Shown here one piece after another: positions 1 through 64,000 of a stretch of 64,000 nt of DNA. The position numbers were made by a program, and so were the translations under genes. Within the stretch, counting starts at the first letter, position 1. The number at the start of each line of letters is the position of its first letter. The stretch covers positions 1 to 64,000 of the forward strand of contig SUVJ01000003.1 of assembly GCA_015062045.1 (NCBI GenBank). Reading direction: 5' to 3'. The notes below the pieces were generated by a model, which was not told where the DNA came from, made no database searches, and was given only the letters and a program-made list of their open reading frames with translations. The stretch comes from Akkermansiaceae bacterium (GTDB taxonomy: Bacteria; Verrucomicrobiota; Verrucomicrobiia; Verrucomicrobiales; Akkermansiaceae).

Positions 1-164
1 TAACACACGAGATTATCTCCCCCCCACACACAAATTGCCAGTTTTTCTAATTGCGCTAATGCGTATGGATTGCCCAAAATAAATAATTTTGTGTCATAAT
101 TACATTTTATACTTGACTACCCCCCCCAATAACTAAAATACAATCTGCAAACATTTTAGTTATT

Positions 165-1301
165 ATGAAAAACAGCATTTTTTTAAGCTCTCTCATGGCA
201 GTTTGTGTTACTTGCGTAGCTCAGGCTGATGACTCATATAAAGCATTTTATATGGATAGCTCATCTAGTGGTTCTAAAACAGTAGAAGGGGACTTGAACG
301 TTAACTATTTTAACTTAAATATTAATGTAGGTACTGTTAAAGTTACAGGTACAACTACCATTAATAGTGAGATGAGTAAAGATAAGGTCAACGAGACTGC
401 CACCACAATACAAAACATAAGAGACAATACAGAAGTCACAGTATATGGTAAAAACTATTACGGAGATTGGTCGTATCGAGGTAACCAAGTCTTAGCCGGA
501 TCCATCTTTGAATCCAAAAATATTATCTTTAACGGACCAACCACAGCCGGCCCACAAAGATTCACAATCAAAGGCACCGTAAAAACCGATAGCTTTATCG
601 TTAACGCTTCTGCAGAATGCCCAGTCATACTTAACATCAGCTCAGGTACTACAAGTGGGCGACTCGAATCATTTACACAAGGAGAACAAGGCACCCTTGT
701 AATTAATGAAAATGTCGTACTCGAAGCGGGTACACAGGGCTATGGAGGAAAATACAACGACGAAATTACACTGGACACAGTGATTAATGGCGGCACTGCC
801 AACCTTGTGGATTGTGTCACCGTGGGTAATATCACGCTGAATAGCGGCGAAATTAACTTTTCATACGCACATGAAACCCAGCAAGGGGATGCCGGCATAG
901 CGGTGGGTGATCTCACCGTCAAAAGCGGCACCCTCAACATTGAAGAAAACGTTTCGATAGGCGATCTGACACTCAACAACTGCACTGTTAAATTTTCTGA
1001 TGGTGCCGTCATCGACCTTGGAGAAAATAATTTGACCTTGGGGGACAATGTAGCGATTACCTTGAGTGTGGAATCTCTTGAAAACATTGAAGGCTTAACC
1101 CTCTTCCAGACGACAGGTAAAGTGGAAGGCTTTGAAGAGCTCACCGTGACATTTATTGATGCTACAGGCGCAAAAAAGGAAGCGGCAGTTTCCTACAGCA
1201 ATGGTTCTGTGGTAACCACCGCAATCCCCGAGCCGACCACGTCCACGCTTTCCCTGCTGGCTTTGGCAAGCTTGGCAGCACGTCGTCGTCGCCGCAAGTA
1301 A
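165..1301 (+). CDS. PEP-CTERM sorting-domain surface protein (beta-helix/autotransporter-like repeats)
   Basis: 378 aa, signal peptide MKNSIFLSSLMAVCVTCVAQA, repetitive 'LTLNNCTVKF/LTVKSGTLNI' strands, C-terminal IPEPTTSTLSLLALASLAARRRRRK (PEP motif, TM, Arg tail). Confidence 0.9.
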   Translation: MKNSIFLSSLMAVCVTCVAQADDSYKAFYMDSSSSGSKTVEGDLNVNYFNLNINVGTVKVTGTTTINSEMSKDKVNETATTIQNIRDNTEVTVYGKNYYGDWSYRGNQVLAGSIFESKNIIFNGPTTAGPQRFTIKGTVKTDSFIVNASAECPVILNISSGTTSGRLESFTQGEQGTLVINENVVLEAGTQGYGGKYNDEITLDTVINGGTANLVDCVTVGNITLNSGEINFSYAHETQQGDAGIAVGDLTVKSGTLNIEENVSIGDLTLNNCTVKFSDGAVIDLGENNLTLGDNVAITLSVESLENIEGLTLFQTTGKVEGFEELTVTFIDATGAKKEAAVSYSNGSVVTTAIPEPTTSTLSLLALASLAARRRRRK

Positions 1302-1325
1302 GATAATTTTCGGTAAATGTAAATT

Positions 1326-1362
1326 CAAGCCGTTGCCCGGGACCGGGCAGCGGCTTTTTGAA
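1326..1362 (+). terminator. Rho-independent terminator after PEP-CTERM gene
   Basis: gccgttgcccgg-gac-ccgggcagcggc hairpin followed by ttttt. Confidence 0.8.
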
Positions 1363-1440
1363 TTCGCCGCCGGGGTGGAATCTAGTATGGAGTACGGTAA
1401 TAAGGTAGGCCTGCAAATTTGAAGAAAGGAGGGCAAACAG

Positions 1441-1697
1441 TTACGCTTTTTCTTGTCGTTTTCGTTTTGCTTTGCAAAGAGCGTTGGATGTGAAGCCCTC
1501 TATTTCTTTCTACTCTCGGTACGAACGCAACATCCACGCTGTATGGATTTCGGCATTAAGTAAATTATATGAAGCTTTCAGTTGATTGATGGCTTTATCG
1601 CAGGATGTCCACTTTTCACGACAGCTACCAAAACATAGCTATCAGAGGCACCCGAAAACTCAGGATTGCCTGATTCATCTAAGTAAAAGAGCCTCAT
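1441..1697 (-). pseudogene. Degenerate DUF3800-family gene (5' part only)
   Basis: Minus strand reads MRLFYLDESGNPEFSGASDSYVLVAV then, after a frameshift, REKWTSCDKAINQLKASYNLLNAEIHTAWMLRSYRE[TAG]KEIEGFTSNALCKAKRKRQEKA; resembles DUF3800 N-termini (DESG...NAEIHTAWMLR); 3' part absent. Confidence 0.7.
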
Positions 1698-1709
1698 TCT
1701 GAGAAATGT

Positions 1710-1776
1710 AAAAAAACGAGCGCCCAGGGTGGCTTCTGATAAGCGACGGAGTGCTAGAGCATCCCTTCCCAGGCGC
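1710..1776 (-). ncRNA. Candidate structured sRNA upstream of DUF3800 remnant
   Basis: Minus-strand promoter TTGACT(1810-1805)-16-TAGAAT(1788-1783); predicted +1 near 1776 is the first base of a 9-bp closing stem GCGCCUGGG/CCUGGGCGC (two wobble pairs) enclosing two hairpins, followed by U7. Confidence 0.6.
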
Positions 1777-2374
1777 AGAGCTATTCTAGCACTTTCAAAG
1801 AAGCAGTCAAGTCATTTTTATGATTCTCCACAGCGATTTCTCCACAGATTCGACACACGTATCCCAAAGTTTTGGGGAATATAGCCATTGTGTACTCAAA
1901 ATCGACGTGTTTTGTTGAATCTATCTTGGCGGGGTATCATGAAGCCCATTCATTGTCGCATGTTTTCTTTTATTCCAACATCGGCGTAAGTCGCTTACTT
2001 TTAATTTACTTACCTTGGCGTAGCCCGTAGGGCGAAGACAGGTAAATCGTAAATTGGGCATCTCTAAAAACTCGATAAATGGTAATTTGTAGGGGATACC
2101 CTGCGGGCGAATGCCCGCCGAAATCAGAGCCCCGGCGAGGGGCGATATATGGTAGCCCGGCGGTGTAGCCGCGTCAGCGGCGGAACCCCGGGGAAACGGA
2201 CAAACAAACCGGAACCCCGGTTGAGGGGTGACATAATGCGTGGCTTAAATATGGGGGTACATATAATGCCTTAATTCAAAGCGCAACATTATGCCACCCC
2301 CAATTGACTTGCGGGGCTGGGAATGTTAAATGTTTAATGTTAAATATTTAATGTGAGCGTGGGTCGAATTATCA

Positions 2375-2697
2375 AGCCCCCTTGTGGGGCGAAATAATTT
2401 AGGCAGGGGCGTTCCGTCTTCGGGCTGAGCCCTACGCCGTGACAAAGAAGCCCCTGCACGTGCCCCAAAATATATCGGAGCCCGAGGAGCGCAGCGACGA
2501 GGCCGACAGATGGGTATAGCGTAGGGCGTAAGCCCGGAGCGGGGCGGGGCTCGGGGTTAACACCCCTCGGGGGCTTGTGTCGGCCTCCTCGCGTAGCTCG
2601 TCGGGCTCTATATTATTTTTTCGTTTTGCAGGGGTCGCGCGCGCACTGCGTGCTCGCTTGACCGCCTGCCTATGTTATTTCGCCCCACAAGGGGGCT
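2375..2697. repeat. Nested imperfect palindrome, noncoding
   Basis: Outer arms 2375-2397 / 2675-2697 are a perfect 23-bp inverted repeat (agcccccttgtggggcgaaataa); inner arms 2478-2508 / 2578-2608 are an imperfect 31-bp inverted repeat. Confidence 0.8.
2400..2445. repeat. 46-bp direct repeat, copy 1
   Basis: taggcaggggcgttccgtcttcgggctgagccctacgccgtgacaa, identical to 2897-2942. Confidence 0.9.
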
Positions 2698-2896
2698 ACG
2701 AAATTCGGCGGGCAGAAGCCCGCAGGGGACAATAATTTTTACTGCGCAGCGCAATGCGTCTTGCATGATAGCTCGCGTTGCTCGCATGATAGTTTTACAT
2801 GATCGCGGGGCATGATAGTTCGCCCTTGCGGGCGAACATGATAAGAATCCTCGAGCGAGCGAGACGAATAATAGAGCCCGTAAGGGCGGCAGCCAA

Positions 2897-2942
2897 TAGG
2901 CAGGGGCGTTCCGTCTTCGGGCTGAGCCCTACGCCGTGACAA
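2897..2942. repeat. 46-bp direct repeat, copy 2
   Basis: Identical to 2400-2445. Confidence 0.9.
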
Positions 2943-3166
2943 GCCGCCGCTAGCGAGGCTCCACACCCGGGCTATTCTATGGCGCCCCTCGCCGGGGCTC
3001 AATAATTCGGCTCGCCGGCACTCACCTTCTCCCCACAACTACCAATTTGTAGGGGGGCACCGGAGATTCGTAGGATGCAAGATAAATGGATTGGGCGAGT
3101 TTTTCGAGGTCCCCTTCTATACAAGAGACACCCACGGTGGGCATTTTGTTCAATGGTAAGGCAGGG

Positions 3167-3685
3167 TCAATCCTCTTGCTCCCATTTCAGCTCGGGGAAG
3201 TGTCGGCAGATTTCCCGACAAATTGCCACCATGCGTTCTTTTTGAGATGGTGAGTATTGAAGCAAGCGGCAGCTGTGGCCGTAGGCATCCGTAATGAGGA
3301 GCAGCAAATGGTTTGAACAACCACCATCATGATGATCCACATGGGACTCCCGACGCATCACCAGCCGGCTCTTACGCCCCGTGACCACGCAGCGGCTCTG
3401 TTTGAACCACAGGAGCTGCCGATAAATCACCATGGCATTGCCGTTAAACACCAGGTATTTTTTACCCCACCAAAAATACATAGCCCATAATGTGCAGAAT
3501 AAAGTGGGCACCGCTGTAATGACAAGCCCCACCAAAATGGCAACAGTATGGGTTTCTTCTACTGCGCCTCGGCAAAAGGAAAACACAACAGCCAGCCCCA
3601 GCACAGAGAAAATGGAAAGCAGCACTTTCTGCCAACATGCTACAGGCTCCCGAAGGTCTATATGCTCTTGCTCGTTATGGCTCAT
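3167..3685 (-). CDS. Hypothetical membrane protein
   Basis: 172 aa, two N-terminal TM segments followed by a PH-like soluble part. Confidence 0.7.
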   Translation of the reverse strand: MSHNEQEHIDLREPVACWQKVLLSIFSVLGLAVVFSFCRGAVEETHTVAILVGLVITAVPTLFCTLWAMYFWWGKKYLVFNGNAMVIYRQLLWFKQSRCVVTGRKSRLVMRRESHVDHHDGGCSNHLLLLITDAYGHSCRLLQYSPSQKERMVAICREICRHFPELKWEQED

Positions 3686-3718
3686 GGTGTTTATGTACTG
3701 TAGGGAGTAGCTGCAGGT

Positions 3719-4417
3719 TCACAGTTCAGAGAAATCGGGGGTTATATCCCATTTACCGGTGGCGTGGGCTTTTTTCATGCGCTCCACAAAACGGCGGTAG
3801 GAGGGGAGCTTGCGATAGCGTTGGTAATCCGCATCCTCCAACATGATAAAGGGGCGGTCATCATCCGTGTAGTTGTTACGTTGCTGTTCTGCTTCGGTGC
3901 GGGATACAATATCCCCGAAGGGGGAGAGAGTAGGCTCAACACGCTCGCCCCGGGCATTGTAGAGCAGTAGGGTGTCTATGGCAAAGAAGTTGTGCGGCAG
4001 CATCACGGGAATCGGGTGGGGGGTGATGACTTCTACTTCTCCATCTGCATTGAGCTGCAATGGCTCACTGCCGGGGCGGGTGAGAATGTCGGCATCCGGC
4101 AGAGGGAACGGATGCCCACGGCGAAGAATTGCAAGCAATTCTTTGAGCTCTGCACCGGAGACCGAGACCGCTTTTACCGGTGGCACAAGTGCCCCGAGCG
4201 TTTCCTCGGTGCGGTGAAACTCTGCGCGAGTCACGGAATCGAGTTGTTTTTGCCAAGCCGCCAGTTTTTGTTGAGCCTCTGCCGTGCGCGCAGAGAGTTG
4301 CTGCTCACGGTAAGAGGCTCGGGCTTGTTCCAAGCGAGCCTGTTGTTCCTCAACAGATGTACAGGCTATCAAGAGAAAACAACTAAGCGACATCCATAAA
4401 ATGGCAAGGCAATTCAT
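3719..4417 (-). CDS. Hypothetical lipoprotein
   Basis: 232 aa, lipobox ...FLLIAC, coiled-coil-like N-terminus. Confidence 0.75.
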   Translation of the reverse strand: MNCLAILWMSLSCFLLIACTSVEEQQARLEQARASYREQQLSARTAEAQQKLAAWQKQLDSVTRAEFHRTEETLGALVPPVKAVSVSGAELKELLAILRRGHPFPLPDADILTRPGSEPLQLNADGEVEVITPHPIPVMLPHNFFAIDTLLLYNARGERVEPTLSPFGDIVSRTEAEQQRNNYTDDDRPFIMLEDADYQRYRKLPSYRRFVERMKKAHATGKWDITPDFSEL

Positions 4418-4474
4418 AGCAAAGTAAAGGTTAAACTTGTTATGGAGGGCATTATATCATTTGATTCGGATATA

Positions 4475-4990
4475 TCAAGGGCAAACACGATGCTCCCGTT
4501 TCAACCGACACAAATACCCGATTAAGAGCATGAGAGCCACGGGAACTGCCGCCGTGTAAATACAAGAGCCCTGCCCAACTATAAGGAGGGCTATTGTGAG
4601 CAGCGACAGCTCCGCCTGCAAAACCGCCCCCGCCGTCAGCAATCCGCCGGAAGCACGGTATGGCAGCCAACGCAAATGGCAGCATAACAACCGCACTACC
4701 AAGCACCACCAACAGCATACAAAGAACCCCAAAACTGTACAAAATACATTGATTGCCAATGTTGTGGCAGCCGTGTACCATCCTGCTCCATAAAAGCCCT
4801 CTGCCAGGTATGCCCATATTACCACCCCGGTGCCGGCAGAAAGAATCAGCACAGCGGGCAAAAGCACAAGCGCGGCAAGAAAATACACCACCACCCAGGC
4901 AGCATGCCCCATGCTCCACTTATGCTCCACAAAGAGCGCCAGCCGCTCTACGCGTGTCAATTTATCTTGGTACCCCGGCTCCATTTGCAA
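4475..4990 (-). CDS. Hypothetical polytopic membrane protein
   Basis: 171 aa, four hydrophobic segments; same-strand cluster. Confidence 0.65.
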   Translation of the reverse strand: MQMEPGYQDKLTRVERLALFVEHKWSMGHAAWVVVYFLAALVLLPAVLILSAGTGVVIWAYLAEGFYGAGWYTAATTLAINVFCTVLGFFVCCWWCLVVRLLCCHLRWLPYRASGGLLTAGAVLQAELSLLTIALLIVGQGSCIYTAAVPVALMLLIGYLCRLKREHRVCP

Positions 4991-5096
4991 TCTCCCTGCC
5001 TCTATATTACAGGTTCCCGCCCCGAAAGTGAAACAAAAACAATGCCGAGAACGCGTTTTTGCAGGCTATGAATCATTTTTGGGGAGGGGGGCGGGA

Positions 5097-6095
5097 TTAA
5101 TAGGTATCTGCGCTTACAATCCAGTCGTTTTGCTCTGCATTGTAAAAAAAGTAGTAGCACCCGGCATCCGCAATGCTTAGCCCGGCCTCATCATCGTAAT
5201 GGATTTGCATGATGAAGGGGTAGTCTGCCGACTCATCGCCATCTTGAATGAAGGTGGGGTAGCCACCCATTTTGTGCGTTTCGTATGTTGCATACAGGGT
5301 GGGTGATGAGAAATACCCCGCAGGAAATTTCCGCATTTCGTGAGTATAGTACTCGGCATCGCAGACGTGAGTCTCGTATTCGAGGCGGTGTTTATCCTCC
5401 AGTTCAACAATGGTATTCCACAGGGCATCTCCACCACCGCAGCAACGCCCACTAGGCATATCGTGTTCAACAGCCTCGGGGGTAAGAATGCAGGTGTTCC
5501 ATACCGTGGATTCATAATTGCAGGGCTCAAGCTCACGGAGTGAGGTATAAGTGCGAATCACACAGCCCAGCTGAGGCACCTCCGGGTCTTCCGCCCAGGC
5601 CTCCTCCGGTGCAAAAACGGTAATGAGGACCACATTGCGGAGGGCCGACGGCACCCCGGGCAAATCGGGCACAAAAATGGTAGCCAGCGGCTCCAGGCGG
5701 TCTCCGGAGGCATCTGTCGGCCATTCTTCCCCGGGTAACTGCCACGTTACACGCCCCAAGCAGCTTACATAACCTTGGGGCATTTGTTCTGCGCGTGAGC
5801 TTCTGAAAACAATGGCTTTTTTTTGCAATTTGTCTCTCAGCTCAGAGATGGTGGCCTTGAGGGTTTCGTCTTCAATTGCATTGCTTGGTGCTTGCTCGTC
5901 GGCAAAGAATCGCTTGTATACATACATACCCAGCGAAACCACCAGCAAGATGGCCAGCTCATAACCGATAGCCCTCCTCATATCAGAGCTGAGCCATTCT
6001 TTCAACCCAAAGGTGAGGGATACCAGCTTTGATATCAGCAAGGTCCACCCAATGGCAACGAAAACGGTGTAGAGAGCAGAGCGCAACTTTTTCAT
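5097..6095 (-). CDS. Membrane-anchored DUF1963/YwqG-like protein
   Basis: N-terminal TM; C-terminal 'HKMGGYPTFIQDGDE...YPFIMQIHYDDEAGLSIADAGCYYFF' resembles the DUF1963 signature. Confidence 0.6.
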   Translation of the reverse strand: MKKLRSALYTVFVAIGWTLLISKLVSLTFGLKEWLSSDMRRAIGYELAILLVVSLGMYVYKRFFADEQAPSNAIEDETLKATISELRDKLQKKAIVFRSSRAEQMPQGYVSCLGRVTWQLPGEEWPTDASGDRLEPLATIFVPDLPGVPSALRNVVLITVFAPEEAWAEDPEVPQLGCVIRTYTSLRELEPCNYESTVWNTCILTPEAVEHDMPSGRCCGGGDALWNTIVELEDKHRLEYETHVCDAEYYTHEMRKFPAGYFSSPTLYATYETHKMGGYPTFIQDGDESADYPFIMQIHYDDEAGLSIADAGCYYFFYNAEQNDWIVSADTY

Positions 6096-6163
6096 GCCCC
6101 GTATTATATATGATTCTCTATTGTTGGCAAGTCAATAAATGAATGCAAACCGCATAAATGAAT

Positions 6164-6805
6164 TTAAGGTAATGATACTAAATCCATACGGGGCTTACCG
6201 TCTGCGGTGTAGAATTGTTGCCCGGCATATTGTGGCGGGTAAAGGATGCAGGAATCGAAGCGAGGGTGTATGCGTGGTTCCCAGTTGATGCCGTGCTCTG
6301 CCAACAGAGTACGCAATTTTTCTACCGTGGGGTGGTGCAACACAAAATCTGCCCCGGAGCCATCGGTAAACAAGAACTCCATGTGGGCGTTTTCGGGGCA
6401 GGAAAGGGAATCCTCCTCCCACCATTCCACCAGGTAGCGCAATTCACCGTTCGCCAGCTTACTACGAATCTCCGCCTCATGCTCCGAATAGTATGTGCAA
6501 TCTGCTCCCGTTATGTCCGCAAATCGCTGCGCATCGGCTTTTCTGTACTTCTCTTCAAATCTTTTTGAGCAAACCAAAATAGTTGTCACACTCCCCCAAA
6601 AAAGCACCAGCAGCCAGGAGGCAATACCGGGCTCATACACGGCCATAACAAGGGACAAAGCGGTGAATAGCATCGCCCCCCATACAGTATTTTTCAGTCT
6701 TGTCGGTATTACTCCCATGGTTGTTGCTCGTAGTATTGTAACGTAAGATTCTGATTTTTCAAGCACAAACACACTTCTTAAAATATACTTTAAGAAATTT
6801 ACCAT
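6164..6805 (-). CDS. Hypothetical membrane protein
   Basis: 213 aa with TM segments; the called ATG (6805) lies inside the palindrome 6780-6824, so the true start may be downstream (e.g. Met near 6719). Confidence 0.55.
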   Translation of the reverse strand: MVNFLKYILRSVFVLEKSESYVTILRATTMGVIPTRLKNTVWGAMLFTALSLVMAVYEPGIASWLLVLFWGSVTTILVCSKRFEEKYRKADAQRFADITGADCTYYSEHEAEIRSKLANGELRYLVEWWEEDSLSCPENAHMEFLFTDGSGADFVLHHPTVEKLRTLLAEHGINWEPRIHPRFDSCILYPPQYAGQQFYTADGKPRMDLVSLP

Positions 6806-6824
6806 TTTTCTTAAAGTATATTTT
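6780..6824. repeat. Palindrome upstream of DUF4143 ATPase gene
   Basis: aaaatatactttaagaaa-tttaccatt-tttcttaaagtatatttt, 18-bp perfect arms. Confidence 0.95.
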
Positions 6825-6833
6825 CATAATTAC

Positions 6834-6862
6834 TTGACATGTACTTTTAAATGTTTATAATA
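6834..6862 (+). promoter_or_regulatory. Sigma70-type promoter TTGACA-17-TATAAT
   Basis: TTGACA 6834-6839, TATAAT 6857-6862, 17-nt spacer. Confidence 0.85.
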
Positions 6863-6886
6863 AGCTCAAAACAGAAGCGACAAAAC

Positions 6887-8314
6887 ATGCTGGAGGACAC
6901 ACAAATCAAACAATTACTGTACCAATATAATCCATGGTGGAATAACAGTGCACCGGCGGAAGAGCTACCGACCACCCACCGTTCTGCGTACTATGACACG
7001 CTGGACATTATCAAGAGTACAGATGTGCGTCGGTTTGTTGTATTAAGCGGCGCACGGCGCATCGGCAAAACAACAGTCATGAAGCAGGTAATCTCTCAAC
7101 TGTTGAGCGAGGGAGTTGCCCCACAGCATATTTTTTACCTTTCATTCGATAATCCCCTTTGTAAATTGGTGGGATTTCCGCGTATTCTTGCCGAATACGA
7201 TGCCATGGTACCCCGAGAAACGCAAAAATACTTTTTTTTAGATGAAATTCAATATGTTGAGGACTGGAGTTTATGGCTTAAAACGCTCTACGACACACGC
7301 CCGCACCTTCAACTGACCGCAACCGGGTCTGCAAGTCCCAGCATTGAAAAGGGGGTAGCAGACAGCGGGGTCGGGAGATGGAGAGTATTGCGAATGCCTA
7401 CGCTCACCTTCCGCGAATATTGCGATATCGAGCAGAATCCCCCCCATGCCGGCACCCCGCAATACACCCTTGAAGAGCTCTCTGCCATGTCATCCGCAGA
7501 GTTCTCCATGCTGATGTTCAGTGTTGGTGATATGCAAGCTGCGTGGAACCGCTACCTTGCGTTGGGAGGTTTTCCGGAGCTGTTACGCATATCAAGTTTA
7601 GCGAGAGCACAAATGCTGCTTCGGGAAGACGTGGCAGACAAAGTGCTCAAGCGAGATATACCGTCTCTGTTTGATGTTCGAAACTCCCTGCAACTTGAAA
7701 AGATATTTCTGTATCTGTGCCTGCATTCCGGTTCTATCATCAACATGGCAGAGATGTGCACTAAGCTGGAGGGCGTAACCATGCCTACGCTACTGCGTTA
7801 TATTCAATACCTGATAGATGCCAACCTTATTTATGTATGCCATAACGCCAACTATACCGGCAAAAAAATTCTTTCTGCACAAAGTAAGATATATGTGGCA
7901 GATTCGGCCCTGCGTAATGCCTGCCTGATGCTCTCCCCTGATCTACTGAGTGATACTGATATGGGCGCTTTGGTGGAAAGCATTGTCTATAAGCACCTGC
8001 TTCATACATACGGCAACACGCACAAAATCGGCTACGTCATGTTGAAGGGGAAAAATAAAAAGGAAGTGGACTTCGCCATATCTCGCCCCACCGATGAACG
8101 TTTTTTGTGTGAAGTCAAATATAAAAATGATTCTTCCATTTCCCGGCATGATGCCATTGCTCAGCTCTCCTCGGAATCAAGCACATTAGGAGCATTCCTC
8201 ATTACGCGAAACCCCGGGGATTTCGGGATGGCGTGCCTCACAGAGTCTTCAAAACCCATTATTAGAATCCCGGCAGCAACATTCTGCTATCTACTAAATG
8301 ACGTAAACCATTGA
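6887..8314 (+). CDS. AAA+ ATPase with C-terminal DUF4143/nuclease-like domain
   Basis: Walker A SGARRIGKTT, Walker B YFFLDEIQ, 'TGSASPS' sensor, C-terminal EVDFAIS...CEVKYK. Start moved from 6851 to ATG 6887 because the -10 box overlaps 6857-6862. Confidence 0.85.
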   Translation: MLEDTQIKQLLYQYNPWWNNSAPAEELPTTHRSAYYDTLDIIKSTDVRRFVVLSGARRIGKTTVMKQVISQLLSEGVAPQHIFYLSFDNPLCKLVGFPRILAEYDAMVPRETQKYFFLDEIQYVEDWSLWLKTLYDTRPHLQLTATGSASPSIEKGVADSGVGRWRVLRMPTLTFREYCDIEQNPPHAGTPQYTLEELSAMSSAEFSMLMFSVGDMQAAWNRYLALGGFPELLRISSLARAQMLLREDVADKVLKRDIPSLFDVRNSLQLEKIFLYLCLHSGSIINMAEMCTKLEGVTMPTLLRYIQYLIDANLIYVCHNANYTGKKILSAQSKIYVADSALRNACLMLSPDLLSDTDMGALVESIVYKHLLHTYGNTHKIGYVMLKGKNKKEVDFAISRPTDERFLCEVKYKNDSSISRHDAIAQLSSESSTLGAFLITRNPGDFGMACLTESSKPIIRIPAATFCYLLNDVNH

Positions 8315-8332
8315 TAAGAGAACATTAAACAC

Positions 8333-8389
8333 AAAATGAAAATATACTTTAAGATTTTCGCCGTTTTTCTTGAAGTACATTTTCATTTT
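8333..8389. repeat. Related palindrome downstream of DUF4143 ATPase gene
   Basis: aaaatgaaaatatactttaaga ... tcttgaagtacattttcatttt, 22-nt arms with two mismatches; shares the aatatactttaaga core with 6780-6824. Confidence 0.9.
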
Positions 8390-8472
8390 TAAATCATCTG
8401 ATCTTATAGCATTTATCATAAGAGGGTTATAAATAGCATTTACAAACAAGGCATCTGTGATACAATAGGAGC

Positions 8473-9174
8473 ATGTCGAAAAAGGGGCAAAAGAAAAAGA
8501 TACGGCTTTTTAATTGTAACAACGTAAAAGCCGATCGAGAGGCGCAGGAGGAAGCAGCCGACTTTTTAGCAAGAATTGAAGGCATGCGACGCGCCTACAA
8601 AGCAGATGATATCCCCCTTACCCGCTTACAACAACAATTGGCAGAGCAAATTGAGCAAGCTTTTGCCGGGGTGAGCTGCCAAGAAACAGCCCATGTACTA
8701 CTTTGTGGTGAAGCTGCAGATGATTATGTGAGCAACGAGGCGCAGGCGGTGCTGGCCAGCAAAGAAATACGCGACGACTGGCACCATATACCGGATGATT
8801 TGCTTTTTGCCTGTTCTTTTGCGCTTTGTTATGCAGATGCCGAGGCCTACCGCTTTTTGGTGCCGCGTTTCATGATTGGGGCATTACACGGCGTAGTGGA
8901 GTGCTACCCGGGTATTAGCCCCAAGAATGAAAGGTTAGCAGAATATGAGCGCCAACAGATGCAACTGCTCACCCCGACGCAACAACAGTGTATATCAGAC
9001 TTCCTGAGTCTTGATAATGTGAATGAGCAAGATAACACATACTACGGGCGCAACCAATTTACCCCCATAGAATTAGATGAATACCACGCCCGATACGAGC
9101 AAGAGATGACGCTCCGCGAATATGGTGCCATGCTGATGAAACGCTATGCAGAGCGCGTGGGCATCGGGCAATAA
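8473..9174 (+). CDS. Hypothetical protein
   Basis: 233 aa ORF, SD-like aggag and TACAAT (8461-8466) upstream. Confidence 0.7.
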   Translation: MSKKGQKKKIRLFNCNNVKADREAQEEAADFLARIEGMRRAYKADDIPLTRLQQQLAEQIEQAFAGVSCQETAHVLLCGEAADDYVSNEAQAVLASKEIRDDWHHIPDDLLFACSFALCYADAEAYRFLVPRFMIGALHGVVECYPGISPKNERLAEYERQQMQLLTPTQQQCISDFLSLDNVNEQDNTYYGRNQFTPIELDEYHARYEQEMTLREYGAMLMKRYAERVGIGQ

Positions 9175-9200
9175 AGGAGCAGCGTTGCAGTTGATTGCGG

Positions 9201-10523
9201 CTACTTAACCTCTGCCTCCACCGCGCCTTGGGAGAGGGTAATGTGCAGCGGGGTGCCGGGGGGAAGCTCTGCGGCGTTGCGTGCCAAGGTGCCATCCGGT
9301 TTGCGGACGAGGGCAAAACCGCGGTTGATCGCATTTTGGGGGCTGACGGCACGCAGCTCTGCCTCTTTGACACGTAAGGCAGCGTGAGCAGATTCCATTT
9401 TGCGTGCTACAGCATGGTGCATGCGGGATAAAGCGGCATCCAACGCATGGTGGGTGGCCTGAAAACGCGGGTAAAGGGCACGCGGGGAAACGCGGGCAGC
9501 CAACACCTGCAAGCGTGAGGTTGCAGCACTGTGGTGCTCTCGGCAGGTGCGGCGCAGCTCCTCCTCAAAAACATCCAATCGTTGAGCAAAGGGAGCCAAG
9601 GTATTGAGGGGTTGGCGCAAAGGCCCCTGCTCTGCCAGGCGCAGGCGCAAGCGGGCATGCTCCAGCGCACGGGTGCACGCGCGGCGCAGGTAAGCCTCCG
9701 TTTGTTGCAGGCGTGTAGTGAGCTCTGCGGAGTCCGGGGTGGTAAGCTCGATGGCTGCGGTGGGGGTGGGGGCCCGCAGGTCTGCCACAAAGTCTGCAAT
9801 GGTAAAATCCGTTTCATGGCCCACGGCAGATACAACGGGGAGCTTGCTGGCAGCAATGGCGCGTGCCAGGGATTCTTCATTAAAGCACCACAAATCCTCC
9901 AAGGAGCCGCCGCCTCGGGCAATGATAAGGTAGTCTACCTGCGGTAGGGAGAATCGCTCCGCTTGGTTCCACTGTTCAATGGCGCGGGCTATGCCCAGCT
10001 CTGCCCCGCGGCCTTGCACCTGTACGGGGTATAGGTATGCCTGCATCCACGGCGCGCGGGATTCGAGGCGGTGGCGCATATCCTGAATAACCGCCCCGGA
10101 GGCAGAGGTAATAAGCCCCACGCTTTTGGGGAATCGGGGGATGGGCTTTTTGCGGGCGGGAGAGAAGAGGCCCTCTGCCTCGAGCTTGCGTTTAAGTGCC
10201 TCAAACTGCTGTTGCAGGGAGCCTAAGCCTGCCTCCCTCACGCTGCTGACAACAAATTGCAGGCTGCCTCGGCCCTCCCACACAGTGGGTTTACCGGTGA
10301 GCTCCACGAGCATGCCCTCCCTGAGGCGCACACGGCAATACATGGCCTGATAACGGTAAAAGACGCACTGCAGCTGGGCAGAGACGTCTTTTACGGTAAA
10401 ATAAGTATGGCCACTACCGGCCATTTTGCAAGAGCCTACCTCGCCCACAACGCACTGCTCGCCCACACCGTATTCTACAGCGGATTTGAGGCGAGACACC
10501 AACTCTGTGACACTCAGAGGCAT
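9201..10523 (-). CDS. xseA: Exodeoxyribonuclease VII large subunit
   Basis: OB-fold N-terminus, ...GLITSASGAVIQDM..., DYLIIARGGGSLEDLWCFNEE, VVSAVGHETDFTIADFVADLRAPTPTAA. Confidence 0.97.
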   Translation of the reverse strand: MPLSVTELVSRLKSAVEYGVGEQCVVGEVGSCKMAGSGHTYFTVKDVSAQLQCVFYRYQAMYCRVRLREGMLVELTGKPTVWEGRGSLQFVVSSVREAGLGSLQQQFEALKRKLEAEGLFSPARKKPIPRFPKSVGLITSASGAVIQDMRHRLESRAPWMQAYLYPVQVQGRGAELGIARAIEQWNQAERFSLPQVDYLIIARGGGSLEDLWCFNEESLARAIAASKLPVVSAVGHETDFTIADFVADLRAPTPTAAIELTTPDSAELTTRLQQTEAYLRRACTRALEHARLRLRLAEQGPLRQPLNTLAPFAQRLDVFEEELRRTCREHHSAATSRLQVLAARVSPRALYPRFQATHHALDAALSRMHHAVARKMESAHAALRVKEAELRAVSPQNAINRGFALVRKPDGTLARNAAELPPGTPLHITLSQGAVEAEVK

Positions 10524-10532
10524 GCAGGGCTA

Positions 10533-10859
10533 TCAATCGCGAGGCACCAAGGGGGCGTTGGGGTCTGCCCAATCTGCGGAATAGCCTTTGGCGTAGGAGA
10601 AAAGATCCCTGTGGATGTACTCATAGTACAGCTCACGTTGCTCCTCTTGCAGGCGCTCCCAAATGGCAACATTAAGGGCACGGGCCACTTTTTGCATCAT
10701 TTTAAGAGTGAGCTGACGGCCCATGCGGGCTTTTTGCACCTGTTTGTGCGTGAGTTGCTCCAGAGAGACATTGACGAGGTCATGATTATCCAGCCCCCAA
10801 GCCTGCATAATATCATCTATACGCTGGGGGCCGTGGTTACGTTCGTTTGCTTCGTTCAT
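10533..10859 (-). CDS. Hypothetical, HTH-like protein
   Basis: 108 aa, helical, possible HTH (QVQKARMGRQLTLKMMQKVARALN). Confidence 0.6.
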   Translation of the reverse strand: MNEANERNHGPQRIDDIMQAWGLDNHDLVNVSLEQLTHKQVQKARMGRQLTLKMMQKVARALNVAIWERLQEEQRELYYEYIHRDLFSYAKGYSADWADPNAPLVPRD

Positions 10860-10905
10860 CTTTAAGGATACGTTTATTTAAGGGAGAAAACGGGGGAAGA
10901 TGGCA

Positions 10906-11439
10906 TCAGAACCCCGGCACATGGCGCACGTAGAAACCGGCGCACTTGCGGGATTTGGTGTACCAACGCGGGCCGATACCCGTGCGCGTGCCCGAGGTAT
11001 CAAAACGCAAGCCGGCTACCACCAAAAACACATGGCCACGCTTAACATACACGGTAAGCCATTTGCCATAGCCGGGCTTGCCCCAGCTTAAAAATTGACG
11101 ACTGGTGCGGTATTGAACGCGCCCCATCATGCCGGCCTCCCGCAGCACAAAACCAACGGAGCCGGAGCAATCATAGCCGGTGTCTACATGCCTGCCATGG
11201 CCACCGCCACTGCGGTACGGGCAATGCACAATTTTGTTACCTGCGGCAATGAGCTTTTTGATACGCTTAGGAGCCTTAGAGGGCGCCACAGCCTTGTTTC
11301 CGCGCATATACGCGGTGTAGCCTTCCACGTACACATACTCAGGCGTGGCGGCGTTTTGTTGCAACTGTTGCTGTTGCCGGCAACCCGGTTGGGTTATCAG
11401 CATAACAGTGAGCATAAGAGCTGTTAAGAACCGAATCAT
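10906..11439 (-). CDS. NlpC/P60-like lipoprotein peptidase
   Basis: Lipobox ITQPGC; YDCSGSVGFVL...; HVFLVVAGLRFDT; start taken at MIRFLTALML. Confidence 0.7.
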   Translation of the reverse strand: MIRFLTALMLTVMLITQPGCRQQQQLQQNAATPEYVYVEGYTAYMRGNKAVAPSKAPKRIKKLIAAGNKIVHCPYRSGGGHGRHVDTGYDCSGSVGFVLREAGMMGRVQYRTSRQFLSWGKPGYGKWLTVYVKRGHVFLVVAGLRFDTSGTRTGIGPRWYTKSRKCAGFYVRHVPGF

Positions 11440-11687
11440 TGTGAGAGGTATATGATAGAGTGGGTGAGAGTGATGCGGGCGGGACTTTACCACACATGTA
11501 ACAATTAGGCAAGCCGAATCCGAAATTTATTTGCATTTTTTATCTGTTTTTTTTGTAAAAGTGACGCCGTCTCTGGATTTTTCCCTCTTTGTCATCAAAA
11601 ATAACACGTTTTCGGATGCTCATTTTTTGCTTAAGCTCACTTAAACATCATGCCGTATAAGTATTTTTCGGGAGACAACGGCATTAA

Positions 11688-11722
11688 ACAGCCCCCTGTT
11701 GCCAAGGCAGCAGGGGGCTGTA
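11688..11722 (-). terminator. Terminator hairpin downstream of gdhA
   Basis: acagccccctg...cagggggctgt, 11-bp stem. Confidence 0.75.
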
Positions 11723-11749
11723 CGGTTTAAAACGCGTGAGACGTGGTCT

Positions 11750-13108
11750 TTATACAAGGCCCTGGTCAATCATGGCGTCTGCCACCTTCACGAAACCGGC
11801 AATGTTGGCACCGGCCACGTAGTTGGTGAAGTCACCCGCGGAGTCCGGGGAATACTCACGGGCGTGGTTGTATGCGTTCTCGTGAATATCGCTCATGATG
11901 GAGTGGAGCTTGGCGTCCACCTCTTTAGCGGTCCACTTAAGGCGCATGCTGTTTTGGGACATCTCCAAACCGGAGGTAGCTACGCCGCCGGCATTGGCAG
12001 CCTTGGCGGGGCCGTAAAGGATTTTGGCTTGCAGGTAGGCGTTGATGCCGTCCAAATCCGTGGGCATGTTAGCACCCTCTGCCACGAGCATACAGCCGTT
12101 TTTGATGAGGGTAGCGGCATCTGCACCGTTGATTTCGTTTTGCGTAGCGCAGGGGAAAGCGCAGTCGCAGGGAACACTCCAGGGGCGCTGGTTCTCAAAG
12201 TACTGCACACCGGGGAAGGCGTCTGCATACTCTTTGATACGGCCACGGCGCTCGTTTTTGAGCTCCATAATCCATGCGAGTTTCTCCTCGGTAATGCCGG
12301 CGGGGTCGAAGACATAGCCGTTGGAGTCTGACATGGTCACAACCTTGGCACCCAGTTGGTTGAGCTTTTGTACCAAGTACTGAGCCACGTTACCGGAGCC
12401 GGAAACCACGCAAACCTTGCCCTGCAAGTCGTCATTTTTGGTGGCGAGCATGTTTTGAGCAAAGTATACGCAACCGTAGCCGGTAGCCTCCGGGCGAATC
12501 AGAGAGCCGCCCCAGTTGAGAGCCTTGCCGGTGAGCACGCCCGTAAACTCATTGCGCAGGCGCTTATACTGGCCGTACATGAAACCGATTTCACGACCAC
12601 CCACACCGATATCGCCGGCGGGCACGTCCGTATCAGCCCCGATGTGGCGGGAGAGCTCGGTCATAAAGCTTTGGCAAAAGCGCATTACCTCTGCACGGCT
12701 CTTGCCCTTGGGGTCAAAGTCTGCACCGCCTTTACCGCCACCCATAGCAAGCGTGGTAAGGGAGTTCTTGAACACCTGCTCAAAGCCAAGGAACTTGAGG
12801 ATGCCCAGGTTAACAGACGGGTGGAAGCGAATACCCCCCTTATAAGGCCCGATGGCGCTGTTAAACTGTACACGATAACCACGGTTAACGTGAATTTTTC
12901 CATTATCATCCATCCAGGGCACACGGAAAATGATGGTACGCTCAGGCTCCGTGATGCGCTCCAAGATGCAATTGTCTTCGTACTTCTTGTTAGCGGAAAG
13001 CACAGGGGTGATGGTAGAGATCACCTCCTGCACTGCCTGCAGGAACTCGGGTTCGGCTGCATTTTTAGCGCGAACTTGCTCCAGCACTCGTGTGGTGTAA
13101 TCAGTCAT
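11750..13108 (-). CDS. gdhA: NADP-specific glutamate dehydrogenase
   Basis: RVQFNSAIGPYKGGIRFHPSVNLGILKFLGFEQVFKNSLTTLAMGGGKGGADFDPKGKS; start taken at MTDYTTRVLEQV. Confidence 0.97.
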   Translation of the reverse strand: MTDYTTRVLEQVRAKNAAEPEFLQAVQEVISTITPVLSANKKYEDNCILERITEPERTIIFRVPWMDDNGKIHVNRGYRVQFNSAIGPYKGGIRFHPSVNLGILKFLGFEQVFKNSLTTLAMGGGKGGADFDPKGKSRAEVMRFCQSFMTELSRHIGADTDVPAGDIGVGGREIGFMYGQYKRLRNEFTGVLTGKALNWGGSLIRPEATGYGCVYFAQNMLATKNDDLQGKVCVVSGSGNVAQYLVQKLNQLGAKVVTMSDSNGYVFDPAGITEEKLAWIMELKNERRGRIKEYADAFPGVQYFENQRPWSVPCDCAFPCATQNEINGADAATLIKNGCMLVAEGANMPTDLDGINAYLQAKILYGPAKAANAGGVATSGLEMSQNSMRLKWTAKEVDAKLHSIMSDIHENAYNHAREYSPDSAGDFTNYVAGANIAGFVKVADAMIDQGLV

Positions 13109-13240
13109 ATAATTTGTGCTTACTGGGTTCCGCCGAATCCTCATTTTTTTGAATTTTCGGCGGGTCAGCGCGCGGATTATATCAAAAAGTTTTCATTTGA
13201 AAAGACTTTTTTTTGAAATTAGCTAAAAAAATGGTAACAA

Positions 13241-13678
13241 TTACCCCTTTTGAGGTGTAGGAGGGGGCGGGAGCAGATTCATTTTTCTGAGCTCATCTGC
13301 CATATCCCGCACGGCATCCGGGTTCAAAACATCGGAGCTTATTTCGAAGGTATAGGCAGGAGAGACGATAGTAATTTTGCAGGAGGCGACGCCGCCGGAG
13401 TCGGACTCATCATACGAGACGGAGGTGATATCCTCCCACCGTATGTGTTGGGTACCGAACAACGTGATACGAGAAATACGCACCGTATTGACCCGATAAG
13501 AGAAGGAGGCATAATACGCCCCCCACAACGTGGCTGCGGCACATGCAAAGACAATGGCAAAGCTTGTGCCCCACCCCGGTGTGCGGGTGTACATAACATA
13601 GACACAGGCAAAAATAACGGCAAAGGTACAGCCTATGTAAAAGTGGCTGTTAGCGGCGCGGAGGGTTCTGGGTGACAT
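13241..13678 (-). CDS. Hypothetical membrane protein with PH-like domain
   Basis: 145 aa, two N-terminal TM segments. Confidence 0.65.
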   Translation of the reverse strand: MSPRTLRAANSHFYIGCTFAVIFACVYVMYTRTPGWGTSFAIVFACAAATLWGAYYASFSYRVNTVRISRITLFGTQHIRWEDITSVSYDESDSGGVASCKITIVSPAYTFEISSDVLNPDAVRDMADELRKMNLLPPPPTPQKG

Positions 13679-13751
13679 GGCGGTACATAAAAAACAGAGT
13701 CGCCGCTATATTGCCACAGCAACGACTCTGCCGAAAAGTTTGCAATTGAAA

Positions 13752-14576
13752 TTAACCGGTGATGGGCACCTGCGGCATATCCGTATTATCACCGCCGGGG
13801 CGGTACTTAACGTCATCCTTGCGCACGGCACCACCGCGGTTGTAGTCCTCTACACCAGCGCTGATGTATACGGGCATGTTCATCTCCGTATACTTATAGA
13901 GGTTAGCGGCAACATCGTAAGGGGTGCGGATGCAGCCGTGGGAGAGTCTGCGGCCGGGTATCACTTTACCGCCATGAATTCCCACACCATCCCACGTCAG
14001 GCGGTTCCAATTAGGCATACCGGCGGGGCGGAACGTGGCTCCCTCGGGGATACCCTTGGCGGTATCTGCATTGGAGTCAATCGTCTTGCCGTTTTTAACG
14101 AACTTGCCATAACGGTTAGATTTGTGGTCTTTCTCCTTTTGGAGGATCAGGAAGGTACCCGTGGGGGTTTCATGACCATCCGTACCGGTGGATACGGGCC
14201 AGTCATACGCCACGTTACCCTCCACATACATGCGAGCACGCTGCTGCGGCAAGCAGATGATAATTTTGGAGTTAAAGCGCGTGGCCTGAGAAAGCAAGGC
14301 GGGGTTACAGAAGTTTTTGATGGTTTTGGGGTACTCCGGCTGAGCCACAAAGTGCTCATAAGTGCCCGTGGGGTACGGGTTAACATAGCCGGGTTGATCC
14401 TTACCCTGTATCAACAGGGGATTCACGCCCCCCGTCTCTGAATACAGAGAGGGTGTGAGCAGAGGATTTTGTGCATTGTGCACGTTGACACCGTTGTACT
14501 CACCGATGGTGGGGTTACAGGATGCCAACACGGTAACCAGCGCTGCGGCAGCGCAAAAAAGAGGCTTCTTCATCAT
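13752..14576 (-). CDS. L,D-transpeptidase (YkuD) lipoprotein
   Basis: Lipobox VLASC; HGGKVIPGRRLSHGCIRTPYDVAANLY. Confidence 0.92.
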   Translation of the reverse strand: MMKKPLFCAAAALVTVLASCNPTIGEYNGVNVHNAQNPLLTPSLYSETGGVNPLLIQGKDQPGYVNPYPTGTYEHFVAQPEYPKTIKNFCNPALLSQATRFNSKIIICLPQQRARMYVEGNVAYDWPVSTGTDGHETPTGTFLILQKEKDHKSNRYGKFVKNGKTIDSNADTAKGIPEGATFRPAGMPNWNRLTWDGVGIHGGKVIPGRRLSHGCIRTPYDVAANLYKYTEMNMPVYISAGVEDYNRGGAVRKDDVKYRPGGDNTDMPQVPITG

Positions 14577-15280
14577 CAGTTCCGGGGTAATTTGATTGTT
14601 TGACCGACACGAATGCGGTTAGCCATGTCGGGGGTAAAGCCATTGGTGGCCATGATAGCGGAAACGGTGGTGCCGTTTCTCGCTGCAATGCCGGACAATG
14701 TATCACCCGCCACAACCGTATACGTTCTGTATGAAGCTGTAGACGTTTGCGGAACGGTGGGGGCAACACCTTGATAGGACGGCATGGTGGCAGCCGGAGC
14801 TGCGCCGGGCACCTGCAACACCTGCCCTACGCGCAAAGCGTTGGGGTTGGCAGCAAGGCCATTGAGTGAGATGAGGGTGGAAGTACTGACACCGTGGCGG
14901 GCAGCGATGGAGCTGAGGGTATCGCCGGGTTGCACGGTATAACTGCGGTTTGCAGCCTGTTGCACAGGCATTTGAGCAGCTTGCACCGGGGGCTGAGGGG
15001 TAGCAGTGTGCGGGTGCTGTTGCTGCACCTGCGACATGAACCCTGCCCGGCGAGAGGGCTGTGCAGCCTGCTGCGGCTGCACGGGTTGCTGCGGGGCAGC
15101 AGGCTGCACGGATATATCCGGCAGGCGCTGCCCGCTCTCTATAATCACCGTATCATTCTGCGGGGATGAAACGGACTCCCCAATCCAGCCGACATCCACC
15201 TTGGGCCCGCCCGTGGAGCAGGAGCAAAGCATGCCTACAGCACCGCTGATAACAAGCAGATTAAGGGGAGAGCGTTTCAT
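14576..15280 (-). CDS. LysM-domain lipoprotein
   Basis: Lipobox GMLCSC; two LysM motifs [17 protein letters not shown] and [17 protein letters not shown]. Confidence 0.92.
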
Positions 15281-15313
15281 ATCCTATCCGAGAATTGAGA
15301 TGTGTGGTATGCT

Positions 15314-16168
15314 TTACTTCTTCTTGGCAGGGGCCGGAATCGTCAGGCGCTTGCCGGGACGAATCTTGGCGGCATCCTTAAGGCTCATGTTGTTAGCCTT
15401 GAGGATCTGCGTATAAGGCACACCGTATTTCTTGGCGATACCGGAGATGGTTTCACCCTTAGCCACAACGTGTGTGCGAGCCTTACCCGTGCTACCGCCG
15501 GCAGCATTCTTCTTGCCGGGCTTGTAATCCTTGGGAATATAGCGCACCTTAATCACCTGACCGGGATAGATAGTGTCCCCCTTCAGCTTGGAGTCCTTCT
15601 TAATCTGGGCAATGGTGGTACGGCTGCGCTTGGCAATGTCGTGCAGGTTGTCACCCTTGCGCACCGTGTAAGTAATAAGCGTGGGCTCGGTGAACTTCTT
15701 GGCCGGTTTCTTGCCCTGCGGTTTCTTGGTTTGTGCAGGCTTGGGTTTTACCTGTACAGGCTTTTGAGGCTTAACAACAGGCTTTGTATTGGTTGCAAGA
15801 GCAGATTCTTGCGGGGTTACCACAGGCCCGGTTGCCAAAGGATCGGACGGAGCCTCGATAAAAGGCATATCCTCCGTGGGGGGCGGGGGATTTTGTGCAA
15901 TATGCTCAGGCTGAACTTGAGACGACGCACTGCCGTTTACGTTGGCCATAGTCTGCGTCTCGTCCGGTATAAGAGTATCGTTGCGATTCTGTGAATAAGG
16001 AGCGGCTGCAATTTGTTCATCCTCATTACCTTCAAGCAGCCACGGCGGAATTTCGCCGTCATCTACGGTATAATTATCGGTCGTTTCGTAAACATCCGTG
16101 CTGCTGCATGAGCTGAATGCCACCAGCAGAGATGCACCTATACCCAGTGCTACTATTGTTTTCTTCAT
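15314..16168 (-). CDS. LysM-domain lipoprotein
   Basis: VAFSSC lipobox; YTVRKGDNLHDIAKRS and HVVAKGETISGIAKKYG; start taken at MKKTIVALGIG. Confidence 0.92.
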   Translation of the reverse strand: MKKTIVALGIGASLLVAFSSCSSTDVYETTDNYTVDDGEIPPWLLEGNEDEQIAAAPYSQNRNDTLIPDETQTMANVNGSASSQVQPEHIAQNPPPPTEDMPFIEAPSDPLATGPVVTPQESALATNTKPVVKPQKPVQVKPKPAQTKKPQGKKPAKKFTEPTLITYTVRKGDNLHDIAKRSRTTIAQIKKDSKLKGDTIYPGQVIKVRYIPKDYKPGKKNAAGGSTGKARTHVVAKGETISGIAKKYGVPYTQILKANNMSLKDAAKIRPGKRLTIPAPAKKK

Positions 16169-16302
16169 ACGCGGAAAGGGTAGCAAATTTTCACGCTGTT
16201 TGCAAGCTTTTATCCTATTTTTTTCCATAGTCTCATTGATGCAGGGGCAAACACCGCCGCACCCCCTCAGCGGTACGGCGATGTTTTTATTTTTGATTCT
16301 TG

Positions 16303-17310
16303 TTAACGACGATGCCCACCGCCGGAGGGACGCCCACCACCCATGCTCGGGCGAGACGGTGCGGACGGACGGCTCACGCTGGGGCGAGACGGTGCAGACG
16401 GGCGGCTCACGCTGGGGCGAGACGGTGCAGACGGGCGGCTCACGCTGGGGCGAGACGGTGCGGACGGACGGCTCACGCTAGGGCGAGACGGTGCGGACGG
16501 GCGGCTCACGCCGGGGCGAGACGGTGCGGACGGACGGCTCATGCTCGGGCGAGATGAATTTGACGGGCTACCGAGCGCAGGACGAGGATTCGAGTTACCC
16601 GAGGGGCGGCTGCTCACATTGGGGCGACCATTATTGTTCCCCGGTCTCGAGTTAAAATCGGGGCGGCCGTTATTGGGGCGGCTGCTCACACCGGGGCGGC
16701 TGTTGTTGTTGCCCGGTCTCGCATTGAAAGAGGGGCGGTTGCCATGGTTGTTATTGTTGAATGCCCCATTGGGGCGCCCGTTGTTGGGGCGGTTAGCCTG
16801 GTGATTACCATGTGAGCCGTTGGGGCGGCCATTATGATGTGCGTTACCATGATTAGGCTTGCCACTATGCCCTATGGGTTTACCCAACACAGAGGACGGG
16901 TTCTTGTGAATGGGTGCATGCATGCCACCGGAGGGACGCTTGTGCGGCTGATGCCCCGGTGCATATTTGGGCGGTGCCGGTACCCTGTGACAGTGGTGCG
17001 GGTGGTGGTGGTGCCCGTGGTACCAAGGGGCGGGGCCCCAGTCCGGCACGTAACACCACGCCGTAAGTGCAGCAATGCTGAATATGGCAGCACCCGCAGC
17101 CGTGTATCCATACACCGGGCGACCATACGCATACCCGTATATCGGGAAACCGTTCACGTCGTAGCTGGCATTCGTCCAGGCTACGGATGAGCTGAACCCG
17201 GGTGAAGCGTATGATACGGAGGCTCCCCACACCCCGGCATCCGTCACGCATGAGCTCAGCAGTACTGCGGCTCCTGCAACGATGGCTATTGATATTTTTT
17301 TGATTTTCAT
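16303..17310 (-). CDS. His/Asn/Pro/Arg-rich secreted low-complexity protein
   Basis: Signal peptide/lipobox AVLLSSC; HGHHHHPHHCH; C-terminal (RPSAPSRPSVS)n. Confidence 0.8.
   Translation of the reverse strand: MKIKKISIAIVAGAAVLLSSCVTDAGVWGASVSYASPGFSSSVAWTNASYDVNGFPIYGYAYGRPVYGYTAAGAAIFSIAALTAWCYVPDWGPAPWYHGHHHHPHHCHRVPAPPKYAPGHQPHKRPSGGMHAPIHKNPSSVLGKPIGHSGKPNHGNAHHNGRPNGSHGNHQANRPNNGRPNGAFNNNNHGNRPSFNARPGNNNSRPGVSSRPNNGRPDFNSRPGNNNGRPNVSSRPSGNSNPRPALGSPSNSSRPSMSRPSAPSRPGVSRPSAPSRPSVSRPSAPSRPSVSRPSAPSRPSVSRPSAPSRPSVSRPSAPSRPSMGGGRPSGGGHRR
16345..16560. repeat. 33-bp tandem repeat within CDS
   Basis: About six copies of gacggtgcggacggacggctcacgctggggcga-like unit encoding an 11-aa repeat. 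Confidence 0.9.
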
Positions 17311-17566
17311 GTTGTCTCCTTTTTTTGCGCGTTTAAACTTTTCCCCGCAAAGTGATAAACTCTTACCCCTGCGGCTTAGTTAAATTATAGCAACTATTTT
17401 TTATTTGACAAGTATATTTTTGTATTATGACGACAAAAAGTTATATTTTCTGAACAAAAAGCAAAATTTAGGTAACATAATGCATAAATTTTTCATCTTT
17501 ACTTGACAAAAGGGAGCAAATATGATAAAAACTGCGCACGTTCCTGCGTTCAATGCAGGCCACGAG

Positions 17567-17639
17567 TGGTCTCGTGGTGTAAAGGTAGCACTGCAGATTT
17601 TGATTCTGCCTGTCTTGGTTCGAATCCAGGCGAGACTAT
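17567..17639 (+). tRNA. tRNA-Gln (anticodon TTG)
   Basis: Cloverleaf: acceptor tggtctc/gagacta, anticodon arm gcaga-ttTTGat-tctgc, T-arm ggttcgaatcc; no encoded CCA. Confidence 0.95.
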
Positions 17640-17680
17640 AAAAGAGCCGTTTGAGGAAACTCAGGCGGCTCTTTTGTTTT
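17640..17680 (+). terminator. Terminator downstream of tRNA-Gln
   Basis: aaagagccg...cggctctttt hairpin with T-run. Confidence 0.8.
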
Positions 17681-17700
17681 GAACTGCACATGGTAAAAAA

Positions 17701-17740
17701 GCGGAGCCCACCGACTCAGAATCGATGGGCTCCGCAGGTT
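17701..17740 (-). terminator. Terminator hairpin downstream of trxA
   Basis: gcggagccca...tgggctccgc, 10-bp stem; T-run on the minus strand. Confidence 0.7.
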
Positions 17741-17760
17741 AAAGTTTAAAAGGAGTAATG

Positions 17761-18078
17761 TTACATGCAGGCACGCAGGTGAGCCAAGATGTTATCCTTG
17801 GATGTAGCACCGGTGATGCGATCCACCTCCTCACCGTTCTTGATGAAGACAAGCGTGGGGATATTGCGCACATTGTAGCGACGAGCAAGTTCTGCCGCCT
17901 CATCAACGTTCACCTTACCAACCTTTGCAGTAGCGGCAACCTCCGTTGCAACCTGATCCACAATGGGGGAGATCATTTTGCAGGGACCACACCAAGTAGC
18001 CCAAAAGTCAATCAACACAGGAACTGTGGAGTTGAGCACCTCTGCCTCGAAATTGCTTTCTGTAATCTGTAATGCCAT
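17761..18078 (-). CDS. trxA: Thioredoxin
   Basis: 105 aa, PVLIDFWATWCGPCKMISPIVDQ, VRNIPTLVFIKNGE. Confidence 0.97.
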   Translation of the reverse strand: MALQITESNFEAEVLNSTVPVLIDFWATWCGPCKMISPIVDQVATEVAATAKVGKVNVDEAAELARRYNVRNIPTLVFIKNGEEVDRITGATSKDNILAHLRACM

Positions 18079-18124
18079 AGTATAGACTTAGATGCAGTTT
18101 AGATGAAAACCGTTGAATAAAAGA

Positions 18125-19003
18125 TTACTCTTCTTCGTCATCAGAGGATTCTTCCTCCTCGGCAGATTCCTCCTCGGCGGGCTCCTCCTCGGCAGGCTCA
18201 TCGGTGGATTCCTCTTCATCGGCAGACTCCTCATCATCGGACGCGGAATCTGAAGCAGCAGAGGAAGAATCGTCTGTAGAAGCACCGGCATCCGCAGCAA
18301 CCTCAGGCGTACCCATGAGATACTCAGTGGTACGGTTGGGGGTTTGATCCGTAGAGTAAAGCACCCAAAGAGCAAACAATGTTACCAAAAGACCTAAGAT
18401 GCAGATAACGAGAACCACAGGGCCGGGCTTGGCGGGCTCATCATCCTCCGCAGGAGCAGCTTTGCCGAAGCCGGCGGGCTTGGTGAAACCGGTAGGCTTG
18501 GTGAAGCCGGCGGGTTTACCGACGGGAGCCGTAGCCGTGGGCATGGCAGCCGTTTGTGCACCGGCAGGCTTGGGTGCAGCGGGCTTAGGTGCGGCAGCCG
18601 GTTTGGTGGCCGGAGCCGGGGCAGACGGAGCAGCCGGCTTGGGGGCACCGGGAGCCATGGGGCGCGTAGGCACACTCAGCGGAATAGTGGGGGCTGCGGG
18701 CTTAGGAGCCGCAGGCTTGGGCGCAGCCGGAGCAGAAGGTGCACCGGGAGCTGCCGGAGGCTTGGGGGCACCCGGGGCTGCCGGGGGCTTAGGAGCAGAA
18801 AGAGGCACAGTGGTGGCTACCGGGCGAGAAGGCGGCGTGGGCATGCCGGGAGCACCGGCAGGCTTGGGCGGCATGGGGCGAGTAGGCACAGCTGCAGGAG
18901 CAGAGGGCGGTGCAGGTGCTACAGGACGCGGCGGCACAGGAGCCCCCGGGGCGGCAGGCGCACCGGGACGAACAGGCGAAGGGGGCGGAGGAGGTGTACT
19001 CAT
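18125..19003 (-). CDS. Pro/Ala-rich single-TM protein with acidic C-terminal tail
   Basis: 292 aa low-complexity PAP/KPA repeats, TM VVLVICILGLLVTLFALWVLY, terminal Glu/Ser/Asp run. Confidence 0.75.
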   Translation of the reverse strand: MSTPPPPPSPVRPGAPAAPGAPVPPRPVAPAPPSAPAAVPTRPMPPKPAGAPGMPTPPSRPVATTVPLSAPKPPAAPGAPKPPAAPGAPSAPAAPKPAAPKPAAPTIPLSVPTRPMAPGAPKPAAPSAPAPATKPAAAPKPAAPKPAGAQTAAMPTATAPVGKPAGFTKPTGFTKPAGFGKAAPAEDDEPAKPGPVVLVICILGLLVTLFALWVLYSTDQTPNRTTEYLMGTPEVAADAGASTDDSSSAASDSASDDEESADEEESTDEPAEEEPAEEESAEEEESSDDEEE

Positions 19004-19142
19004 AACAGTCAGTAAAGTCTATTTCCCGCCAAGGCGGATTTCTTTTATATTGCACTTTTTTTTCATTATTGCAAGCAGAAAACGCAGGAGAGAGCATTTT
19101 TTTTACCCGGAAGGGGCAGAATTTGCCTTTAAGGGGCAAAAA

Positions 19143-21221
19143 CTAGTTATCTTCATGCATATACCGAGAATAAAGAGCGGGTTTTCCCCCGGGGGAGAGG
19201 GGAGCTTTCCACGAGTGGTCGGGCTGCACACCAACAGATTGTAACACGACAATATCCATACGGCAATTTTCAATAAACTTACGGCGGTGTTTAGAACCAC
19301 CATTCACCCAGCAATGAGTACCGGGGCGGTACAAAGCCCCCGGGCAAGAGGCAGGGTGGGTTCCGCTTTTTGTAATGCGGTCCGCGTGCATCAGCATAGA
19401 GAGCGCAATTTCCCGGCGGTTAGCAGACATTTGCTGTTGACCATAAGCAAAGAGATGGTTGGCATAATGGGCAGCCCATGTATTGAGCAATCTGTTATCC
19501 GGGCCATCACCGGGATAATAGCGCCGGAAAACCTGCTCTGCCTCGTAAAATTTCTGTTGACGCCCCAAAGCATCAGCCAACATAGCAGCCGTAAAAATTT
19601 GTAAGGGGTTATTTTGTAACACCACTTTAAGCATCTGCTCATAAATAGGCCAATACATGTTGCCGCCTCCCATCAGCGCATATTCATCTGCCAAGCGAGA
19701 ATCCGGGTACGCTGCAACGGTTTCAACCAAAAAAGCGCGGCGTTGGTCCACCGTGGCATTTTGTTTCACCATTTTATCATACTGCCATTGAGCATGCCAG
19801 CCATGGCAGAGCTTAAGCCCGAGCTGGGCCAGCAATAAGCCCAAGCTGAGTGCCCCGGCAAGAATAAGAACTTTACCCACGCCGGTTTGCGCACGCAAAG
19901 GCGGGGCCTGCCGGGTGCTGCCGGGAGCCCAATTTCTACCATCAAACACGCGCAAAGGGGCATGCCGAAAAGGCGTAGCCAAGATACCGCAACAAAAAGC
20001 CGTAAAAACGACAATGGCAAAATTATGCCAAACAAAATCCGTTATAGCGGCAGCGGCAATACCTACCATACCCAATAAGGCCATGGCCGCTTTAACCTTG
20101 CATTCATCACACACGTAGTCCGACGCCATTGCGCGCACCCCCTGTACCACCAATGCAACCAGTAGCAGAAACATGAGCCCCAAGCCCACCATACCGTAGT
20201 CCACCCACGCTTGCAGATACTCATTGTGCACGTAATTCGGCAAAGCCCATTCATGGTGCAAGGGGGCCATTAACCACTGCGCAGCAGATGCCCCGAAACC
20301 ATAAATGGGGGCATCCCCCACAATTCGCCACGCCTCCCCCCATATCATAAAACGGCGGTGAGAATCCACCCCGAATGCTAAATCCAGCATGGTTTGCCCC
20401 ATAAAGCAGTCTACCACAAATACGGATAGTAAAACAAACAAGCCCGCCCCCGCCATTAATTGCAGAGCATTCAGAGCTTTGCCTCTGTACAGGCTCAACA
20501 TAATCCACAAGAAACTGCCAATAGCACACAGCAGGGGGATTTCCAACAACACCACGCGGGTATTACAAAAAAAGGATGCTATCACACCGGCCACACCACA
20601 AAACACCGGCAGAACAGCCCGCAGCCCCTTGATATGGTACCATATAACAAGCCACACCAGCATCATACCACAAAGTGCCAGCATGAGCCCGGCAAAATTC
20701 TTATAAAAGAACAAGGTTACATTGCGGGAATTCATCCCCGCAGGGGTGTACTCCGGGCGCCCGAACAGGTGTATGCTCGCATCCGTATTACTCATAAGCC
20801 ATAGGGCCCCCATATTAGCCACGACAGCCACAATCAATGTCCATAATATCAATTTATACCCGGGTGTTTGCCCGGCATAAACACCGGCCATGTAAAACAC
20901 AAAAGCCCCAAAAATCAAGCCGGATTCATACCAGGAATCCACCACAGACGGGCTATACGCGCAACGCACCGCAAAATACCCCCCCACCAACAAACCAAAC
21001 CAGCCCACCCAAGACAAACTCACCACCTTGTACCCCAACAACTGTGCACATACAGCAAGCACAACCACCCCCAATAACACCCACGAAACAGGGTAAAATG
21101 AGGCGGCGTGGCCATCTACCACAGCCATAGATACCAACCACAAAAGGCAAAGACATGCAGCCAACAACACACCGATACGGCTCTCTGCCAAGCGTTTTCT
21201 GACGGGCGAACTTTGGTTCAT
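19143..21221 (-). CDS. O-antigen ligase-like polytopic membrane protein with TPR-like C-terminus
   Basis: 692 aa, >10 TM segments, YGFGASAAQWLMAPLHHEWALPNYVHNEYLQAWVDYGMVGLGLM (O-antigen ligase-type motif). Confidence 0.8.
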   Translation of the reverse strand: MNQSSPVRKRLAESRIGVLLAACLCLLWLVSMAVVDGHAASFYPVSWVLLGVVVLAVCAQLLGYKVVSLSWVGWFGLLVGGYFAVRCAYSPSVVDSWYESGLIFGAFVFYMAGVYAGQTPGYKLILWTLIVAVVANMGALWLMSNTDASIHLFGRPEYTPAGMNSRNVTLFFYKNFAGLMLALCGMMLVWLVIWYHIKGLRAVLPVFCGVAGVIASFFCNTRVVLLEIPLLCAIGSFLWIMLSLYRGKALNALQLMAGAGLFVLLSVFVVDCFMGQTMLDLAFGVDSHRRFMIWGEAWRIVGDAPIYGFGASAAQWLMAPLHHEWALPNYVHNEYLQAWVDYGMVGLGLMFLLLVALVVQGVRAMASDYVCDECKVKAAMALLGMVGIAAAAITDFVWHNFAIVVFTAFCCGILATPFRHAPLRVFDGRNWAPGSTRQAPPLRAQTGVGKVLILAGALSLGLLLAQLGLKLCHGWHAQWQYDKMVKQNATVDQRRAFLVETVAAYPDSRLADEYALMGGGNMYWPIYEQMLKVVLQNNPLQIFTAAMLADALGRQQKFYEAEQVFRRYYPGDGPDNRLLNTWAAHYANHLFAYGQQQMSANRREIALSMLMHADRITKSGTHPASCPGALYRPGTHCWVNGGSKHRRKFIENCRMDIVVLQSVGVQPDHSWKAPLSPGGKPALYSRYMHEDN

Positions 21222-21318
21222 GCACTCACTCTACCACACATGCGCCCCCTTGTCACACAAAAAAACAGCCATACACCCCGTATAGAGGCGTATGGCTATA
21301 TGGACAATTTACTCAAAA

Positions 21319-22257
21319 TCAGCAACCTACCTCAAACAGGTGGGTTACGGAGGCATTGTTGTGAATGTTAGCAATGGCCTGTGCAAACAGCGGAGCAATG
21401 CTGACGGTATCCACTCGCTCTGAGCCACAAGCCATGGGCACGGAGTCTGAGGTAAGCAGGCACTCAATGGGGCTGTCTGCCAAGCGTGTGCGGGCTTTTT
21501 CATTAAGCACGGCATGAGACACACCGGCAAAAATGCGGGCGGCACCGTGTTGCTTGAGGATATCCGCCGCGGCGCAAAGCGTACCGCCGGACTCCGTCAT
21601 ATCATCTATGAGCAACACATCTTTACCGGCAACATCGCCGATAAGGGCGTGGGCGTCCACCTCTGTGGCAGAGATACGCTGTTTGGCTACAATAGCCAAC
21701 TGAGTACCCAAAACATTAGAGTAGGCCTTGGCGTTCTTAACACCGCCGATATCCGGGGAGACAACCACCAGATTATTGATATCCTTCACATAGTTCTCCT
21801 TAAGGTGCTTAATGAGCACGGGCAAAGAGTGCAGGTGGTCTACCGGGATTTCAAAGAAGCCCTGAATCTGCGCGGCGTGCAAGTCCATGGTCAGCACGCG
21901 GTTCACACCGGCAGCGGTAAGCAGGTTGGCAACCAATTTAGAGGTAATGGGCACTCTGGGCTTATCCTTGCGGTCTTGGCGAGCATAGCCGTAGAATGGC
22001 ATGACAGCCGTTATACGACTGGCACTGGCACGGCGCACGGCATCTACCATAACAAGCAGCTCCATCAGATTGTGGTTAGTGGGCGGGCAGGTCGGCTGCA
22101 CGATGAAGACATCTTCACCGCGGATGGACTCATTGATCTGCACGAAGCTTTCGCCATCGGGGAAAGCATTGACGGTGGCATCGCAAAGGGGAAGCCCCAA
22201 TTCTTTGGCGATGTCTTTGGCTAACTGAGGATGTGCGGTTCCGCTGATAATTTTCAT
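21319..22257 (-). CDS. prs: Ribose-phosphate pyrophosphokinase
   Basis: YGYARQDRKDKPRVPITSKLVANLLTAAGVNRVLTMDLHAAQIQGFFEIPVDHL; VLLIDDMTESGGTL. Confidence 0.97.
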   Translation of the reverse strand: MKIISGTAHPQLAKDIAKELGLPLCDATVNAFPDGESFVQINESIRGEDVFIVQPTCPPTNHNLMELLVMVDAVRRASASRITAVMPFYGYARQDRKDKPRVPITSKLVANLLTAAGVNRVLTMDLHAAQIQGFFEIPVDHLHSLPVLIKHLKENYVKDINNLVVVSPDIGGVKNAKAYSNVLGTQLAIVAKQRISATEVDAHALIGDVAGKDVLLIDDMTESGGTLCAAADILKQHGAARIFAGVSHAVLNEKARTRLADSPIECLLTSDSVPMACGSERVDTVSIAPLFAQAIANIHNNASVTHLFEVGC

Positions 22258-22358
22258 GTATGAGAATATGGGGGTGAGCGCAGGTCTATTCTTGACATTT
22301 TCGAGAAAATATCAATACTAAAAGCACGCACGCACACACTTTTTTTCTCGTCCGCAAA

Positions 22359-23315
22359 ATGCAATCAAACAAAAATCTCACTCTTCTGCATTTACCATTA
22401 AGCCATTGGGTATCTGTTAGCGCATATTTGCTATTAACGGTACTTTTTTTATTTTTTTACCCCGGGTTTGTAGAGGGGAGCCAAAGTGCCACCGTTTGGC
22501 TTAACTCTGCCTGGAACCCGGAGACCGACTACGAGCACGGTTGGATGATACCTTTGCTGAGCATCTACATGGTACACCATGCGGCAAAAGAGCTCAAGGG
22601 AGAGCCCACAAAGGGAAGCATGCACGGCTTGTGGGCAGTATTGGCAGGCGGGTTGTTGTGCCTGTTGTCCGTGCGCACGCAGCAACCACGCATTGCCATT
22701 GGGGCAGCACCTTTTCTGCTCAGCGGGCTCGTGTGGTGCTACTGGGGGTGGCATGCCATGCTTAAATGCGCTTTCCCGTTTTTCTTTTTGTGGATGGCTA
22801 TCCCCCTGCCCGGCTTTCAACAGGCTACGGTGGGGTTGCAGCTCATTTCTGCCGAGGCCGCACACCATGGTGCCGCCTTGTGCGGGGTAGATACCATCTT
22901 GCAGGGCACCAACATAAGCTCCGCAGACGGCAAGTGGGATGCCTACAACATTGTGGGTGGCTGCTCGGGCATACGCTCTCTGATGGCACTGTTGATGATT
23001 TCCGTTGCGTGGGCCTACCTGGCAGAATCCCTCTCATGGTGGAAGCGGGTGATACTGGCGCTGAGTGCCATTCCCTTATCCATTGTCGGCAACGTGTTCC
23101 GCGTAGCCAGTATTTTTGTGTGTGCAGAGTACATTAACCCGGCCTTTGCCGGCAAGACCTGGCATGATTGGTCGGGGTTGATCTTCTTTTTTCCGGCCAC
23201 CTTGCTGGGCTTGATGCTGCTGCACGGTCTACTGGCGGGGGAGTTACCTTTCATCCACAAGAGAAAGGTTGTGACACGCAGGAATAACGCAGAGCAGAAA
23301 GGAGAGCCGGCATGA
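22359..23315 (+). CDS. Exosortase
   Basis: Polytopic; NIVGGCSGIRSLMALLMISVAWAYL (catalytic Cys), SIVGNVFRVASIFVCAEYINP, WHDWSGLIFFFPATL. Confidence 0.92.
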   Translation: MQSNKNLTLLHLPLSHWVSVSAYLLLTVLFLFFYPGFVEGSQSATVWLNSAWNPETDYEHGWMIPLLSIYMVHHAAKELKGEPTKGSMHGLWAVLAGGLLCLLSVRTQQPRIAIGAAPFLLSGLVWCYWGWHAMLKCAFPFFFLWMAIPLPGFQQATVGLQLISAEAAHHGAALCGVDTILQGTNISSADGKWDAYNIVGGCSGIRSLMALLMISVAWAYLAESLSWWKRVILALSAIPLSIVGNVFRVASIFVCAEYINPAFAGKTWHDWSGLIFFFPATLLGLMLLHGLLAGELPFIHKRKVVTRRNNAEQKGEPA

Positions 23316-24070
23316 GCAAAGGCAAACAGATTCTTACCGTAGCATTACCGCCTGCTCTGCTGGCTGTATTATTAAGCTTAATATACCTGCTGCCCATGAA
23401 TACGGAGCTGCAGGAGTCTGCCATCTCCCCGGCGCTGCCCTATGGTACAAAGCTGGCGGGGTGGTACGGCAAAAAGGAACAAGCCAGCCCGGAGGAACGC
23501 GGCACACTGGCAGCCGATACCATCTTCAGCAAAGGTGTATACCAACGCTGCTATGAAAGCTCGGGGGCACGCTCGCCTTTTGTCGGGCATCATGAAAATA
23601 TAGCAGGTGTGCAATGTTACGGGCCGCAGGTATCGGTATCCATTGTTTACTCCGGCAGTGATATGAACTCCTCCATTCACCGCCCGGAGCGCTGCTTACC
23701 GGCACAAGGGCACCAAGAGCTGCGGGGTACGGACTGCGCATTAAAGCTCAGCAACGGCAAAAACATCACCTTCCGCCGCTTACAGTCGTATACCTTACCC
23801 AAAACAAAAGGCGACCTGCCGTTGCAATACATTCATTATTACGTATTCATCGGCACGGACCGCATTTGCCACTCCCACATGAGTCGCACGCTTTATGATA
23901 TATGGGACCGCGTGGCCAAGGGGCGCACCCAACGTTGGGCCTACCTGCAAGTAGGCAGTTATTGGGGCGGCAACAGCGGTATTACCGAGGCAGAGGCAGA
24001 GGCCGCCCTGCAAGACCTCATAGCCGATTTAACCGTGCAACAAATTAATTGGCAAGCCATCAAAAACTGA
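23312..24070 (+). CDS. Exosortase-associated EpsI-type (DUF3485-like) protein
   Basis: Overlaps exosortase by 4 nt; SIHRPERCLPAQGH motif; N-terminal TM. Confidence 0.85.
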   Translation: MSKGKQILTVALPPALLAVLLSLIYLLPMNTELQESAISPALPYGTKLAGWYGKKEQASPEERGTLAADTIFSKGVYQRCYESSGARSPFVGHHENIAGVQCYGPQVSVSIVYSGSDMNSSIHRPERCLPAQGHQELRGTDCALKLSNGKNITFRRLQSYTLPKTKGDLPLQYIHYYVFIGTDRICHSHMSRTLYDIWDRVAKGRTQRWAYLQVGSYWGGNSGITEAEAEAALQDLIADLTVQQINWQAIKN

Positions 24071-24138
24071 CAGCAACCCCTCATAACGCATATTTAGCTT
24101 GCGCGCACGGGTAACAATCATTTACAATACATCGCACC

Positions 24139-27100
24139 ATGGGAGACCTCAACATCAGCGCCATACTCAAAGAAGCAAAAGACCGCAAGTGGGATGACCG
24201 CACGCTGGCGCAGCGTGCCGTTGATTTTGCTGAGAAATTGCGGGATGACGCCGTGCGCAAGCTCACCTCAGACGAGCGCTCCCTGCTCTCTGCCCTCAGC
24301 CGTTTGGCGGCAGAAGAAAAAAACAGAACATTTTTAGAGTCTCTGTGCAAGGGGGTACTCAAAGGTAACAGCGATACGCAGCAATGTGATACGCTGCGTA
24401 AATTGCTGGCAGAATACGGTGGGGTGCCCACATTCTTCGGTGCCATGGCACGCCTGCGTTTCAAGGCTGCGGCATTAGCCTCCCGCGGCATGCAAGGCAC
24501 AGCCCTCAGCGAGATTCGCCGCATCTTCCGCTCCACCTTCGGGGAGCTCACCCTACCCACCCGCATGGATAAGGTGGATAAAAAAGTAAGAGAGTGGAGC
24601 AAGGATAAACTGGTGCCGGCACTCTCCCCGCTATCCCCCGCCGTGTTCGGCCCCAAAACGGCAGAGCAATACCGCCACCACTTGGAGTCCATACAAGCAC
24701 GCCAAACAGGCCTGGGGCTTACCATTCAACCGTGGCGGCTCTGCCCCGCCATATCCCCCTATGCACCGCAGGCCGGGGCAAAGGATTTGGCGGAAAAGCT
24801 GCGTGGGCTCATCCGCACCTCCATGAGCGGCGGGCTCTCCACCCCCATCATTGTAGAGACCGGCACCTCAGAGCTGCAACCCGTCATCTTGGCCGGTATC
24901 AAACAAGCCCTGGCAGGGGCGGAGTTTAACCGCGCCAATGTGATACCGGAGCTACCGGCCTACCTCAACAATGCCGCAGCCACCTTAAGAGAGCTTACCG
25001 AGTGGAGCCGTAAGCGTGTAAGCAAGGGCGCGCTGCCCCTGCAAGTGCTCATTGTAAAAGGCAGCCACTTGGCGCAGGAGCGCGTGCGCCATTTTGAATA
25101 CGGTGCACAAAATGCAGCCGCCCCCACCAAGGCTGTGACAGATGCCCGATTCAAACAACTGGTACACACCGCCATTTGTGCAGATAGCAAGGTGCTTACC
25201 CCCGTTATCGGCACACACAATTTCTTTGATATCAGCTACAGCCTGTTGGACTGGGGCAGAAGCGGCCGCACCGGGCTGCCGTACCTCGGGTTCCGCGCCG
25301 GCTTGGGTAACCACATTGGCCGCAGTCTCACCAAGGAGGGGGCCTCCGTCATTCTTTCCACCGGTATTGAGGCAGAGGATGCCGAAACGGCGGGCTTTGA
25401 ACAATACCTCACCGCCTTGCTCACCGAGCTGTCACGTGCAGACGGTTTCCTGACTTACGGCTATGCGCCGGAGAGCGACTCCATGGGGTGGACCCGCATG
25501 CGCCAGCACTTCTTAGCCTCGCTGAGCGGCAGAGAAGAACCGCCGGCAGAAACCTTTAAGGCGGTAGATAACTTTATACCGGGCGATATGGCACAGGTAA
25601 CGGAAGAAGCCTATACCGCACAATTTTTCGCAGCGGCAGAGGCAGAGCATGACCGCCGCCAAGCCCCCCTGCCCCTCAACATCGGCGGGCAACAGGTGGA
25701 GACCCCGCTTACCTGCATACACCGCTCTCTCACCGCCCCCGGGTTTGAGGATTACCGCTACACCAGTGCAGACTTTGAGTCCGTTAACGCCATACTGGAC
25801 ATTGCCGAGTCTGCCACCAAACAAAAGCGGCAGGAGGCGGAATTGCGAGAGCAGGTGCTGAAGCTGGCTAAGTTACTGCACGCGCACAGAACAGAGCTGG
25901 GGGCATTACTGGTGCGAGACGCCGGGTTCAACTACCGGGATGCGGAGCACGAGCTGCTGTGCGCCATAGACGCATGCTACTACTATGAGCTGAGCGCAGA
26001 CCGCGACGGCTTAAAAGACGGCACCCAAGCCACGTCTCAGGGCATTATTGTGATAGCCCCGGGGCATATACACCCCTTGGCAGATGCCGTGGCAGCCATA
26101 GCAGCTGCCACCATCACCGGCAACGCCATTATTTACAAACCGGCATCGGGCAACGTGCTGCTGGGCAGCAAACTGGCAGATATTGTCAGAGAAAGCGGCC
26201 TGCAAGAACCGCAGTTCCAATTTGTACCCTGTCTGGATAACCAAATAGCCACCAAATTGATGACCGCCCCCTGCATCAGCGGCATCATTGCAGATAGCGC
26301 CCTATACAACATACAGCGTTTGGCAGAGCAGGCCCCGGCCGCATGCATTTGCAGCCGGGACTCCGGCATAACCACAGCCTACTTATCCGCCGGTGGGGAC
26401 CGCCAACAAACCATCCGAGACATCGCTCAGCACGCCTTCCGGCGCTCGGGGCAAAGCCCCACATGCCCGCACGTGTTACTGGTGCATGCAGATGTGTATG
26501 ATAACCAATCCTTCATCAACGAGCTCAAAGATGCTGTCAGCGGGTTAACAGCCGCCCCCGGTTGGCGACAAGAGGCGGTGTTAGGCCCCTTAGCCGCCCC
26601 GCTTACCGAGCAAGAGCGCCAAGAGCTCAGCCAAGTATACGCACAAGAGACCTGGCTGCTCAAACCCTGCGGGCAAGAGATAGGTACGCTCATATACACC
26701 CCCGGCATACGCACCGGGGTGGCCATAGACAGCCCGCTGCTGCAACACATACGCAAACTGCCCATACTGGCACTCATGCGTGTGGAAAGCTCAGAGCATG
26801 CCGCGGCCATGCAAAAGAAGCTCTCTTACGGCCAAGCCGCCATTATCTACTCGCAAGATGAAGCAGAAATCTCTGCCTGGCAACAGGCCATGGCAGATTG
26901 CTCCGCCCTTTACATCAACTGCTGCCCCCATGCTCGCCCTGCGTTGCAGCCGTTCGGCTCTTGGAGCCCCACCATGCTCAGCACCCACCCCGCACCGGGT
27001 GGCAAAAATTACCTGATACCGCTCTGCAAATGGGCGGAAAACGCCCGCCCGCAACGCCGCGGTAAGCAACGTAACATTGCCTTCAGCCCGTGGGAGGTTC

Positions 27101-27606
27101 TGGTACCCAAACCCACGCCCGATGAAGCCATGCGCCTTACCACTGCGGCAGATTCCATCTCCTACTGGTGGGAAAACGAGTTCGGTATCACCCACTCACT
27201 CTCCCCGCACCCCCGGCAACAAACAAACCTGCGCTACCTGCCGCACCCCGTATGCCTGCGTGCCGAAAATGAAACAACGGATGCCGAGATATCCATCGCG
27301 CTCATGGCAGCCCTTAAAGCCGGTTGCGAGGCATACCTGAGCACGGCCACCCTGCGCCCGTGGATGCCCCGCCACCTGGAGGGCTTGGGCGTACGCATTA
27401 CTCTGGAAAACCGCTTGGATTACCTGAAACGCCTGCCGGAAATTGCCGACACGGGAGTATCCCTCAGAGACCCCGCCGCCACCGTGCAAGACATGGCAGC
27501 CGCCGCTGCCTGCGGCCTCAAAATCAATAACTCACCCATTCTCGGCAACGCCAGAATCGAGCTCTTACATTACCTGCGGGAGCAATACATAACCCGTAAA
27601 CAATAA
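24139..27606 (+). CDS. PutA-like proline dehydrogenase/P5C dehydrogenase fold protein with atypical active sites
   Basis: 1155 aa; PRODH-like LIVKGSHLA...GTHN..., ALDH-like IAPGHIHPLADAVAAIAAATITGNAIIYKPA; key motifs divergent (see findings). Confidence 0.75.
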   Translation: MGDLNISAILKEAKDRKWDDRTLAQRAVDFAEKLRDDAVRKLTSDERSLLSALSRLAAEEKNRTFLESLCKGVLKGNSDTQQCDTLRKLLAEYGGVPTFFGAMARLRFKAAALASRGMQGTALSEIRRIFRSTFGELTLPTRMDKVDKKVREWSKDKLVPALSPLSPAVFGPKTAEQYRHHLESIQARQTGLGLTIQPWRLCPAISPYAPQAGAKDLAEKLRGLIRTSMSGGLSTPIIVETGTSELQPVILAGIKQALAGAEFNRANVIPELPAYLNNAAATLRELTEWSRKRVSKGALPLQVLIVKGSHLAQERVRHFEYGAQNAAAPTKAVTDARFKQLVHTAICADSKVLTPVIGTHNFFDISYSLLDWGRSGRTGLPYLGFRAGLGNHIGRSLTKEGASVILSTGIEAEDAETAGFEQYLTALLTELSRADGFLTYGYAPESDSMGWTRMRQHFLASLSGREEPPAETFKAVDNFIPGDMAQVTEEAYTAQFFAAAEAEHDRRQAPLPLNIGGQQVETPLTCIHRSLTAPGFEDYRYTSADFESVNAILDIAESATKQKRQEAELREQVLKLAKLLHAHRTELGALLVRDAGFNYRDAEHELLCAIDACYYYELSADRDGLKDGTQATSQGIIVIAPGHIHPLADAVAAIAAATITGNAIIYKPASGNVLLGSKLADIVRESGLQEPQFQFVPCLDNQIATKLMTAPCISGIIADSALYNIQRLAEQAPAACICSRDSGITTAYLSAGGDRQQTIRDIAQHAFRRSGQSPTCPHVLLVHADVYDNQSFINELKDAVSGLTAAPGWRQEAVLGPLAAPLTEQERQELSQVYAQETWLLKPCGQEIGTLIYTPGIRTGVAIDSPLLQHIRKLPILALMRVESSEHAAAMQKKLSYGQAAIIYSQDEAEISAWQQAMADCSALYINCCPHARPALQPFGSWSPTMLSTHPAPGGKNYLIPLCKWAENARPQRRGKQRNIAFSPWEVLVPKPTPDEAMRLTTAADSISYWWENEFGITHSLSPHPRQQTNLRYLPHPVCLRAENETTDAEISIALMAALKAGCEAYLSTATLRPWMPRHLEGLGVRITLENRLDYLKRLPEIADTGVSLRDPAATVQDMAAAAACGLKINNSPILGNARIELLHYLREQYITRKQ

Positions 27607-27762
27607 TGCTGTTACAAGTGCGGCAAAGCCTGCGTCAGTTGCCTATAGTCCGCTGATCAAGGCTTTGTCGGCACGCGCCAATTCCCCCACAACCCGCGCA
27701 ACAAGAAAGGACGGAAAGAAAGCCTTGCAGGGGTGAAAAAAATATGGTAGAATGAGCGGCAG

Positions 27763-28830
27763 ATGAGGACATTAGATGAGCTGAGAGCCGAGATAGACCG
27801 AATTGATGCGCAGATTGTGGCATTAATCAAGCAGCGCATGCAGTGCGTGCATGGTGTGGGCGAGCTGAAAAAAGAGGCAAACTCTCACATTTTTGTACCG
27901 GAGCGAGAAAGCCAACTCATCGATAAAATTTTGATGCACAACGGCGGGGAACTGCCGGAAAAAGGGCTCAAAAGCATCTACCGCCAAATTGTGAGCATGA
28001 GCCTGCATTTGGAGGGTGGCATCAAAGCCGGATATTTGGGGCCACCCGGCACCTGGAGTCACCAAGCGGCTCAATCCAGATTCGGGGACAGTGTGGAGCT
28101 GGTGCCCTACCCGAGCTTTCAACAAATTTTTCGTGCCGTGGAGGTTGGGGAAATCAACTACGGGGTTATCCCCATAGAAAACAGCACGGACGGCCGCATC
28201 TCTCAAGCAGTGGATCTGCTGGGCAGCACAGAGCTGCGCATCTGTGCCCAAATCCACCTGAATATCAGGAACTGCCTGATGGCCAACATAGAGCGCACCC
28301 AAATACGCAAGATATACTCACACACTCAAGTGCTGGGGCAATGCCGCGAGTGGCTGCGTAAGAATTTTCCGAAAGCCGAGCTGATATCCACCGCATCCAC
28401 CACCGTGGCAGCCAAGCTGGCACACGATGAGGTCAACAACGGAGCCGCCGCCTTGGGCAGCCCGCTGGCGGCAGAATATAATGACCTGAGGGTGCTGGAA
28501 ACCAACATACAGGACAAAGCCGGCAACACCACACGCTTTGCCGTTATAGGCAGCCAAACCACCACCCCCAGTGGGCAAGACCGCACCACCATCTGCTTTG
28601 GTGTACCCCACACGGCGGGTAGTTTGGTGGATGTGTTGAGCGTGTTTAAAGAGCACGGTATCAACATATACTGTATGGACTCACGCCCCACACGCGACAC
28701 AGCTTGGGAGTATGTGTTCTATATTGATGTGGAGGGGCATGCAGACAGCGACCCCTTAAATACCTGTGTAGAGACCCTACGCAAGCGCACGCCCATGTTC
28801 AAGGTACTGGGCTCTTACCCCGAGCATTAA
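27763..28830 (+). CDS. pheA: Bifunctional chorismate mutase/prephenate dehydratase
   Basis: AroQ-like LDELRAEIDRIDAQIVALIKQRM; GYLGPPGTWSHQAA; GVIPIENSTDGRISQAVDLL; C-terminal ACT. Confidence 0.96.
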   Translation: MRTLDELRAEIDRIDAQIVALIKQRMQCVHGVGELKKEANSHIFVPERESQLIDKILMHNGGELPEKGLKSIYRQIVSMSLHLEGGIKAGYLGPPGTWSHQAAQSRFGDSVELVPYPSFQQIFRAVEVGEINYGVIPIENSTDGRISQAVDLLGSTELRICAQIHLNIRNCLMANIERTQIRKIYSHTQVLGQCREWLRKNFPKAELISTASTTVAAKLAHDEVNNGAAALGSPLAAEYNDLRVLETNIQDKAGNTTRFAVIGSQTTTPSGQDRTTICFGVPHTAGSLVDVLSVFKEHGINIYCMDSRPTRDTAWEYVFYIDVEGHADSDPLNTCVETLRKRTPMFKVLGSYPEH

Positions 28831-28848
28831 AACCTAACCGCTCCACCC

Positions 28849-29826
28849 ATGGCTTTTACCTACGAACAGGCATACACCTTGCTGAAAAACGCCCGCAATA
28901 ACGGGCGCCAACCACATGCCCTGCTCTTTACCGGCTCGCCCGATGCCGGTACACACCGCCTGGCCCTCACCTTGGCGGCAGAGCTGAACGGCGCACGTGC
29001 CACCGGCTTAGAGGGGCTGCAACACCCCAACTGCCGTGTATTGCGGCCCGGCTCCAAGATACGCACCATATCCATTGATGCCGTGCGCAGTGTAGAGCCG
29101 TTTCTGGCACTGCGGGCAGATGAAGGGGCTACCAAGCTCATCATCATAGACGAGGCGGACCGCCTGCTCACCGAGGCGGCCAATGCTTTTTTGAAAACGC
29201 TGGAGGAGCCCCCGCCGCAAACACTCATTATCCTCATTACAGAGATACCCAGCAAGCTACTGCCCACCATATTATCCCGCTGCGTGCGTATAGACTTGCG
29301 GGACTCTCGCCCCGGGGTACGCCTGAGCCGCGTGCAGGAGCTTTTTTTGCCATCCGTAAAAGCCGCCCTGCCCCGCGTGGGTAATGATGTGGCAGCCCTT
29401 GCATTGCGTGCAGATTTTCAGGCGCTGCTCTCAAAACGCAAGGATGAAATTACGGAGCGTATCACCTCTGCACTCAAGGCAGAGGCCAAGACAATATCCG
29501 AGGGTACGGACATTAAGAACTGGGAGGCCATGCAAAAAGACACGACCAATGCACGCATTGAGTCTGAGTACTTGGGCGAGCGCGAGCAAATGCTTGAGCT
29601 GCTCACCCTGTGCTTGGGGCAAGCCGTGTTGATAGCCTCTCACGCGCCGGATGTTCGCCCGCTTGCCCCCGAGCTGGCAGATTTGGCAAATAAATGCAGC
29701 GTGGCAGATTTGCTGCGCCGCATGCGCGCGGTGGATGAGCTGCGCACCGACCTCTCTTACAATGTGAACGAGGCCCTTGCGCTGGATTCACGCCTTTTAG
29801 ACATTATCGGCAAATCCCCCTTATGA
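28849..29826 (+). CDS. holB: DNA polymerase III delta'-like subunit
   Basis: LLFTGSPDAGTHRLALTLAAEL; IIDEADRLLTEAANAFLKTLEEPPPQTLIILIT; LLPTILSRCV. Confidence 0.88.
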   Translation: MAFTYEQAYTLLKNARNNGRQPHALLFTGSPDAGTHRLALTLAAELNGARATGLEGLQHPNCRVLRPGSKIRTISIDAVRSVEPFLALRADEGATKLIIIDEADRLLTEAANAFLKTLEEPPPQTLIILITEIPSKLLPTILSRCVRIDLRDSRPGVRLSRVQELFLPSVKAALPRVGNDVAALALRADFQALLSKRKDEITERITSALKAEAKTISEGTDIKNWEAMQKDTTNARIESEYLGEREQMLELLTLCLGQAVLIASHAPDVRPLAPELADLANKCSVADLLRRMRAVDELRTDLSYNVNEALALDSRLLDIIGKSPL

Positions 29827-30698
29827 ACAGCATGACCGGATTCGGGGCCGCCTGCGCCCCCCTTCACAACGCCACGCTCCGTGTTGAGATTGGTGGCGTT
29901 AACCGCAAACAGACAGAAATATCCGTATCTCTGCCCCGCGCTTGGGCAGAGCTGGAGAGCCAAGTGCGCGAGCTGGTGGCAGGTGCCGTATCCCGCGGGC
30001 GCGTCAATGTTACCATATCCCTGCAAACCTCGGCCTCGGGCGGTGGCATTATCTCTGTCAACAAAAACAAATTAGCAGCCTTACAAGCTTGCATGGCAGA
30101 GGTGGCAAACACCCTGCAACACCCCGTGGAACCCACGCTGGATGCCCTGGTACGCTTGGGCATCATTGCAGAAGAAAGCGAGGGAGATATTCCCCCCGAA
30201 ACCGCTTGGGCTGCCGCAGAGCCCGCCATTAAAGAAGCCCTGCAAGCCTTCCTGACCCTGCGTGCAGAAGAAGGAGCCAACCTGCGTGCAGACCTGCTGG
30301 GGCGCATCAACACCTTGCGCGAGTATAGGGAGCAGCTCATCGCCCGCGCAAGCGGCGTGCCGGCCCGCTACCGCGAGCAGCTCATGAAACGCCTGGAGGA
30401 AAGCGGCCTGCCGCTGCCGGCGGATGATGAACGCATCATCAAAGAAATTGCCCTCTTCGCAGACCGCTGCGATGTGAGCGAGGAAACCACCCGCCTGCTC
30501 TCTCACTTGGATCAATTTGAAAAGATTTGCGACAAACAAGAGGCCGTGGGGCGCACGCTCGACTTCCTTTGCCAAGAAATCTTCCGTGAGCTCAACACCA
30601 CCGGCTCCAAAGCCAATGATGCAGAGCTTGCCCAGCTGGTGGTTACCGCCAAAACCGAGCTGGAAAAAATTCGCGAACAGGTACAAAACGTTGAATAA
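29823..30698 (+). CDS. yicC: YicC-family endoribonuclease/stress protein
   Basis: MNSMTGFGAA...; C-terminal GRTLDFLCQEIFRELNTTGSKANDAELAQLVVTAKTELEKIREQVQNVE. Confidence 0.96.
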   Translation: MNSMTGFGAACAPLHNATLRVEIGGVNRKQTEISVSLPRAWAELESQVRELVAGAVSRGRVNVTISLQTSASGGGIISVNKNKLAALQACMAEVANTLQHPVEPTLDALVRLGIIAEESEGDIPPETAWAAAEPAIKEALQAFLTLRAEEGANLRADLLGRINTLREYREQLIARASGVPARYREQLMKRLEESGLPLPADDERIIKEIALFADRCDVSEETTRLLSHLDQFEKICDKQEAVGRTLDFLCQEIFRELNTTGSKANDAELAQLVVTAKTELEKIREQVQNVE

Positions 30699-30707
30699 AA
30701 ATAAAAT

Positions 30708-31289
30708 ATGTTAGGCACACTTCTCATCGTATCCGGCCCGTCCGGCTCCGGCAAAACCACACTCTGCCGTCGTGCAGAGGCCGCCGGGCTTACCTCATAC
30801 TCCATCTCCTGCACCACCCGCCAACCCCGCCCCGGGGAGCAGGATGGCGTGGACTACCACTTCCTCACCCCCCAAGTATTTGCCGCCAAGGTGGCAGCCG
30901 GTGAGTTCTTGGAGCACGCCACCGTGCACGGCAACTCCTACGGCACCCTTAAGGCAGATATCATTGACCTGCTGCAACAAGGCAAAAATGTGGTAATGGA
31001 TATCGATGTGCAGGGCGCAGCATCCATCCGCGCGTGTGAGGATGCCATTATTCGCCGCGCCTATGCAGACATCTACATCCATGTGCCCGCTGCCGAGCTG
31101 GAGGCCCGCCTGCGTGGCCGCCAAACCGACAGCGAGGAGGTTATACAACTGCGCCTGCACAATGCCGCAGAGGAGGATGCCCGCCAAGGCGAATACCAAT
31201 ACGCCCTCATCTCGGCAGACCGAGAGGCGGACTACTCCCGCTTCCTCGCCCTGCTCACGGCGCTCTCCATGCGCACGCAGCTGGTTTAA
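30708..31289 (+). CDS. gmk: Guanylate kinase
   Basis: LLIVSGPSGSGKTTLCR; SCTTRQPRPGEQDGVDYHFLT; VVMDIDVQGA. Confidence 0.97.
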   Translation: MLGTLLIVSGPSGSGKTTLCRRAEAAGLTSYSISCTTRQPRPGEQDGVDYHFLTPQVFAAKVAAGEFLEHATVHGNSYGTLKADIIDLLQQGKNVVMDIDVQGAASIRACEDAIIRRAYADIYIHVPAAELEARLRGRQTDSEEVIQLRLHNAAEEDARQGEYQYALISADREADYSRFLALLTALSMRTQLV

Positions 31290-31327
31290 ATAGCGCCCCG
31301 GGGCTCTGAAATTTATCAACAATGTAT

Positions 31328-31355
31328 TTGACATTTATGGCGGCAACGCTATAAT
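31328..31355 (+). promoter_or_regulatory. Promoter TTGACA-16-TATAAT of PARP-like cassette
   Basis: -10 begins 12 nt before ATG 31362. Confidence 0.85.
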
Positions 31356-31361
31356 AAACTC

Positions 31362-31577
31362 ATGGCAATAATACAAACCAGTTCATACGGCACGATTTCT
31401 CGGGAGGAACTTCAGCAAACTCGCGAGGATATGGCATTTATTGCCAATTATCTTCGCAACATGACAGAAGAGGAAAAAGAGGCCTACAGAAAAAACCCTA
31501 ATGCCGGGATGAAACGAATTACACTTCTCGCGGCTAAAAAACGCAAAAGCACTCACAAAGCCCCCCAAATATCATGA
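31362..31577 (+). CDS. Putative antitoxin / small partner protein
   Basis: 71 aa, overlaps next gene by ATGA; acidic-helical N-terminus, basic C-terminus. Confidence 0.65.
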   Translation: MAIIQTSSYGTISREELQQTREDMAFIANYLRNMTEEEKEAYRKNPNAGMKRITLLAAKKRKSTHKAPQIS

Positions 31578-32146
31578 ATCTTGGGCTAATAATAGGGTAC
31601 CATGGGTGCTCTTTACGCACAGCGGAAGACGTATTATCCGGAAAAATAAAGCACTTACGCCCCAGCAACAGTAAACATGAATGGCTGGGAAAAGGCATTT
31701 ATTGTTGGGAAAACAGCTATCACCGTGCATTCGAATGGGCGCAACAACATGTCAAAGAGGGGGAGACTCCGGCTGTGCTCGGCATTCTCATCTCCCCTTG
31801 TGAATGTTTAGATTTAACGGATTCTGAACATTTGGATGCAATTGATTGCATAGCTGATACATTTGAAGCAAATTGTATCATTAAGCAGATAAACATACCT
31901 CAAAATAATAATCTGAGACACGATTATGATTGTGCGCTGCTTAACTTTTGCCACGAATATCGCAAAAACAGAGGCCTAACCCCCATAGATACCATACGTG
32001 CAGCCTTTTCTGAGGGAGAGCGCATTGCCGGAGGCAAATGCACATTCACCCGCCGCCAGCATATTCAATGGGCTATCATTAATCCTAAAAACAGCATCGT
32101 AGGGTACTTCAGACCGGCAGAGGGTATTTGCAACGAAAACGCATAA
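31574..32146 (+). CDS. PARP-like ADP-ribosyltransferase-fold protein (putative toxin)
   Basis: GYHGCS...HEWLGKGIYCWENSYHRAFEWAQQH resembles the PARP HGS...GKGIYFADxxSKSA signature. Confidence 0.6.
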   Translation: MNLGLIIGYHGCSLRTAEDVLSGKIKHLRPSNSKHEWLGKGIYCWENSYHRAFEWAQQHVKEGETPAVLGILISPCECLDLTDSEHLDAIDCIADTFEANCIIKQINIPQNNNLRHDYDCALLNFCHEYRKNRGLTPIDTIRAAFSEGERIAGGKCTFTRRQHIQWAIINPKNSIVGYFRPAEGICNENA

Positions 32147-32219
32147 AAAGCAAATGAAACGCCTTGACCCGAGGACGGCAGGGTGGTAGAATGAGACAAA
32201 TCAAACGTCTACTTGTTTT

Positions 32220-33377
32220 ATGATTAGGTTTGCCTCTACTGATTGTCGCCGCGAGACCGGCAATATCAAATGGGATTTGCAAGGGCCTTTGCCGTTCGGC
32301 ATTGCTGATATGGACATAGAGAGCCCTCCCTGCGTGGTGGATGCCCTGCAGGCGCGCCTGAACCACCGTTTTTACGGCTATGCCTTCATGACAGATGAGC
32401 TGAGAGCCGCCATCACCGCCTATCTGAAGAATAAACACGGTGTAGAAAACGCCCAACCGGAGTGGCTGCATGAGCTGCCGGGCTGCGTGCCTGCGTTTAC
32501 CTTGGTAGCCCGCACGGTATGCCCGAGCCCCGAGCATGAGGTCATGGTATGCTCCCCCGCATACCCGCCCATGCTGCACTGCCACGAGGATGCCCGCTGT
32601 AAACTGCTGACAGTGCCCTATGTGTTCAACCATGAGCGCTGGGAGTTTGACTGGGATGCTATGGAGGCCACGGTAACCCCCAACACAAAGTTGTTCTTGC
32701 TGTGCAACCCGCACAACCCCTTGGGCCGCGCCTGGAGCCGAGAGGAAATGGAGAAAGTGGCAGACTTTTGTGAACGCCACAACCTCATTCTCTGCTCCGA
32801 CGAGATTCACTGCGACCTCGTGCTGGATGAAGACAAAAAACACGTGTGTGCCCTTACTCTGCCGGAGCGTATTCAGCAACGCACCGTAATGCTCAGCGCC
32901 CCGAGCAAAACCTTCAACATTGCCGGTATTTGCTTCACCTACATGGCCGTGCCCAATGCCGAGCTGAAAGCCGCCATCCGCAAAACCCAAGGTCACAGCT
33001 TGCCCACGCTGAATGTGTTTGCCTATGCTGCATCCTTGGCTGCTTATACTCAAGGTTGGGAGTGGCACGAGCAACTGCTGTGCACCCTGCGCAAAAACCG
33101 ACAAACCGTTATTAACTATGTGGCGCAAAACCTGCCGATGATTAAAACACGCCACCAAGAAGCCACCTACTTGGCTTGGTTAGATTGCACGGCACTAGGG
33201 GTGGAGTCCCCGCACGAGTTTTTCCGCAGCAAGGCCGGTGTGTACTTGGACAACGGGGCCAACTTTGGCGACCCGCAATGCGTGCGCCTCAACTTTGCAA
33301 CATCTCCCGAGATGCTGTTGCAGGGTCTTTCCGCCATGAAAAAAGCGGTGGATGAACTCTACGCCGAGCGTGCTTAA
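32220..33377 (+). CDS. PatB/MalY-type PLP-dependent C-S lyase/aminotransferase
   Basis: IKWDLQGPLPFGIADMDIESPPCV; LFLLCNPHNPLGRAWSREEM; ILCSDEIHCDLVL; SAPSKTFNIAG. Confidence 0.93.
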   Translation: MIRFASTDCRRETGNIKWDLQGPLPFGIADMDIESPPCVVDALQARLNHRFYGYAFMTDELRAAITAYLKNKHGVENAQPEWLHELPGCVPAFTLVARTVCPSPEHEVMVCSPAYPPMLHCHEDARCKLLTVPYVFNHERWEFDWDAMEATVTPNTKLFLLCNPHNPLGRAWSREEMEKVADFCERHNLILCSDEIHCDLVLDEDKKHVCALTLPERIQQRTVMLSAPSKTFNIAGICFTYMAVPNAELKAAIRKTQGHSLPTLNVFAYAASLAAYTQGWEWHEQLLCTLRKNRQTVINYVAQNLPMIKTRHQEATYLAWLDCTALGVESPHEFFRSKAGVYLDNGANFGDPQCVRLNFATSPEMLLQGLSAMKKAVDELYAERA

Positions 33378-33477
33378 AACACCCTGCCCCAATAAATCTG
33401 AGAAAAGCATTGCAAGCAAAGGCTTGTAGTGCTTTTTTTCTTGCAAAGTCTCCCGCTATTTGCTAAGATACAGGACG

Positions 33478-34296
33478 ATGAAACGCCCTTTATTTTGTGA
33501 GCTTTGCCCATTTGCTTTCCGTTTGTCCAGACTGAAAGGGGTACTTTTGCGTAAACTTAAGGACGCCCTGAGCTCACAGAAGTTTTGCAAAGAAAAAGTG
33601 GCGCAAGCCCTGCCGCAGAGCATAGCATGCCATGCCTCGCTGATACGCCGCAAGCTGGCGGGGGTAAATGAGGAGTTGCAGGAGAATAAAGCCAAAAACT
33701 TGGCATTGGCAGCCCCCTGCATCAACGGGGTACTCATACGCCCGGGGGAAACCTTCTCTTTTTGGCATTTGGTAGGCAACACAACGGCAAAAAAGGGGTA
33801 TTTACCGGGGTTATTCATAGCCTGCGGCAAACCGCAAGCCGGCATAGGCGGGGGCATGTGCCAAATGACCAACCTTTTGCATTGGATGGTGCTGCACTCT
33901 GAGCTCACGATAACGGAGCACCACCACCACGAGCGTTTTAACCTGTTTCCGGATGCCGGGCGGCAGGTGCCGTTCGGGCTGGGCACAAGCATTGCATACA
34001 ATTATTTGGATTACCGCGTTACCAATAACACAACCCGCACCTACCAGTTTTTGTTGTATACGGATGGTGAATACCTGCGTGGCGAATTACGCGCGGATGC
34101 CCCGCAAGAGCTCCGCTACAGCATACGGGCGGAAAATGACCGCTTTACCAAAGAAAATGAGATGATATACCGCTGCGGGGATGTTTACAGAGATATTTGC
34201 ACTACAGACGGCACCGTATGCAAAACAGAACACCTGCTGCGCACCCATGCGCAGGTGATGTATGAGGTTGAGGCTGCACAGCTCAGCGACAATTAA
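33478..34296 (+). CDS. VanW-family protein
   Basis: GVLIRPGETFSFWHLVGNTTAKKGYLPGLFIACGKPQAGIGGGMCQMTNLLHWMVLHSELTITEHHHH; start moved from 33460 because -10 TAAGAT occupies 33464-33469. Confidence 0.9.
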   Translation: MKRPLFCELCPFAFRLSRLKGVLLRKLKDALSSQKFCKEKVAQALPQSIACHASLIRRKLAGVNEELQENKAKNLALAAPCINGVLIRPGETFSFWHLVGNTTAKKGYLPGLFIACGKPQAGIGGGMCQMTNLLHWMVLHSELTITEHHHHERFNLFPDAGRQVPFGLGTSIAYNYLDYRVTNNTTRTYQFLLYTDGEYLRGELRADAPQELRYSIRAENDRFTKENEMIYRCGDVYRDICTTDGTVCKTEHLLRTHAQVMYEVEAAQLSDN

Positions 34297-34903
34297 AGCC
34301 GCCACGCAGCAAGCGGAACAGGGCCAACGTGCGCGGCCAAGACTCCGGCGCGGCATCAGACTCGGGGAACAACTTACCCTCCGGTATGCGGGCATAGCGC
34401 TCCTCTGCCTTAGAGTGGGCCAGCTCCCTTAACCCGACGGAGAACACTGCCCCCAGAGCCAAAAACTCCCGCGCAAGCTCATGAGAGCCGCTCCAGGCAT
34501 GCAAGAGCACACGGGGCAAGGTATTGCACCGGGCACGCTCCTTTAAAATGCCCAACAGCTCCGCATGTGCACGCACGCAATGCAAATGAACCAGGCGGTC
34601 ATGGCGAAAAGCCGCGCCCAAATGCAAATGCAACAGCAGGCGTTGAGCCTCCAGCGTGTGCAGATGCTTATCCGAGGCATCCAAGCCGGTTTCCCCCACC
34701 TGAGCAGAGGGATGCCGGTAGAGCCAATCATCCAGCTCGAACGCAAAATCCGCGGGGTTCTGCACCTCATGCGCATGCCAAGGGTGTACACCAAAACAAG
34801 GGGTCATGCTTTTTTGCTCGGCAATGTGCGGCCAATCTGCCATGGTAACGGCGCATAAATTGCCCCCTGCCGGGTTAGGGTGGTGTGTGTGGTAATCTAT
34901 CAT
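34283..34903 (-). CDS. TatD-family metal-dependent hydrolase
   Basis: MIDYHTHHPNP, FGVHPWHAHE, QVGETGLDASD, VLLHAWSGS; start overlaps radC stop (ATGA). Confidence 0.85.
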   Translation of the reverse strand: MIDYHTHHPNPAGGNLCAVTMADWPHIAEQKSMTPCFGVHPWHAHEVQNPADFAFELDDWLYRHPSAQVGETGLDASDKHLHTLEAQRLLLHLHLGAAFRHDRLVHLHCVRAHAELLGILKERARCNTLPRVLLHAWSGSHELAREFLALGAVFSVGLRELAHSKAEERYARIPEGKLFPESDAAPESWPRTLALFRLLRGGFNCR

Positions 34904-35634
34904 GATTTTATATAACCGTGTTCTGCAAAGCTGTAATAAGGGCACGGCTGCTCCGAATCTACCGCGCCTATAATCACGTGATCCAGCAAGGGGATACCGA
35001 GGAGCTCACCGGCCTCCTTGATATTATTGGTAATGGCAATATCCTGCGCACTGGGGAGGGTGCTGCCACTGGGGTGATTATGCGCCATAATAACCTTGCC
35101 GGCATTGTAGCGGATGGCGGCAGAAAAGATGTTGCGGGCATGAGTTATTGTACGCGTGAGCGTACCAACGGCAACACGCTCCATGCGTATAAGGCGGCGG
35201 CGGGCATCCAACAGCAATACACACATCACCTCCTGCGATTCATAGCGCAGTTCTCCCACCAAATACTCATACACCTTACGGGCAGTCCCCATATCCTCCC
35301 GCTCCATGCTGTCTCGGGTGGCTCGATGCCCCAGCTCAAAAACCGCAGCCAAGGTGGCAGCCTTGGCCGGGCCAATGCCCTTAATCAGGGCTCGAATCTC
35401 GGCGGCCTCCATCTGCCCCAGGTTAGCCAAACTACCGGCCTCTTTTTTCAGGCGGGCGGCCAGTTGCAATACATTGCACCCGTGTAATCCGGTACGCAAA
35501 AAAAGTGCCAACAGCTCTTCATCCGTCAATGCTTTACGCCCGCGAGAAAATATCTTCTCGCGCGGCATATCATCCTTAAGCACACTGTCACACAGTTTAC
35601 GGCTAAGCGGGTTATTTTCCGGGCGGCTCCCCAT
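34900..35634 (-). CDS. radC: RadC-family JAB-domain protein
   Basis: UPF0758 features: TDEELLALFLRTG, IMAHNHPSGSTLPSAQDIAITNNIKEAGELLGIPLLDHVIIG. Confidence 0.95.
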   Translation of the reverse strand: MGSRPENNPLSRKLCDSVLKDDMPREKIFSRGRKALTDEELLALFLRTGLHGCNVLQLAARLKKEAGSLANLGQMEAAEIRALIKGIGPAKAATLAAVFELGHRATRDSMEREDMGTARKVYEYLVGELRYESQEVMCVLLLDARRRLIRMERVAVGTLTRTITHARNIFSAAIRYNAGKVIMAHNHPSGSTLPSAQDIAITNNIKEAGELLGIPLLDHVIIGAVDSEQPCPYYSFAEHGYIKS

Positions 35635-35677
35635 GGTGTTTTATAAAGTAACTTTTGCGTAAAAAAGCACCTGCAAG

Positions 35678-35703
35678 AGAAAGCCTCCCCGGCAGGTGCC
35701 TTT
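35678..35703 (-). terminator. Terminator hairpin downstream of S41 protease
   Basis: gcacctgc...gcaggtgc with minus-strand T-run. Confidence 0.6.
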
Positions 35704-35735
35704 ATAGGTATTCAATCTACTGCGAGCAGAGAAAC

Positions 35736-37955
35736 TCAGGGCATCTCCAACATATCATTAACAATGTTGAGAGACTCACGAAGAATGGGATCGAGAGTGA
35801 AGGGATACTCTACCTCCTCCTCCAATTCCTCCTCGGGGTCCTTAACCTCCTCCATGTATTTCTCATCATCATTTTTGGTAATGACGGGCAATTCAGCTAA
35901 CTCCACATCATCCAACTTAAGGCGGCGAACGCACAATTTGGAGGCATCCTGCTCTGCCATGGCGGCATAGCGCACCTTGCGGTCTGCGGTAATGGCTTTC
36001 CGGCGGTTGACAAGTTCCGCATTTTCGGCAGCACGGGTAGCCTTATTGAGGGAGTCCGTGTTCTCCTCTGTAATGCGGCGGCGGTAGTCGATGTTCCACT
36101 TGGCATCCTGCAGGTCCTTATCAGCGGCCACACGGGCAGCGCTGCGGCGGGCAAGCTCCGGCAAAATGCGGGCAATGCGGCCATCCTTCACATAACCGGC
36201 GGCAGCGGGGATTTCATCGTAGGGCATCACGTAGTCCAGCTCTGCCTCACCCAGCTGCAGGGCAGCTGTGCTCATGGGCAGTACAATGTCACTCTCCACA
36301 CCCTTTTTCTGGGTGGATGCACCGTTAATGCGGTAGAACTTCTGCACTGTCACCTTAATCATACCGGCACCCTCTCTGGAGGAGAAGTAGGGCAGGTAAT
36401 CTGCCAAGCTGCGGGGTATTTGCACCGTTCCTTTACCGAAGGTGGATTCATCACCCACAATAACGGCACGGCCATAGTCTGCCATGGCTCCGGCAAAAAT
36501 CTCTGAGGCAGAGGCACTGAGCTTGTTGCAGATAACGACAACCTCGCCGTCGAAAATCTTTTTACCGCTCACGGTAAGGCGCTCGCGGTGGCCGCGGGGG
36601 TCTCTCACCTGCACCACGGGGCCGGCACCGGTGAAAAAGCCCACCATCTTGCGCACCTCCTCCAAAGAACCGCCACCGTTGAAGCGGAGGTCTACGATGA
36701 GGCCCTCCACATTCTCCTTCTGCATGCGGACAATGAGTTTTTTGACATCTGCGGCGCAACGCACACCGCCGGTGGCATCAAGGTCCATATAGAAGGACGG
36801 CAGGGTCAGAATACCGATGCGGCGAGACTTGCCATCCGGCAGAGTCATCTCCACAATTTTAGCACTGGCCAGAGACTCGGACATGGGCACTTCATCTCGC
36901 ACAATCACCACCTCTCGCTCCTCTGCACCTTCGCCGGAGAGCACGCGCAACTTAACGGGCACGCCCTGCTTACCGCGCACCAGGTCTACAACCTTATCAA
37001 TGCTCATGTACATGATGTCCACCCACTGGCCATCGTTGAGGCTGTCTACGGCAATAATACGATCACCGAGTTTGAGCTGGCCGTTCTTGGCAGCGGGGCC
37101 ACCCTTTACAATGCCTTCAATGCGGGTGGTACCGTCATCCTGCTCGCTGAGCTGGGCACCGATACCCACGATAGAGGCCTTAATCATATCCTTGAAACGC
37201 TGCTCCTCCTTAGCGCTCATGTAATCGCTGTGGGGGTCGTATGTGCGGGCAACGGCATTGAGCAGTGTTGCCACCATGTCCTCGGTATCTGCCTCCTGCA
37301 CCTCGTTGCGCAAACGCTTGAGGCGAGCAGCCAATTTTTCTGCAACGGGCTTTTCCTTGAGCATGGGGTCCGGCTTACCCTTCTCCGCAGCCAAGCGGCT
37401 CACATTTTCACGGCGCAGCACCTCGGTAAGCACCATGTCATCCACCATATCACGCCAGGCTTGGTCAAGCTCCGCACTGTTCTTAGCGCGGGGCAATTTG
37501 CGGCGGGAGCGCGGGGTGGTGCGGTCCGTATCAAAAGAGGGCAACTGCTTCTCATAAGAAGCCAGCAACTGCTCAGCTTTGTCAATGTGGGCAAGCGCGC
37601 GGGTGGAGAACTCATAGTGCAGAGCCTCTGCAAAGTCACGGGTGCGCCCGGCCAACAAATAATCCCCGAAAGAGGAGGCATACTTATCACGCAGCATGGC
37701 GGCATCTTCCTCCGTAAAGTAAAGTTGCTGCGGGTCTACAAGCTGCATGTAGCTCTCCAAAAACTTGGCATACATAGCCGAGGAGAAACGCGTACGGGAG
37801 TAGTGCGCATTTTGTAATACCAGCGCAAATTGTTTGCCGATGGTATCATAATCGGGCTCGGCATAACTGACGGATGTGCAGGAAACAACACCCGCAGCAA
37901 CAGCTGCGGCCGTAAACGCCATGCGGCGAAAGCGGCTCAGGATATTCATTTTCAT
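35736..37955 (-). CDS. Carboxy-terminal processing protease (S41, PDZ)
   Basis: DPHSDYMSAKEEQRF; VEGLIVDLRFNGGGSLEEV; VVICNKLSASASEIFAGAMADYGRAVIVGDESTFGKGTVQ; start at MKMNILSRFRRM. Confidence 0.94.
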   Translation of the reverse strand: MKMNILSRFRRMAFTAAAVAAGVVSCTSVSYAEPDYDTIGKQFALVLQNAHYSRTRFSSAMYAKFLESYMQLVDPQQLYFTEEDAAMLRDKYASSFGDYLLAGRTRDFAEALHYEFSTRALAHIDKAEQLLASYEKQLPSFDTDRTTPRSRRKLPRAKNSAELDQAWRDMVDDMVLTEVLRRENVSRLAAEKGKPDPMLKEKPVAEKLAARLKRLRNEVQEADTEDMVATLLNAVARTYDPHSDYMSAKEEQRFKDMIKASIVGIGAQLSEQDDGTTRIEGIVKGGPAAKNGQLKLGDRIIAVDSLNDGQWVDIMYMSIDKVVDLVRGKQGVPVKLRVLSGEGAEEREVVIVRDEVPMSESLASAKIVEMTLPDGKSRRIGILTLPSFYMDLDATGGVRCAADVKKLIVRMQKENVEGLIVDLRFNGGGSLEEVRKMVGFFTGAGPVVQVRDPRGHRERLTVSGKKIFDGEVVVICNKLSASASEIFAGAMADYGRAVIVGDESTFGKGTVQIPRSLADYLPYFSSREGAGMIKVTVQKFYRINGASTQKKGVESDIVLPMSTAALQLGEAELDYVMPYDEIPAAAGYVKDGRIARILPELARRSAARVAADKDLQDAKWNIDYRRRITEENTDSLNKATRAAENAELVNRRKAITADRKVRYAAMAEQDASKLCVRRLKLDDVELAELPVITKNDDEKYMEEVKDPEEELEEEVEYPFTLDPILRESLNIVNDMLEMP

Positions 37956-38117
37956 AACGTGTAAATTAATGTATATTGGTAGCCCTGCCGTGCAACGGCA
38001 GGGGCGCACGCACCTTCTTCAAGATGACTTGCAAATATAGACACACAAAATGCCCGTTTCTATCAAAAAAAGTTCACGGTATGACAAAAACGGACATTCA
38101 AGGTATAAAAGGAGCTA

Positions 38118-38531
38118 TCAGGCCTTGCGGGCTTTGCGGGGTTTACGGGGTTTACGAGCCTTAACCATTTTGTACCCCAAAGAGGAGCAAAGGTCTCCAA
38201 TTTGGCGTTCAAGCATGGTAACACGATTCTTTGATTCCTTGAGGGAGGCATCCAAATGAGCAGCCTTAACCCTGGCCTTGCGTACATCGTTCTTGAGGCT
38301 CTTGGTATCAGCGGTTACAACCTCAACCGGCTTATCAACTTTGCGGCGTCCCTTCGGCTGGGGTTTGAAACGCGCCATCATGGCATCCTCTGCCTGCTTT
38401 TTCCAAAGGGAAATCAATGTGGCGGCAATACCCTTTTCTTTTGCAATATCCTGAATGGAACGCTTACGGGAAAACACCATTTTGATAATGTCCAACTTCT
38501 CTTCTGCTGTGTATGAGGCTTTATTTTTCAT
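38118..38531 (-). CDS. Orphan transposase-type HTH protein with basic tail
   Basis: YTAEEKLDIIKMVFSRKRSIQDIAKEKGIAATLISLWKKQAEDAMMARF (IS3 OrfA-like HTH); no OrfB next to it; KPRKPRKARKA tail. Confidence 0.75.
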   Translation of the reverse strand: MKNKASYTAEEKLDIIKMVFSRKRSIQDIAKEKGIAATLISLWKKQAEDAMMARFKPQPKGRRKVDKPVEVVTADTKSLKNDVRKARVKAAHLDASLKESKNRVTMLERQIGDLCSSLGYKMVKARKPRKPRKARKA

Positions 38532-38744
38532 AAAAAAATATCTGTGCTTCTATATATACCTGTTTCGCACCGTGTTTGCAAGCACAAAATGCAAAAAGGC
38601 AGGCATAAAATATAATCCCTCAGAAACAGGAGCACATACAAATCAACATTTTAGCTATATACCCCATACTAAAACCACAAGATAATTTAAATAAAATAAG
38701 CGCAAAAGGCAATATCAACGGGGCAAATTATCTGATATTTCGTG

Positions 38745-39422
38745 TCAATTTACAGCAGCATTCATCGTATCGATGACATTTGCCGCGGCGGCGGCAATAT
38801 CTGCCTGTTGTAACAACCAAGAGACAATGACCACCCGTTTTGCACCGGCCGCCAACACTTGCGGCAAGGTATCACTGTTAATACCACCTATACAAAACAT
38901 GGGCAGCTCACCAACGGCAGCCTGCACGGCAGAAATATCCTGCATGCCGATGGATGCCCGCCCCGGCTTGGTACCGGTAGGGAACAAGGGGCCAAAGCCG
39001 ATGTAGTCCGCCCCCTCTGCCATAGCAGCTAAAGCTTGTTGAGGGCTGTGGGTGGAGCGCCCCACCAGCATGCCATCCCCCACCACCCGGCGTACCGCCT
39101 CCAAAGGGCCGGCATCCTGCCCCACATGCACGGCATCCGCCCCTATCTCCGCCGCCATTTCCGGGTAATCATTCAGCACAAAGATGGCTCCGTGTTCACG
39201 ACAAACGGCTTGCATATCAACCGCTAAACGCTGCACTTGCGGCAATGGCATCCCCTTAGCCCGCAACTGTATAATACGCACCCCACCGGCAATAAGCGCC
39301 AAGGTGCGTGGCACAACCTGCTGCGGGCTTGTGTACCCCATATCCACAATACCATACAAACGGCATGAGCTTAAGATATCTTTCATGCCTCCTACTCTGC
39401 CACAAAGAGTACACCACCGCAA
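38745..39422 (-). CDS. thiE: Thiamine-phosphate synthase
   Basis: GVRIIQLRAKGMP; FVLNDYPEMAAEIGADAVHVGQDAGPLEAVRRVVGDGMLVGRSTHS; DYIGFGPLFPTGTKPG. Confidence 0.95.
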   Translation of the reverse strand: MRWCTLCGRVGGMKDILSSCRLYGIVDMGYTSPQQVVPRTLALIAGGVRIIQLRAKGMPLPQVQRLAVDMQAVCREHGAIFVLNDYPEMAAEIGADAVHVGQDAGPLEAVRRVVGDGMLVGRSTHSPQQALAAMAEGADYIGFGPLFPTGTKPGRASIGMQDISAVQAAVGELPMFCIGGINSDTLPQVLAAGAKRVVIVSWLLQQADIAAAAANVIDTMNAAVN

Positions 39423-39518
39423 GCCTAAACACTATGCGCTACCGTTTTTTTTGTCGCTTGCCTTTTTATGTCAACAAAACAACTTGACTCAGCACATTTT
39501 TACGATATTCTCACGTAC

Positions 39519-40298
39519 ATGGAAACACTTGTATCTCGCGGAATCATTGAATCATACTTCAATAAATTGCAGGAGTGTCTGGAGCTGGATGCCGCCATTG
39601 TAGGCGGTGGGCCATCCGGCATTGTGGCAGCCTATTACTTAGCCAAAGCCGGGCACAAAGTAGCCTTGTTTGACCGCAAGTTATCCCCCGGCGGCGGCAT
39701 GTGGGGCGGAGCCATGATGTTTAATGACATAGTGGTGCAAGAGGAAGCCTTACCCATTGTGCAGGAGCTGCAGCTGGACTACAAACCCTACCGCGAGGGC
39801 ACATATATTATAGACTCCGTACACGCCACAGCCGGCTTGCTTTACAAAGCCACGCAAGCAGGGGCTACCATTTTTAACTGCTACTCTGTAGAGGATGTTG
39901 TGTACAAGCAGGGGCGTGTTGGCGGCGTGGTGGTGAACTGGACCCCCGTTTTGCGAGAAGGGTTACATGTAGACCCGCTCACCATCATCTCTCACACCGT
40001 GCTGGACGGCACGGGCCATGATTGCGAAATAGCCAAGACCGTAGCCCGCAAAAACGGGGTGCGTCTCAACACCGCCACGGGTGGTGTCATTGGTGAAATG
40101 AGCATGGATGCCGCAGAGGGTGAACGCTCTACCATTGAAAACACCAAAGAGATTTACCCGGGGCTGTTTGTCTCCGGCATGGCAGCAAACGGCGTAAGCG
40201 GCAGTTTCCGCATGGGGCCCATCTTCGGCGGCATGCTGATGAGCGGCAAGAAGGCGGCCGAGCTCATGGGGGCAGCCATACGCCAAGCGCAAGGTTGA
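39519..40298 (+). CDS. thi4: Thi4-family thiazole synthase (sulfide-dependent type predicted)
   Basis: AAIVGGGPSGIVAAYYLAKAGHKVALFDRKLSPGGGMWGGAMMFN; start moved from 39468 to ATG 39519 downstream of TTGACT-16-TATTCT (39484-39511). Confidence 0.92.
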   Translation: METLVSRGIIESYFNKLQECLELDAAIVGGGPSGIVAAYYLAKAGHKVALFDRKLSPGGGMWGGAMMFNDIVVQEEALPIVQELQLDYKPYREGTYIIDSVHATAGLLYKATQAGATIFNCYSVEDVVYKQGRVGGVVVNWTPVLREGLHVDPLTIISHTVLDGTGHDCEIAKTVARKNGVRLNTATGGVIGEMSMDAAEGERSTIENTKEIYPGLFVSGMAANGVSGSFRMGPIFGGMLMSGKKAAELMGAAIRQAQG

Positions 40299-40306
40299 AC
40301 CCAGCC

Positions 40307-41494
40307 TTAATTTTGAGCCTGTAAAAGAATACAAAATTGCGTGCGCTCGCCGGGAGTGCTGGTAACAGTAATTTTACCGTTATGAGCCTCTACGGCGTGG
40401 CGCACAATCGATAAGCCCAAGCCCGTGCCCTTAACCTGCCCGGTTTTGTCGGCTCGGTAAAATCTGTTAAAGATATAGGGCAGGTCCTCTGCCTCAATCC
40501 CAATGCCGTTGTCTTGCACGGTAATGCACACCTCCCCGTCGGGTGATTTTTGCGCAGTAATCTCCATCATCAACCCCGGGGCAGTATTAACCTTGAGCGC
40601 ATTTTCCACCAAGTTGAAAATGATTTGCGACCAATAAAATCGATCTCCGTGCAGCGGAAACGGTGAGGGGCAAATGTTCACTTTCACCGTAGCGAGTCTG
40701 CTTTGCACCATGCTCTCCAGCTGCAATACCACATCATTAACCAGCTCCTCAAAATCGAACAGCTCTTGCTTTAGCTGCGGGGAAGAGGCGTTCTCCAGAC
40801 GAGACACCGTCAACATACCCTCCACCAAGTGCATGATGCGCTGCAAGTGTTTGTTCATCACCTGCAAAGCCCGCGTACGGTAGGCGGTATCCTGCGCATC
40901 CTCCGGGTTCTCCGAGAGGGTTTCCAGGTAGCCGCGCAAAATGGTAAGCGGCGTGCGCAGCTCATGAGAGGCATTAGCCACAAAGTCTCGGCGTATCACC
41001 TGCGTGCGGTACTCCTCTGTCACATCATGAAATACCACCCCCATGTGGCGGTCCGCATTGCCCAGCGGGGTGGCCGTTATGACATAGCGCATTTCCTTGC
41101 CGTTCTGTTGCAGAGTCAGGGGGCGTGTTTCTGCTTGCCGAGCCTCCAGCAGCTCCGCAATAACGCTGCGCAGCTCCCCTGCCGGCAAAATTTTGAGCAA
41201 ATTGGGTCCACACGCTACATCCACCCCCAATAATTCACCGGCGGGGCGGTTAGCCATCACCACACGCCCCGAGGGGCGCAACAGCAAAAACGGCACCCCC
41301 AACGCCTCCAAAAACAAGGATTTATCATTGCGTACGTGGCTCTCCATATCTCGCAACATGCGGCGCAGGTACTCTTTCTCCGTGTAGTCATTGCGGTGCC
41401 GCTGCCGCTGTGCCTCCATACGGAAATACAGAAAAATGAACGGCAAAACAAAGGCCAAAATCGCCAACGCGATTGCTATATTCCAACTAATCAC
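40307..41494 (-). CDS. PhoR-like sensor histidine kinase
   Basis: TM, PAS, DFVANASHELRTPLTILRGYLETL, QIIFNLVENALKVN, GEVCITVQDNGIGIEAEDLPYIFNRFYRADK, GTGLGLSIVRHAVEAHNG. Confidence 0.93.
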   Translation of the reverse strand: MISWNIAIALAILAFVLPFIFLYFRMEAQRQRHRNDYTEKEYLRRMLRDMESHVRNDKSLFLEALGVPFLLLRPSGRVVMANRPAGELLGVDVACGPNLLKILPAGELRSVIAELLEARQAETRPLTLQQNGKEMRYVITATPLGNADRHMGVVFHDVTEEYRTQVIRRDFVANASHELRTPLTILRGYLETLSENPEDAQDTAYRTRALQVMNKHLQRIMHLVEGMLTVSRLENASSPQLKQELFDFEELVNDVVLQLESMVQSRLATVKVNICPSPFPLHGDRFYWSQIIFNLVENALKVNTAPGLMMEITAQKSPDGEVCITVQDNGIGIEAEDLPYIFNRFYRADKTGQVKGTGLGLSIVRHAVEAHNGKITVTSTPGERTQFCILLQAQN

Positions 41495-41636
41495 GGCAAT
41501 GTTTTACACAAGTATAAGAAAAATACCGGCAAAGTCAATGTGATTTCACCGAACTTGCGTGACATCTCGCCCATCGACACTTATGTGAGCAAAAATTTAC
41601 TGCATCTACATTGAAAAACCGTGCAAAAAAAAGAGG

Positions 41637-41666
41637 TTGACAAACCACTATGCCTTATGCTATAAG
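41637..41666 (+). promoter_or_regulatory. Promoter TTGACA-18-TATAAG with a long leader
   Basis: TTGACA 41637-41642, TATAAG 41661-41666; next ATG at 41840. Confidence 0.7.
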
Positions 41667-41839
41667 ACCATTACGTTCATCTTGGCTACAAAACAAGAAG
41701 AAATGCCTTATTCGAGTCAAAAAGAGGGCGACAGCTTAGTAAAAGCGGCAAGGGTAGGCGTAAGCTCTAGGGCACCGTAATATTAAGCGTGACTTTTAAT
41801 ATAGGGGATATTCCTGCTCTCAAAAAATCAGATAAAGCA

Positions 41840-42373
41840 ATGAAAAAGATACTTTTGATACTCCTGAGCTGTTTCTGTATGGGAACCTGCGTTTTCGGGG
41901 AAGAAAACGCAGGTCAAACGGATACAGCCGTAGAAAGCTCTGCTCATCAGTCAGAAAAAAAGGAAGCAGAAAAATGGCTAAAAAAACACATGGCCAAAAG
42001 TAAAAAAGCATACACTGCACTCAAAAAAATAAAAGATCCAAAATCTTGCAAACGTGCCGCTAAAAGCATTAAAAAACTTGGATATAAACTGAACGGATCG
42101 AATGACATTAATATTGAGGTCAAGCGTCTGGATACGCCGGCCATGCGTCAAGTCATTAAAAAACACAAAAAAACACTCGAAAGACAGAATGATCAACTGA
42201 CGAAAGAGCTGAGTCGAGTTGAAGAACTCGTTGTGGAATACGAAGAATTAAACGACACTTACGACTCCATGGGCATTAATGAAACTGTCACCGTTATTTC
42301 GCTGCTGACAATCAAGCTCATCCACAAGAGCGAAGAGGATGATGAAGAAGAGAATGCTCATTTTGGGGAGTAA
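41840..42373 (+). CDS. Hypothetical secreted Lys/Glu-rich coiled-coil protein
   Basis: Signal peptide MKKILLILLSCFCMGTCVFGEE; helical body. Confidence 0.75.
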   Translation: MKKILLILLSCFCMGTCVFGEENAGQTDTAVESSAHQSEKKEAEKWLKKHMAKSKKAYTALKKIKDPKSCKRAAKSIKKLGYKLNGSNDINIEVKRLDTPAMRQVIKKHKKTLERQNDQLTKELSRVEELVVEYEELNDTYDSMGINETVTVISLLTIKLIHKSEEDDEEENAHFGE

Positions 42374-42535
42374 CAGCTGATGCTTTTTTTTGGGGGGGAA
42401 GACGGGAGCAATTCCCGTGCAAACGCATTAGGATTATGACACATTCATTTGGGTCAAATGAATGTGATGCGTGATGACATCATTACCTGATTTGAGCTTG
42501 ACATCATGCAGTGAGTTGATAGAATCCACAAAGTT

Positions 42536-43012
42536 ATGAAACAGGAAGCCCTTCTTAAATTACTGGAGACGGACGCACGCCTGAGCGACCGGCAGATTGC
42601 AGACCGCCTTGGCGTAAGTGTATCTGAAGTTGCAGCAGAGCGAGCTACCCTTGAGCAAGAGGGGCGCATCGTGGGGTACCAAACCATTGTCAACCATGAT
42701 GAAGTAGGTGTATCTGCCTTTATCGAGGTGCGCTGTACACCCGAGCGCGGTGACGGCTTTGACCGTTTGGCCCGCCGCATTGCTCGCTTTGATGAAGTTA
42801 AAAGTTGTTTCCTGATGAGTGGTGGATATGACCTGTTGGTGATGGTGGAGGCCGATAACCTGCAAGGGGTTGCCCGCTTTGTAAGCGAGAAACTCTCCAA
42901 CCTGCACGGCATTCTCTCCACTGCCACTCACTTCCTTCTTAAGACATACAAGCTCAACGGCCTGAAGTTCCATGATGAACCTGAAAGCGACCGCATCAGC
43001 GTAGCCCCCTGA
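42536..43012 (+). CDS. Lrp/AsnC-family transcriptional regulator
   Basis: LLKLLETDARLSDRQIADRLGVSVSEVAAERATLEQEGRIVGYQTIVN; C-terminal RAM-like domain. Confidence 0.92.
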   Translation: MKQEALLKLLETDARLSDRQIADRLGVSVSEVAAERATLEQEGRIVGYQTIVNHDEVGVSAFIEVRCTPERGDGFDRLARRIARFDEVKSCFLMSGGYDLLVMVEADNLQGVARFVSEKLSNLHGILSTATHFLLKTYKLNGLKFHDEPESDRISVAP

Positions 43013-43020
43013 TTACCACC

Positions 43021-44190
43021 ATGGACTGGAACCGCATACTATCCAAACAGGTTGTCGAGCTGCCTAAATCCGGCATTCGAGAGTTCTTTGACCTTGTTAC
43101 CGGCAGCAAGGATATCATCTCCCTGGGGGTGGGCGAGCCGGATTTTGTCACCCCCTGGAATATCCGTGAAGCCGCCATTACCTCTCTGGAGAAAGGGCGC
43201 ACCACCTACACCAGCAACTACGGCTTAGAGAGCCTGCGCCGCGCCATTGCCACATACGTGGAGGACTTCTTCAAGGTCTCTTACAACCCGCTTAACGAGA
43301 TTTTGCCCACCGTGGGCGTGAGCGAGGCCATTGACTTAGCCCTGCGTTGCCTGGTTAACCCCGGGGATGAGGTATTGTACCACGAACCAGCCTACGTGAG
43401 CTATGCCCCCTCCGTTCAACTGTGCTACGGCACCCCCAAGCCGGTGGAAACCGGCATTGACGACCTTTTTGCCCTTAACCCCGCCAAGCTGGAGGCAGCC
43501 ATCACCCCGCGAACCAAGGTGTTGATGCTCAACTTCCCCACCAACCCCACAGGCTCCATTGCCCCCACAGAAACGCTGGAGGCCATTGCCAAGATCTGCA
43601 TCAAGCATGACCTGTTTGTGCTGACGGACGAGATATACTCCGAGCTGCGGTACGATGGGGAAGAGCACACCAGCATAGCCTCCCTGCCCGGCATGAAAGA
43701 GCGAACACTGTTGCTGCACGGGTTCTCTAAAGCTTTTGCTATGACCGGGTTCCGCCTGGGCTATGCCTGCGGCCCCAAGGAGCTCATCGACCAAATGATG
43801 AAGATTCACTCCTACACCATGATTTGCCCCACCATCACCAGCCAGGAGGCAGGCATTGAAGCCCTGCAAAACGGCATACCCGCCATGCTGGAGATGCGCG
43901 ACAGCTACCACCGCCGCCGCGACTATATTGTGGGCAGATTCAACAACATGGGTATGGATTGCCACTTACCCGGCGGGGCTTTCTACACCTTCCCCTGCAT
44001 TAAGCGTTTCGGCTTAAGTTCCAAAGAATTTGCTATGCGTTTGCTCAAAGACGCCAAAGTAGCCGCCGTACCCGGCACTGCCTTTGGTACCTGTGGCGAG
44101 GGCTACCTGCGCTGCTGCTACGCCACCAGCATGCAGCTGCTCATAGAAGCCTGCGATAAAATGGAACGCTTTTGCTCGTCATTAACATGA
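43021..44190 (+). CDS. Class I/II PLP aminotransferase
   Basis: ISLGVGEPDFVTPWNIREAA; MLNFPTNPTGSIAPTETLEAIA; LTDEIYSELRYDGE; LLHGFSKAFAMTGFRLGYACG. Confidence 0.95.
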   Translation: MDWNRILSKQVVELPKSGIREFFDLVTGSKDIISLGVGEPDFVTPWNIREAAITSLEKGRTTYTSNYGLESLRRAIATYVEDFFKVSYNPLNEILPTVGVSEAIDLALRCLVNPGDEVLYHEPAYVSYAPSVQLCYGTPKPVETGIDDLFALNPAKLEAAITPRTKVLMLNFPTNPTGSIAPTETLEAIAKICIKHDLFVLTDEIYSELRYDGEEHTSIASLPGMKERTLLLHGFSKAFAMTGFRLGYACGPKELIDQMMKIHSYTMICPTITSQEAGIEALQNGIPAMLEMRDSYHRRRDYIVGRFNNMGMDCHLPGGAFYTFPCIKRFGLSSKEFAMRLLKDAKVAAVPGTAFGTCGEGYLRCCYATSMQLLIEACDKMERFCSSLT

Positions 44191-44202
44191 CGAGCAAAAG
44201 CG
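44167..44202 (+). terminator. Perfect 15-bp stem-loop overlapping the aminotransferase stop codon
   Basis: cgcttttgctcgtca-ttaaca-tgacgagcaaaagcg; stop codon (44188-44190) is in the 3' arm; no T-run. Confidence 0.6.
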
Positions 44203-44693
44203 ATTTACAATTTACCATTTACAATTTACAAAGTTTATTTTTTCTGAAGCAAACATTATAATGAATAAACAAAGCCTGCTTATTCGCACTAAAAATTTTT
44301 CTTTGAGAATCATTGCGCTGGCAGAAGAAATGCTCAAAAAAAAGGGAGTTTCTCGTATTCTTGCTGACCAAATTCTACGCTCGGGAACTGCGGTTGGAGC
44401 TAACTACCGAGCAGCATGCATTGCCAAAAGCGCCAAAGACTTTTTAAACAAACTCAAAATATGTGAAGAGGAGGCAGATGAAACAGTCTTCTGGTTAGAC
44501 ATGTTGATAGAATCCGGCACGATACGCGCAGAATTATTGTATAATTTGCGAGATGAAGCATCTCAACTTACCGCCATTCTGACTGCTTCTATCAAAACAA
44601 AAAAATTGCATATGCAAAAAAAGGATAATTTCTCCGAAAAAGCCTCTCATTAGCTTCGCTCATTTGTAAATTGTAAATGGTAAATTGTAAATC
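44202..44693. mobile_element. Candidate IR-bounded four-helix-bundle (S23/IVS-like) cassette
   Basis: Perfect 31-bp terminal inverted repeat gatttacaatttaccatttacaatttacaaa (44202-44232 / 44663-44693) enclosing one ORF. Confidence 0.65.
44261..44653 (+). CDS. Four helix bundle protein (23S rRNA IVS/S23 family)
   Basis: FSLRIIALAEEMLKKKGVSRILADQILRSGTAVGANYRAACIAKSAKDFLNKLKICEEEADETVFWLDMLIESG is typical of the family. Confidence 0.92.
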   Translation: MNKQSLLIRTKNFSLRIIALAEEMLKKKGVSRILADQILRSGTAVGANYRAACIAKSAKDFLNKLKICEEEADETVFWLDMLIESGTIRAELLYNLRDEASQLTAILTASIKTKKLHMQKKDNFSEKASH

Positions 44694-45402
44694 ACAACAA
44701 ATCTCTGACACACGCCTTTACCGCACCTGCGTATACCCCCTGGCTATTTTCATGGGGTTTACGCTGGTATTGGCATTTGGAGGGGAGGCGATTAAATGGG
44801 ACCACCCGGATGCCGCATGGTGGCAGCGGGCACCGGAGATGTGGCTTTACCCGCTGCAAACGCTGGTGTGCGGTGCCTGGATATGGCATGTTCGTAAAGA
44901 AATGCAGTGGGATTGGGCTCTGCGCCCCTGCCTGTTAGCCATACCGTTCGGGCTGGCAGGTATCGGATTGTGGATGATACCGTACTTTACCGGCTGGATA
45001 CCGAATGAGGGCAACGGTTTTATGCCCGAGCGGATATTCGGCGACGGCAGCGCCCTGACCCTGGTAGAATACGCCATGCGTTTTGTGAGAGCAGCTGTTA
45101 TTGTAGCCTTTGCAGAGGAGCTGTTTTGGCGCGGGTTCCTGATGCGCTGGTGCATCAACAGAGATTTTCCGCAAAGTGTAGCCATCGGCACGCACAGTTG
45201 GCTTGCATACAGTGTTACCACGGCAGCATTTATGCTGATACACAACCCGGCAGACTGGGCAGGCGCCTTTGTTTACGGCACGCTTACTTACATTTTAGTC
45301 ATTAAAACCAAGTGCATTACACCCGCCATTGTTATGCATGGGGTAGCCAATGCTACCATGGGCATTTGCGCCATCTGTTTCAACCTGCCTCACCTTTGGT
45401 AA
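44677..45402 (+). CDS. CPBP/CAAX-type intramembrane metalloprotease (pepcterm-associated type)
   Basis: FAEELFWRGFLMRW, AAFMLIHNPADWAGAFVYG, ITPAIVMHGVANATMG; called start codon lies inside the right IR. Confidence 0.85.
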   Translation: MVNCKSQQISDTRLYRTCVYPLAIFMGFTLVLAFGGEAIKWDHPDAAWWQRAPEMWLYPLQTLVCGAWIWHVRKEMQWDWALRPCLLAIPFGLAGIGLWMIPYFTGWIPNEGNGFMPERIFGDGSALTLVEYAMRFVRAAVIVAFAEELFWRGFLMRWCINRDFPQSVAIGTHSWLAYSVTTAAFMLIHNPADWAGAFVYGTLTYILVIKTKCITPAIVMHGVANATMGICAICFNLPHLW

Positions 45403-45414
45403 ATCTCTCTCATC

Positions 45415-46299
45415 ATGCAAGCATTCATTTTAGGTGCCGGTCTCGGCACACGCCTGGAGCCCCTCAGCCTCATTCTCCCCAAACCGCTCATGCCCGTCTT
45501 TCAAAAACCATTGGTGCAACACACCATGGATTCTTTTATGAAAGCAGGCGTTACAGAGTTTATTATCAACACCTCCACCCTCGAGTTCGCATGGGATAAA
45601 GCCTTCCCCTGCCCCGACCCGCAATACCGTGGCTGCCCCGTCACCTTCAGCCATGAGGATGAGCCCTTAGATTCCGGCGGCGGTGTGAAAAAGATTCTGC
45701 CGCTCTGGAAGGAGGGCCCCCTCATTGTCCACAACGGCGACATTTTAACGGACATCCCCTTGGCAGACCTGTTGGCGGAGCACCGCCGCAGCGGCAATCT
45801 GCTCACCATGGCCTTGCGCAGCATAGACGGCAAGCGCAATGTTGGTTTTGATGAAAGCACCGGCCGCATTACCGATATGCGGCACGCCTTGGGCATTAAC
45901 CCCGGCACCCACCAATTTGCAGGCACTTACATTATGGAGGCAGAGGTAGCACACCTCTTCCCCGCAGATGACAAGTTCTCCATATTCCCCATCTGGCTGG
46001 AGCTCATCAAACAAGGGCGCGCCGGCGGCGTTGTGTTCGACTGGGCCAACTGGCATGAAATAGGCACCCCACAAGGCTACCTCGATGCCATTTTGGAGCT
46101 CCCTAACAGCCAACGCATTCACCCCACCGCCAGTATCTCTGCCCTGGCTGAAATAGGGGAGGATTGCATGGTGGGGCAAGACGCCGTAATACCCGCAGGG
46201 TGCGAGCTGGATGACTGCATTGTGTGGCCCCGCACCCATGTTGACCCCGGCTCTTACCACCGCGCCATCCTCACCCCGCGTATTACCGTGCAGTTATAA
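45415..46299 (+). CDS. Sugar-nucleotide pyrophosphorylase-like nucleotidyltransferase
   Basis: MQAFILGAGLGTRLEPLSLILPKPLMPVFQKPL; VHNGDILTDIPL; C-terminal left-handed-helix-like segment. Confidence 0.9.
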   Translation: MQAFILGAGLGTRLEPLSLILPKPLMPVFQKPLVQHTMDSFMKAGVTEFIINTSTLEFAWDKAFPCPDPQYRGCPVTFSHEDEPLDSGGGVKKILPLWKEGPLIVHNGDILTDIPLADLLAEHRRSGNLLTMALRSIDGKRNVGFDESTGRITDMRHALGINPGTHQFAGTYIMEAEVAHLFPADDKFSIFPIWLELIKQGRAGGVVFDWANWHEIGTPQGYLDAILELPNSQRIHPTASISALAEIGEDCMVGQDAVIPAGCELDDCIVWPRTHVDPGSYHRAILTPRITVQL

Positions 46300-46502
46300 A
46301 GAACAGACGGATTTCCACCCTATGTTAGAGCAATCTCTAGCTTTTATCAAAAAAAACGCATACTTGCGCGGAATTTTCTTTTCATAAGGGGGTGGGGTGT
46401 GATAGAATGGGTGCAGCGTAGGAAGGCGCAACGGCAGTGCTGTATACAGATGACAACTGCGGGTGCCGGAACCACGAACACCATACTCAAAAAAAAACAC
46501 AT

Positions 46503-48068
46503 ATGGCTATAGATCCCAAATTACTTGAAGACCTTGAGGCCCGCAGACGTAAGATTAAGTACGCTGCGTCACAGGAGAAGTATGATGCCCGCCACGCGAA
46601 AGGAGACTGGACAGCCCGCGAGCGAATCGCCTGCCTGTTTGATAATGGCTCCTTTACAGAAATCGGCATGCACACCAAGCACCATTGCAGCAACTTCGGC
46701 ATGCTGAGCAAGGATATTCCCGGCGATGGCATTGTGACCGGATTCGGTTTGGTCAACGGGCGTCCGGTAGCGGCAGCATCTGCCGACTTCTTGGCGCAGG
46801 GTGGTTCTTTGGGATACATGCATGCCCAAAAGATTTGTGATGCCCAGCAATATGCCATCAAAGGCGGCATGCCCGTTATCCAGATTAACGACTCCGGCGG
46901 CGCCCGTTTGCAAGAGGGTGTAGACTCCCTCACCGGCTTTGCCAACGTGTTCTACAACAATGTGGCAGCCAGCGGTGTCGTACCACAGATTTCCCTTATT
47001 CTCGGTCCCTGCGCCGGTGGCGCAGCATACTCCCCCGCCCTTACGGACTTCATCATCATACGCCGTGGCGGGGCAGCCGGCATGTACATTACCGGGCCCA
47101 AGGTCATTGAGCAGGTAACGTATGAGAAATGCACCATGGAAGAGATTGGCGGGGCAGATGTGCACGCCTCCGTATCCGGCAATGCGCACTTTGTAGCCAA
47201 CAGCGATGAAGAGGCCATCAACATTGCTAAAAAACTGCTCACCTACCTGCCCTCCAACAACACGCAGGACCCGCCCCACGAGCTTGACTGCCCGCTGGAC
47301 ATTGCAGATGATGAAGGCATGAACGACATCATACCCGAGAGCAACACCACCCCGCTGGACATGCAAAAGGTAATTGCCCGTTTGGTGGATGAAGGCAGCT
47401 TTATGGAGGTGCACGCCAACTTTGCAGGCAATGTCATCGTAGGCTTTGGCCGCATTTGCGGTGTGGTAGTAGGCATTATCGCCAACCAGCCCGCCGTGAA
47501 AGCCGGGTGTTTGGATATTGATGCCTCCGACAAAGCCGCCCGATTCATCCGCTGCTGCGACTCTTTCAACATCCCCTTGGTCAACTTGGTGGATGTACCG
47601 GGATTCCTGCCCGGCAAGCAGCAAGAGCGCGGCGGCATCATTCGCCATGGTGCCAAGATGATTTTCGCCTACTCCTCTGCCACCGTACCCAAGGTAACAA
47701 TGATTTTGCGCAAGGCATACGGCGGAGCCTACATTGCTATGTGCTGCAAGGGCTTGGGGGCAGATGCCGTATATGCATGGCCCACAGCGGAGATTGCCGT
47801 GATGGGAGCCCAAGGTGCCGTACCCGTGCTGTATGGGCGCGAGCTCAAGGGCATAGAGGATGACGCCGCCCGCGAGGCACGCCGCCAAGAGCTGCTCAAC
47901 GAGTATACCGAGGCCTTCTACAACCCGTACGCCGCAGCAGCATCCGACCAAGTGACCGAGGTTATCAACCCCAAGGAAACCCGCGCCAAGATCGCACTCA
48001 CCCTGCGTACCCTCCTCAACAAGAAAGAGACACGCCCCGCCAAGAAACACGGCAACATGCCGCTCTGA
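46503..48068 (+). CDS. mmdA: Acyl-CoA carboxyltransferase / methylmalonyl-CoA decarboxylase alpha subunit
   Basis: GSLGYMHAQKICDAQQYAIKGGMPVIQINDSGGARLQEGVDSL; GPCAGGAAYSPALTDF; VDVPGFLPGKQQERGGIIRHGAKMIFAYSSATVPKVTMILRKAYGGAYIAM. Confidence 0.94.
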   Translation: MAIDPKLLEDLEARRRKIKYAASQEKYDARHAKGDWTARERIACLFDNGSFTEIGMHTKHHCSNFGMLSKDIPGDGIVTGFGLVNGRPVAAASADFLAQGGSLGYMHAQKICDAQQYAIKGGMPVIQINDSGGARLQEGVDSLTGFANVFYNNVAASGVVPQISLILGPCAGGAAYSPALTDFIIIRRGGAAGMYITGPKVIEQVTYEKCTMEEIGGADVHASVSGNAHFVANSDEEAINIAKKLLTYLPSNNTQDPPHELDCPLDIADDEGMNDIIPESNTTPLDMQKVIARLVDEGSFMEVHANFAGNVIVGFGRICGVVVGIIANQPAVKAGCLDIDASDKAARFIRCCDSFNIPLVNLVDVPGFLPGKQQERGGIIRHGAKMIFAYSSATVPKVTMILRKAYGGAYIAMCCKGLGADAVYAWPTAEIAVMGAQGAVPVLYGRELKGIEDDAAREARRQELLNEYTEAFYNPYAAAASDQVTEVINPKETRAKIALTLRTLLNKKETRPAKKHGNMPL

Positions 48069-48093
48069 TTCTTTTTCCAATTAAATTCAAATC

Positions 48094-48549
48094 ATGATTA
48101 ACACATTCAATACACTCGCCATTACGTGGGATGCTTTTATGAAAGCAGCCACGTACCAGCTTACGGGTATGATTGTGGTGTTCGGCTGTTTGGTTCTGCT
48201 CTGGATTATCCTTGAAATCTCGGGCGCGGTAGCAACCCGCCAAGAGGCCAAGAGAAAAGCCGAGGCAGACGCTGCACGCGCAGCCGCAGCAGCCGCCGCA
48301 CCCGTAGCCCCGCAACCGGCAGTGGCACCCGAGCTGGCACCCGCACAGGTGGCAGCCATTGCCGCCGGTATTTATGATGCCGCCGCCTCCAGCATTACGC
48401 CCGAGGTTGTAGCCGCCATTGCTGCCGCCGTTAAGGTAACGGTTGGTAATGAGGCCCGCATTCTGGACATTCAGCCCGTCAACACAGGCTACGCCCAAAG
48501 CGGTCGCACCGCCATCATGAACTCCCATTCATTCCCCACCCGCGGTTAA
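48094..48549 (+). CDS. OadG-like gamma/delta subunit of Na+-translocating decarboxylase
   Basis: Single N-terminal TM ITGMIVVFGCLVLLWIILEI, Ala/Pro linker; operon position. Confidence 0.82.
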   Translation: MINTFNTLAITWDAFMKAATYQLTGMIVVFGCLVLLWIILEISGAVATRQEAKRKAEADAARAAAAAAAPVAPQPAVAPELAPAQVAAIAAGIYDAAASSITPEVVAAIAAAVKVTVGNEARILDIQPVNTGYAQSGRTAIMNSHSFPTRG

Positions 48550-48608
48550 TACCGCCCCCCAAAAAAATCTTTCTTTTAATCTTAACAATCTAACACACAT
48601 ACAATACA

Positions 48609-49007
48609 ATGAAACAACTCCGTATCACCGTTGCCGGCCAAACTTTTGATGTAACCGTAGAAACCGTAGGCGGCAGCCTTGCCGCAGCCCCGGCTCCTGC
48701 ACCCGTAGCAGCCCCCGTGGTAGCCCCCGCTCCCGTTGCTGCCCCTGTAGCCGCCCCGGCTCCCGTTGCAGCCCCTGCCCCCGCAGCAGGCGCAGGCACC
48801 CCCGTACCCAGCCCGCTGGCAGGCAAAGTTGTGTCTCTGGATGTTACCCCCGGCACCGCCGTTAAGGAGGGCGACCAAATCATGACCCTTGAGGCCATGA
48901 AGATGAACACCGTTATCTACGCCCCCGCTAACGGCACCGTTACCTCCTTTGCAGTAGCCCCCGGCGACACCGTTGCTGAGAACCAGCCGCTCGCCTACCT
49001 CGGTTAA
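48609..49007 (+). CDS. Biotin carboxyl carrier subunit
   Basis: Ala/Pro linker and biotinyl motif TLEAMKMNTVIYAPANGTV. Confidence 0.95.
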   Translation: MKQLRITVAGQTFDVTVETVGGSLAAAPAPAPVAAPVVAPAPVAAPVAAPAPVAAPAPAAGAGTPVPSPLAGKVVSLDVTPGTAVKEGDQIMTLEAMKMNTVIYAPANGTVTSFAVAPGDTVAENQPLAYLG

Positions 49008-49084
49008 GTTCCCCCTGCGGGTTCGGCCTCATGCGCTTACAAAGCGTAGTGAGGGTGTAAACAATAACCTTTTATCACGCTGAT

Positions 49085-50653
49085 ATGCAACTATTAGAAT
49101 CCCTCATGGATTTCCTGAGTGGCGTGGGTCTGTACCAGATGACCTGGCAGATGTACGTCATGTGGGGCGTTGTGGCTGTCATGCTGTATTTGGGTGTTGT
49201 CAAGCAGTTTGAACCGCTGCTGATGGTGCCGATTGCCTTTGGTGCCCTCATTGCCAACATCCCCGATAACGGCATGGTCATTACCCAAGCCACGATGCAA
49301 GTGGCTGCCATCGACCCCGAGACCGGCAAGTTCCTTGACCCGAACGACCCGAACCTCACCGATGAGCAGCGCGCCAAAACCATCATGAAGGACGTAGGTT
49401 TCCTGCGTCTGCAACTCATCCGTCACAAACATGTGGATGATGCTCAAACTCTGGCTCTCGCCCTGACTCGCGGCGGTTACACAGAGGATGAGATTAAAGC
49501 CCTTACGGATGAAGATAAGGCCCTCATCCTGGCAACGCCCGACATGGAGAAAGCCGAGCGTGCCAAGCTTACGGCTGAGCAGCAGCTCGAATACTTCAAA
49601 TTGGCTGCAGCCAAGAAGATTCCCGCCGTTTATGAGCAGGTGTATGACCCCGCCACAGGCAAAGCCCGTAAAGGCCGCCTGAATGTAACCGGCCAAGAGG
49701 TAGAAGAAGTACTCGTTAAAAAACCCGAGGGTGGTCTGTTCGACTGGATTGGCTTGGGTATCAAGTGCGAGCTCTTCCCCCCGCTCATCTTCTTGGGTGT
49801 AGGTGCTCTTACGGACTTCGGGCCGCTGTTGGCAGCTCCCCGTGCCCTGTTGTTGGGTGCAGCTGCACAAGGCGGTGTAGCCTTCACCTTCATTTGCGCT
49901 GTATGCTTGGGCTTCACGCCCGAGCAGGCAAGCTCCATCGGCATTATCGGTGGTGCAGACGGCCCCACCTCCATCTTCCTGGCCAGTAGCTTGGCACCGG
50001 AGCTCTTGGGAGCCATTGCCGTGGCAGCCTACACCTACATGGCCTTGGTACCGTTGATTCAGCCGCCCTTCATGCGCCTGTGCACCACAGAGGCCCAGCG
50101 TAAGATTAAGATGAAGAGCCTGCGCCAGGTATCCAAGGGAGAGAAGCTCTTCTTCTGCTTCACGGTAACGATTCTGACCATCCTGCTCTGCCCGGATGCC
50201 GCCCCGCTGTTGGGCATGCTCATGTTGGGCAACTTCCTGCGCGAGTGTAAGGTGACAGAGCGCTTGGTAAGCTGTGCTCAGAATGAGCTGATGAACATCG
50301 TGACCATCCTCTTGGGTGTATCCGTAGGTCTCACCATGCAGGGCGAGCGCTTCCTGATGCCGGAGACTCTGCTCATCATCATGCTGGGTGTGGTAGCCTT
50401 TGCCGTGGCAACCTGCTGTGGTTTGGCATTCGCACAAATCATGAACCTCATCCCCGGCTGGAGCAAGACCCCCATCAACCCCCTCATCGGCTCCGCCGGT
50501 GTATCTGCCGTACCCATGGCCGCCCGTGTATCCCACAACGAGGGTCAGAAGGCAGACCGCTCCAACTTCCTGCTCATGCACGCCATGGGCCCCAACGTGG
50601 CCGGTGTGATCGGCACCGCCGTTATTGCAGGCTACTACATCTCCACCCTGTAA
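49085..50653 (+). CDS. Na+-translocating decarboxylase beta subunit
   Basis: GALTDFGPLLAAPRALLLGAAAQGGV; SIGIIGGADGPTSIFLASSLAPELLGAIAVAAYTYMALVPLIQPPFMRL; NPLIGSAGVSAVPMAARVS; HAMGPNVAGVIG. Confidence 0.96.
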   Translation: MQLLESLMDFLSGVGLYQMTWQMYVMWGVVAVMLYLGVVKQFEPLLMVPIAFGALIANIPDNGMVITQATMQVAAIDPETGKFLDPNDPNLTDEQRAKTIMKDVGFLRLQLIRHKHVDDAQTLALALTRGGYTEDEIKALTDEDKALILATPDMEKAERAKLTAEQQLEYFKLAAAKKIPAVYEQVYDPATGKARKGRLNVTGQEVEEVLVKKPEGGLFDWIGLGIKCELFPPLIFLGVGALTDFGPLLAAPRALLLGAAAQGGVAFTFICAVCLGFTPEQASSIGIIGGADGPTSIFLASSLAPELLGAIAVAAYTYMALVPLIQPPFMRLCTTEAQRKIKMKSLRQVSKGEKLFFCFTVTILTILLCPDAAPLLGMLMLGNFLRECKVTERLVSCAQNELMNIVTILLGVSVGLTMQGERFLMPETLLIIMLGVVAFAVATCCGLAFAQIMNLIPGWSKTPINPLIGSAGVSAVPMAARVSHNEGQKADRSNFLLMHAMGPNVAGVIGTAVIAGYYISTL

Positions 50654-50672
50654 TAACCGCATTCCATCCATT

Positions 50673-50712
50673 CAAAAAGCCGCAACCTGCACAAGGTTGC
50701 GGCTTTTAAATT
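50673..50712 (+). terminator. Terminator after decarboxylase operon
   Basis: aaaagccgcaacctgcacaaggttgcggctttta. Confidence 0.85.
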
Positions 50713-50734
50713 TGCAATAAAGCATCCTTTTTTG

Positions 50735-50763
50735 TTGCATAGCAACCGTGATTGGATTAAAAT
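50735..50763 (+). promoter_or_regulatory. Promoter TTGCAT-17-TAAAAT with IR overlapping the -35
   Basis: gttgc-ata-gcaac IR at 50734-50746 overlaps TTGCAT; -10 begins 12 nt before ATG 50770. Confidence 0.6.
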
Positions 50764-50769
50764 GAGCTT

Positions 50770-50994
50770 ATGAAGTCAAACACACAGGTAAAAAAAAGCA
50801 CGGGTACATCATCCAAGAGCATCAACCTCTCGCGTCTGCCTGAAGACTGGGAAGATGATGAGGAACGTGAGTTGAAAAAATTGGCTCATGAAGCTTCGCT
50901 CTTAGCCTGGAGCACGCTTTCTCAAATTGACAAAAAAAAGGCTGCTGAGTGTAGAAAAAAATTGTTAGATGATATTAAATCATCTTCAATATGA
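50770..50994 (+). CDS. Putative antitoxin
   Basis: 74 aa small ORF overlapping the downstream kinase gene by 4 nt. Confidence 0.7.
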   Translation: MKSNTQVKKSTGTSSKSINLSRLPEDWEDDEERELKKLAHEASLLAWSTLSQIDKKKAAECRKKLLDDIKSSSI

Positions 50995-51617
50995 CGAATG
51001 AGCTTCCCAATCTTATTATTTTAGCCGGCCCCAATGGCTCCGGCAAAACGACTTTCGCGTCTTTATTATCAGAGCATCTATGGGGGAAAGACTGTTTAAA
51101 TCTAAATGCAGATCTTCTTGCTGAAAAATTAGGAGGTTGGAATGATGAATCCTGCATTCGCATAGCACAAAAGCAAATCAGAGATACTCTTCATGCTGCC
51201 CTTAATGAGCGGAAAAACATCATATATGAAACCGTCTTTTCACATCCTTCAAAACTTGATATTATTCGCAAAGCGAGAGATTTGGGCTATTTTATAAGAT
51301 TATTTTTCATTTGCACGGAATCTCCACGAATCAATGTAGACAGAGTAGCCGAAAGGTTCGCCAAAGGTGGGCATACGGTTCCCGGGAAAAAAATCGGAGA
51401 ACGATACAATCGCGCACTCATGTATGGCGCAGAGGCCATGAGACTCGTGCAACGTGGCTATCTTTATGATAACAGCCTATCGGCTTCTCCTAATCGAGAT
51501 TCCTTTAAACTAATTTTCAGAACAATGAACGGTAAAAATTACAAATTATATTTACCTTTTGATTCATTGCCAAGCACTTACTCATATTTTTTATCTGACT
51601 TTATTCAACCGGAATAA
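50991..51617 (+). CDS. Zeta-toxin-like P-loop kinase
   Basis: LIILAGPNGSGKTTFA; LNLNADLLAEKLGG; IIYETVFSHPSKLDIIRKARDLGYFIRLFFI; RVAERFAKGGHTVPGKKIGERYNRAL. Confidence 0.88.
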   Translation: MTNELPNLIILAGPNGSGKTTFASLLSEHLWGKDCLNLNADLLAEKLGGWNDESCIRIAQKQIRDTLHAALNERKNIIYETVFSHPSKLDIIRKARDLGYFIRLFFICTESPRINVDRVAERFAKGGHTVPGKKIGERYNRALMYGAEAMRLVQRGYLYDNSLSASPNRDSFKLIFRTMNGKNYKLYLPFDSLPSTYSYFLSDFIQPE

Positions 51618-51692
51618 TCCCCCCGGCTGAGTTAGCGGCCGCAATTATTTAGCGATTACGGCTTATCGATTGATAAGAAAACGCCCCCAAGG

Positions 51693-52340
51693 TCAGCCAT
51701 TGGCGGAGGGCTCTTCTTGAGGGGGAGTGGGAGCCGCTTGCTCGGGTTGGGGGGCAGGCTTTTCTTTTTTCTTCTTTTCCTTGCGGATATTGAATTGGTT
51801 GGCGGCGGCATCAAAGCCGTCCCGCAAGGCGGTGAGGGTGGCGGCAGTGGCTTTGAGGAGGGCTTCCTCAAGCAGGGGGCGTTCATCGGGCGCAAACTTG
51901 CCGAGCACGTGGCTGACCATCTGCTTTTGCCCGGGTGCGCTGATACCCACACGCAGGCGGGGGAATTTCTCCGTGCCCAAGTGGGCAATGAGGGATTTCA
52001 TACCGTTGTGCCCGCCGGCAGAGCCCCCTGCCCGCAGGCGCATGGTACCCACGGGAAAGGAAATATCATCATACACCACAAACACTTGCTCGGGGTCAAA
52101 CTTAAAGTAGCGCATGAGCGGGCCCACGCTCTCGCCGGAGGCGTTCATGAAGGTTTGCGGTTTGACCAGCAGCACACCGGGGCCGGCGGCTACCTCTGCC
52201 TTGTAGGCTTTCTCCGGCTTCCATTCTGCACCGAAGTGAGCAGCAAGCCTATCCATCACCATGAACCCGACATTGTGACGGGTGGCGGCGTAATCCCGGC
52301 CGGGGTTACCCAGCCCCACGATGATACGGATAGGCTTCAT
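51693..52340 (-). CDS. pth: Peptidyl-tRNA hydrolase
   Basis: IIVGLGNPGRDYAATRHNVGFMVMDRLA; LLVKPQTFMNASGESVGPLM; VVYDDISFPVGTMRLRAGGSAGGHNGMKSLIAHLGTEKFPRLRVGI. Confidence 0.97.
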   Translation of the reverse strand: MKPIRIIVGLGNPGRDYAATRHNVGFMVMDRLAAHFGAEWKPEKAYKAEVAAGPGVLLVKPQTFMNASGESVGPLMRYFKFDPEQVFVVYDDISFPVGTMRLRAGGSAGGHNGMKSLIAHLGTEKFPRLRVGISAPGQKQMVSHVLGKFAPDERPLLEEALLKATAATLTALRDGFDAAANQFNIRKEKKKKEKPAPQPEQAAPTPPQEEPSANG

Positions 52341-52355
52341 GCTCCATGCAACAGC

Positions 52356-53912
52356 TCAGATACCGAGCTGATTGAAGGTAATGTTACGGTTGACCGCGTT
52401 GAGGTATGCGCGGGCAGAGGCTTCAATAACGTCCGTAGCGGCACCCTTACCGGATACAGGCTTGGCATTGCAGTCATCGCAATCGCCGAAGTGCACTTTC
52501 ACGCTGACTTCACCCAAGGCATCCTGACCAATGGAGGTAGCACGCACATTGTAGTCCACCAGCTCACCGGCAGCCTGTGTGATGCGGTCTATAGCCTTAA
52601 AGCAGGCGTTAACGGGACCGTTACCAATGGCGCAGTCGGTGTACTCCTCATCATCTTTAACAAGGGTAACGGTAGCCGTAGGCAGGGCGGCAGAGCCGGC
52701 AATAAACTGAATGCTCTTGAGCTGCCACACACCGTTGGAGGTACTCAGCGAGTCGTCCACAATGGAGGACAAGTCATCATCATACACAAACTTTTTGCTG
52801 TCGCCCACCTTCTTGAAACGCTCGAACACGTGGGTAAGCTCATCGTTGGAGAGGGTGTGGCCCAGCTTCTCCAAACGGGCTTTCACGGCAGCGCGGCCGC
52901 TGTGTTTGGTAAGGGGCAGCTCTGTTTCACCCCAACCCACCTCTACAGGGTCAATAATCTCATAGGTTTCGCGCTTGGCAAGAATACCGTGTTGGTGAAT
53001 ACCCGAGCTGTGGGCAAAGGCGTTTTCACCCACAATGGCTTTGGAGCGTTGCACCACCATGCCGCTCATGCGGGATACCACGCGGCTGGTCTTCACAATC
53101 TCACGCGTGTTGAGGTTGTGGGGCTTTTCGCCGGGGGCAAAGCCAAAGGCCTCGGGGCGGGTGGAGAGCGCCATGGCGCACTCCTCAATAGCAGTGTTAC
53201 CGGCACGCTCGCCAATGCCGTTGATGGTGCCCTCCACCTGGCGGGCACCGGCTTGCACGGCGGCCAAAGAGTTGGCCACTGCCATGCCTATATCGTTGTG
53301 GCAATGCACGGAGATAACGGCATCATCAATATTCTTCACATTGTCCTTCAAATACTTAATGATAGTGTAGTACTCGGACGGCGTGGTAAAGCCCACGGTG
53401 TCGGGGATATTGACGGTGGTGGCACCGGCGGCAATTACGGCCTCCACCACTTGGGCCAAGTAGTCGTGCTCGGTGCGGCTGGCGTCCTCTGCGGAGAACT
53501 CTACATCGCTCACCAAGCTCTTGGCAAGCTTAACACCCTCTACCGCCATTTGCAAAATCTCCTCCTTGCTCTTTTTGAGCTTGAACTCACGGTGCAAGGG
53601 GCTGGTAGCCAAGAACACGTGGATACGGCCACGGTCCCCCGCAGGGGCAACGGCGGCGGCGGCTTTGCGTATATCGTTCTCCACGCAGCGGGCCAAGCCT
53701 GCTATGCGGCAGTTCTTGATAGTTCTGGCAATGGTGTACACGGCATCAAAGTCGCCGTCGGAGATGCAGGGGAAACCGGCCTCAATCACATCCACACCTA
53801 GCTTTTCGAGCTGACGTGCAACTTCCAGCTTCTGGCGGAGATTCATAGAAGCTCCGGGGCATTGCTCACCATCGCGCAGCGTGGTATCGAAGAATTGTAC
53901 TTTGTCGCTCAT
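52356..53912 (-). CDS. leuA: 2-isopropylmalate synthase
   Basis: VQFFDTTLRDGEQCPGASMNLRQKLEVARQLEKLGVDVIEAGFP; TVNIPDTVGFTTPSEY; SVHCHNDIGMAVANSLAAVQAGARQVEGTINGIGERAGN. Confidence 0.97.
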   Translation of the reverse strand: MSDKVQFFDTTLRDGEQCPGASMNLRQKLEVARQLEKLGVDVIEAGFPCISDGDFDAVYTIARTIKNCRIAGLARCVENDIRKAAAAVAPAGDRGRIHVFLATSPLHREFKLKKSKEEILQMAVEGVKLAKSLVSDVEFSAEDASRTEHDYLAQVVEAVIAAGATTVNIPDTVGFTTPSEYYTIIKYLKDNVKNIDDAVISVHCHNDIGMAVANSLAAVQAGARQVEGTINGIGERAGNTAIEECAMALSTRPEAFGFAPGEKPHNLNTREIVKTSRVVSRMSGMVVQRSKAIVGENAFAHSSGIHQHGILAKRETYEIIDPVEVGWGETELPLTKHSGRAAVKARLEKLGHTLSNDELTHVFERFKKVGDSKKFVYDDDLSSIVDDSLSTSNGVWQLKSIQFIAGSAALPTATVTLVKDDEEYTDCAIGNGPVNACFKAIDRITQAAGELVDYNVRATSIGQDALGEVSVKVHFGDCDDCNAKPVSGKGAATDVIEASARAYLNAVNRNITFNQLGI

Positions 53913-54008
53913 AGCTTATGTTGATGTTTTGTTTAAGTGCTGGCATTCTACACCAAATCCCCCGCAACTGCAAGCGATTTGGTGTTGCATGACATAAGAG
54001 GGCACGGC

Positions 54009-54746
54009 TCAGGCAAGGCCGGCTTGGGCCAGGATGTCTTGTATTTGTTGGCGCGGGCGCTCGGGCCAGCACTTGTTGGCCACGGGGCTGGCCGGGCTGG
54101 GGTGCAAAATAGTACCCAAGGTAAACTGTTTATCCGGCAAGGCTGCGGCTGCCGTTTCGAGCTGTTTGAGGGCATAGCCGCCAACACCCACCAGGCACTT
54201 GGGTTGCAGAATCTCAATAAGGCGCACCAAGTGGCGTTGGCAGGCGGCATCAATTTGCTGCATCTGCTCTTTGGGTAACTGTGTGGGGGTAATATTGGCA
54301 CCGCTCTCGCTCATCCAGATAAGTGGGCAATAGTTAGCCACATAGGCGTGTTCAAAAAAGGCATCTGCCGTGCCGTACATCTCCTCAAAAAGCCCCCACA
54401 GGCGGCGGCCGCTTACCTCTGAGCGCGGGCAATTAAAGCCCTGCACAGGGCGTTTGGGGTGCGTGGCGGGGGGCTGCCCAATGGGGGCGGTAATACCCAT
54501 CCACAAGGTCACGGCAGCAATTTCACCAAAGGGCACACCTGTTTGCGCCATACCGAAGGGGCCGGGGTTCATGCCGAGGTAGAGCACATCCTTTTGCCCG
54601 GCAGCAAAACGGCGTATATAAGCCTCATGCCCTGCCCAAGCATAGGTGAGTGGGTTGTAAGTATAAGCCACAGGGGCATCAAAGGTAAGAGCCTGCATCT
54701 CATCACACAGCTCACGCGCGGCGTTAATCACTTGTTGAATCTGCAT
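54009..54746 (-). CDS. SMUG1-like uracil-DNA glycosylase
   Basis: VLYLGMNPGPFGMAQTGVPFGEI; NCPRSEVSGRRLW; ILHPSPASPVAN. Confidence 0.85.
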   Translation of the reverse strand: MQIQQVINAARELCDEMQALTFDAPVAYTYNPLTYAWAGHEAYIRRFAAGQKDVLYLGMNPGPFGMAQTGVPFGEIAAVTLWMGITAPIGQPPATHPKRPVQGFNCPRSEVSGRRLWGLFEEMYGTADAFFEHAYVANYCPLIWMSESGANITPTQLPKEQMQQIDAACQRHLVRLIEILQPKCLVGVGGYALKQLETAAAALPDKQFTLGTILHPSPASPVANKCWPERPRQQIQDILAQAGLA

Positions 54747-54792
54747 GACATGAGTTTATCATAACAATGGCAGGCTAGCAACAATTATCGGC

Positions 54793-54821
54793 TTGAAAAT
54801 GCAATATCATTTCTGTATAAT
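54793..54821 (+). promoter_or_regulatory. Promoter TTGAAA-17-TATAAT of parA-like gene
   Basis: -10 at 54816-54821 is inside the ORF-track N-terminus. Confidence 0.8.
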
Positions 54822-54828
54822 GGCGCGC

Positions 54829-55599
54829 GTGAAAGTCATAGCCATAGCGAACCAGAAGGGTGGAGTAGGCAAAACCACCACCGCCGTTAATTTATCTGCC
54901 GCCCTTGCCATGCGCGGAAAGCGCGTGCTGCTCATCGATGTGGACTCTCAGGCCAATGCCTCTCAAGCTCTCGGTGTAGAGGTTGATTGCGAGCACAGCA
55001 TCTACCAGGCACTCATCGGCAATAAATTGATGGAGGAGCTGATTCGCCCTGCTCACCGCCGCAATCTTTCCATCATACCCGCCCACATGGACCTCTCCGG
55101 TGTGGAGGTAGAGCTCACGCAAAACGGCACGCACCTCACCTGCATGCGGGATGCCATGGAGGGGTTGCGCTCCAGCAAATACTATGACTACGTCTTTTTA
55201 GACACCCCGCCCTCCCTCGGCGTGCTCATGACCAGCTCCCTGTGCGCTTGTGATGAGGTGCTCACCCCCATGCAGTGCGAGTTCCTCAGCTTGGATGGTC
55301 TCTCCAAAATACTTTACGTGGTGGAGCAAATACGAGAGAGCGGCGCCAACCCCAACCTGAAACACGAGGGCGTGCTCATGACCATGTACAGCAACACCAA
55401 CTTGGCTAACCAAGTGATTGCTCAGGTTAAAGAAAACCTGCCGGAGCAACTCTACACCACCTACATCCCCCGCTCCGTGCGCGTGGCAGAGGCCCCCAGT
55501 TTCGGTAAAACCGTCATCGAGCATGACCCGTACGGCACGGCCTCCATGGCCTACCAAAATGCGGCCAAAGAGTTCTTGGCACGCCACCGCAAACGCTGA
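54829..55599 (+). CDS. parA: ParA/Soj-family ATPase
   Basis: KVIAIANQKGGVGKTTTAVNLSAALAMRGKRVLLIDVDSQANAS; start moved to GTG 54829. Confidence 0.94.
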   Translation: MKVIAIANQKGGVGKTTTAVNLSAALAMRGKRVLLIDVDSQANASQALGVEVDCEHSIYQALIGNKLMEELIRPAHRRNLSIIPAHMDLSGVEVELTQNGTHLTCMRDAMEGLRSSKYYDYVFLDTPPSLGVLMTSSLCACDEVLTPMQCEFLSLDGLSKILYVVEQIRESGANPNLKHEGVLMTMYSNTNLANQVIAQVKENLPEQLYTTYIPRSVRVAEAPSFGKTVIEHDPYGTASMAYQNAAKEFLARHRKR

Positions 55600-55628
55600 T
55601 TCTGCCCCCGCCACCAACAGCCACCGCC

Positions 55629-56345
55629 ATGCTCCACTGGCTGTACCCCATGACCTGCCGCCTGTGCGGAGAAGCCGCCACCACCGCACTGTGCCCGGAC
55701 TGCCTGGCAAAACTGCCGCGTGTACCGCGCCCCATTTGCCTGTATTGCGGGGCACCCGTTGCCGGCGATTTGGCGGATGCCTACCACTGCCACGCCTGCA
55801 AAAGCAAGCCGCGCCCTTTCGAGCTGGCGCGCTCTGCCCTGCTGACGGCAGATAGCACCATGCCACTGATTCATGAGCTGAAATACAAGGGGGCCTCCTA
55901 CCTGGGGGCGGCACTCTCCCCTGCTCTGGCAGAGCTTTGGCAGGCTACCCCCGAGCTTGTAGCCTACAAACAAGCCGCCATTGTGCCCGTGCCGCTCAGC
56001 CGCCTGCACATGCAACGCCGTGGCTATAACCAGGCAGAGGAGCTGGCTGCCCCCTTGGCAAAAAAAATGGGTTTACCCTTGGCATACCCCTTGCAGCGCA
56101 TGGATACACAGGCAGACAGTCAAACCAGGCTCTCCGCCGCAGAGCGACTCAGAAACGCCCGCCTTGCCTATAAGCCCAAACCGGAATACTCCAACGGCAA
56201 AAAACAACTGCCCGAGCATGTAGTGTTGGTGGATGATGTATACACCACCGGGGCCACAGTGCGAGCCTGCGCCGCCGCCCTCAAAAACTTGCCGGGCGTT
56301 AAACATGTGGCGGTGCTTACCCTGTTGCGTGTTGAAAAACGCTGA
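55629..56345 (+). CDS. comF: ComF-family phosphoribosyltransferase-like protein
   Basis: CRLCGEAATTALCPDCLAKLPRVPRPICLYCG; VVLVDDVYTTGATVRACAAALK. Confidence 0.94.
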   Translation: MLHWLYPMTCRLCGEAATTALCPDCLAKLPRVPRPICLYCGAPVAGDLADAYHCHACKSKPRPFELARSALLTADSTMPLIHELKYKGASYLGAALSPALAELWQATPELVAYKQAAIVPVPLSRLHMQRRGYNQAEELAAPLAKKMGLPLAYPLQRMDTQADSQTRLSAAERLRNARLAYKPKPEYSNGKKQLPEHVVLVDDVYTTGATVRACAAALKNLPGVKHVAVLTLLRVEKR

Positions 56346-56540
56346 ATCCCGTTACCCAAAATGGCAGCTCTCGGTAATATGCTTTAATATGAGTAAAACC
56401 TCGCTCTTGCCCAAGCAGGCTAAATATCACATACGGATAAAAAGCACGGCAAGACACGAGAATGATGGCTTCGCCCGCGATTAGTCGTGAACACTGCAAG
56501 AGGAGTAATACCTCAAGTTTGACATTTTAACATTTTGTTT

Positions 56541-56569
56541 TTGACATTTTCGCTATAAATAAGTATACT
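56541..56569 (+). promoter_or_regulatory. Consensus promoter TTGACA-17-TATACT with 8-bp IR around -10
   Basis: TTGACA 56541-56546, TATACT 56564-56569; ttcgctat / atagcgaa arms flank the -10. Confidence 0.85.
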
Positions 56570-56633
56570 ACATAGCGAAAAAGCCCTTGTTCACCCCAAG
56601 GGTATTACAAAATAAAAAAACCAAACAAATAAA

Positions 56634-57047
56634 ATGAAAAAGATCTCATTAATTGCACTTGCTGTGATTCCGACCATGGGTATGGTATCATGCTCCGATA
56701 AGGAGGAGGCCCCTGCAGCAGCCGCGCCTAAGGCACTCACCACGGCAGAGGACTACATGAACGCCGGCGCAGACGTAATGACAGAGCTGGGCGACATATT
56801 GGAGGCTACCACGGTAGAGAACTCTGCGGAGCAGGCTAAGAAGATTCAGGCATTGACTGCCAAGATGGCACAACTGATGAAGGAGGTAGAGGAGAAAGGC
56901 TTTGCAGAGGCTGAGCCCACCGGCGAGATTGCTGCCCGCATGGAAGCTGCCGAGAACCGCCTTGGCCAGTGGTTTCTCAAGAATGCCGAGAACATGGAGA
57001 AGTTTGCCCCCTCCTTCGTGGAGGCCATGCAGAATTTCGGCAAGTAA
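56634..57047 (+). CDS. Small hypothetical lipoprotein
   Basis: MKKISLIALAVIPTMGMVSC lipobox; helical body. Confidence 0.85.
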   Translation: MKKISLIALAVIPTMGMVSCSDKEEAPAAAAPKALTTAEDYMNAGADVMTELGDILEATTVENSAEQAKKIQALTAKMAQLMKEVEEKGFAEAEPTGEIAARMEAAENRLGQWFLKNAENMEKFAPSFVEAMQNFGK

Positions 57048-57078
57048 TTATTTACAGGGCGTAATGCTCAACATTAGC

Positions 57079-57109
57079 CACGGAGCCGCGCCACACACGG
57101 CTCCGTGGT
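57079..57109. terminator. 11-bp stem-loop after lipoprotein gene
   Basis: ccacggagccg...cggctccgtgg; no strong T-run on the plus strand. Confidence 0.55.
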
Positions 57110-57139
57110 GAAAAAATAAAAAGATTCGGTAAAAGCTCC

Positions 57140-57475
57140 ATGAACAAATATATAACAGCTGCGCTCATCTTATCGGCCGCAACACCCTGCGCGGCCACGG
57201 CAGACGGAAATGGAGATTTATCATATACGATTGATAATAAATACATTACAAGCACAGAAGCCCCCCCCCCTCTTACTCCTCCTGAGAATAACAAGACCAC
57301 AGGTCGGCACACGGCACAAATGCGAGAGCCGGGCGTGTGCTATGCTGGGGGAAAAAGCTGCCGTAAACTTGAGTTTCACCGCGCTGAGGGGAAGCATATG
57401 TGGCAGCCCGGCCCCGACGGAGGGGTACGCCACCCGCACCGCAACAGGCAAACCAACCACCATTTGAGCATATAA
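57140..57475 (+). CDS. Small signal-peptide protein interrupted by a C10 tract (possibly phase-variable or decayed)
   Basis: MNKYITAALILSAATPCAATA signal peptide; C10 at 57261-57270. Confidence 0.4.
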   Translation: MNKYITAALILSAATPCAATADGNGDLSYTIDNKYITSTEAPPPLTPPENNKTTGRHTAQMREPGVCYAGGKSCRKLEFHRAEGKHMWQPGPDGGVRHPHRNRQTNHHLSI

Positions 57476-57549
57476 AACCATTTACTCAGGAATAACATTT
57501 TCGCTGCATGCAGCAATCTTATTAACACCAAACATATACAATACTAATC

Positions 57550-59370
57550 ATGGCTGTAGAAGAAGTAACAACGGAAAGCTGGGGCAGCCGCCTCGGTGGC
57601 TCCTTTAAGGGAGTAATAACCGGCGGTGTTCTCTTCCTGGCAGGTATACCCCTGCTGTTCTGGAATGAGGGCCGCGCCGTCAAGACAACCAAAGCCCTTG
57701 AAGAGGGCGAGTCCGTATGCGTATCTGTACCGAATGTGGATTCGGTGGATCCTGCAAACGAAGGGAAGCTGATTCATGCTACCGGCAACGCCACAACAGA
57801 GGAGGTGCTGACGGATGACCAGTTTCCGTGTCTCTCCCGCAAGGCTATCAAATTGAGCCGTAAGGTGGAGTACTACCAGTGGGTGGAGACCTCTCACACA
57901 CGCGAGGAGAAGCAGATGGGCGGCAGCGTTAAGAAGATTACCACATACTCCTATAACAAGAAATGGGTAAGCAGCCCGGTGAACTCCGGCAGCTTCAAAG
58001 AGCCCGGCCACGACAACACCGTATTCTACAGTGCAGAGGATGCCAAACAGCAGGCTCAGAATGTGAACTTCGGGGCATTCACCCTCACGACCGGCCAAAT
58101 TGGCCGCATCGGCGGTGAAAAAGCAGTACCGCTGGCAGAGATACAGTGGCCCGCAGACATGGCAGGCCGCACCGCCGTGCATGCAGATGTACTCTACATT
58201 GGTGCACCCACCAGCTACCTGCAGCCCGGTATGATGAACCGCATGACCCCTGCCCCCGGCATGCAGCCCGGGGTAACGCCTCCGGGCATGGTGCAAACGG
58301 TGGCCACGCAACCCGTACCTGCCGAGCGCCTCATGATGCCGATTGATGTTATCAATGGTGGTTTTGTGACGGTGCCCACTATCCAGCCCCAACGCATTGC
58401 GGTTCACACGGTAGACGGTGTAAACTTCATCCTGCTGCCCGATGGCTCCGCAACCCCGGTAATGCCCAATGGCATTTACTATGCCGGCAACCTGCACGCC
58501 ATCACAGAGACAGTTCCCGGCAACGGCTTTGTGTTCTACAACGGTACAACCAATCCCCTGTTTGCCAACATTGCCAACTACGGCTCCCTGCCGCTGTTCA
58601 AGATGCAGAACAAGGAGTTTGTGCGCTTGCCGGACGGGTCCCTGGCTCCCATTGTTTCTGAAAATGGAGCCCGCCGGATTTGCATTAACGGCACTTATTC
58701 TGCCGTTACCATTTCCCGCGAGGCTCAAATGCCTGCACCTGCTCCGACCATGCAGCCCGGCGTGATGCAGCCCGGCGTAGTGCAGCCCGGTGCCGTTCCC
58801 CCCGTTGGTATGCCGACTACGGCAAGCCCCACCGCCCCGCAGATTGGCGATGTTCGCATTAAGTGGACCTATGTTCCCGAGACCATGCCCATCTCCGTTG
58901 TATCTCAGCAAACAGGCAACACCTTCTCCCCCTACATTGCCGAGAACGGTTATGATGTAGACCTGTTGCAGGTCGGCACGCACAACAAGAAAGCCATGTT
59001 CCAACAGGCTCATGACTCCAACACCATGATGACCTGGCTGCTGCGCTTTTTGGGTTGGTTGATGATGTTCATGGGTATCAAGATGATTCTCAAGCCGCTC
59101 TCCGTGCTGGGCGATGTGATTCCCTTCATCGGCAGCATCATTGAGTTCGGTGCCGGCATAATCGCCTTCATCGTAGCCTCTGTGGTAGCACTTGTTGTCA
59201 TTGCCATTGCCTGGCTGTTCTACCGCCCGGTTATCGCCATTATTCTGCTGGCCGCAGCCGGTGGTTTGATTTACTGGTTTATCAAACGCAAGAAGAGTGC
59301 CGCCCCGGCAGCACCTGCCACGGTTCCGGCCGCACCTGCAACGGATGCTCCGGAGGAGGAGGGCAAATAA
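57550..59370 (+). CDS. TMEM43-family membrane protein
   Basis: GGVLFLAGIPLLFWNEGRAVKTTKALEEG; VDPANEGKLIHATG; C-terminal four-TM bundle WLLRFLGWLMMFMGIKMILKPLSVLGDVIPFIGSII. Confidence 0.88.
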   Translation: MAVEEVTTESWGSRLGGSFKGVITGGVLFLAGIPLLFWNEGRAVKTTKALEEGESVCVSVPNVDSVDPANEGKLIHATGNATTEEVLTDDQFPCLSRKAIKLSRKVEYYQWVETSHTREEKQMGGSVKKITTYSYNKKWVSSPVNSGSFKEPGHDNTVFYSAEDAKQQAQNVNFGAFTLTTGQIGRIGGEKAVPLAEIQWPADMAGRTAVHADVLYIGAPTSYLQPGMMNRMTPAPGMQPGVTPPGMVQTVATQPVPAERLMMPIDVINGGFVTVPTIQPQRIAVHTVDGVNFILLPDGSATPVMPNGIYYAGNLHAITETVPGNGFVFYNGTTNPLFANIANYGSLPLFKMQNKEFVRLPDGSLAPIVSENGARRICINGTYSAVTISREAQMPAPAPTMQPGVMQPGVVQPGAVPPVGMPTTASPTAPQIGDVRIKWTYVPETMPISVVSQQTGNTFSPYIAENGYDVDLLQVGTHNKKAMFQQAHDSNTMMTWLLRFLGWLMMFMGIKMILKPLSVLGDVIPFIGSIIEFGAGIIAFIVASVVALVVIAIAWLFYRPVIAIILLAAAGGLIYWFIKRKKSAAPAAPATVPAAPATDAPEEEGK

Positions 59371-59408
59371 TACCGCCCCCAACACATAGACCATTAACCT
59401 TTAACCAA

Positions 59409-59430
59409 GCGGGGAGCTTCGGCTCCCCGC
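59409..59430 (+). terminator. Terminator with TTCG tetraloop
   Basis: gcggggagc-ttcg-gctccccgc. Confidence 0.8.
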
Positions 59431-59463
59431 ATTTCCCGTTAAAAAACACTACGCTAATTTACC

Positions 59464-60696
59464 ATGTTTTACCGCAACATTCTTCAATCCATCTGCTTGC
59501 CCATTGTGGCGATGACCTGCACTGTATGCCCTGCTGCAGCAGATACCAACGAGCTTGATTTCAAAATTAATGAGCTTACCGGTGAATTGGCACAGCGATA
59601 CTTCGGCACCCGGCACTGGCCCGTGCTGTATGAATACCTGAGCAAAATGCACGCCGAAGGTAATGCGAACGTAACGGACGCATACGGCAATAACCTGATG
59701 GAGTATTGCCTGTTAAATATCAAAGATTTTGATGCACGAATGGCCCACAAGATACTGCTTTGCGGGCTGAATGCCAACATGACGGAGCGCTCTACAAACC
59801 TGACACCCCTGCACAGAGCCGCCGCTGCCAACAATTACCGCATGGTGTTGCGCCTGCTGGCGTTCGGGGCAGAGCGCAATGTAACAGATAAAATAGACCG
59901 TACCCCGGCAGATATGACCACTCATCAACAACTTGTTGACCTGCTGAACGGTGGGCACCCTGCAGAGCTGCTCAGCAAGCGCGCGATTGCCGCCTGGGAA
60001 AAAGCCTGCCAAGGGGATGCCGATGCCATGTGGGAGCTGGCCGGGTACTATAACCAACACAATTGGGATGGCGAAAGCTGCCAAGATGCCACCTACCTGA
60101 GCCAATGGGCAAAAGATGAACGAGGGGCAGATACGGATGAGCTTGAGAAAATTGCTTGGGTTGAACAAGCGGCAGCCCTGGGACACGCCAAGGCGCAATA
60201 TGACCTTGGTATGCGCATGGTATACGGCATACACGTGCCCGAGGACAAACAAAAAGGATACGCGCTTATCTGTGCCGCTGAAAATAAGGGGCTGGAGTCC
60301 GCAAGTGAGTTTCTTAAAGAAAACCCCGCCCCGCCGGCGGAAGAAGAGGCCCTGATTGTGCCGGCCGAGCTGGGTGACTGCACGCTGACCCTGGAGGGGC
60401 GTAAAAAAGGCCGGAGCAAGAGCACCTCATATAAAATGGGTTACGATGCCCCCATGCCCAAGCTTAAGGTATTTCGCTGGAAACCGCAGGACCGCATAGC
60501 GGAGATATCATTCGATGGTGTAGGCGATGCCAAAGCCGTGCATTTTAACGGCACTATGTTGCTCACGGAGCGCAAGGGGAACACCTACACCTTTAAGGCG
60601 CAGGGAGAAATGAAAGGCTTTGACCCCAAGGATTTCACGGCCACCCCGGAGCGTATCATCATTACCATTAACCCCACCACCTACCCCGAATCCTGA
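59464..60696 (+). CDS. Ankyrin/Sel1-repeat secreted protein
   Basis: LTPLHRAAAANNYRMVLRLLAFGAERNVTDKIDRTPADM; AAALGHAKAQYDLGMRMVYG. Confidence 0.8.
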   Translation: MFYRNILQSICLPIVAMTCTVCPAAADTNELDFKINELTGELAQRYFGTRHWPVLYEYLSKMHAEGNANVTDAYGNNLMEYCLLNIKDFDARMAHKILLCGLNANMTERSTNLTPLHRAAAANNYRMVLRLLAFGAERNVTDKIDRTPADMTTHQQLVDLLNGGHPAELLSKRAIAAWEKACQGDADAMWELAGYYNQHNWDGESCQDATYLSQWAKDERGADTDELEKIAWVEQAAALGHAKAQYDLGMRMVYGIHVPEDKQKGYALICAAENKGLESASEFLKENPAPPAEEEALIVPAELGDCTLTLEGRKKGRSKSTSYKMGYDAPMPKLKVFRWKPQDRIAEISFDGVGDAKAVHFNGTMLLTERKGNTYTFKAQGEMKGFDPKDFTATPERIIITINPTTYPES

Positions 60697-60698
60697 AT

Positions 60699-60893
60699 AT
60701 GTTGGTATACGTAAACAATGTATGTGTAAAGATTTTCGCCGGGGCAACGGCACAGGATGCCCTGCGTCGCTACTGCACAGACCAAAAAATACCCGAGCAC
60801 CGAGGGGAACTTTACGATGCCTGGGGCAATGTTATTGCCGCCGATAGCCCCATGACAGACGGCCGCCATATTTATACCGCTTCTCCACGTTAA
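60699..60893 (+). CDS. Small beta-grasp-like protein
   Basis: 64 aa VYVNNVCVKIFAGATAQDALRRY...GELYDAWGNVIAADSPMTDGRHIYT; 2-nt gap after the upstream gene. Confidence 0.65.
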   Translation: MLVYVNNVCVKIFAGATAQDALRRYCTDQKIPEHRGELYDAWGNVIAADSPMTDGRHIYTASPR

Positions 60894-60912
60894 ACATTAC
60901 TAAAACATTTGC

Positions 60913-62331
60913 ATGAAAAAACCACATTTCCTTTCATTTTTAGCGCTGCTTGGTACAGCATTTGCTGAGCAAGTTACTATATTGGGCATTAATGATATGC
61001 ATGCCCACATTGACGGCATGCCTCAGCTGGCCACCTGCGTGAAGCAGGAGCGCCAGAACGACCCCGGCCTGCTGCTGATGGCAGCAGGCGACAACCGCAC
61101 CGGCAACCCCTATGTTGATAACGGTAACCGCCCCGGTGTACCCATGGTCACGCTCATGAACCACATCGGCTTCGACCTCTCCACCTTCGGCAATCACGAG
61201 TTCGACGCAGGAGCAGCCGCCCTCCGCGACTACATTAATGCCGCAGAGTTCGATTTTGTATGCGCCAATGTTTTCACCACAGACACTCAGGGCATCAATG
61301 TGAAACCCTACAAGATTTTTGAACGCAACGGTGTACGCATCGGTGTGCTGGGGCTGGTGCAGGTTGGAGAAAACGGCCTGCCGGATGCCCACCCCGACAA
61401 ATGCAAGGGCATACAATTTGCTTCCCCTTTCGACACCGCAGCTTGTTATAAACACTTGCGAGCCTACTGTGATGTGCTCATTGTACTCACCCACCTGGGT
61501 TTTGAGGATGATGTAAAGCTGGCGCAAATGTTCCCCGAGGCAGATGCCATCATTGGCGGGCACAGCCACACACGTGTAGAAAAGGAGCACATCATCAACG
61601 GCGTGCTCATCACCCAAGCGGAAAATAAGCTCAAGTATGTAACCCGCCTTACCTTTGATGTAGAAGAAGGCAAAGTGGTCAAGAAAAACGCAGAGCTGAT
61701 TCCTTTGGCAAACTTACCCGCAGACGAGGCGACGACAGAGCTTGTAGAGAAAACCAAGAACCTGCCTTTCTTCAAGCGCCAGCTTACCACGGTTAAGCGC
61801 GATATTACCCGCCGCGAGAGTCTGGGCTGCATGATGGCCGATGCCCTCTGTGTTCGCGCCGTTACCGATATCGCAATTGTGAATCTCGGCGGGGTGAGAT
61901 TGGACGACTTCCCGGCCGGGCCTCTCACCGTGGCAGATGTCTACCGCATGGATCCGTTCGGCAATGCCATCATCCGGACCACGATGACCGGAAAAGAGCT
62001 GATTGCCCTGCTGGAGAGTATTCCCGGCTCCGACCACTACGGTGGCCCCTGTGTGTCCGGCATGACCTACAAGGCCACTAAACCGGCAACAGAGCTCAAG
62101 CCCATGCGCATTACCGAAGCGAAGCTGGCAGACGGCACCCCCATAGACCCAAACACCGTCTACACCGTAGCATACAACTCATACATAGCCTCTACCACAT
62201 CTGCACCGCCCGCAAACCCCGGGGTAGCGATTGATAGCGATGGGGCAGAATGTCTCATACGCTTTCTTGAAAAGAAACAGGAAGTAGATTATGCGGATGT
62301 TTCTCGTGTAGATGTTCAAATTGAAAACTAA
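60913..62331 (+). CDS. UshA-like 5'-nucleotidase/metallophosphoesterase (copy 1)
   Basis: VTILGINDMHAHID; GDNRTGNPYV; FGNHEFDAG; IIGGHSHTRVE. Confidence 0.94.
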   Translation: MKKPHFLSFLALLGTAFAEQVTILGINDMHAHIDGMPQLATCVKQERQNDPGLLLMAAGDNRTGNPYVDNGNRPGVPMVTLMNHIGFDLSTFGNHEFDAGAAALRDYINAAEFDFVCANVFTTDTQGINVKPYKIFERNGVRIGVLGLVQVGENGLPDAHPDKCKGIQFASPFDTAACYKHLRAYCDVLIVLTHLGFEDDVKLAQMFPEADAIIGGHSHTRVEKEHIINGVLITQAENKLKYVTRLTFDVEEGKVVKKNAELIPLANLPADEATTELVEKTKNLPFFKRQLTTVKRDITRRESLGCMMADALCVRAVTDIAIVNLGGVRLDDFPAGPLTVADVYRMDPFGNAIIRTTMTGKELIALLESIPGSDHYGGPCVSGMTYKATKPATELKPMRITEAKLADGTPIDPNTVYTVAYNSYIASTTSAPPANPGVAIDSDGAECLIRFLEKKQEVDYADVSRVDVQIEN

Positions 62332-62340
62332 TCTCTGTCC

Positions 62341-63756
62341 ATGATGAAAAAAACATTTTTACTCTCGCTCATCGGGCTACTTGGCAGTGCTTTTGCCGAG
62401 CAGGTTACTATTCTGGGCATCAATGATATGCACGCCAACATTGATGCCATGCCGCGCCTGAAAACCTGCGTGCAGCAGGAACGCGCCAAAGCACCGCAGC
62501 TGCTCCTGTTCTCTGCCGGAGACAACCGCACCGGCAGCCCCTATGTGGACTGCGGTGACCACCCCGGAGCCTCGATGATTGAACTGATGAACCACATAGG
62601 CTTTGACTTGTCTACGCTGGGCAATCATGAGTTCGATGGCGGGCCGGCAGCATTGGCGTATTGCATTAATGCCGCAGATTTCGAGTTTGTGAGTGCCAAT
62701 GTGTTTCCCACCGATAAACACGGTGTGCAGATAAAGCCATACAAGATTTTTGAACGCAACGGAGTACGCATAGGAGTATTGGGCTTGCTGCAGATTGATG
62801 CCAACGGACGCCCGGATGCCCACCCGGACATGTGCAAGGGTATCGGCTTTTTGGACCCGCTGCAAGTAGCCGAGAACTATAAGTATCTCCGCAGCCGGTG
62901 CGATGTGCTTATTCTGCTCACCCACTTGGGATTCGAGACCGATATTGAGCTTGCCAAGTTATTCCCCGAGGCAGATGCCATCATCGGTGGGCACAGCCAT
63001 ACCAAGGTGGAAAACGGTCACCTTGAAAATGGAGTACTCATCACCCAAACGCAGAACAAGCTCAAGTACCTGACCCGCCTCACGTTTGAGGTGGAGGACG
63101 GCAAAGTGCTCAGCAAGAAAGCCGAGCTGCTGCCGCTGAATAACTACGCGGCAGATACCGAAACCGCGGCCATGGTAGAGCAGATTAAGGCACAGCCTTT
63201 CTTTAAGCGCGTGCTCTCTACAGTGAAGCGCGATATTACCCGCCGCGAGAGCCTGGGCTGCATGATGGCCGATGCCATTCGCCGTTGCGTTGGTACGGAT
63301 ATCGCTATCGTCAACATGGGTAACGTGCGCTTGGATTCTTTCCCGGCAGGCCCCATGACGGTGGCAGATGTATACAGCCTCGACCCTTTCGGCAATGATA
63401 CCATCCGCATGACGGTAACCGGGCAGGAGCTTCTCCGCGTGCTGGAGAACATCACCCAAAATGATGACCATGGGGCACCCTGTGTGTCCGGCATGAGCTA
63501 CAAGGCGGTTTGGCACAAGGGTGCCGATAGAATGAGCATTACTGCAGCATGGCTGGCAGATGGCACCCCGATTAATCCGACAGCTCAATACACACTGGCC
63601 ATCAACTCATACCTCTGCGCAACAACAGAGGCAATGCCCGCAGACCCCGGTGTTTCTGCCCGTATAGACGGTGCCACGAGCATGATTAAGGTATTCGAGA
63701 CCCTACCGGAAATAGACTATGCGGATGTCACCCGCGTTGAACTCATCAAAGAATAA
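62341..63756 (+). CDS. UshA-like 5'-nucleotidase/metallophosphoesterase (copy 2)
   Basis: VTILGINDMHANID; GDNRTGSPYV; LGNHEFDGG; IIGGHSHTKVE; paralog of copy 1. Confidence 0.94.
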   Translation: MMKKTFLLSLIGLLGSAFAEQVTILGINDMHANIDAMPRLKTCVQQERAKAPQLLLFSAGDNRTGSPYVDCGDHPGASMIELMNHIGFDLSTLGNHEFDGGPAALAYCINAADFEFVSANVFPTDKHGVQIKPYKIFERNGVRIGVLGLLQIDANGRPDAHPDMCKGIGFLDPLQVAENYKYLRSRCDVLILLTHLGFETDIELAKLFPEADAIIGGHSHTKVENGHLENGVLITQTQNKLKYLTRLTFEVEDGKVLSKKAELLPLNNYAADTETAAMVEQIKAQPFFKRVLSTVKRDITRRESLGCMMADAIRRCVGTDIAIVNMGNVRLDSFPAGPMTVADVYSLDPFGNDTIRMTVTGQELLRVLENITQNDDHGAPCVSGMSYKAVWHKGADRMSITAAWLADGTPINPTAQYTLAINSYLCATTEAMPADPGVSARIDGATSMIKVFETLPEIDYADVTRVELIKE

Positions 63757-63765
63757 GCCTTGCCC

Positions 63766-64000
63766 ATGAATAGACTCCATTCCGCTCTGCTTCTATTAGC
63801 CGTATCCGGGATTGCCCCGCTGTGGGCGCAAGCACCGGCAAATATCGCCAACAAAACGGTTCGCCTCGACATGTCAAAGTCGCAGGTGTCACGCTCCGAT
63901 TTTCAAAGGAAGCCGGAGCTACCGTGGTATCAGTTGGATGCAATTACGGATTTTGTCATTGATTTCCCGGAAACCGGGGAATTTACAGATACCGTGAACT
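63766..64000 (+). CDS. Secreted protein, truncated by window end
   Basis: Signal peptide MNRLHSALLLLAVSGIAPLWAQA; ORF runs off the window. Confidence 0.65.
   Translation, partial: MNRLHSALLLLAVSGIAPLWAQAPANIANKTVRLDMSKSQVSRSDFQRKPELPWYQLDAITDFVIDFPETGEFTDTVN

Follow-up and report, generated by a model that had tools for sequence, protein, structure and literature searches.

Rfam holds a series of conserved RNAs that adjoin genes for DUF3800 proteins, among them DUF3800-I (RF02969) and DUF3800-IX (RF02968). These DUF3800 RNA motifs were found by comparative genomics, and we know of no function for any of them. In one, DUF3800-VI (RF02915), a 52-nt three-way junction with an 8-pair closing stem and two inner hairpins lies directly upstream of the DUF3800 gene. 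DUF3800 is a predicted RNase-H-fold nuclease and has been noted beside non-coding RNAs and CRISPR effectors, in Cas12a2 and type VI-F loci (PMC10910872, PMC12669027). A comparable arrangement of promoter, structured non-coding RNA, terminator and effector gene in a mobile-element setting is found in AbiF/RCd22 (abiF motif, RF03085), where RCd22 binds and neutralizes AbiF both in cis and in trans (PMC12373285). An RNA gene also lies immediately upstream of the protein gene in the type III toxin-antitoxin systems ToxIN and AvcID.

Here an RNA adjoining a DUF3800 remnant is analysed in a 64,000-nt stretch of DNA from an Akkermansiaceae bacterium (contig SUVJ01000003.1), referred to below as the window. 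A preliminary description of the window had reported a promoter, a 9-bp stem, two hairpins, a T run and the remnant, all of which were present and accurate base for base.

Predicted structure of the window RNA

On the minus strand of the window a predicted sigma-70-type promoter (1783..1810) comprises TTGACT (1810-1805), a 16-nt spacer and TAGAAT (1788-1783), and is followed after 6 nt by G1776, the first base of the RNA. A promoter of this quality at that spot was equalled in 0.5% of shuffles. The RNA itself, a 57-nt three-way junction (1720..1776, minus strand), was delimited by folding, a covariance model and covariation. The 5′ arm of its closing stem P1, GCGCCUGGG (1768..1776, minus strand), starts at the predicted +1 and pairs with the 3′ arm CCUGGGCGC (1720..1728, minus strand), forming 9 bp that include two G-U pairs. 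Within P1 lie hairpin H1 (1748..1765, minus strand; GGG-A-UGC-UCUA-GCA-C-UCC), which has a central 1x1 mismatch, and hairpin H2 (1732..1744, minus strand; GCUU-AUCAG-AAGC), whose letters vary among homologs with retention of pairing. The junction strands are AA (P1-H1), GUC (H1-H2) and CAC (H2-P1). P1 is followed by UCG and a run of seven T (1710..1716, minus strand), the predicted RNA end, and a transcript ending at 1710 would be about 67 nt long. The DUF3800 gene remnant (1441..1697, minus strand) begins downstream with ATG at 1697-1695 (starting MRLFYLDESGNPEFSG). Just past the remnant, a PEP-CTERM-tailed secreted protein is encoded at 165-1301 of the window.

Homologs and covariation of the RNA

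Searched at the DNA level, the bacterial family yielded one relative, G002 of the same genus, in which homology starts exactly at base 1 of the RNA and extends into an intact DUF3800 gene. DUF3800 searches led to the further Akkermansia loci G113, G156, G170, G194 and L043 and to the decayed locus G163, and the RNA occupied the same place in all of them. Records L041-L043 belong to Akkermansia MAGs, of which two come from the gut of goat and of water buffalo. A covariance model of seven copies (R1), from which the divergent G113 copy was left out, retrieved it with a score of 40.9 bits (E 1.8e-6) and also located the RNA in three genomes without a DUF3800 gene, G195, G200 and G192, the last of which has an 8-codon stub left.

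In the alignment of the 11 Akkermansia copies, which was made with R1 and is hence biased towards the structure, 99% of cells pair and two-sided changes occur at 6 of 19 pairs, two of them in P1; this count was reached in none of 500 shuffles, and control structures slid along the same alignment gave two-sided changes at 0 or 1 pairs. Examples are L043 (GCACCCGAG/CUUGGGUGC), whose two-sided changes are visible in a plain MAFFT alignment too, and G113, in which both H1 and H2 are rewritten. The MAFFT placement of G113 misregistered H1 and was discarded in favor of the covariance-model alignment.

Outside Akkermansia, the Akkermansia protein led to a DUF3800 protein of a Leptospira weilii plasmid (44% identity), and the protein search also reached G531, from another family of Verrucomicrobiota, and seven viral contigs; an RNA-pattern search added one further viral contig, L083. 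The RNA lies directly upstream at the Leptospira plasmid, at G531 and at all of these viral contigs. Scans of viral contigs with one Akkermansia protein, an Akkermansia protein alignment and an Akkermansia RNA pattern returned nothing. Except for G531, the non-Akkermansia copies share the pattern GCG-U-CUGG..GAG-U-CGC-CNA-GCG-U-CUC..CCAG-U-CGC, in which P1 and H1 are near-invariant and the H1 mismatch is U.U, as against A.C in the window. The letters of H2 change in this group while its pairing is retained, with two-sided changes at 4 pairs (7 of 500 shuffles) and a covariation score matched in 0 of 500. A second covariance model (R2), built from the non-Akkermansia group only, gave as its top match the Akkermansia G113 RNA (27.5 bits, E 5e-6), with G194 and G531 next; every one of these matches coincided exactly with the RNA, which makes the two groups look like a single family. 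When 340 class genomes were searched with R2, the 10 weak matches did not exceed chance expectation and none lay near a DESG- or DETF-type gene (see below).

Across the family the RNA is 57-62 nt long. A -10-like box stands about 6-7 nt before it in most homologs, and this spacing suggests that the RNA probably starts at P1. The Akkermansia copies have a T run 3′ of P1, that of G200 being the shortest, and so do G531, L079 and L083; the Leptospira copies and L075 lack one.

By itself the window RNA does not fold remarkably well (z = -1.37; its fold is equalled in 22 of 200 shuffles), although its exact end-closed three-way-junction topology was obtained in only 7 of 300 shuffles. The z-score alone would suit chance hairpins in an intergenic region. 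However, all 16 distinct homologs, drawn from Akkermansia, the other Verrucomicrobiota family, the Leptospira plasmid and the viral contigs, fold individually to the same three-way junction, which 1-7 of 300 shuffles of each also do (about 1%). This shared topology, the covariation and the independent recovery of divergent copies by covariance models place the window RNA far beyond chance, and these comparisons confirm it as a genuine conserved structured RNA. The reading as chance hairpins, refuted by the 11-copy covariation and by the cross-detection with R2, deserves practically no credence.

Association of the RNA with DUF3800 genes

The RNA was found immediately upstream of an intact DUF3800 gene of the subfamily in 12 of 12 distinct loci examined (G002, G113, G156, G170, G194, L043, G531, the Leptospira-type L065, L073/L077, L074/L078, L076 and L075), so that the partnership is shown at every examined intact locus. 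The preliminary description had suggested a conserved DUF3800-linked RNA, and had named stem covariation and occurrence upstream of intact genes in relatives among its checks; the 11 Akkermansia copies and their relatives bear it out on these two points.

In pairwise DNA comparisons homology set in shortly before the promoter and ceased where the DUF3800 gene ends; beyond these limits the flanks were unrelated. The RNA and gene therefore appear to move as one unit of about 1 kb, and promoter, RNA and DUF3800 gene are, judged by these homology limits, a single movable module. Its mobile settings include the Leptospira plasmid and the viral contigs, and the RNA is present as a single unit in all loci. 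No such RNA was seen on inspection of the sequence upstream of many other DUF3800 genes from the same bacterial family, indicating that the partnership is subfamily-specific.

Pfam assigned only DUF3800 to the subfamily protein, PADLOC had no model for this DUF3800 subfamily and a PDB sequence search with the protein returned no relative. When an AlphaFold model of the protein (pLDDT 72) was compared with the PDB, RNase HII was among the best matches, which were non-significant (best E > 0.5); the assignment of an RNase-H nuclease fold thus rests on published work (PMC10910872, PMC12669027).

Decay of the DUF3800 gene and orphan RNAs

The DUF3800 remnant of the window is frameshifted by a deletion, contains in-frame stops and lacks a large internal part, yet its C-terminal tail can still be recognized. 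RNA without an intact gene was found in seven loci: the window, G163, G192, G195, G200, L079 and L083. In G200 and G195 the promoter and RNA are retained with no DUF3800 gene after them. The gene that follows the RNA in G195 is the one lying upstream of the RNA in G194 (L089:105-989 versus L093:4710-6368), a local rearrangement in which DUF3800 was replaced and the promoter and RNA were kept. In two viral contigs an intact RNA (L079:916-975 and L083:4124-4183) accompanies a truncated DUF3800 gene, and these truncations are independent of the gene decay in Akkermansia.

Changes in the window lineage, polarized with G170 and G163, numbered 1 in the 57-nt RNA, where a G-U pair was kept, versus 16 over 206 nt of what is left of the gene. 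Of the latter, 15 could be assigned to a codon position, with 4, 1 and 10 at positions 1, 2 and 3, respectively. This third-position excess indicates that most of the changes in the remnant predate gene loss, and the decay of the window gene looks recent. An ORF of about 900 nt is, moreover, a mutational target about 16 times that of the 57-nt RNA. Since the decay is recent and the gene by far the larger target, survival of the RNA is neutral between hypotheses. The preliminary description had taken the intact RNA beside a broken gene as a pointer to an antitoxin or immunity role; this argument was rejected as uninformative, because such survival is expected under any hypothesis.

Related DUF3800-RNA pairs

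In G161, G168, G153 and G169 a second DUF3800 family of Akkermansia was found, whose proteins carry DETF where the first has DESG. Its conserved RNA has a promoter, a three-way-junction-like fold (GACGUUGG..CCAGCGUC) and a T run, and lies on the strand opposite the gene, convergent with the gene 3′ end, in 4 of 4 genomes (L031:1295-1351, L032:859-915 and L087:840-896, plus strand; L088:1701-1757, minus strand in reverse-complement coordinates). Rfam gave no match to the RNA at L031 or L032. The convergent position excludes a 5′ leader and thus favors action in trans; by analogy a trans role is likely for the DUF3800-RNA kind, the DETF RNA being different from that of the window.

A DUF3800 gene with an architecturally similar RNA and a strong GC-rich terminator also occurs on small plasmids of E. 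coli, Klebsiella, Citrobacter, Enterobacter and Shigella. The enterobacterial plasmids with such related RNAs are 3.6-12 kb in size. An end-closed three-way-junction RNA (GAGUCAG..UGGCUU) precedes DUF3800 at L072:1576-1626 and likewise in L070, L071 and L097-L100. These RNAs look akin to DUF3800-VI; those of L070, L071, L072 and L097 did not match the DUF3800 families of Rfam. The small E. coli plasmids with a related pair make the role of DUF3800 RNAs directly testable in E. coli.

DUF3800-VI itself was found in Pseudomonas phage Marin (RF02915, 45.2 bits), upstream of a different DUF3800 gene. There the RNA and gene (L102:2622-3471) adjoin a cI repressor and a BRCT-domain gene, a position that would be typical of lysogen-borne defense genes. 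A DUF3800-VI-like RNA on a Paraburkholderia megapolitana plasmid (L101:2877-2929) scored 29.8 bits against the cut-off of 35, and the Rfam DUF3800-VI model may be too narrow.

Proposed function of the RNA

With confidence a little short of even, we propose that the RNA is a stand-alone non-coding partner that binds and restrains the predicted RNase-H-fold DUF3800 nuclease, as RCd22 does AbiF. The antitoxin idea is plausible on the architecture of the locus and the AbiF-RCd22 precedent (PMC12373285). P1 and the T run would stop most transcription before the gene, leaving the RNA in excess, and read-through would yield a small amount of DUF3800 protein. RNA contacts made by P1, H1 and the junction would keep this protein inactive, and the nuclease would be released once the short RNA is lost, as might happen when a phage halts transcription. 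The overall logic would be that of a type-III-like toxin-antitoxin or defense system with an RNA that lacks repeats, and in the window genome, where the nuclease gene is dead, the RNA would be a recent orphan. Conservation of P1, H1 and the junction strands with a variable H2 is the pattern of a protein-bound RNA. Against the excess-RNA step, the Leptospira copies and L075 have no T run and would require processing. The wider proposal, made more tentatively still, is that a repeat-free three-way-junction RNA of about 60 nt serves as antitoxin in a new family of toxin-antitoxin or phage-defense systems with the RNase-H-fold DUF3800 nuclease as toxin, and that all orphan DUF3800 RNA motifs work in the same manner.

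The tight one-to-one linkage and co-mobility of RNA and gene, and the company that DUF3800 proteins keep with Cas12a2 and type VI-F loci (PMC10910872, PMC12669027), would also suit a ribonucleoprotein in which DUF3800 depends on the RNA as a cofactor or scaffold that activates or positions it for defense rather than inhibiting it. We regard this as a minor possibility. The RNA is blunt and end-closed, without a long variable unpaired segment, and this closed shape leaves no place for a guide and disfavors RNA-guided targeting; the recurrence of RNA without protein also speaks against a ribonucleoprotein, though it is non-discriminating. Action purely in cis, as a 5′ UTR attenuator or sensor of read-through into DUF3800, appears unlikely, although the RNA has the 5′ UTR position and terminator of such a leader, with the promoter before it, a T run behind P1 and the start codon farther on, and although the Rfam entry for DUF3800-VI, which is similar in architecture, carries the type Cis-reg. 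A leader is at odds with the convergent RNAs of all four DETF-family genomes and with the promoter and RNA retained in G200 and G195, and no alternative antiterminator pairing was noticed in an unsystematic look. Finally, the conserved H1 with its 1x1 mismatch and the conserved junction strands could mark the RNA as a decoy that mimics a cellular RNA of this shape cut by DUF3800. That explanation is quite improbable, given that a covariance-model search of the window's own genome returned no second similar RNA and that Rfam holds no relative.

Comparison with known systems

The proposed restraint of DUF3800 by the RNA has its closest precedent in AbiF/RCd22, from which the window class differs in its protein, DUF3800 rather than a member of the Abi_2 family, and in its RNA, one three-way junction rather than two repeated hairpins. 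Type III systems are defined by a tandem-repeat RNA antitoxin, whereas the window class has a single unit at every locus, without tandem repeats, and a different protein fold. The unpaired variable guide of OMEGA-like RNA-guided nucleases has no counterpart in an end-closed RNA whose loops and junctions are short.

As a covarying RNA adjoining DUF3800 genes, the window RNA is of the DUF3800-associated kind. Whether it was a known motif or a new class had been left open in the preliminary description; the latter was upheld, and none of the Rfam DUF3800 families matched. Searches of the window and 21 related loci against Rfam 15, including DUF3800-I to XI, found no family for this class at gathering score, and against 4227 families the 501 bases around the RNA scored only with two snoRNAs, at chance level (E 3 and 8). 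RF02915, in which membership takes at least 35 bits, gave nothing at E <= 10 at the RNA of G000, G113, G156, G170, G194, G531, L065, L075, L079 or L083. DUF3800-I, with a 115-position model, likewise did not match the window RNA. The topology, a three-way junction closed by about 8 bp, is that of DUF3800-VI, but in the Akkermansia/Leptospira class the closing stem has 9 pairs or else contains a U.U mismatch, H1 has its central 1x1 mismatch in most copies, and the conserved junction letters are the class's own. Sharing the topology of DUF3800-VI without scoring against RF02915, the window RNA represents, by these sequence comparisons, a new class within an established kind of RNA, the DUF3800-associated RNAs, and has no Rfam family of its own so far. 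Through this class, several phyla and mobile elements are connected with one compact module of RNA and predicted nuclease.

Follow-up and report, generated by a model that had tools for sequence, protein, structure and literature searches.

Mirrored heptad arrays bracket PF05635 four-helix-bundle genes across bacteria: a probable minimal mobile cassette and its relation to 23S rRNA intervening sequences

Genes of the PF05635 family, which encode S23/IVS-type four-helix-bundle proteins, mostly lie between mirrored arrays of tandem 7-nt units, and this arrangement is real, general and typical of a very widespread kind of cassette. The wider pattern is the main result of this work and extends far beyond the 492-bp unit at 44202-44693 of the window, i.e. 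the whole analysed stretch of 64,000 nt. The initial annotation had treated this unit as a one-off curiosity; the arrangement itself proved real, but it is a property of the protein family in general. The unit is, in our judgement, probably a minimal mobile cassette, composed of a four-helix-bundle gene and its cognate inverted heptad end arrays and moved by host enzymes.

The claim of a perfect 31-bp inverted repeat at the ends of the unit was confirmed, as the two arms are complementary at 31 of 31 positions and enclose 430 nt. The left arm (44202-44232, + strand; locus L010, period-7 tandem score 17) and its perfectly matching inverted partner on the right (44663-44693, − strand) are not one unique 31-mer, but consist of the four tandem 7-nt units ATTTACA-ATTTACC-ATTTACA-ATTTACA (ATTTACN). 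With up to three mismatches allowed, the inverted repeat gave 2 matches in the window against 0.00 expected in shuffles, and a chance palindrome as the origin of the arms was rejected on the basis of the shuffles and the genus survey. Inside the unit, the single ORF of at least 60 aa is the four-helix-bundle gene (44261-44653, + strand, 130 aa). Upstream, the left arm begins 12 nt past the stop of a class I/II aminotransferase gene (43021-44190, + strand, profile match). Downstream follows a gene of the CPBP/CAAX protease family (44677-45402, + strand, profile match, TIGR03008), and the first ATG of its listed ORF (44677-44679, + strand, ATGGTAAATTG...) falls within the right arm; the alignment of the protease to the relative G006 starts at the same first residue. 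A 16-bp hairpin, formed by the 3' end of the aminotransferase gene and an inverted copy (44167-44202), abuts the left arm. It is strong, and both of its arms stay complementary across species despite changes in the coding sequence. Relatives have it at this position whether or not they carry the cassette (without it in G030 and G035), so the hairpin is probably a host feature; as a general insertion signature it was rejected, being also missing beside the cassettes of G050 and G057.

The 130-aa product matched PF05635 with 54 bits (cut-off 33.8) and TIGR02436 with 79.2 bits (cut-off 24), which bears out the earlier assignment of the only gene of the unit to the S23/IVS type. PF05635 was its only Pfam match, while NCBIfam returned TIGR02436 and a weak, uncharacterised subfamily; no known catalytic domain was found in the protein. 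The nearest solved relative is 2rld, an entry with five chains; 2gsc (XCC0516), a more remote one, has been published as a homopentamer of four-helix bundles, as cited in PMC4990558. Within the family, dN/dS ranged from 0.04 to 0.32 in most ortholog pairs that were measurable, i.e. had substitutions at both kinds of site. Judged by these sequence comparisons, the protein is under purifying selection, and such low ratios argue that it is kept for its function.

Mirrored flanks, defined by an SW score of at least 13 between the upstream and downstream flanks of a gene, were found in 75.7% of 103 genus loci (all PF05635-type genes with enough flank), compared with 6.2% for mismatched pairs and 0.6% for dinucleotide shuffles. 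The corresponding values for 77 loci from Acidobacteria, Bacteroidota, Verrucomicrobia, Cyanobacteria, Chloroflexi, Clostridia, Proteobacteria, Nitrospirota and others were 66.2%, 3.6% and 0.3%. A period of 7 was detected on 128 of 206 genus flanks (shuffles 0) and on 106 of 154 multi-phylum flanks (shuffles 2). Heptad arrays also accompany plasmid copies in Nostoc, Gloeocapsa, Planktothrix, Anabaena, Chlorohelix, Bernardetia and Treponema, where most are visibly inverted around the gene. No 7-nt tandem array flanked any of 54 control genes of the window, and only one of these genes had a comparable inverted repeat. For about one quarter to one third of the family genes, no inverted partner was detectable within 350 nt.

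The genome that contains the window holds four PF05635 genes, each bracketed by its own inverted repeats: ATTTACN in the window, TGTTTAA at L007, and arms with GC-rich spacers at the other two (TATCATGC-type repeats at L008, GTGAAACTT-type repeats at L009). A minority clade in the genus likewise carries longer units with small GC-rich hairpins between them. This second arm architecture, with 7-10-nt units (AAATTCTCTC, GTGAAACTT, GATTTCGTC) spaced by small variable GC-rich hairpins, was seen at L008, L009, L172-L176, L181, L191, L195 and L196, which form a separate protein clade. At L147, L170, L223 and L208, the array on one side has grown to roughly 10-40 units, which suggests slippage. At L168 (G054:C29), a near-identical pair of cassette genes is arranged head to tail with a spacing of about 460 nt.

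The 7-nt unit varies between elements and is mirrored within each of them, with left and right units agreeing at 5.98 of 7 positions on average (3.97 at random). A polar theme resembling GAWTKNN is common to the 86 distinct units, with an information content (IC) of 4.09 compared with a shuffled maximum of 2.97. When genes at different sites encoded proteins of at least 70% identity, arm 7-mers were shared in 95-100% of the pairs; at low identity the share was about 5%. Conversely, occupants of the same site with proteins less than 60% identical had unrelated arms (own 21.9, cross 9.1), a difference that fades toward protein identity. Because similar genes share their arm 7-mers even at different sites, gene and arms are, on this comparative evidence, one unit that travels together, and both arms change together.

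Empty and swapped sites were looked for in relatives. An ortholog of the aminotransferase gene was located in 56 of 59 genomes, and the junction between the aminotransferase and CPBP genes was compared in 30 loci. In 14 relatives (G001, G003, G009, G012, G023, G024, G030, G031, G033, G035, G036, G039, G041 and G058) the junction is empty and consists of both host genes and a short gap. G022 (L074) retains a decayed cassette, with most of the gene deleted and heptad remnants on both sides, so the cassette gene can be lost. Other relatives carry other arms at this site, namely TACGAAN (G002, and in the form GTACGAA also G038, G021 and G043) and ATCTACA/ATTTACA (G057, G050). The window unit therefore combines the two features by which we recognise a heptad-armed cassette, inverted 7-nt arrays on both sides and an empty or swapped site in relatives, although some of the empty and filled calls rest on short contigs. 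The sister species G002 has cassettes at the same four sites as the own genome, three of them with a different occupant. At these three, the proteins are 45%, 59% and 45% identical with saturated dS, while the flanking genes show dS values of 0.01-0.22; at the fourth, the proteins are 97% identical with a dS of 0.04. In a protein tree made by a quick method from few columns, with some weak forks, the window-site occupants form two separate lineages, and G002 belongs to the other one.

A reciprocal case is the C58 cassette of G002, for which gene-less orthologous sites exist in G000 (C42; flanks 97 and 94%), G006, G030 and G022, each with just one heptad-like array in the gap. Those of G000, G006 and G022 are loci L249, L250 and L253, respectively, single arrays that fill the intergenic gap in which a relative has the cassette. 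Most orthologues keep their position over species divergence, and jumps are therefore rare. The set contained no near-identical copies at new sites within one genome. A change of position is clearest for L137 relative to L121, L129 and L130, where the proteins are 87-91% identical and homology ends within about 40 nt of the gene; there are a few other cases.

Insertion junctions could be compared in Nostoc filled and empty pairs at two plasmid loci. The pNPUN02 cassette interrupts an ORF whose intact form is present in p057_G of strain C057, with 468 bp replacing 314 bp; in pC052_A, 431 bp of cassette replace 197 bp of target; and in N. flagelliforme, 497 bp replace 235 bp, with the same right end. 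The comparison of junctions proposed in the initial annotation thus yielded a loss of 197-314 bp of target in place of a target-site duplication, none of which was found in these pairs. Part of this loss could be later deletion. An IS element or DNA transposon was rejected, because the single ORF of the unit encodes no transposase and the Nostoc pairs lack a target-site duplication. The units sit in junctions between host genes, and these neighbours are mostly oriented like the cassette gene (100 '++' vs 10 '--'). As for the neighbourhoods, Planktothrix cassettes (L201, L202, L210) were seen inside DISARM operons, and cassettes between DUF1156 and Swt1-HEPN genes occur in two phyla (L200, L205).

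The proposed search of the genome for further repeats also returned dispersed arrays: with one mismatch allowed, ATTTACN arrays gave 64 matches in the own genome, compared with 2 for a reversed control pattern. Many of the arrays away from the gene sit inside a MITE. Inverted heptad pairs of roughly 190 bp elsewhere in the genome were rejected as cassettes, as they lie inside this MITE with its 17-bp ends CAGGGCAAACGCATTAG. The MITE is a multi-copy element of about 260 bp with inverted ATTTACN arrays inside (e.g. L011, L012, L015, L016, L025 around 1270-1560) and, by eye, target duplications of about 10 bp. We take it to be ISAs1-like; here, heptad arrays are nested in another element. Given further copies, arrays scattered through the genome, and sites that are empty or differently occupied in relatives, the earlier suggestion of a minimal mobile element without a transposase largely stands.

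Three other readings were weighed against a mobile cassette. The first builds on the mechanism preferred in the initial annotation and operates at the RNA level, as in rRNA intervening sequences (IVSs): the arms of the transcript would pair, the looped ORF would be cut out by RNase III or stabilised, and selection on the stem would keep the arms symmetrical. It fits the sense orientation between co-directional genes and the precedent of the Coxiella IVS, which has a terminal stem of 28 bp and is cut out by RNase III (PMC4990558), and a predicted RNA fold of 44150-44720 contains the 31-bp stem with a z of -6.8. However, a strong predicted fold is expected from any perfect inverted repeat, a stem does not need arms of tandem 7-mers with a common sequence theme, and empty and swapped sites require a DNA-level explanation anyway. 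Moreover, arm mismatches in 105 loci comprised 146 G-U and 182 A-C pairs; the lack of a G-U excess argues against a symmetry maintained as a sense-RNA stem, and for one arising from DNA-level recognition or homogenisation. Looping out and excision of the ORF thus find no support in the evolution of the arms, and we consider an RNA-level module quite unlikely.

Slightly less unlikely, but still not what we would expect, is an allelic diversity at fixed loci, in which host genes at conserved junctions are not mobile and, under diversifying selection, homologous recombination in the flanks swaps one divergent allele for another. The four filled sites of G002, three with other occupants, agree with this, as do protein lineages strongly tied to their sites (21 site changes, 82 rows at 17 sites). 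Several findings speak against it: some sites are empty, one Nostoc cassette interrupts an ORF from which 314 bp are lost, other elements lie within a DISARM operon or separate cas2 from cas1, and units alike in gene and arms turn up at unrelated positions. Flanking genes of low dS on both sides of a saturated cassette also contradict it. Finally, the arrays may be ordinary microsatellites, produced by slippage and accumulating in intergenic gaps, with the symmetry as a by-product of template switching and without a role for the gene. Heptamer repeats are indeed common in some bacterial genomes and were described without mention of a PF05635-type gene (PMC4679880, PMC4692102), and array length is highly variable (L147, L170, L223). 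Yet the arrays are absent from the flanks of the 54 window control genes, inverted repeats surround only 9 of 188 control neighbour genes (4.8%) compared with 76% for the PF05635 family, and the array sequence tracks the gene across sites, which leaves this explanation with very little probability.

For the mobile cassette, we propose that the protein, an Avd-like pentamer, recognises the heptads, probably in the form of DNA, and brings the cassette ends to host replication or repair enzymes. These would paste the unit into a target or exchange the resident unit at the same site; they would also have to break and join the strands, given that the protein lacks any known catalytic domain. The two arrays of a unit would stay matched because the same protein must bind both, because template switching between the inverted arrays homogenises them, or both. 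Same-site swaps could also be allele exchange via homologous recombination through the flanks. The 23S rRNA IVSs would then be copies that landed in rRNA and are removed from the transcript by RNase III. In a broader version, a PF05635 gene is typically the only gene in a pan-bacterial class of mobile elements that end in gene-specific inverted heptad arrays. Such elements would be moved or exchanged without an encoded recombinase, by host enzymes that replace the target, and both the 23S rRNA IVSs and many bacterial heptamer repeats would derive from them. We put this forward tentatively, as a serious possibility that falls somewhat short of probable.

Three old puzzles converge here: the role of the S23/IVS family, the origin of 23S rRNA IVSs, and the nature of the 7-nt repeats scattered through cyanobacteria, xanthomonads and others. 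If each gene is the core of a unit ended by its own heptad arrays, the family represents a large unrecognised class of minimal elements, and genes now listed as cas-associated or DGR-like accessories would have to be read differently.

For comparison with known systems, RAYT/REPIN systems consist of REP elements with a Y1 transposase. The window unit resembles them in a gene flanked by inverted short repeats and in dispersed solo repeats in the genome, but it encodes a four-helix bundle in place of a (Y1) transposase, and its repeats are 7-nt units in tandem where RAYT/REPIN systems have palindromic REPs. Avd of diversity-generating retroelements has a related pentameric four-helix-bundle fold, and PF05635/2GSC is related to Avd 4DWL (PMC10053308). 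Unlike such a retroelement, the unit has no reverse transcriptase, template or variable repeat and encodes one protein; its neighbours are the aminotransferase, the CPBP protease and a nucleotidyl transferase. Published heptamer repeats, such as TAACTGA of Beggiatoaceae (PMC4679880), GGGAATC of Xanthomonas and Nostoc (PMC4692102) and the cyanobacterial STRR, are 7-nt tandem arrays in intergenic DNA, like the cassette arms. Those of Xanthomonas often form convergent inverted pairs, and Xanthomonas also has the family member XCC0516 (2gsc). In contrast to these repeats, the arrays described here bracket four-helix-bundle genes; a text search of PMC4679880 and PMC4692102 gave no mention of a four-helix-bundle or S23 gene, and the open-access journal literature searched contained no link between PF05635-type genes and heptad repeats. 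Genes annotated as 23S_rRNA_IVP, the same family as the window gene, have been listed as CRISPR-associated (PMC3936711). One family gene lies between cas2 and cas1 of Anabaena cylindrica (L209, pANACY.01) and, as it comes with 7-nt arrays, reads as an inserted cassette and not as a cas gene; those listed in PMC3936711 may be such insertions.

The closest relative is the 23S rRNA IVS of Coxiella burnetii, which carries three tandem heptamers GACAGAT and a GACAGAA before an S23p-type ORF, in a copy number that varies from strain to strain, and ends in a stem of 28 bp that RNase III cuts (PMC4990558). The same source cites older ideas of IVSs as transposition remnants and nowhere links the heptamers to mobility. 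As 28 bp is the length of four heptads, the Coxiella stem may itself be built of heptads. Both units contain a gene of the same protein family with heptamers beside the ORF and are similar in size (428 vs 492 nt) and in their terminal inverted repeats (28 vs 31 bp). The window unit, too, has an S23p ORF inside complementary termini, but it differs in lying between two protein genes (aminotransferase and CPBP protease) and not in 23S rRNA, in its intact ORF, in the purifying selection seen in its family, and in its own arm sequence; no Rfam match was found in 42500-46500. The initial description as a free-standing IVS-like cassette is therefore largely upheld, the likeness to IVSs and the mobility being retained and the RNA-excision mechanism finding no support. 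The cassette seems to represent, in free-living form, the elements that interrupt some bacterial 23S rRNA genes, and since tandem heptamers accompany this kind of gene in the Coxiella IVS as well, the rRNA IVSs look like one landing site of such cassettes.
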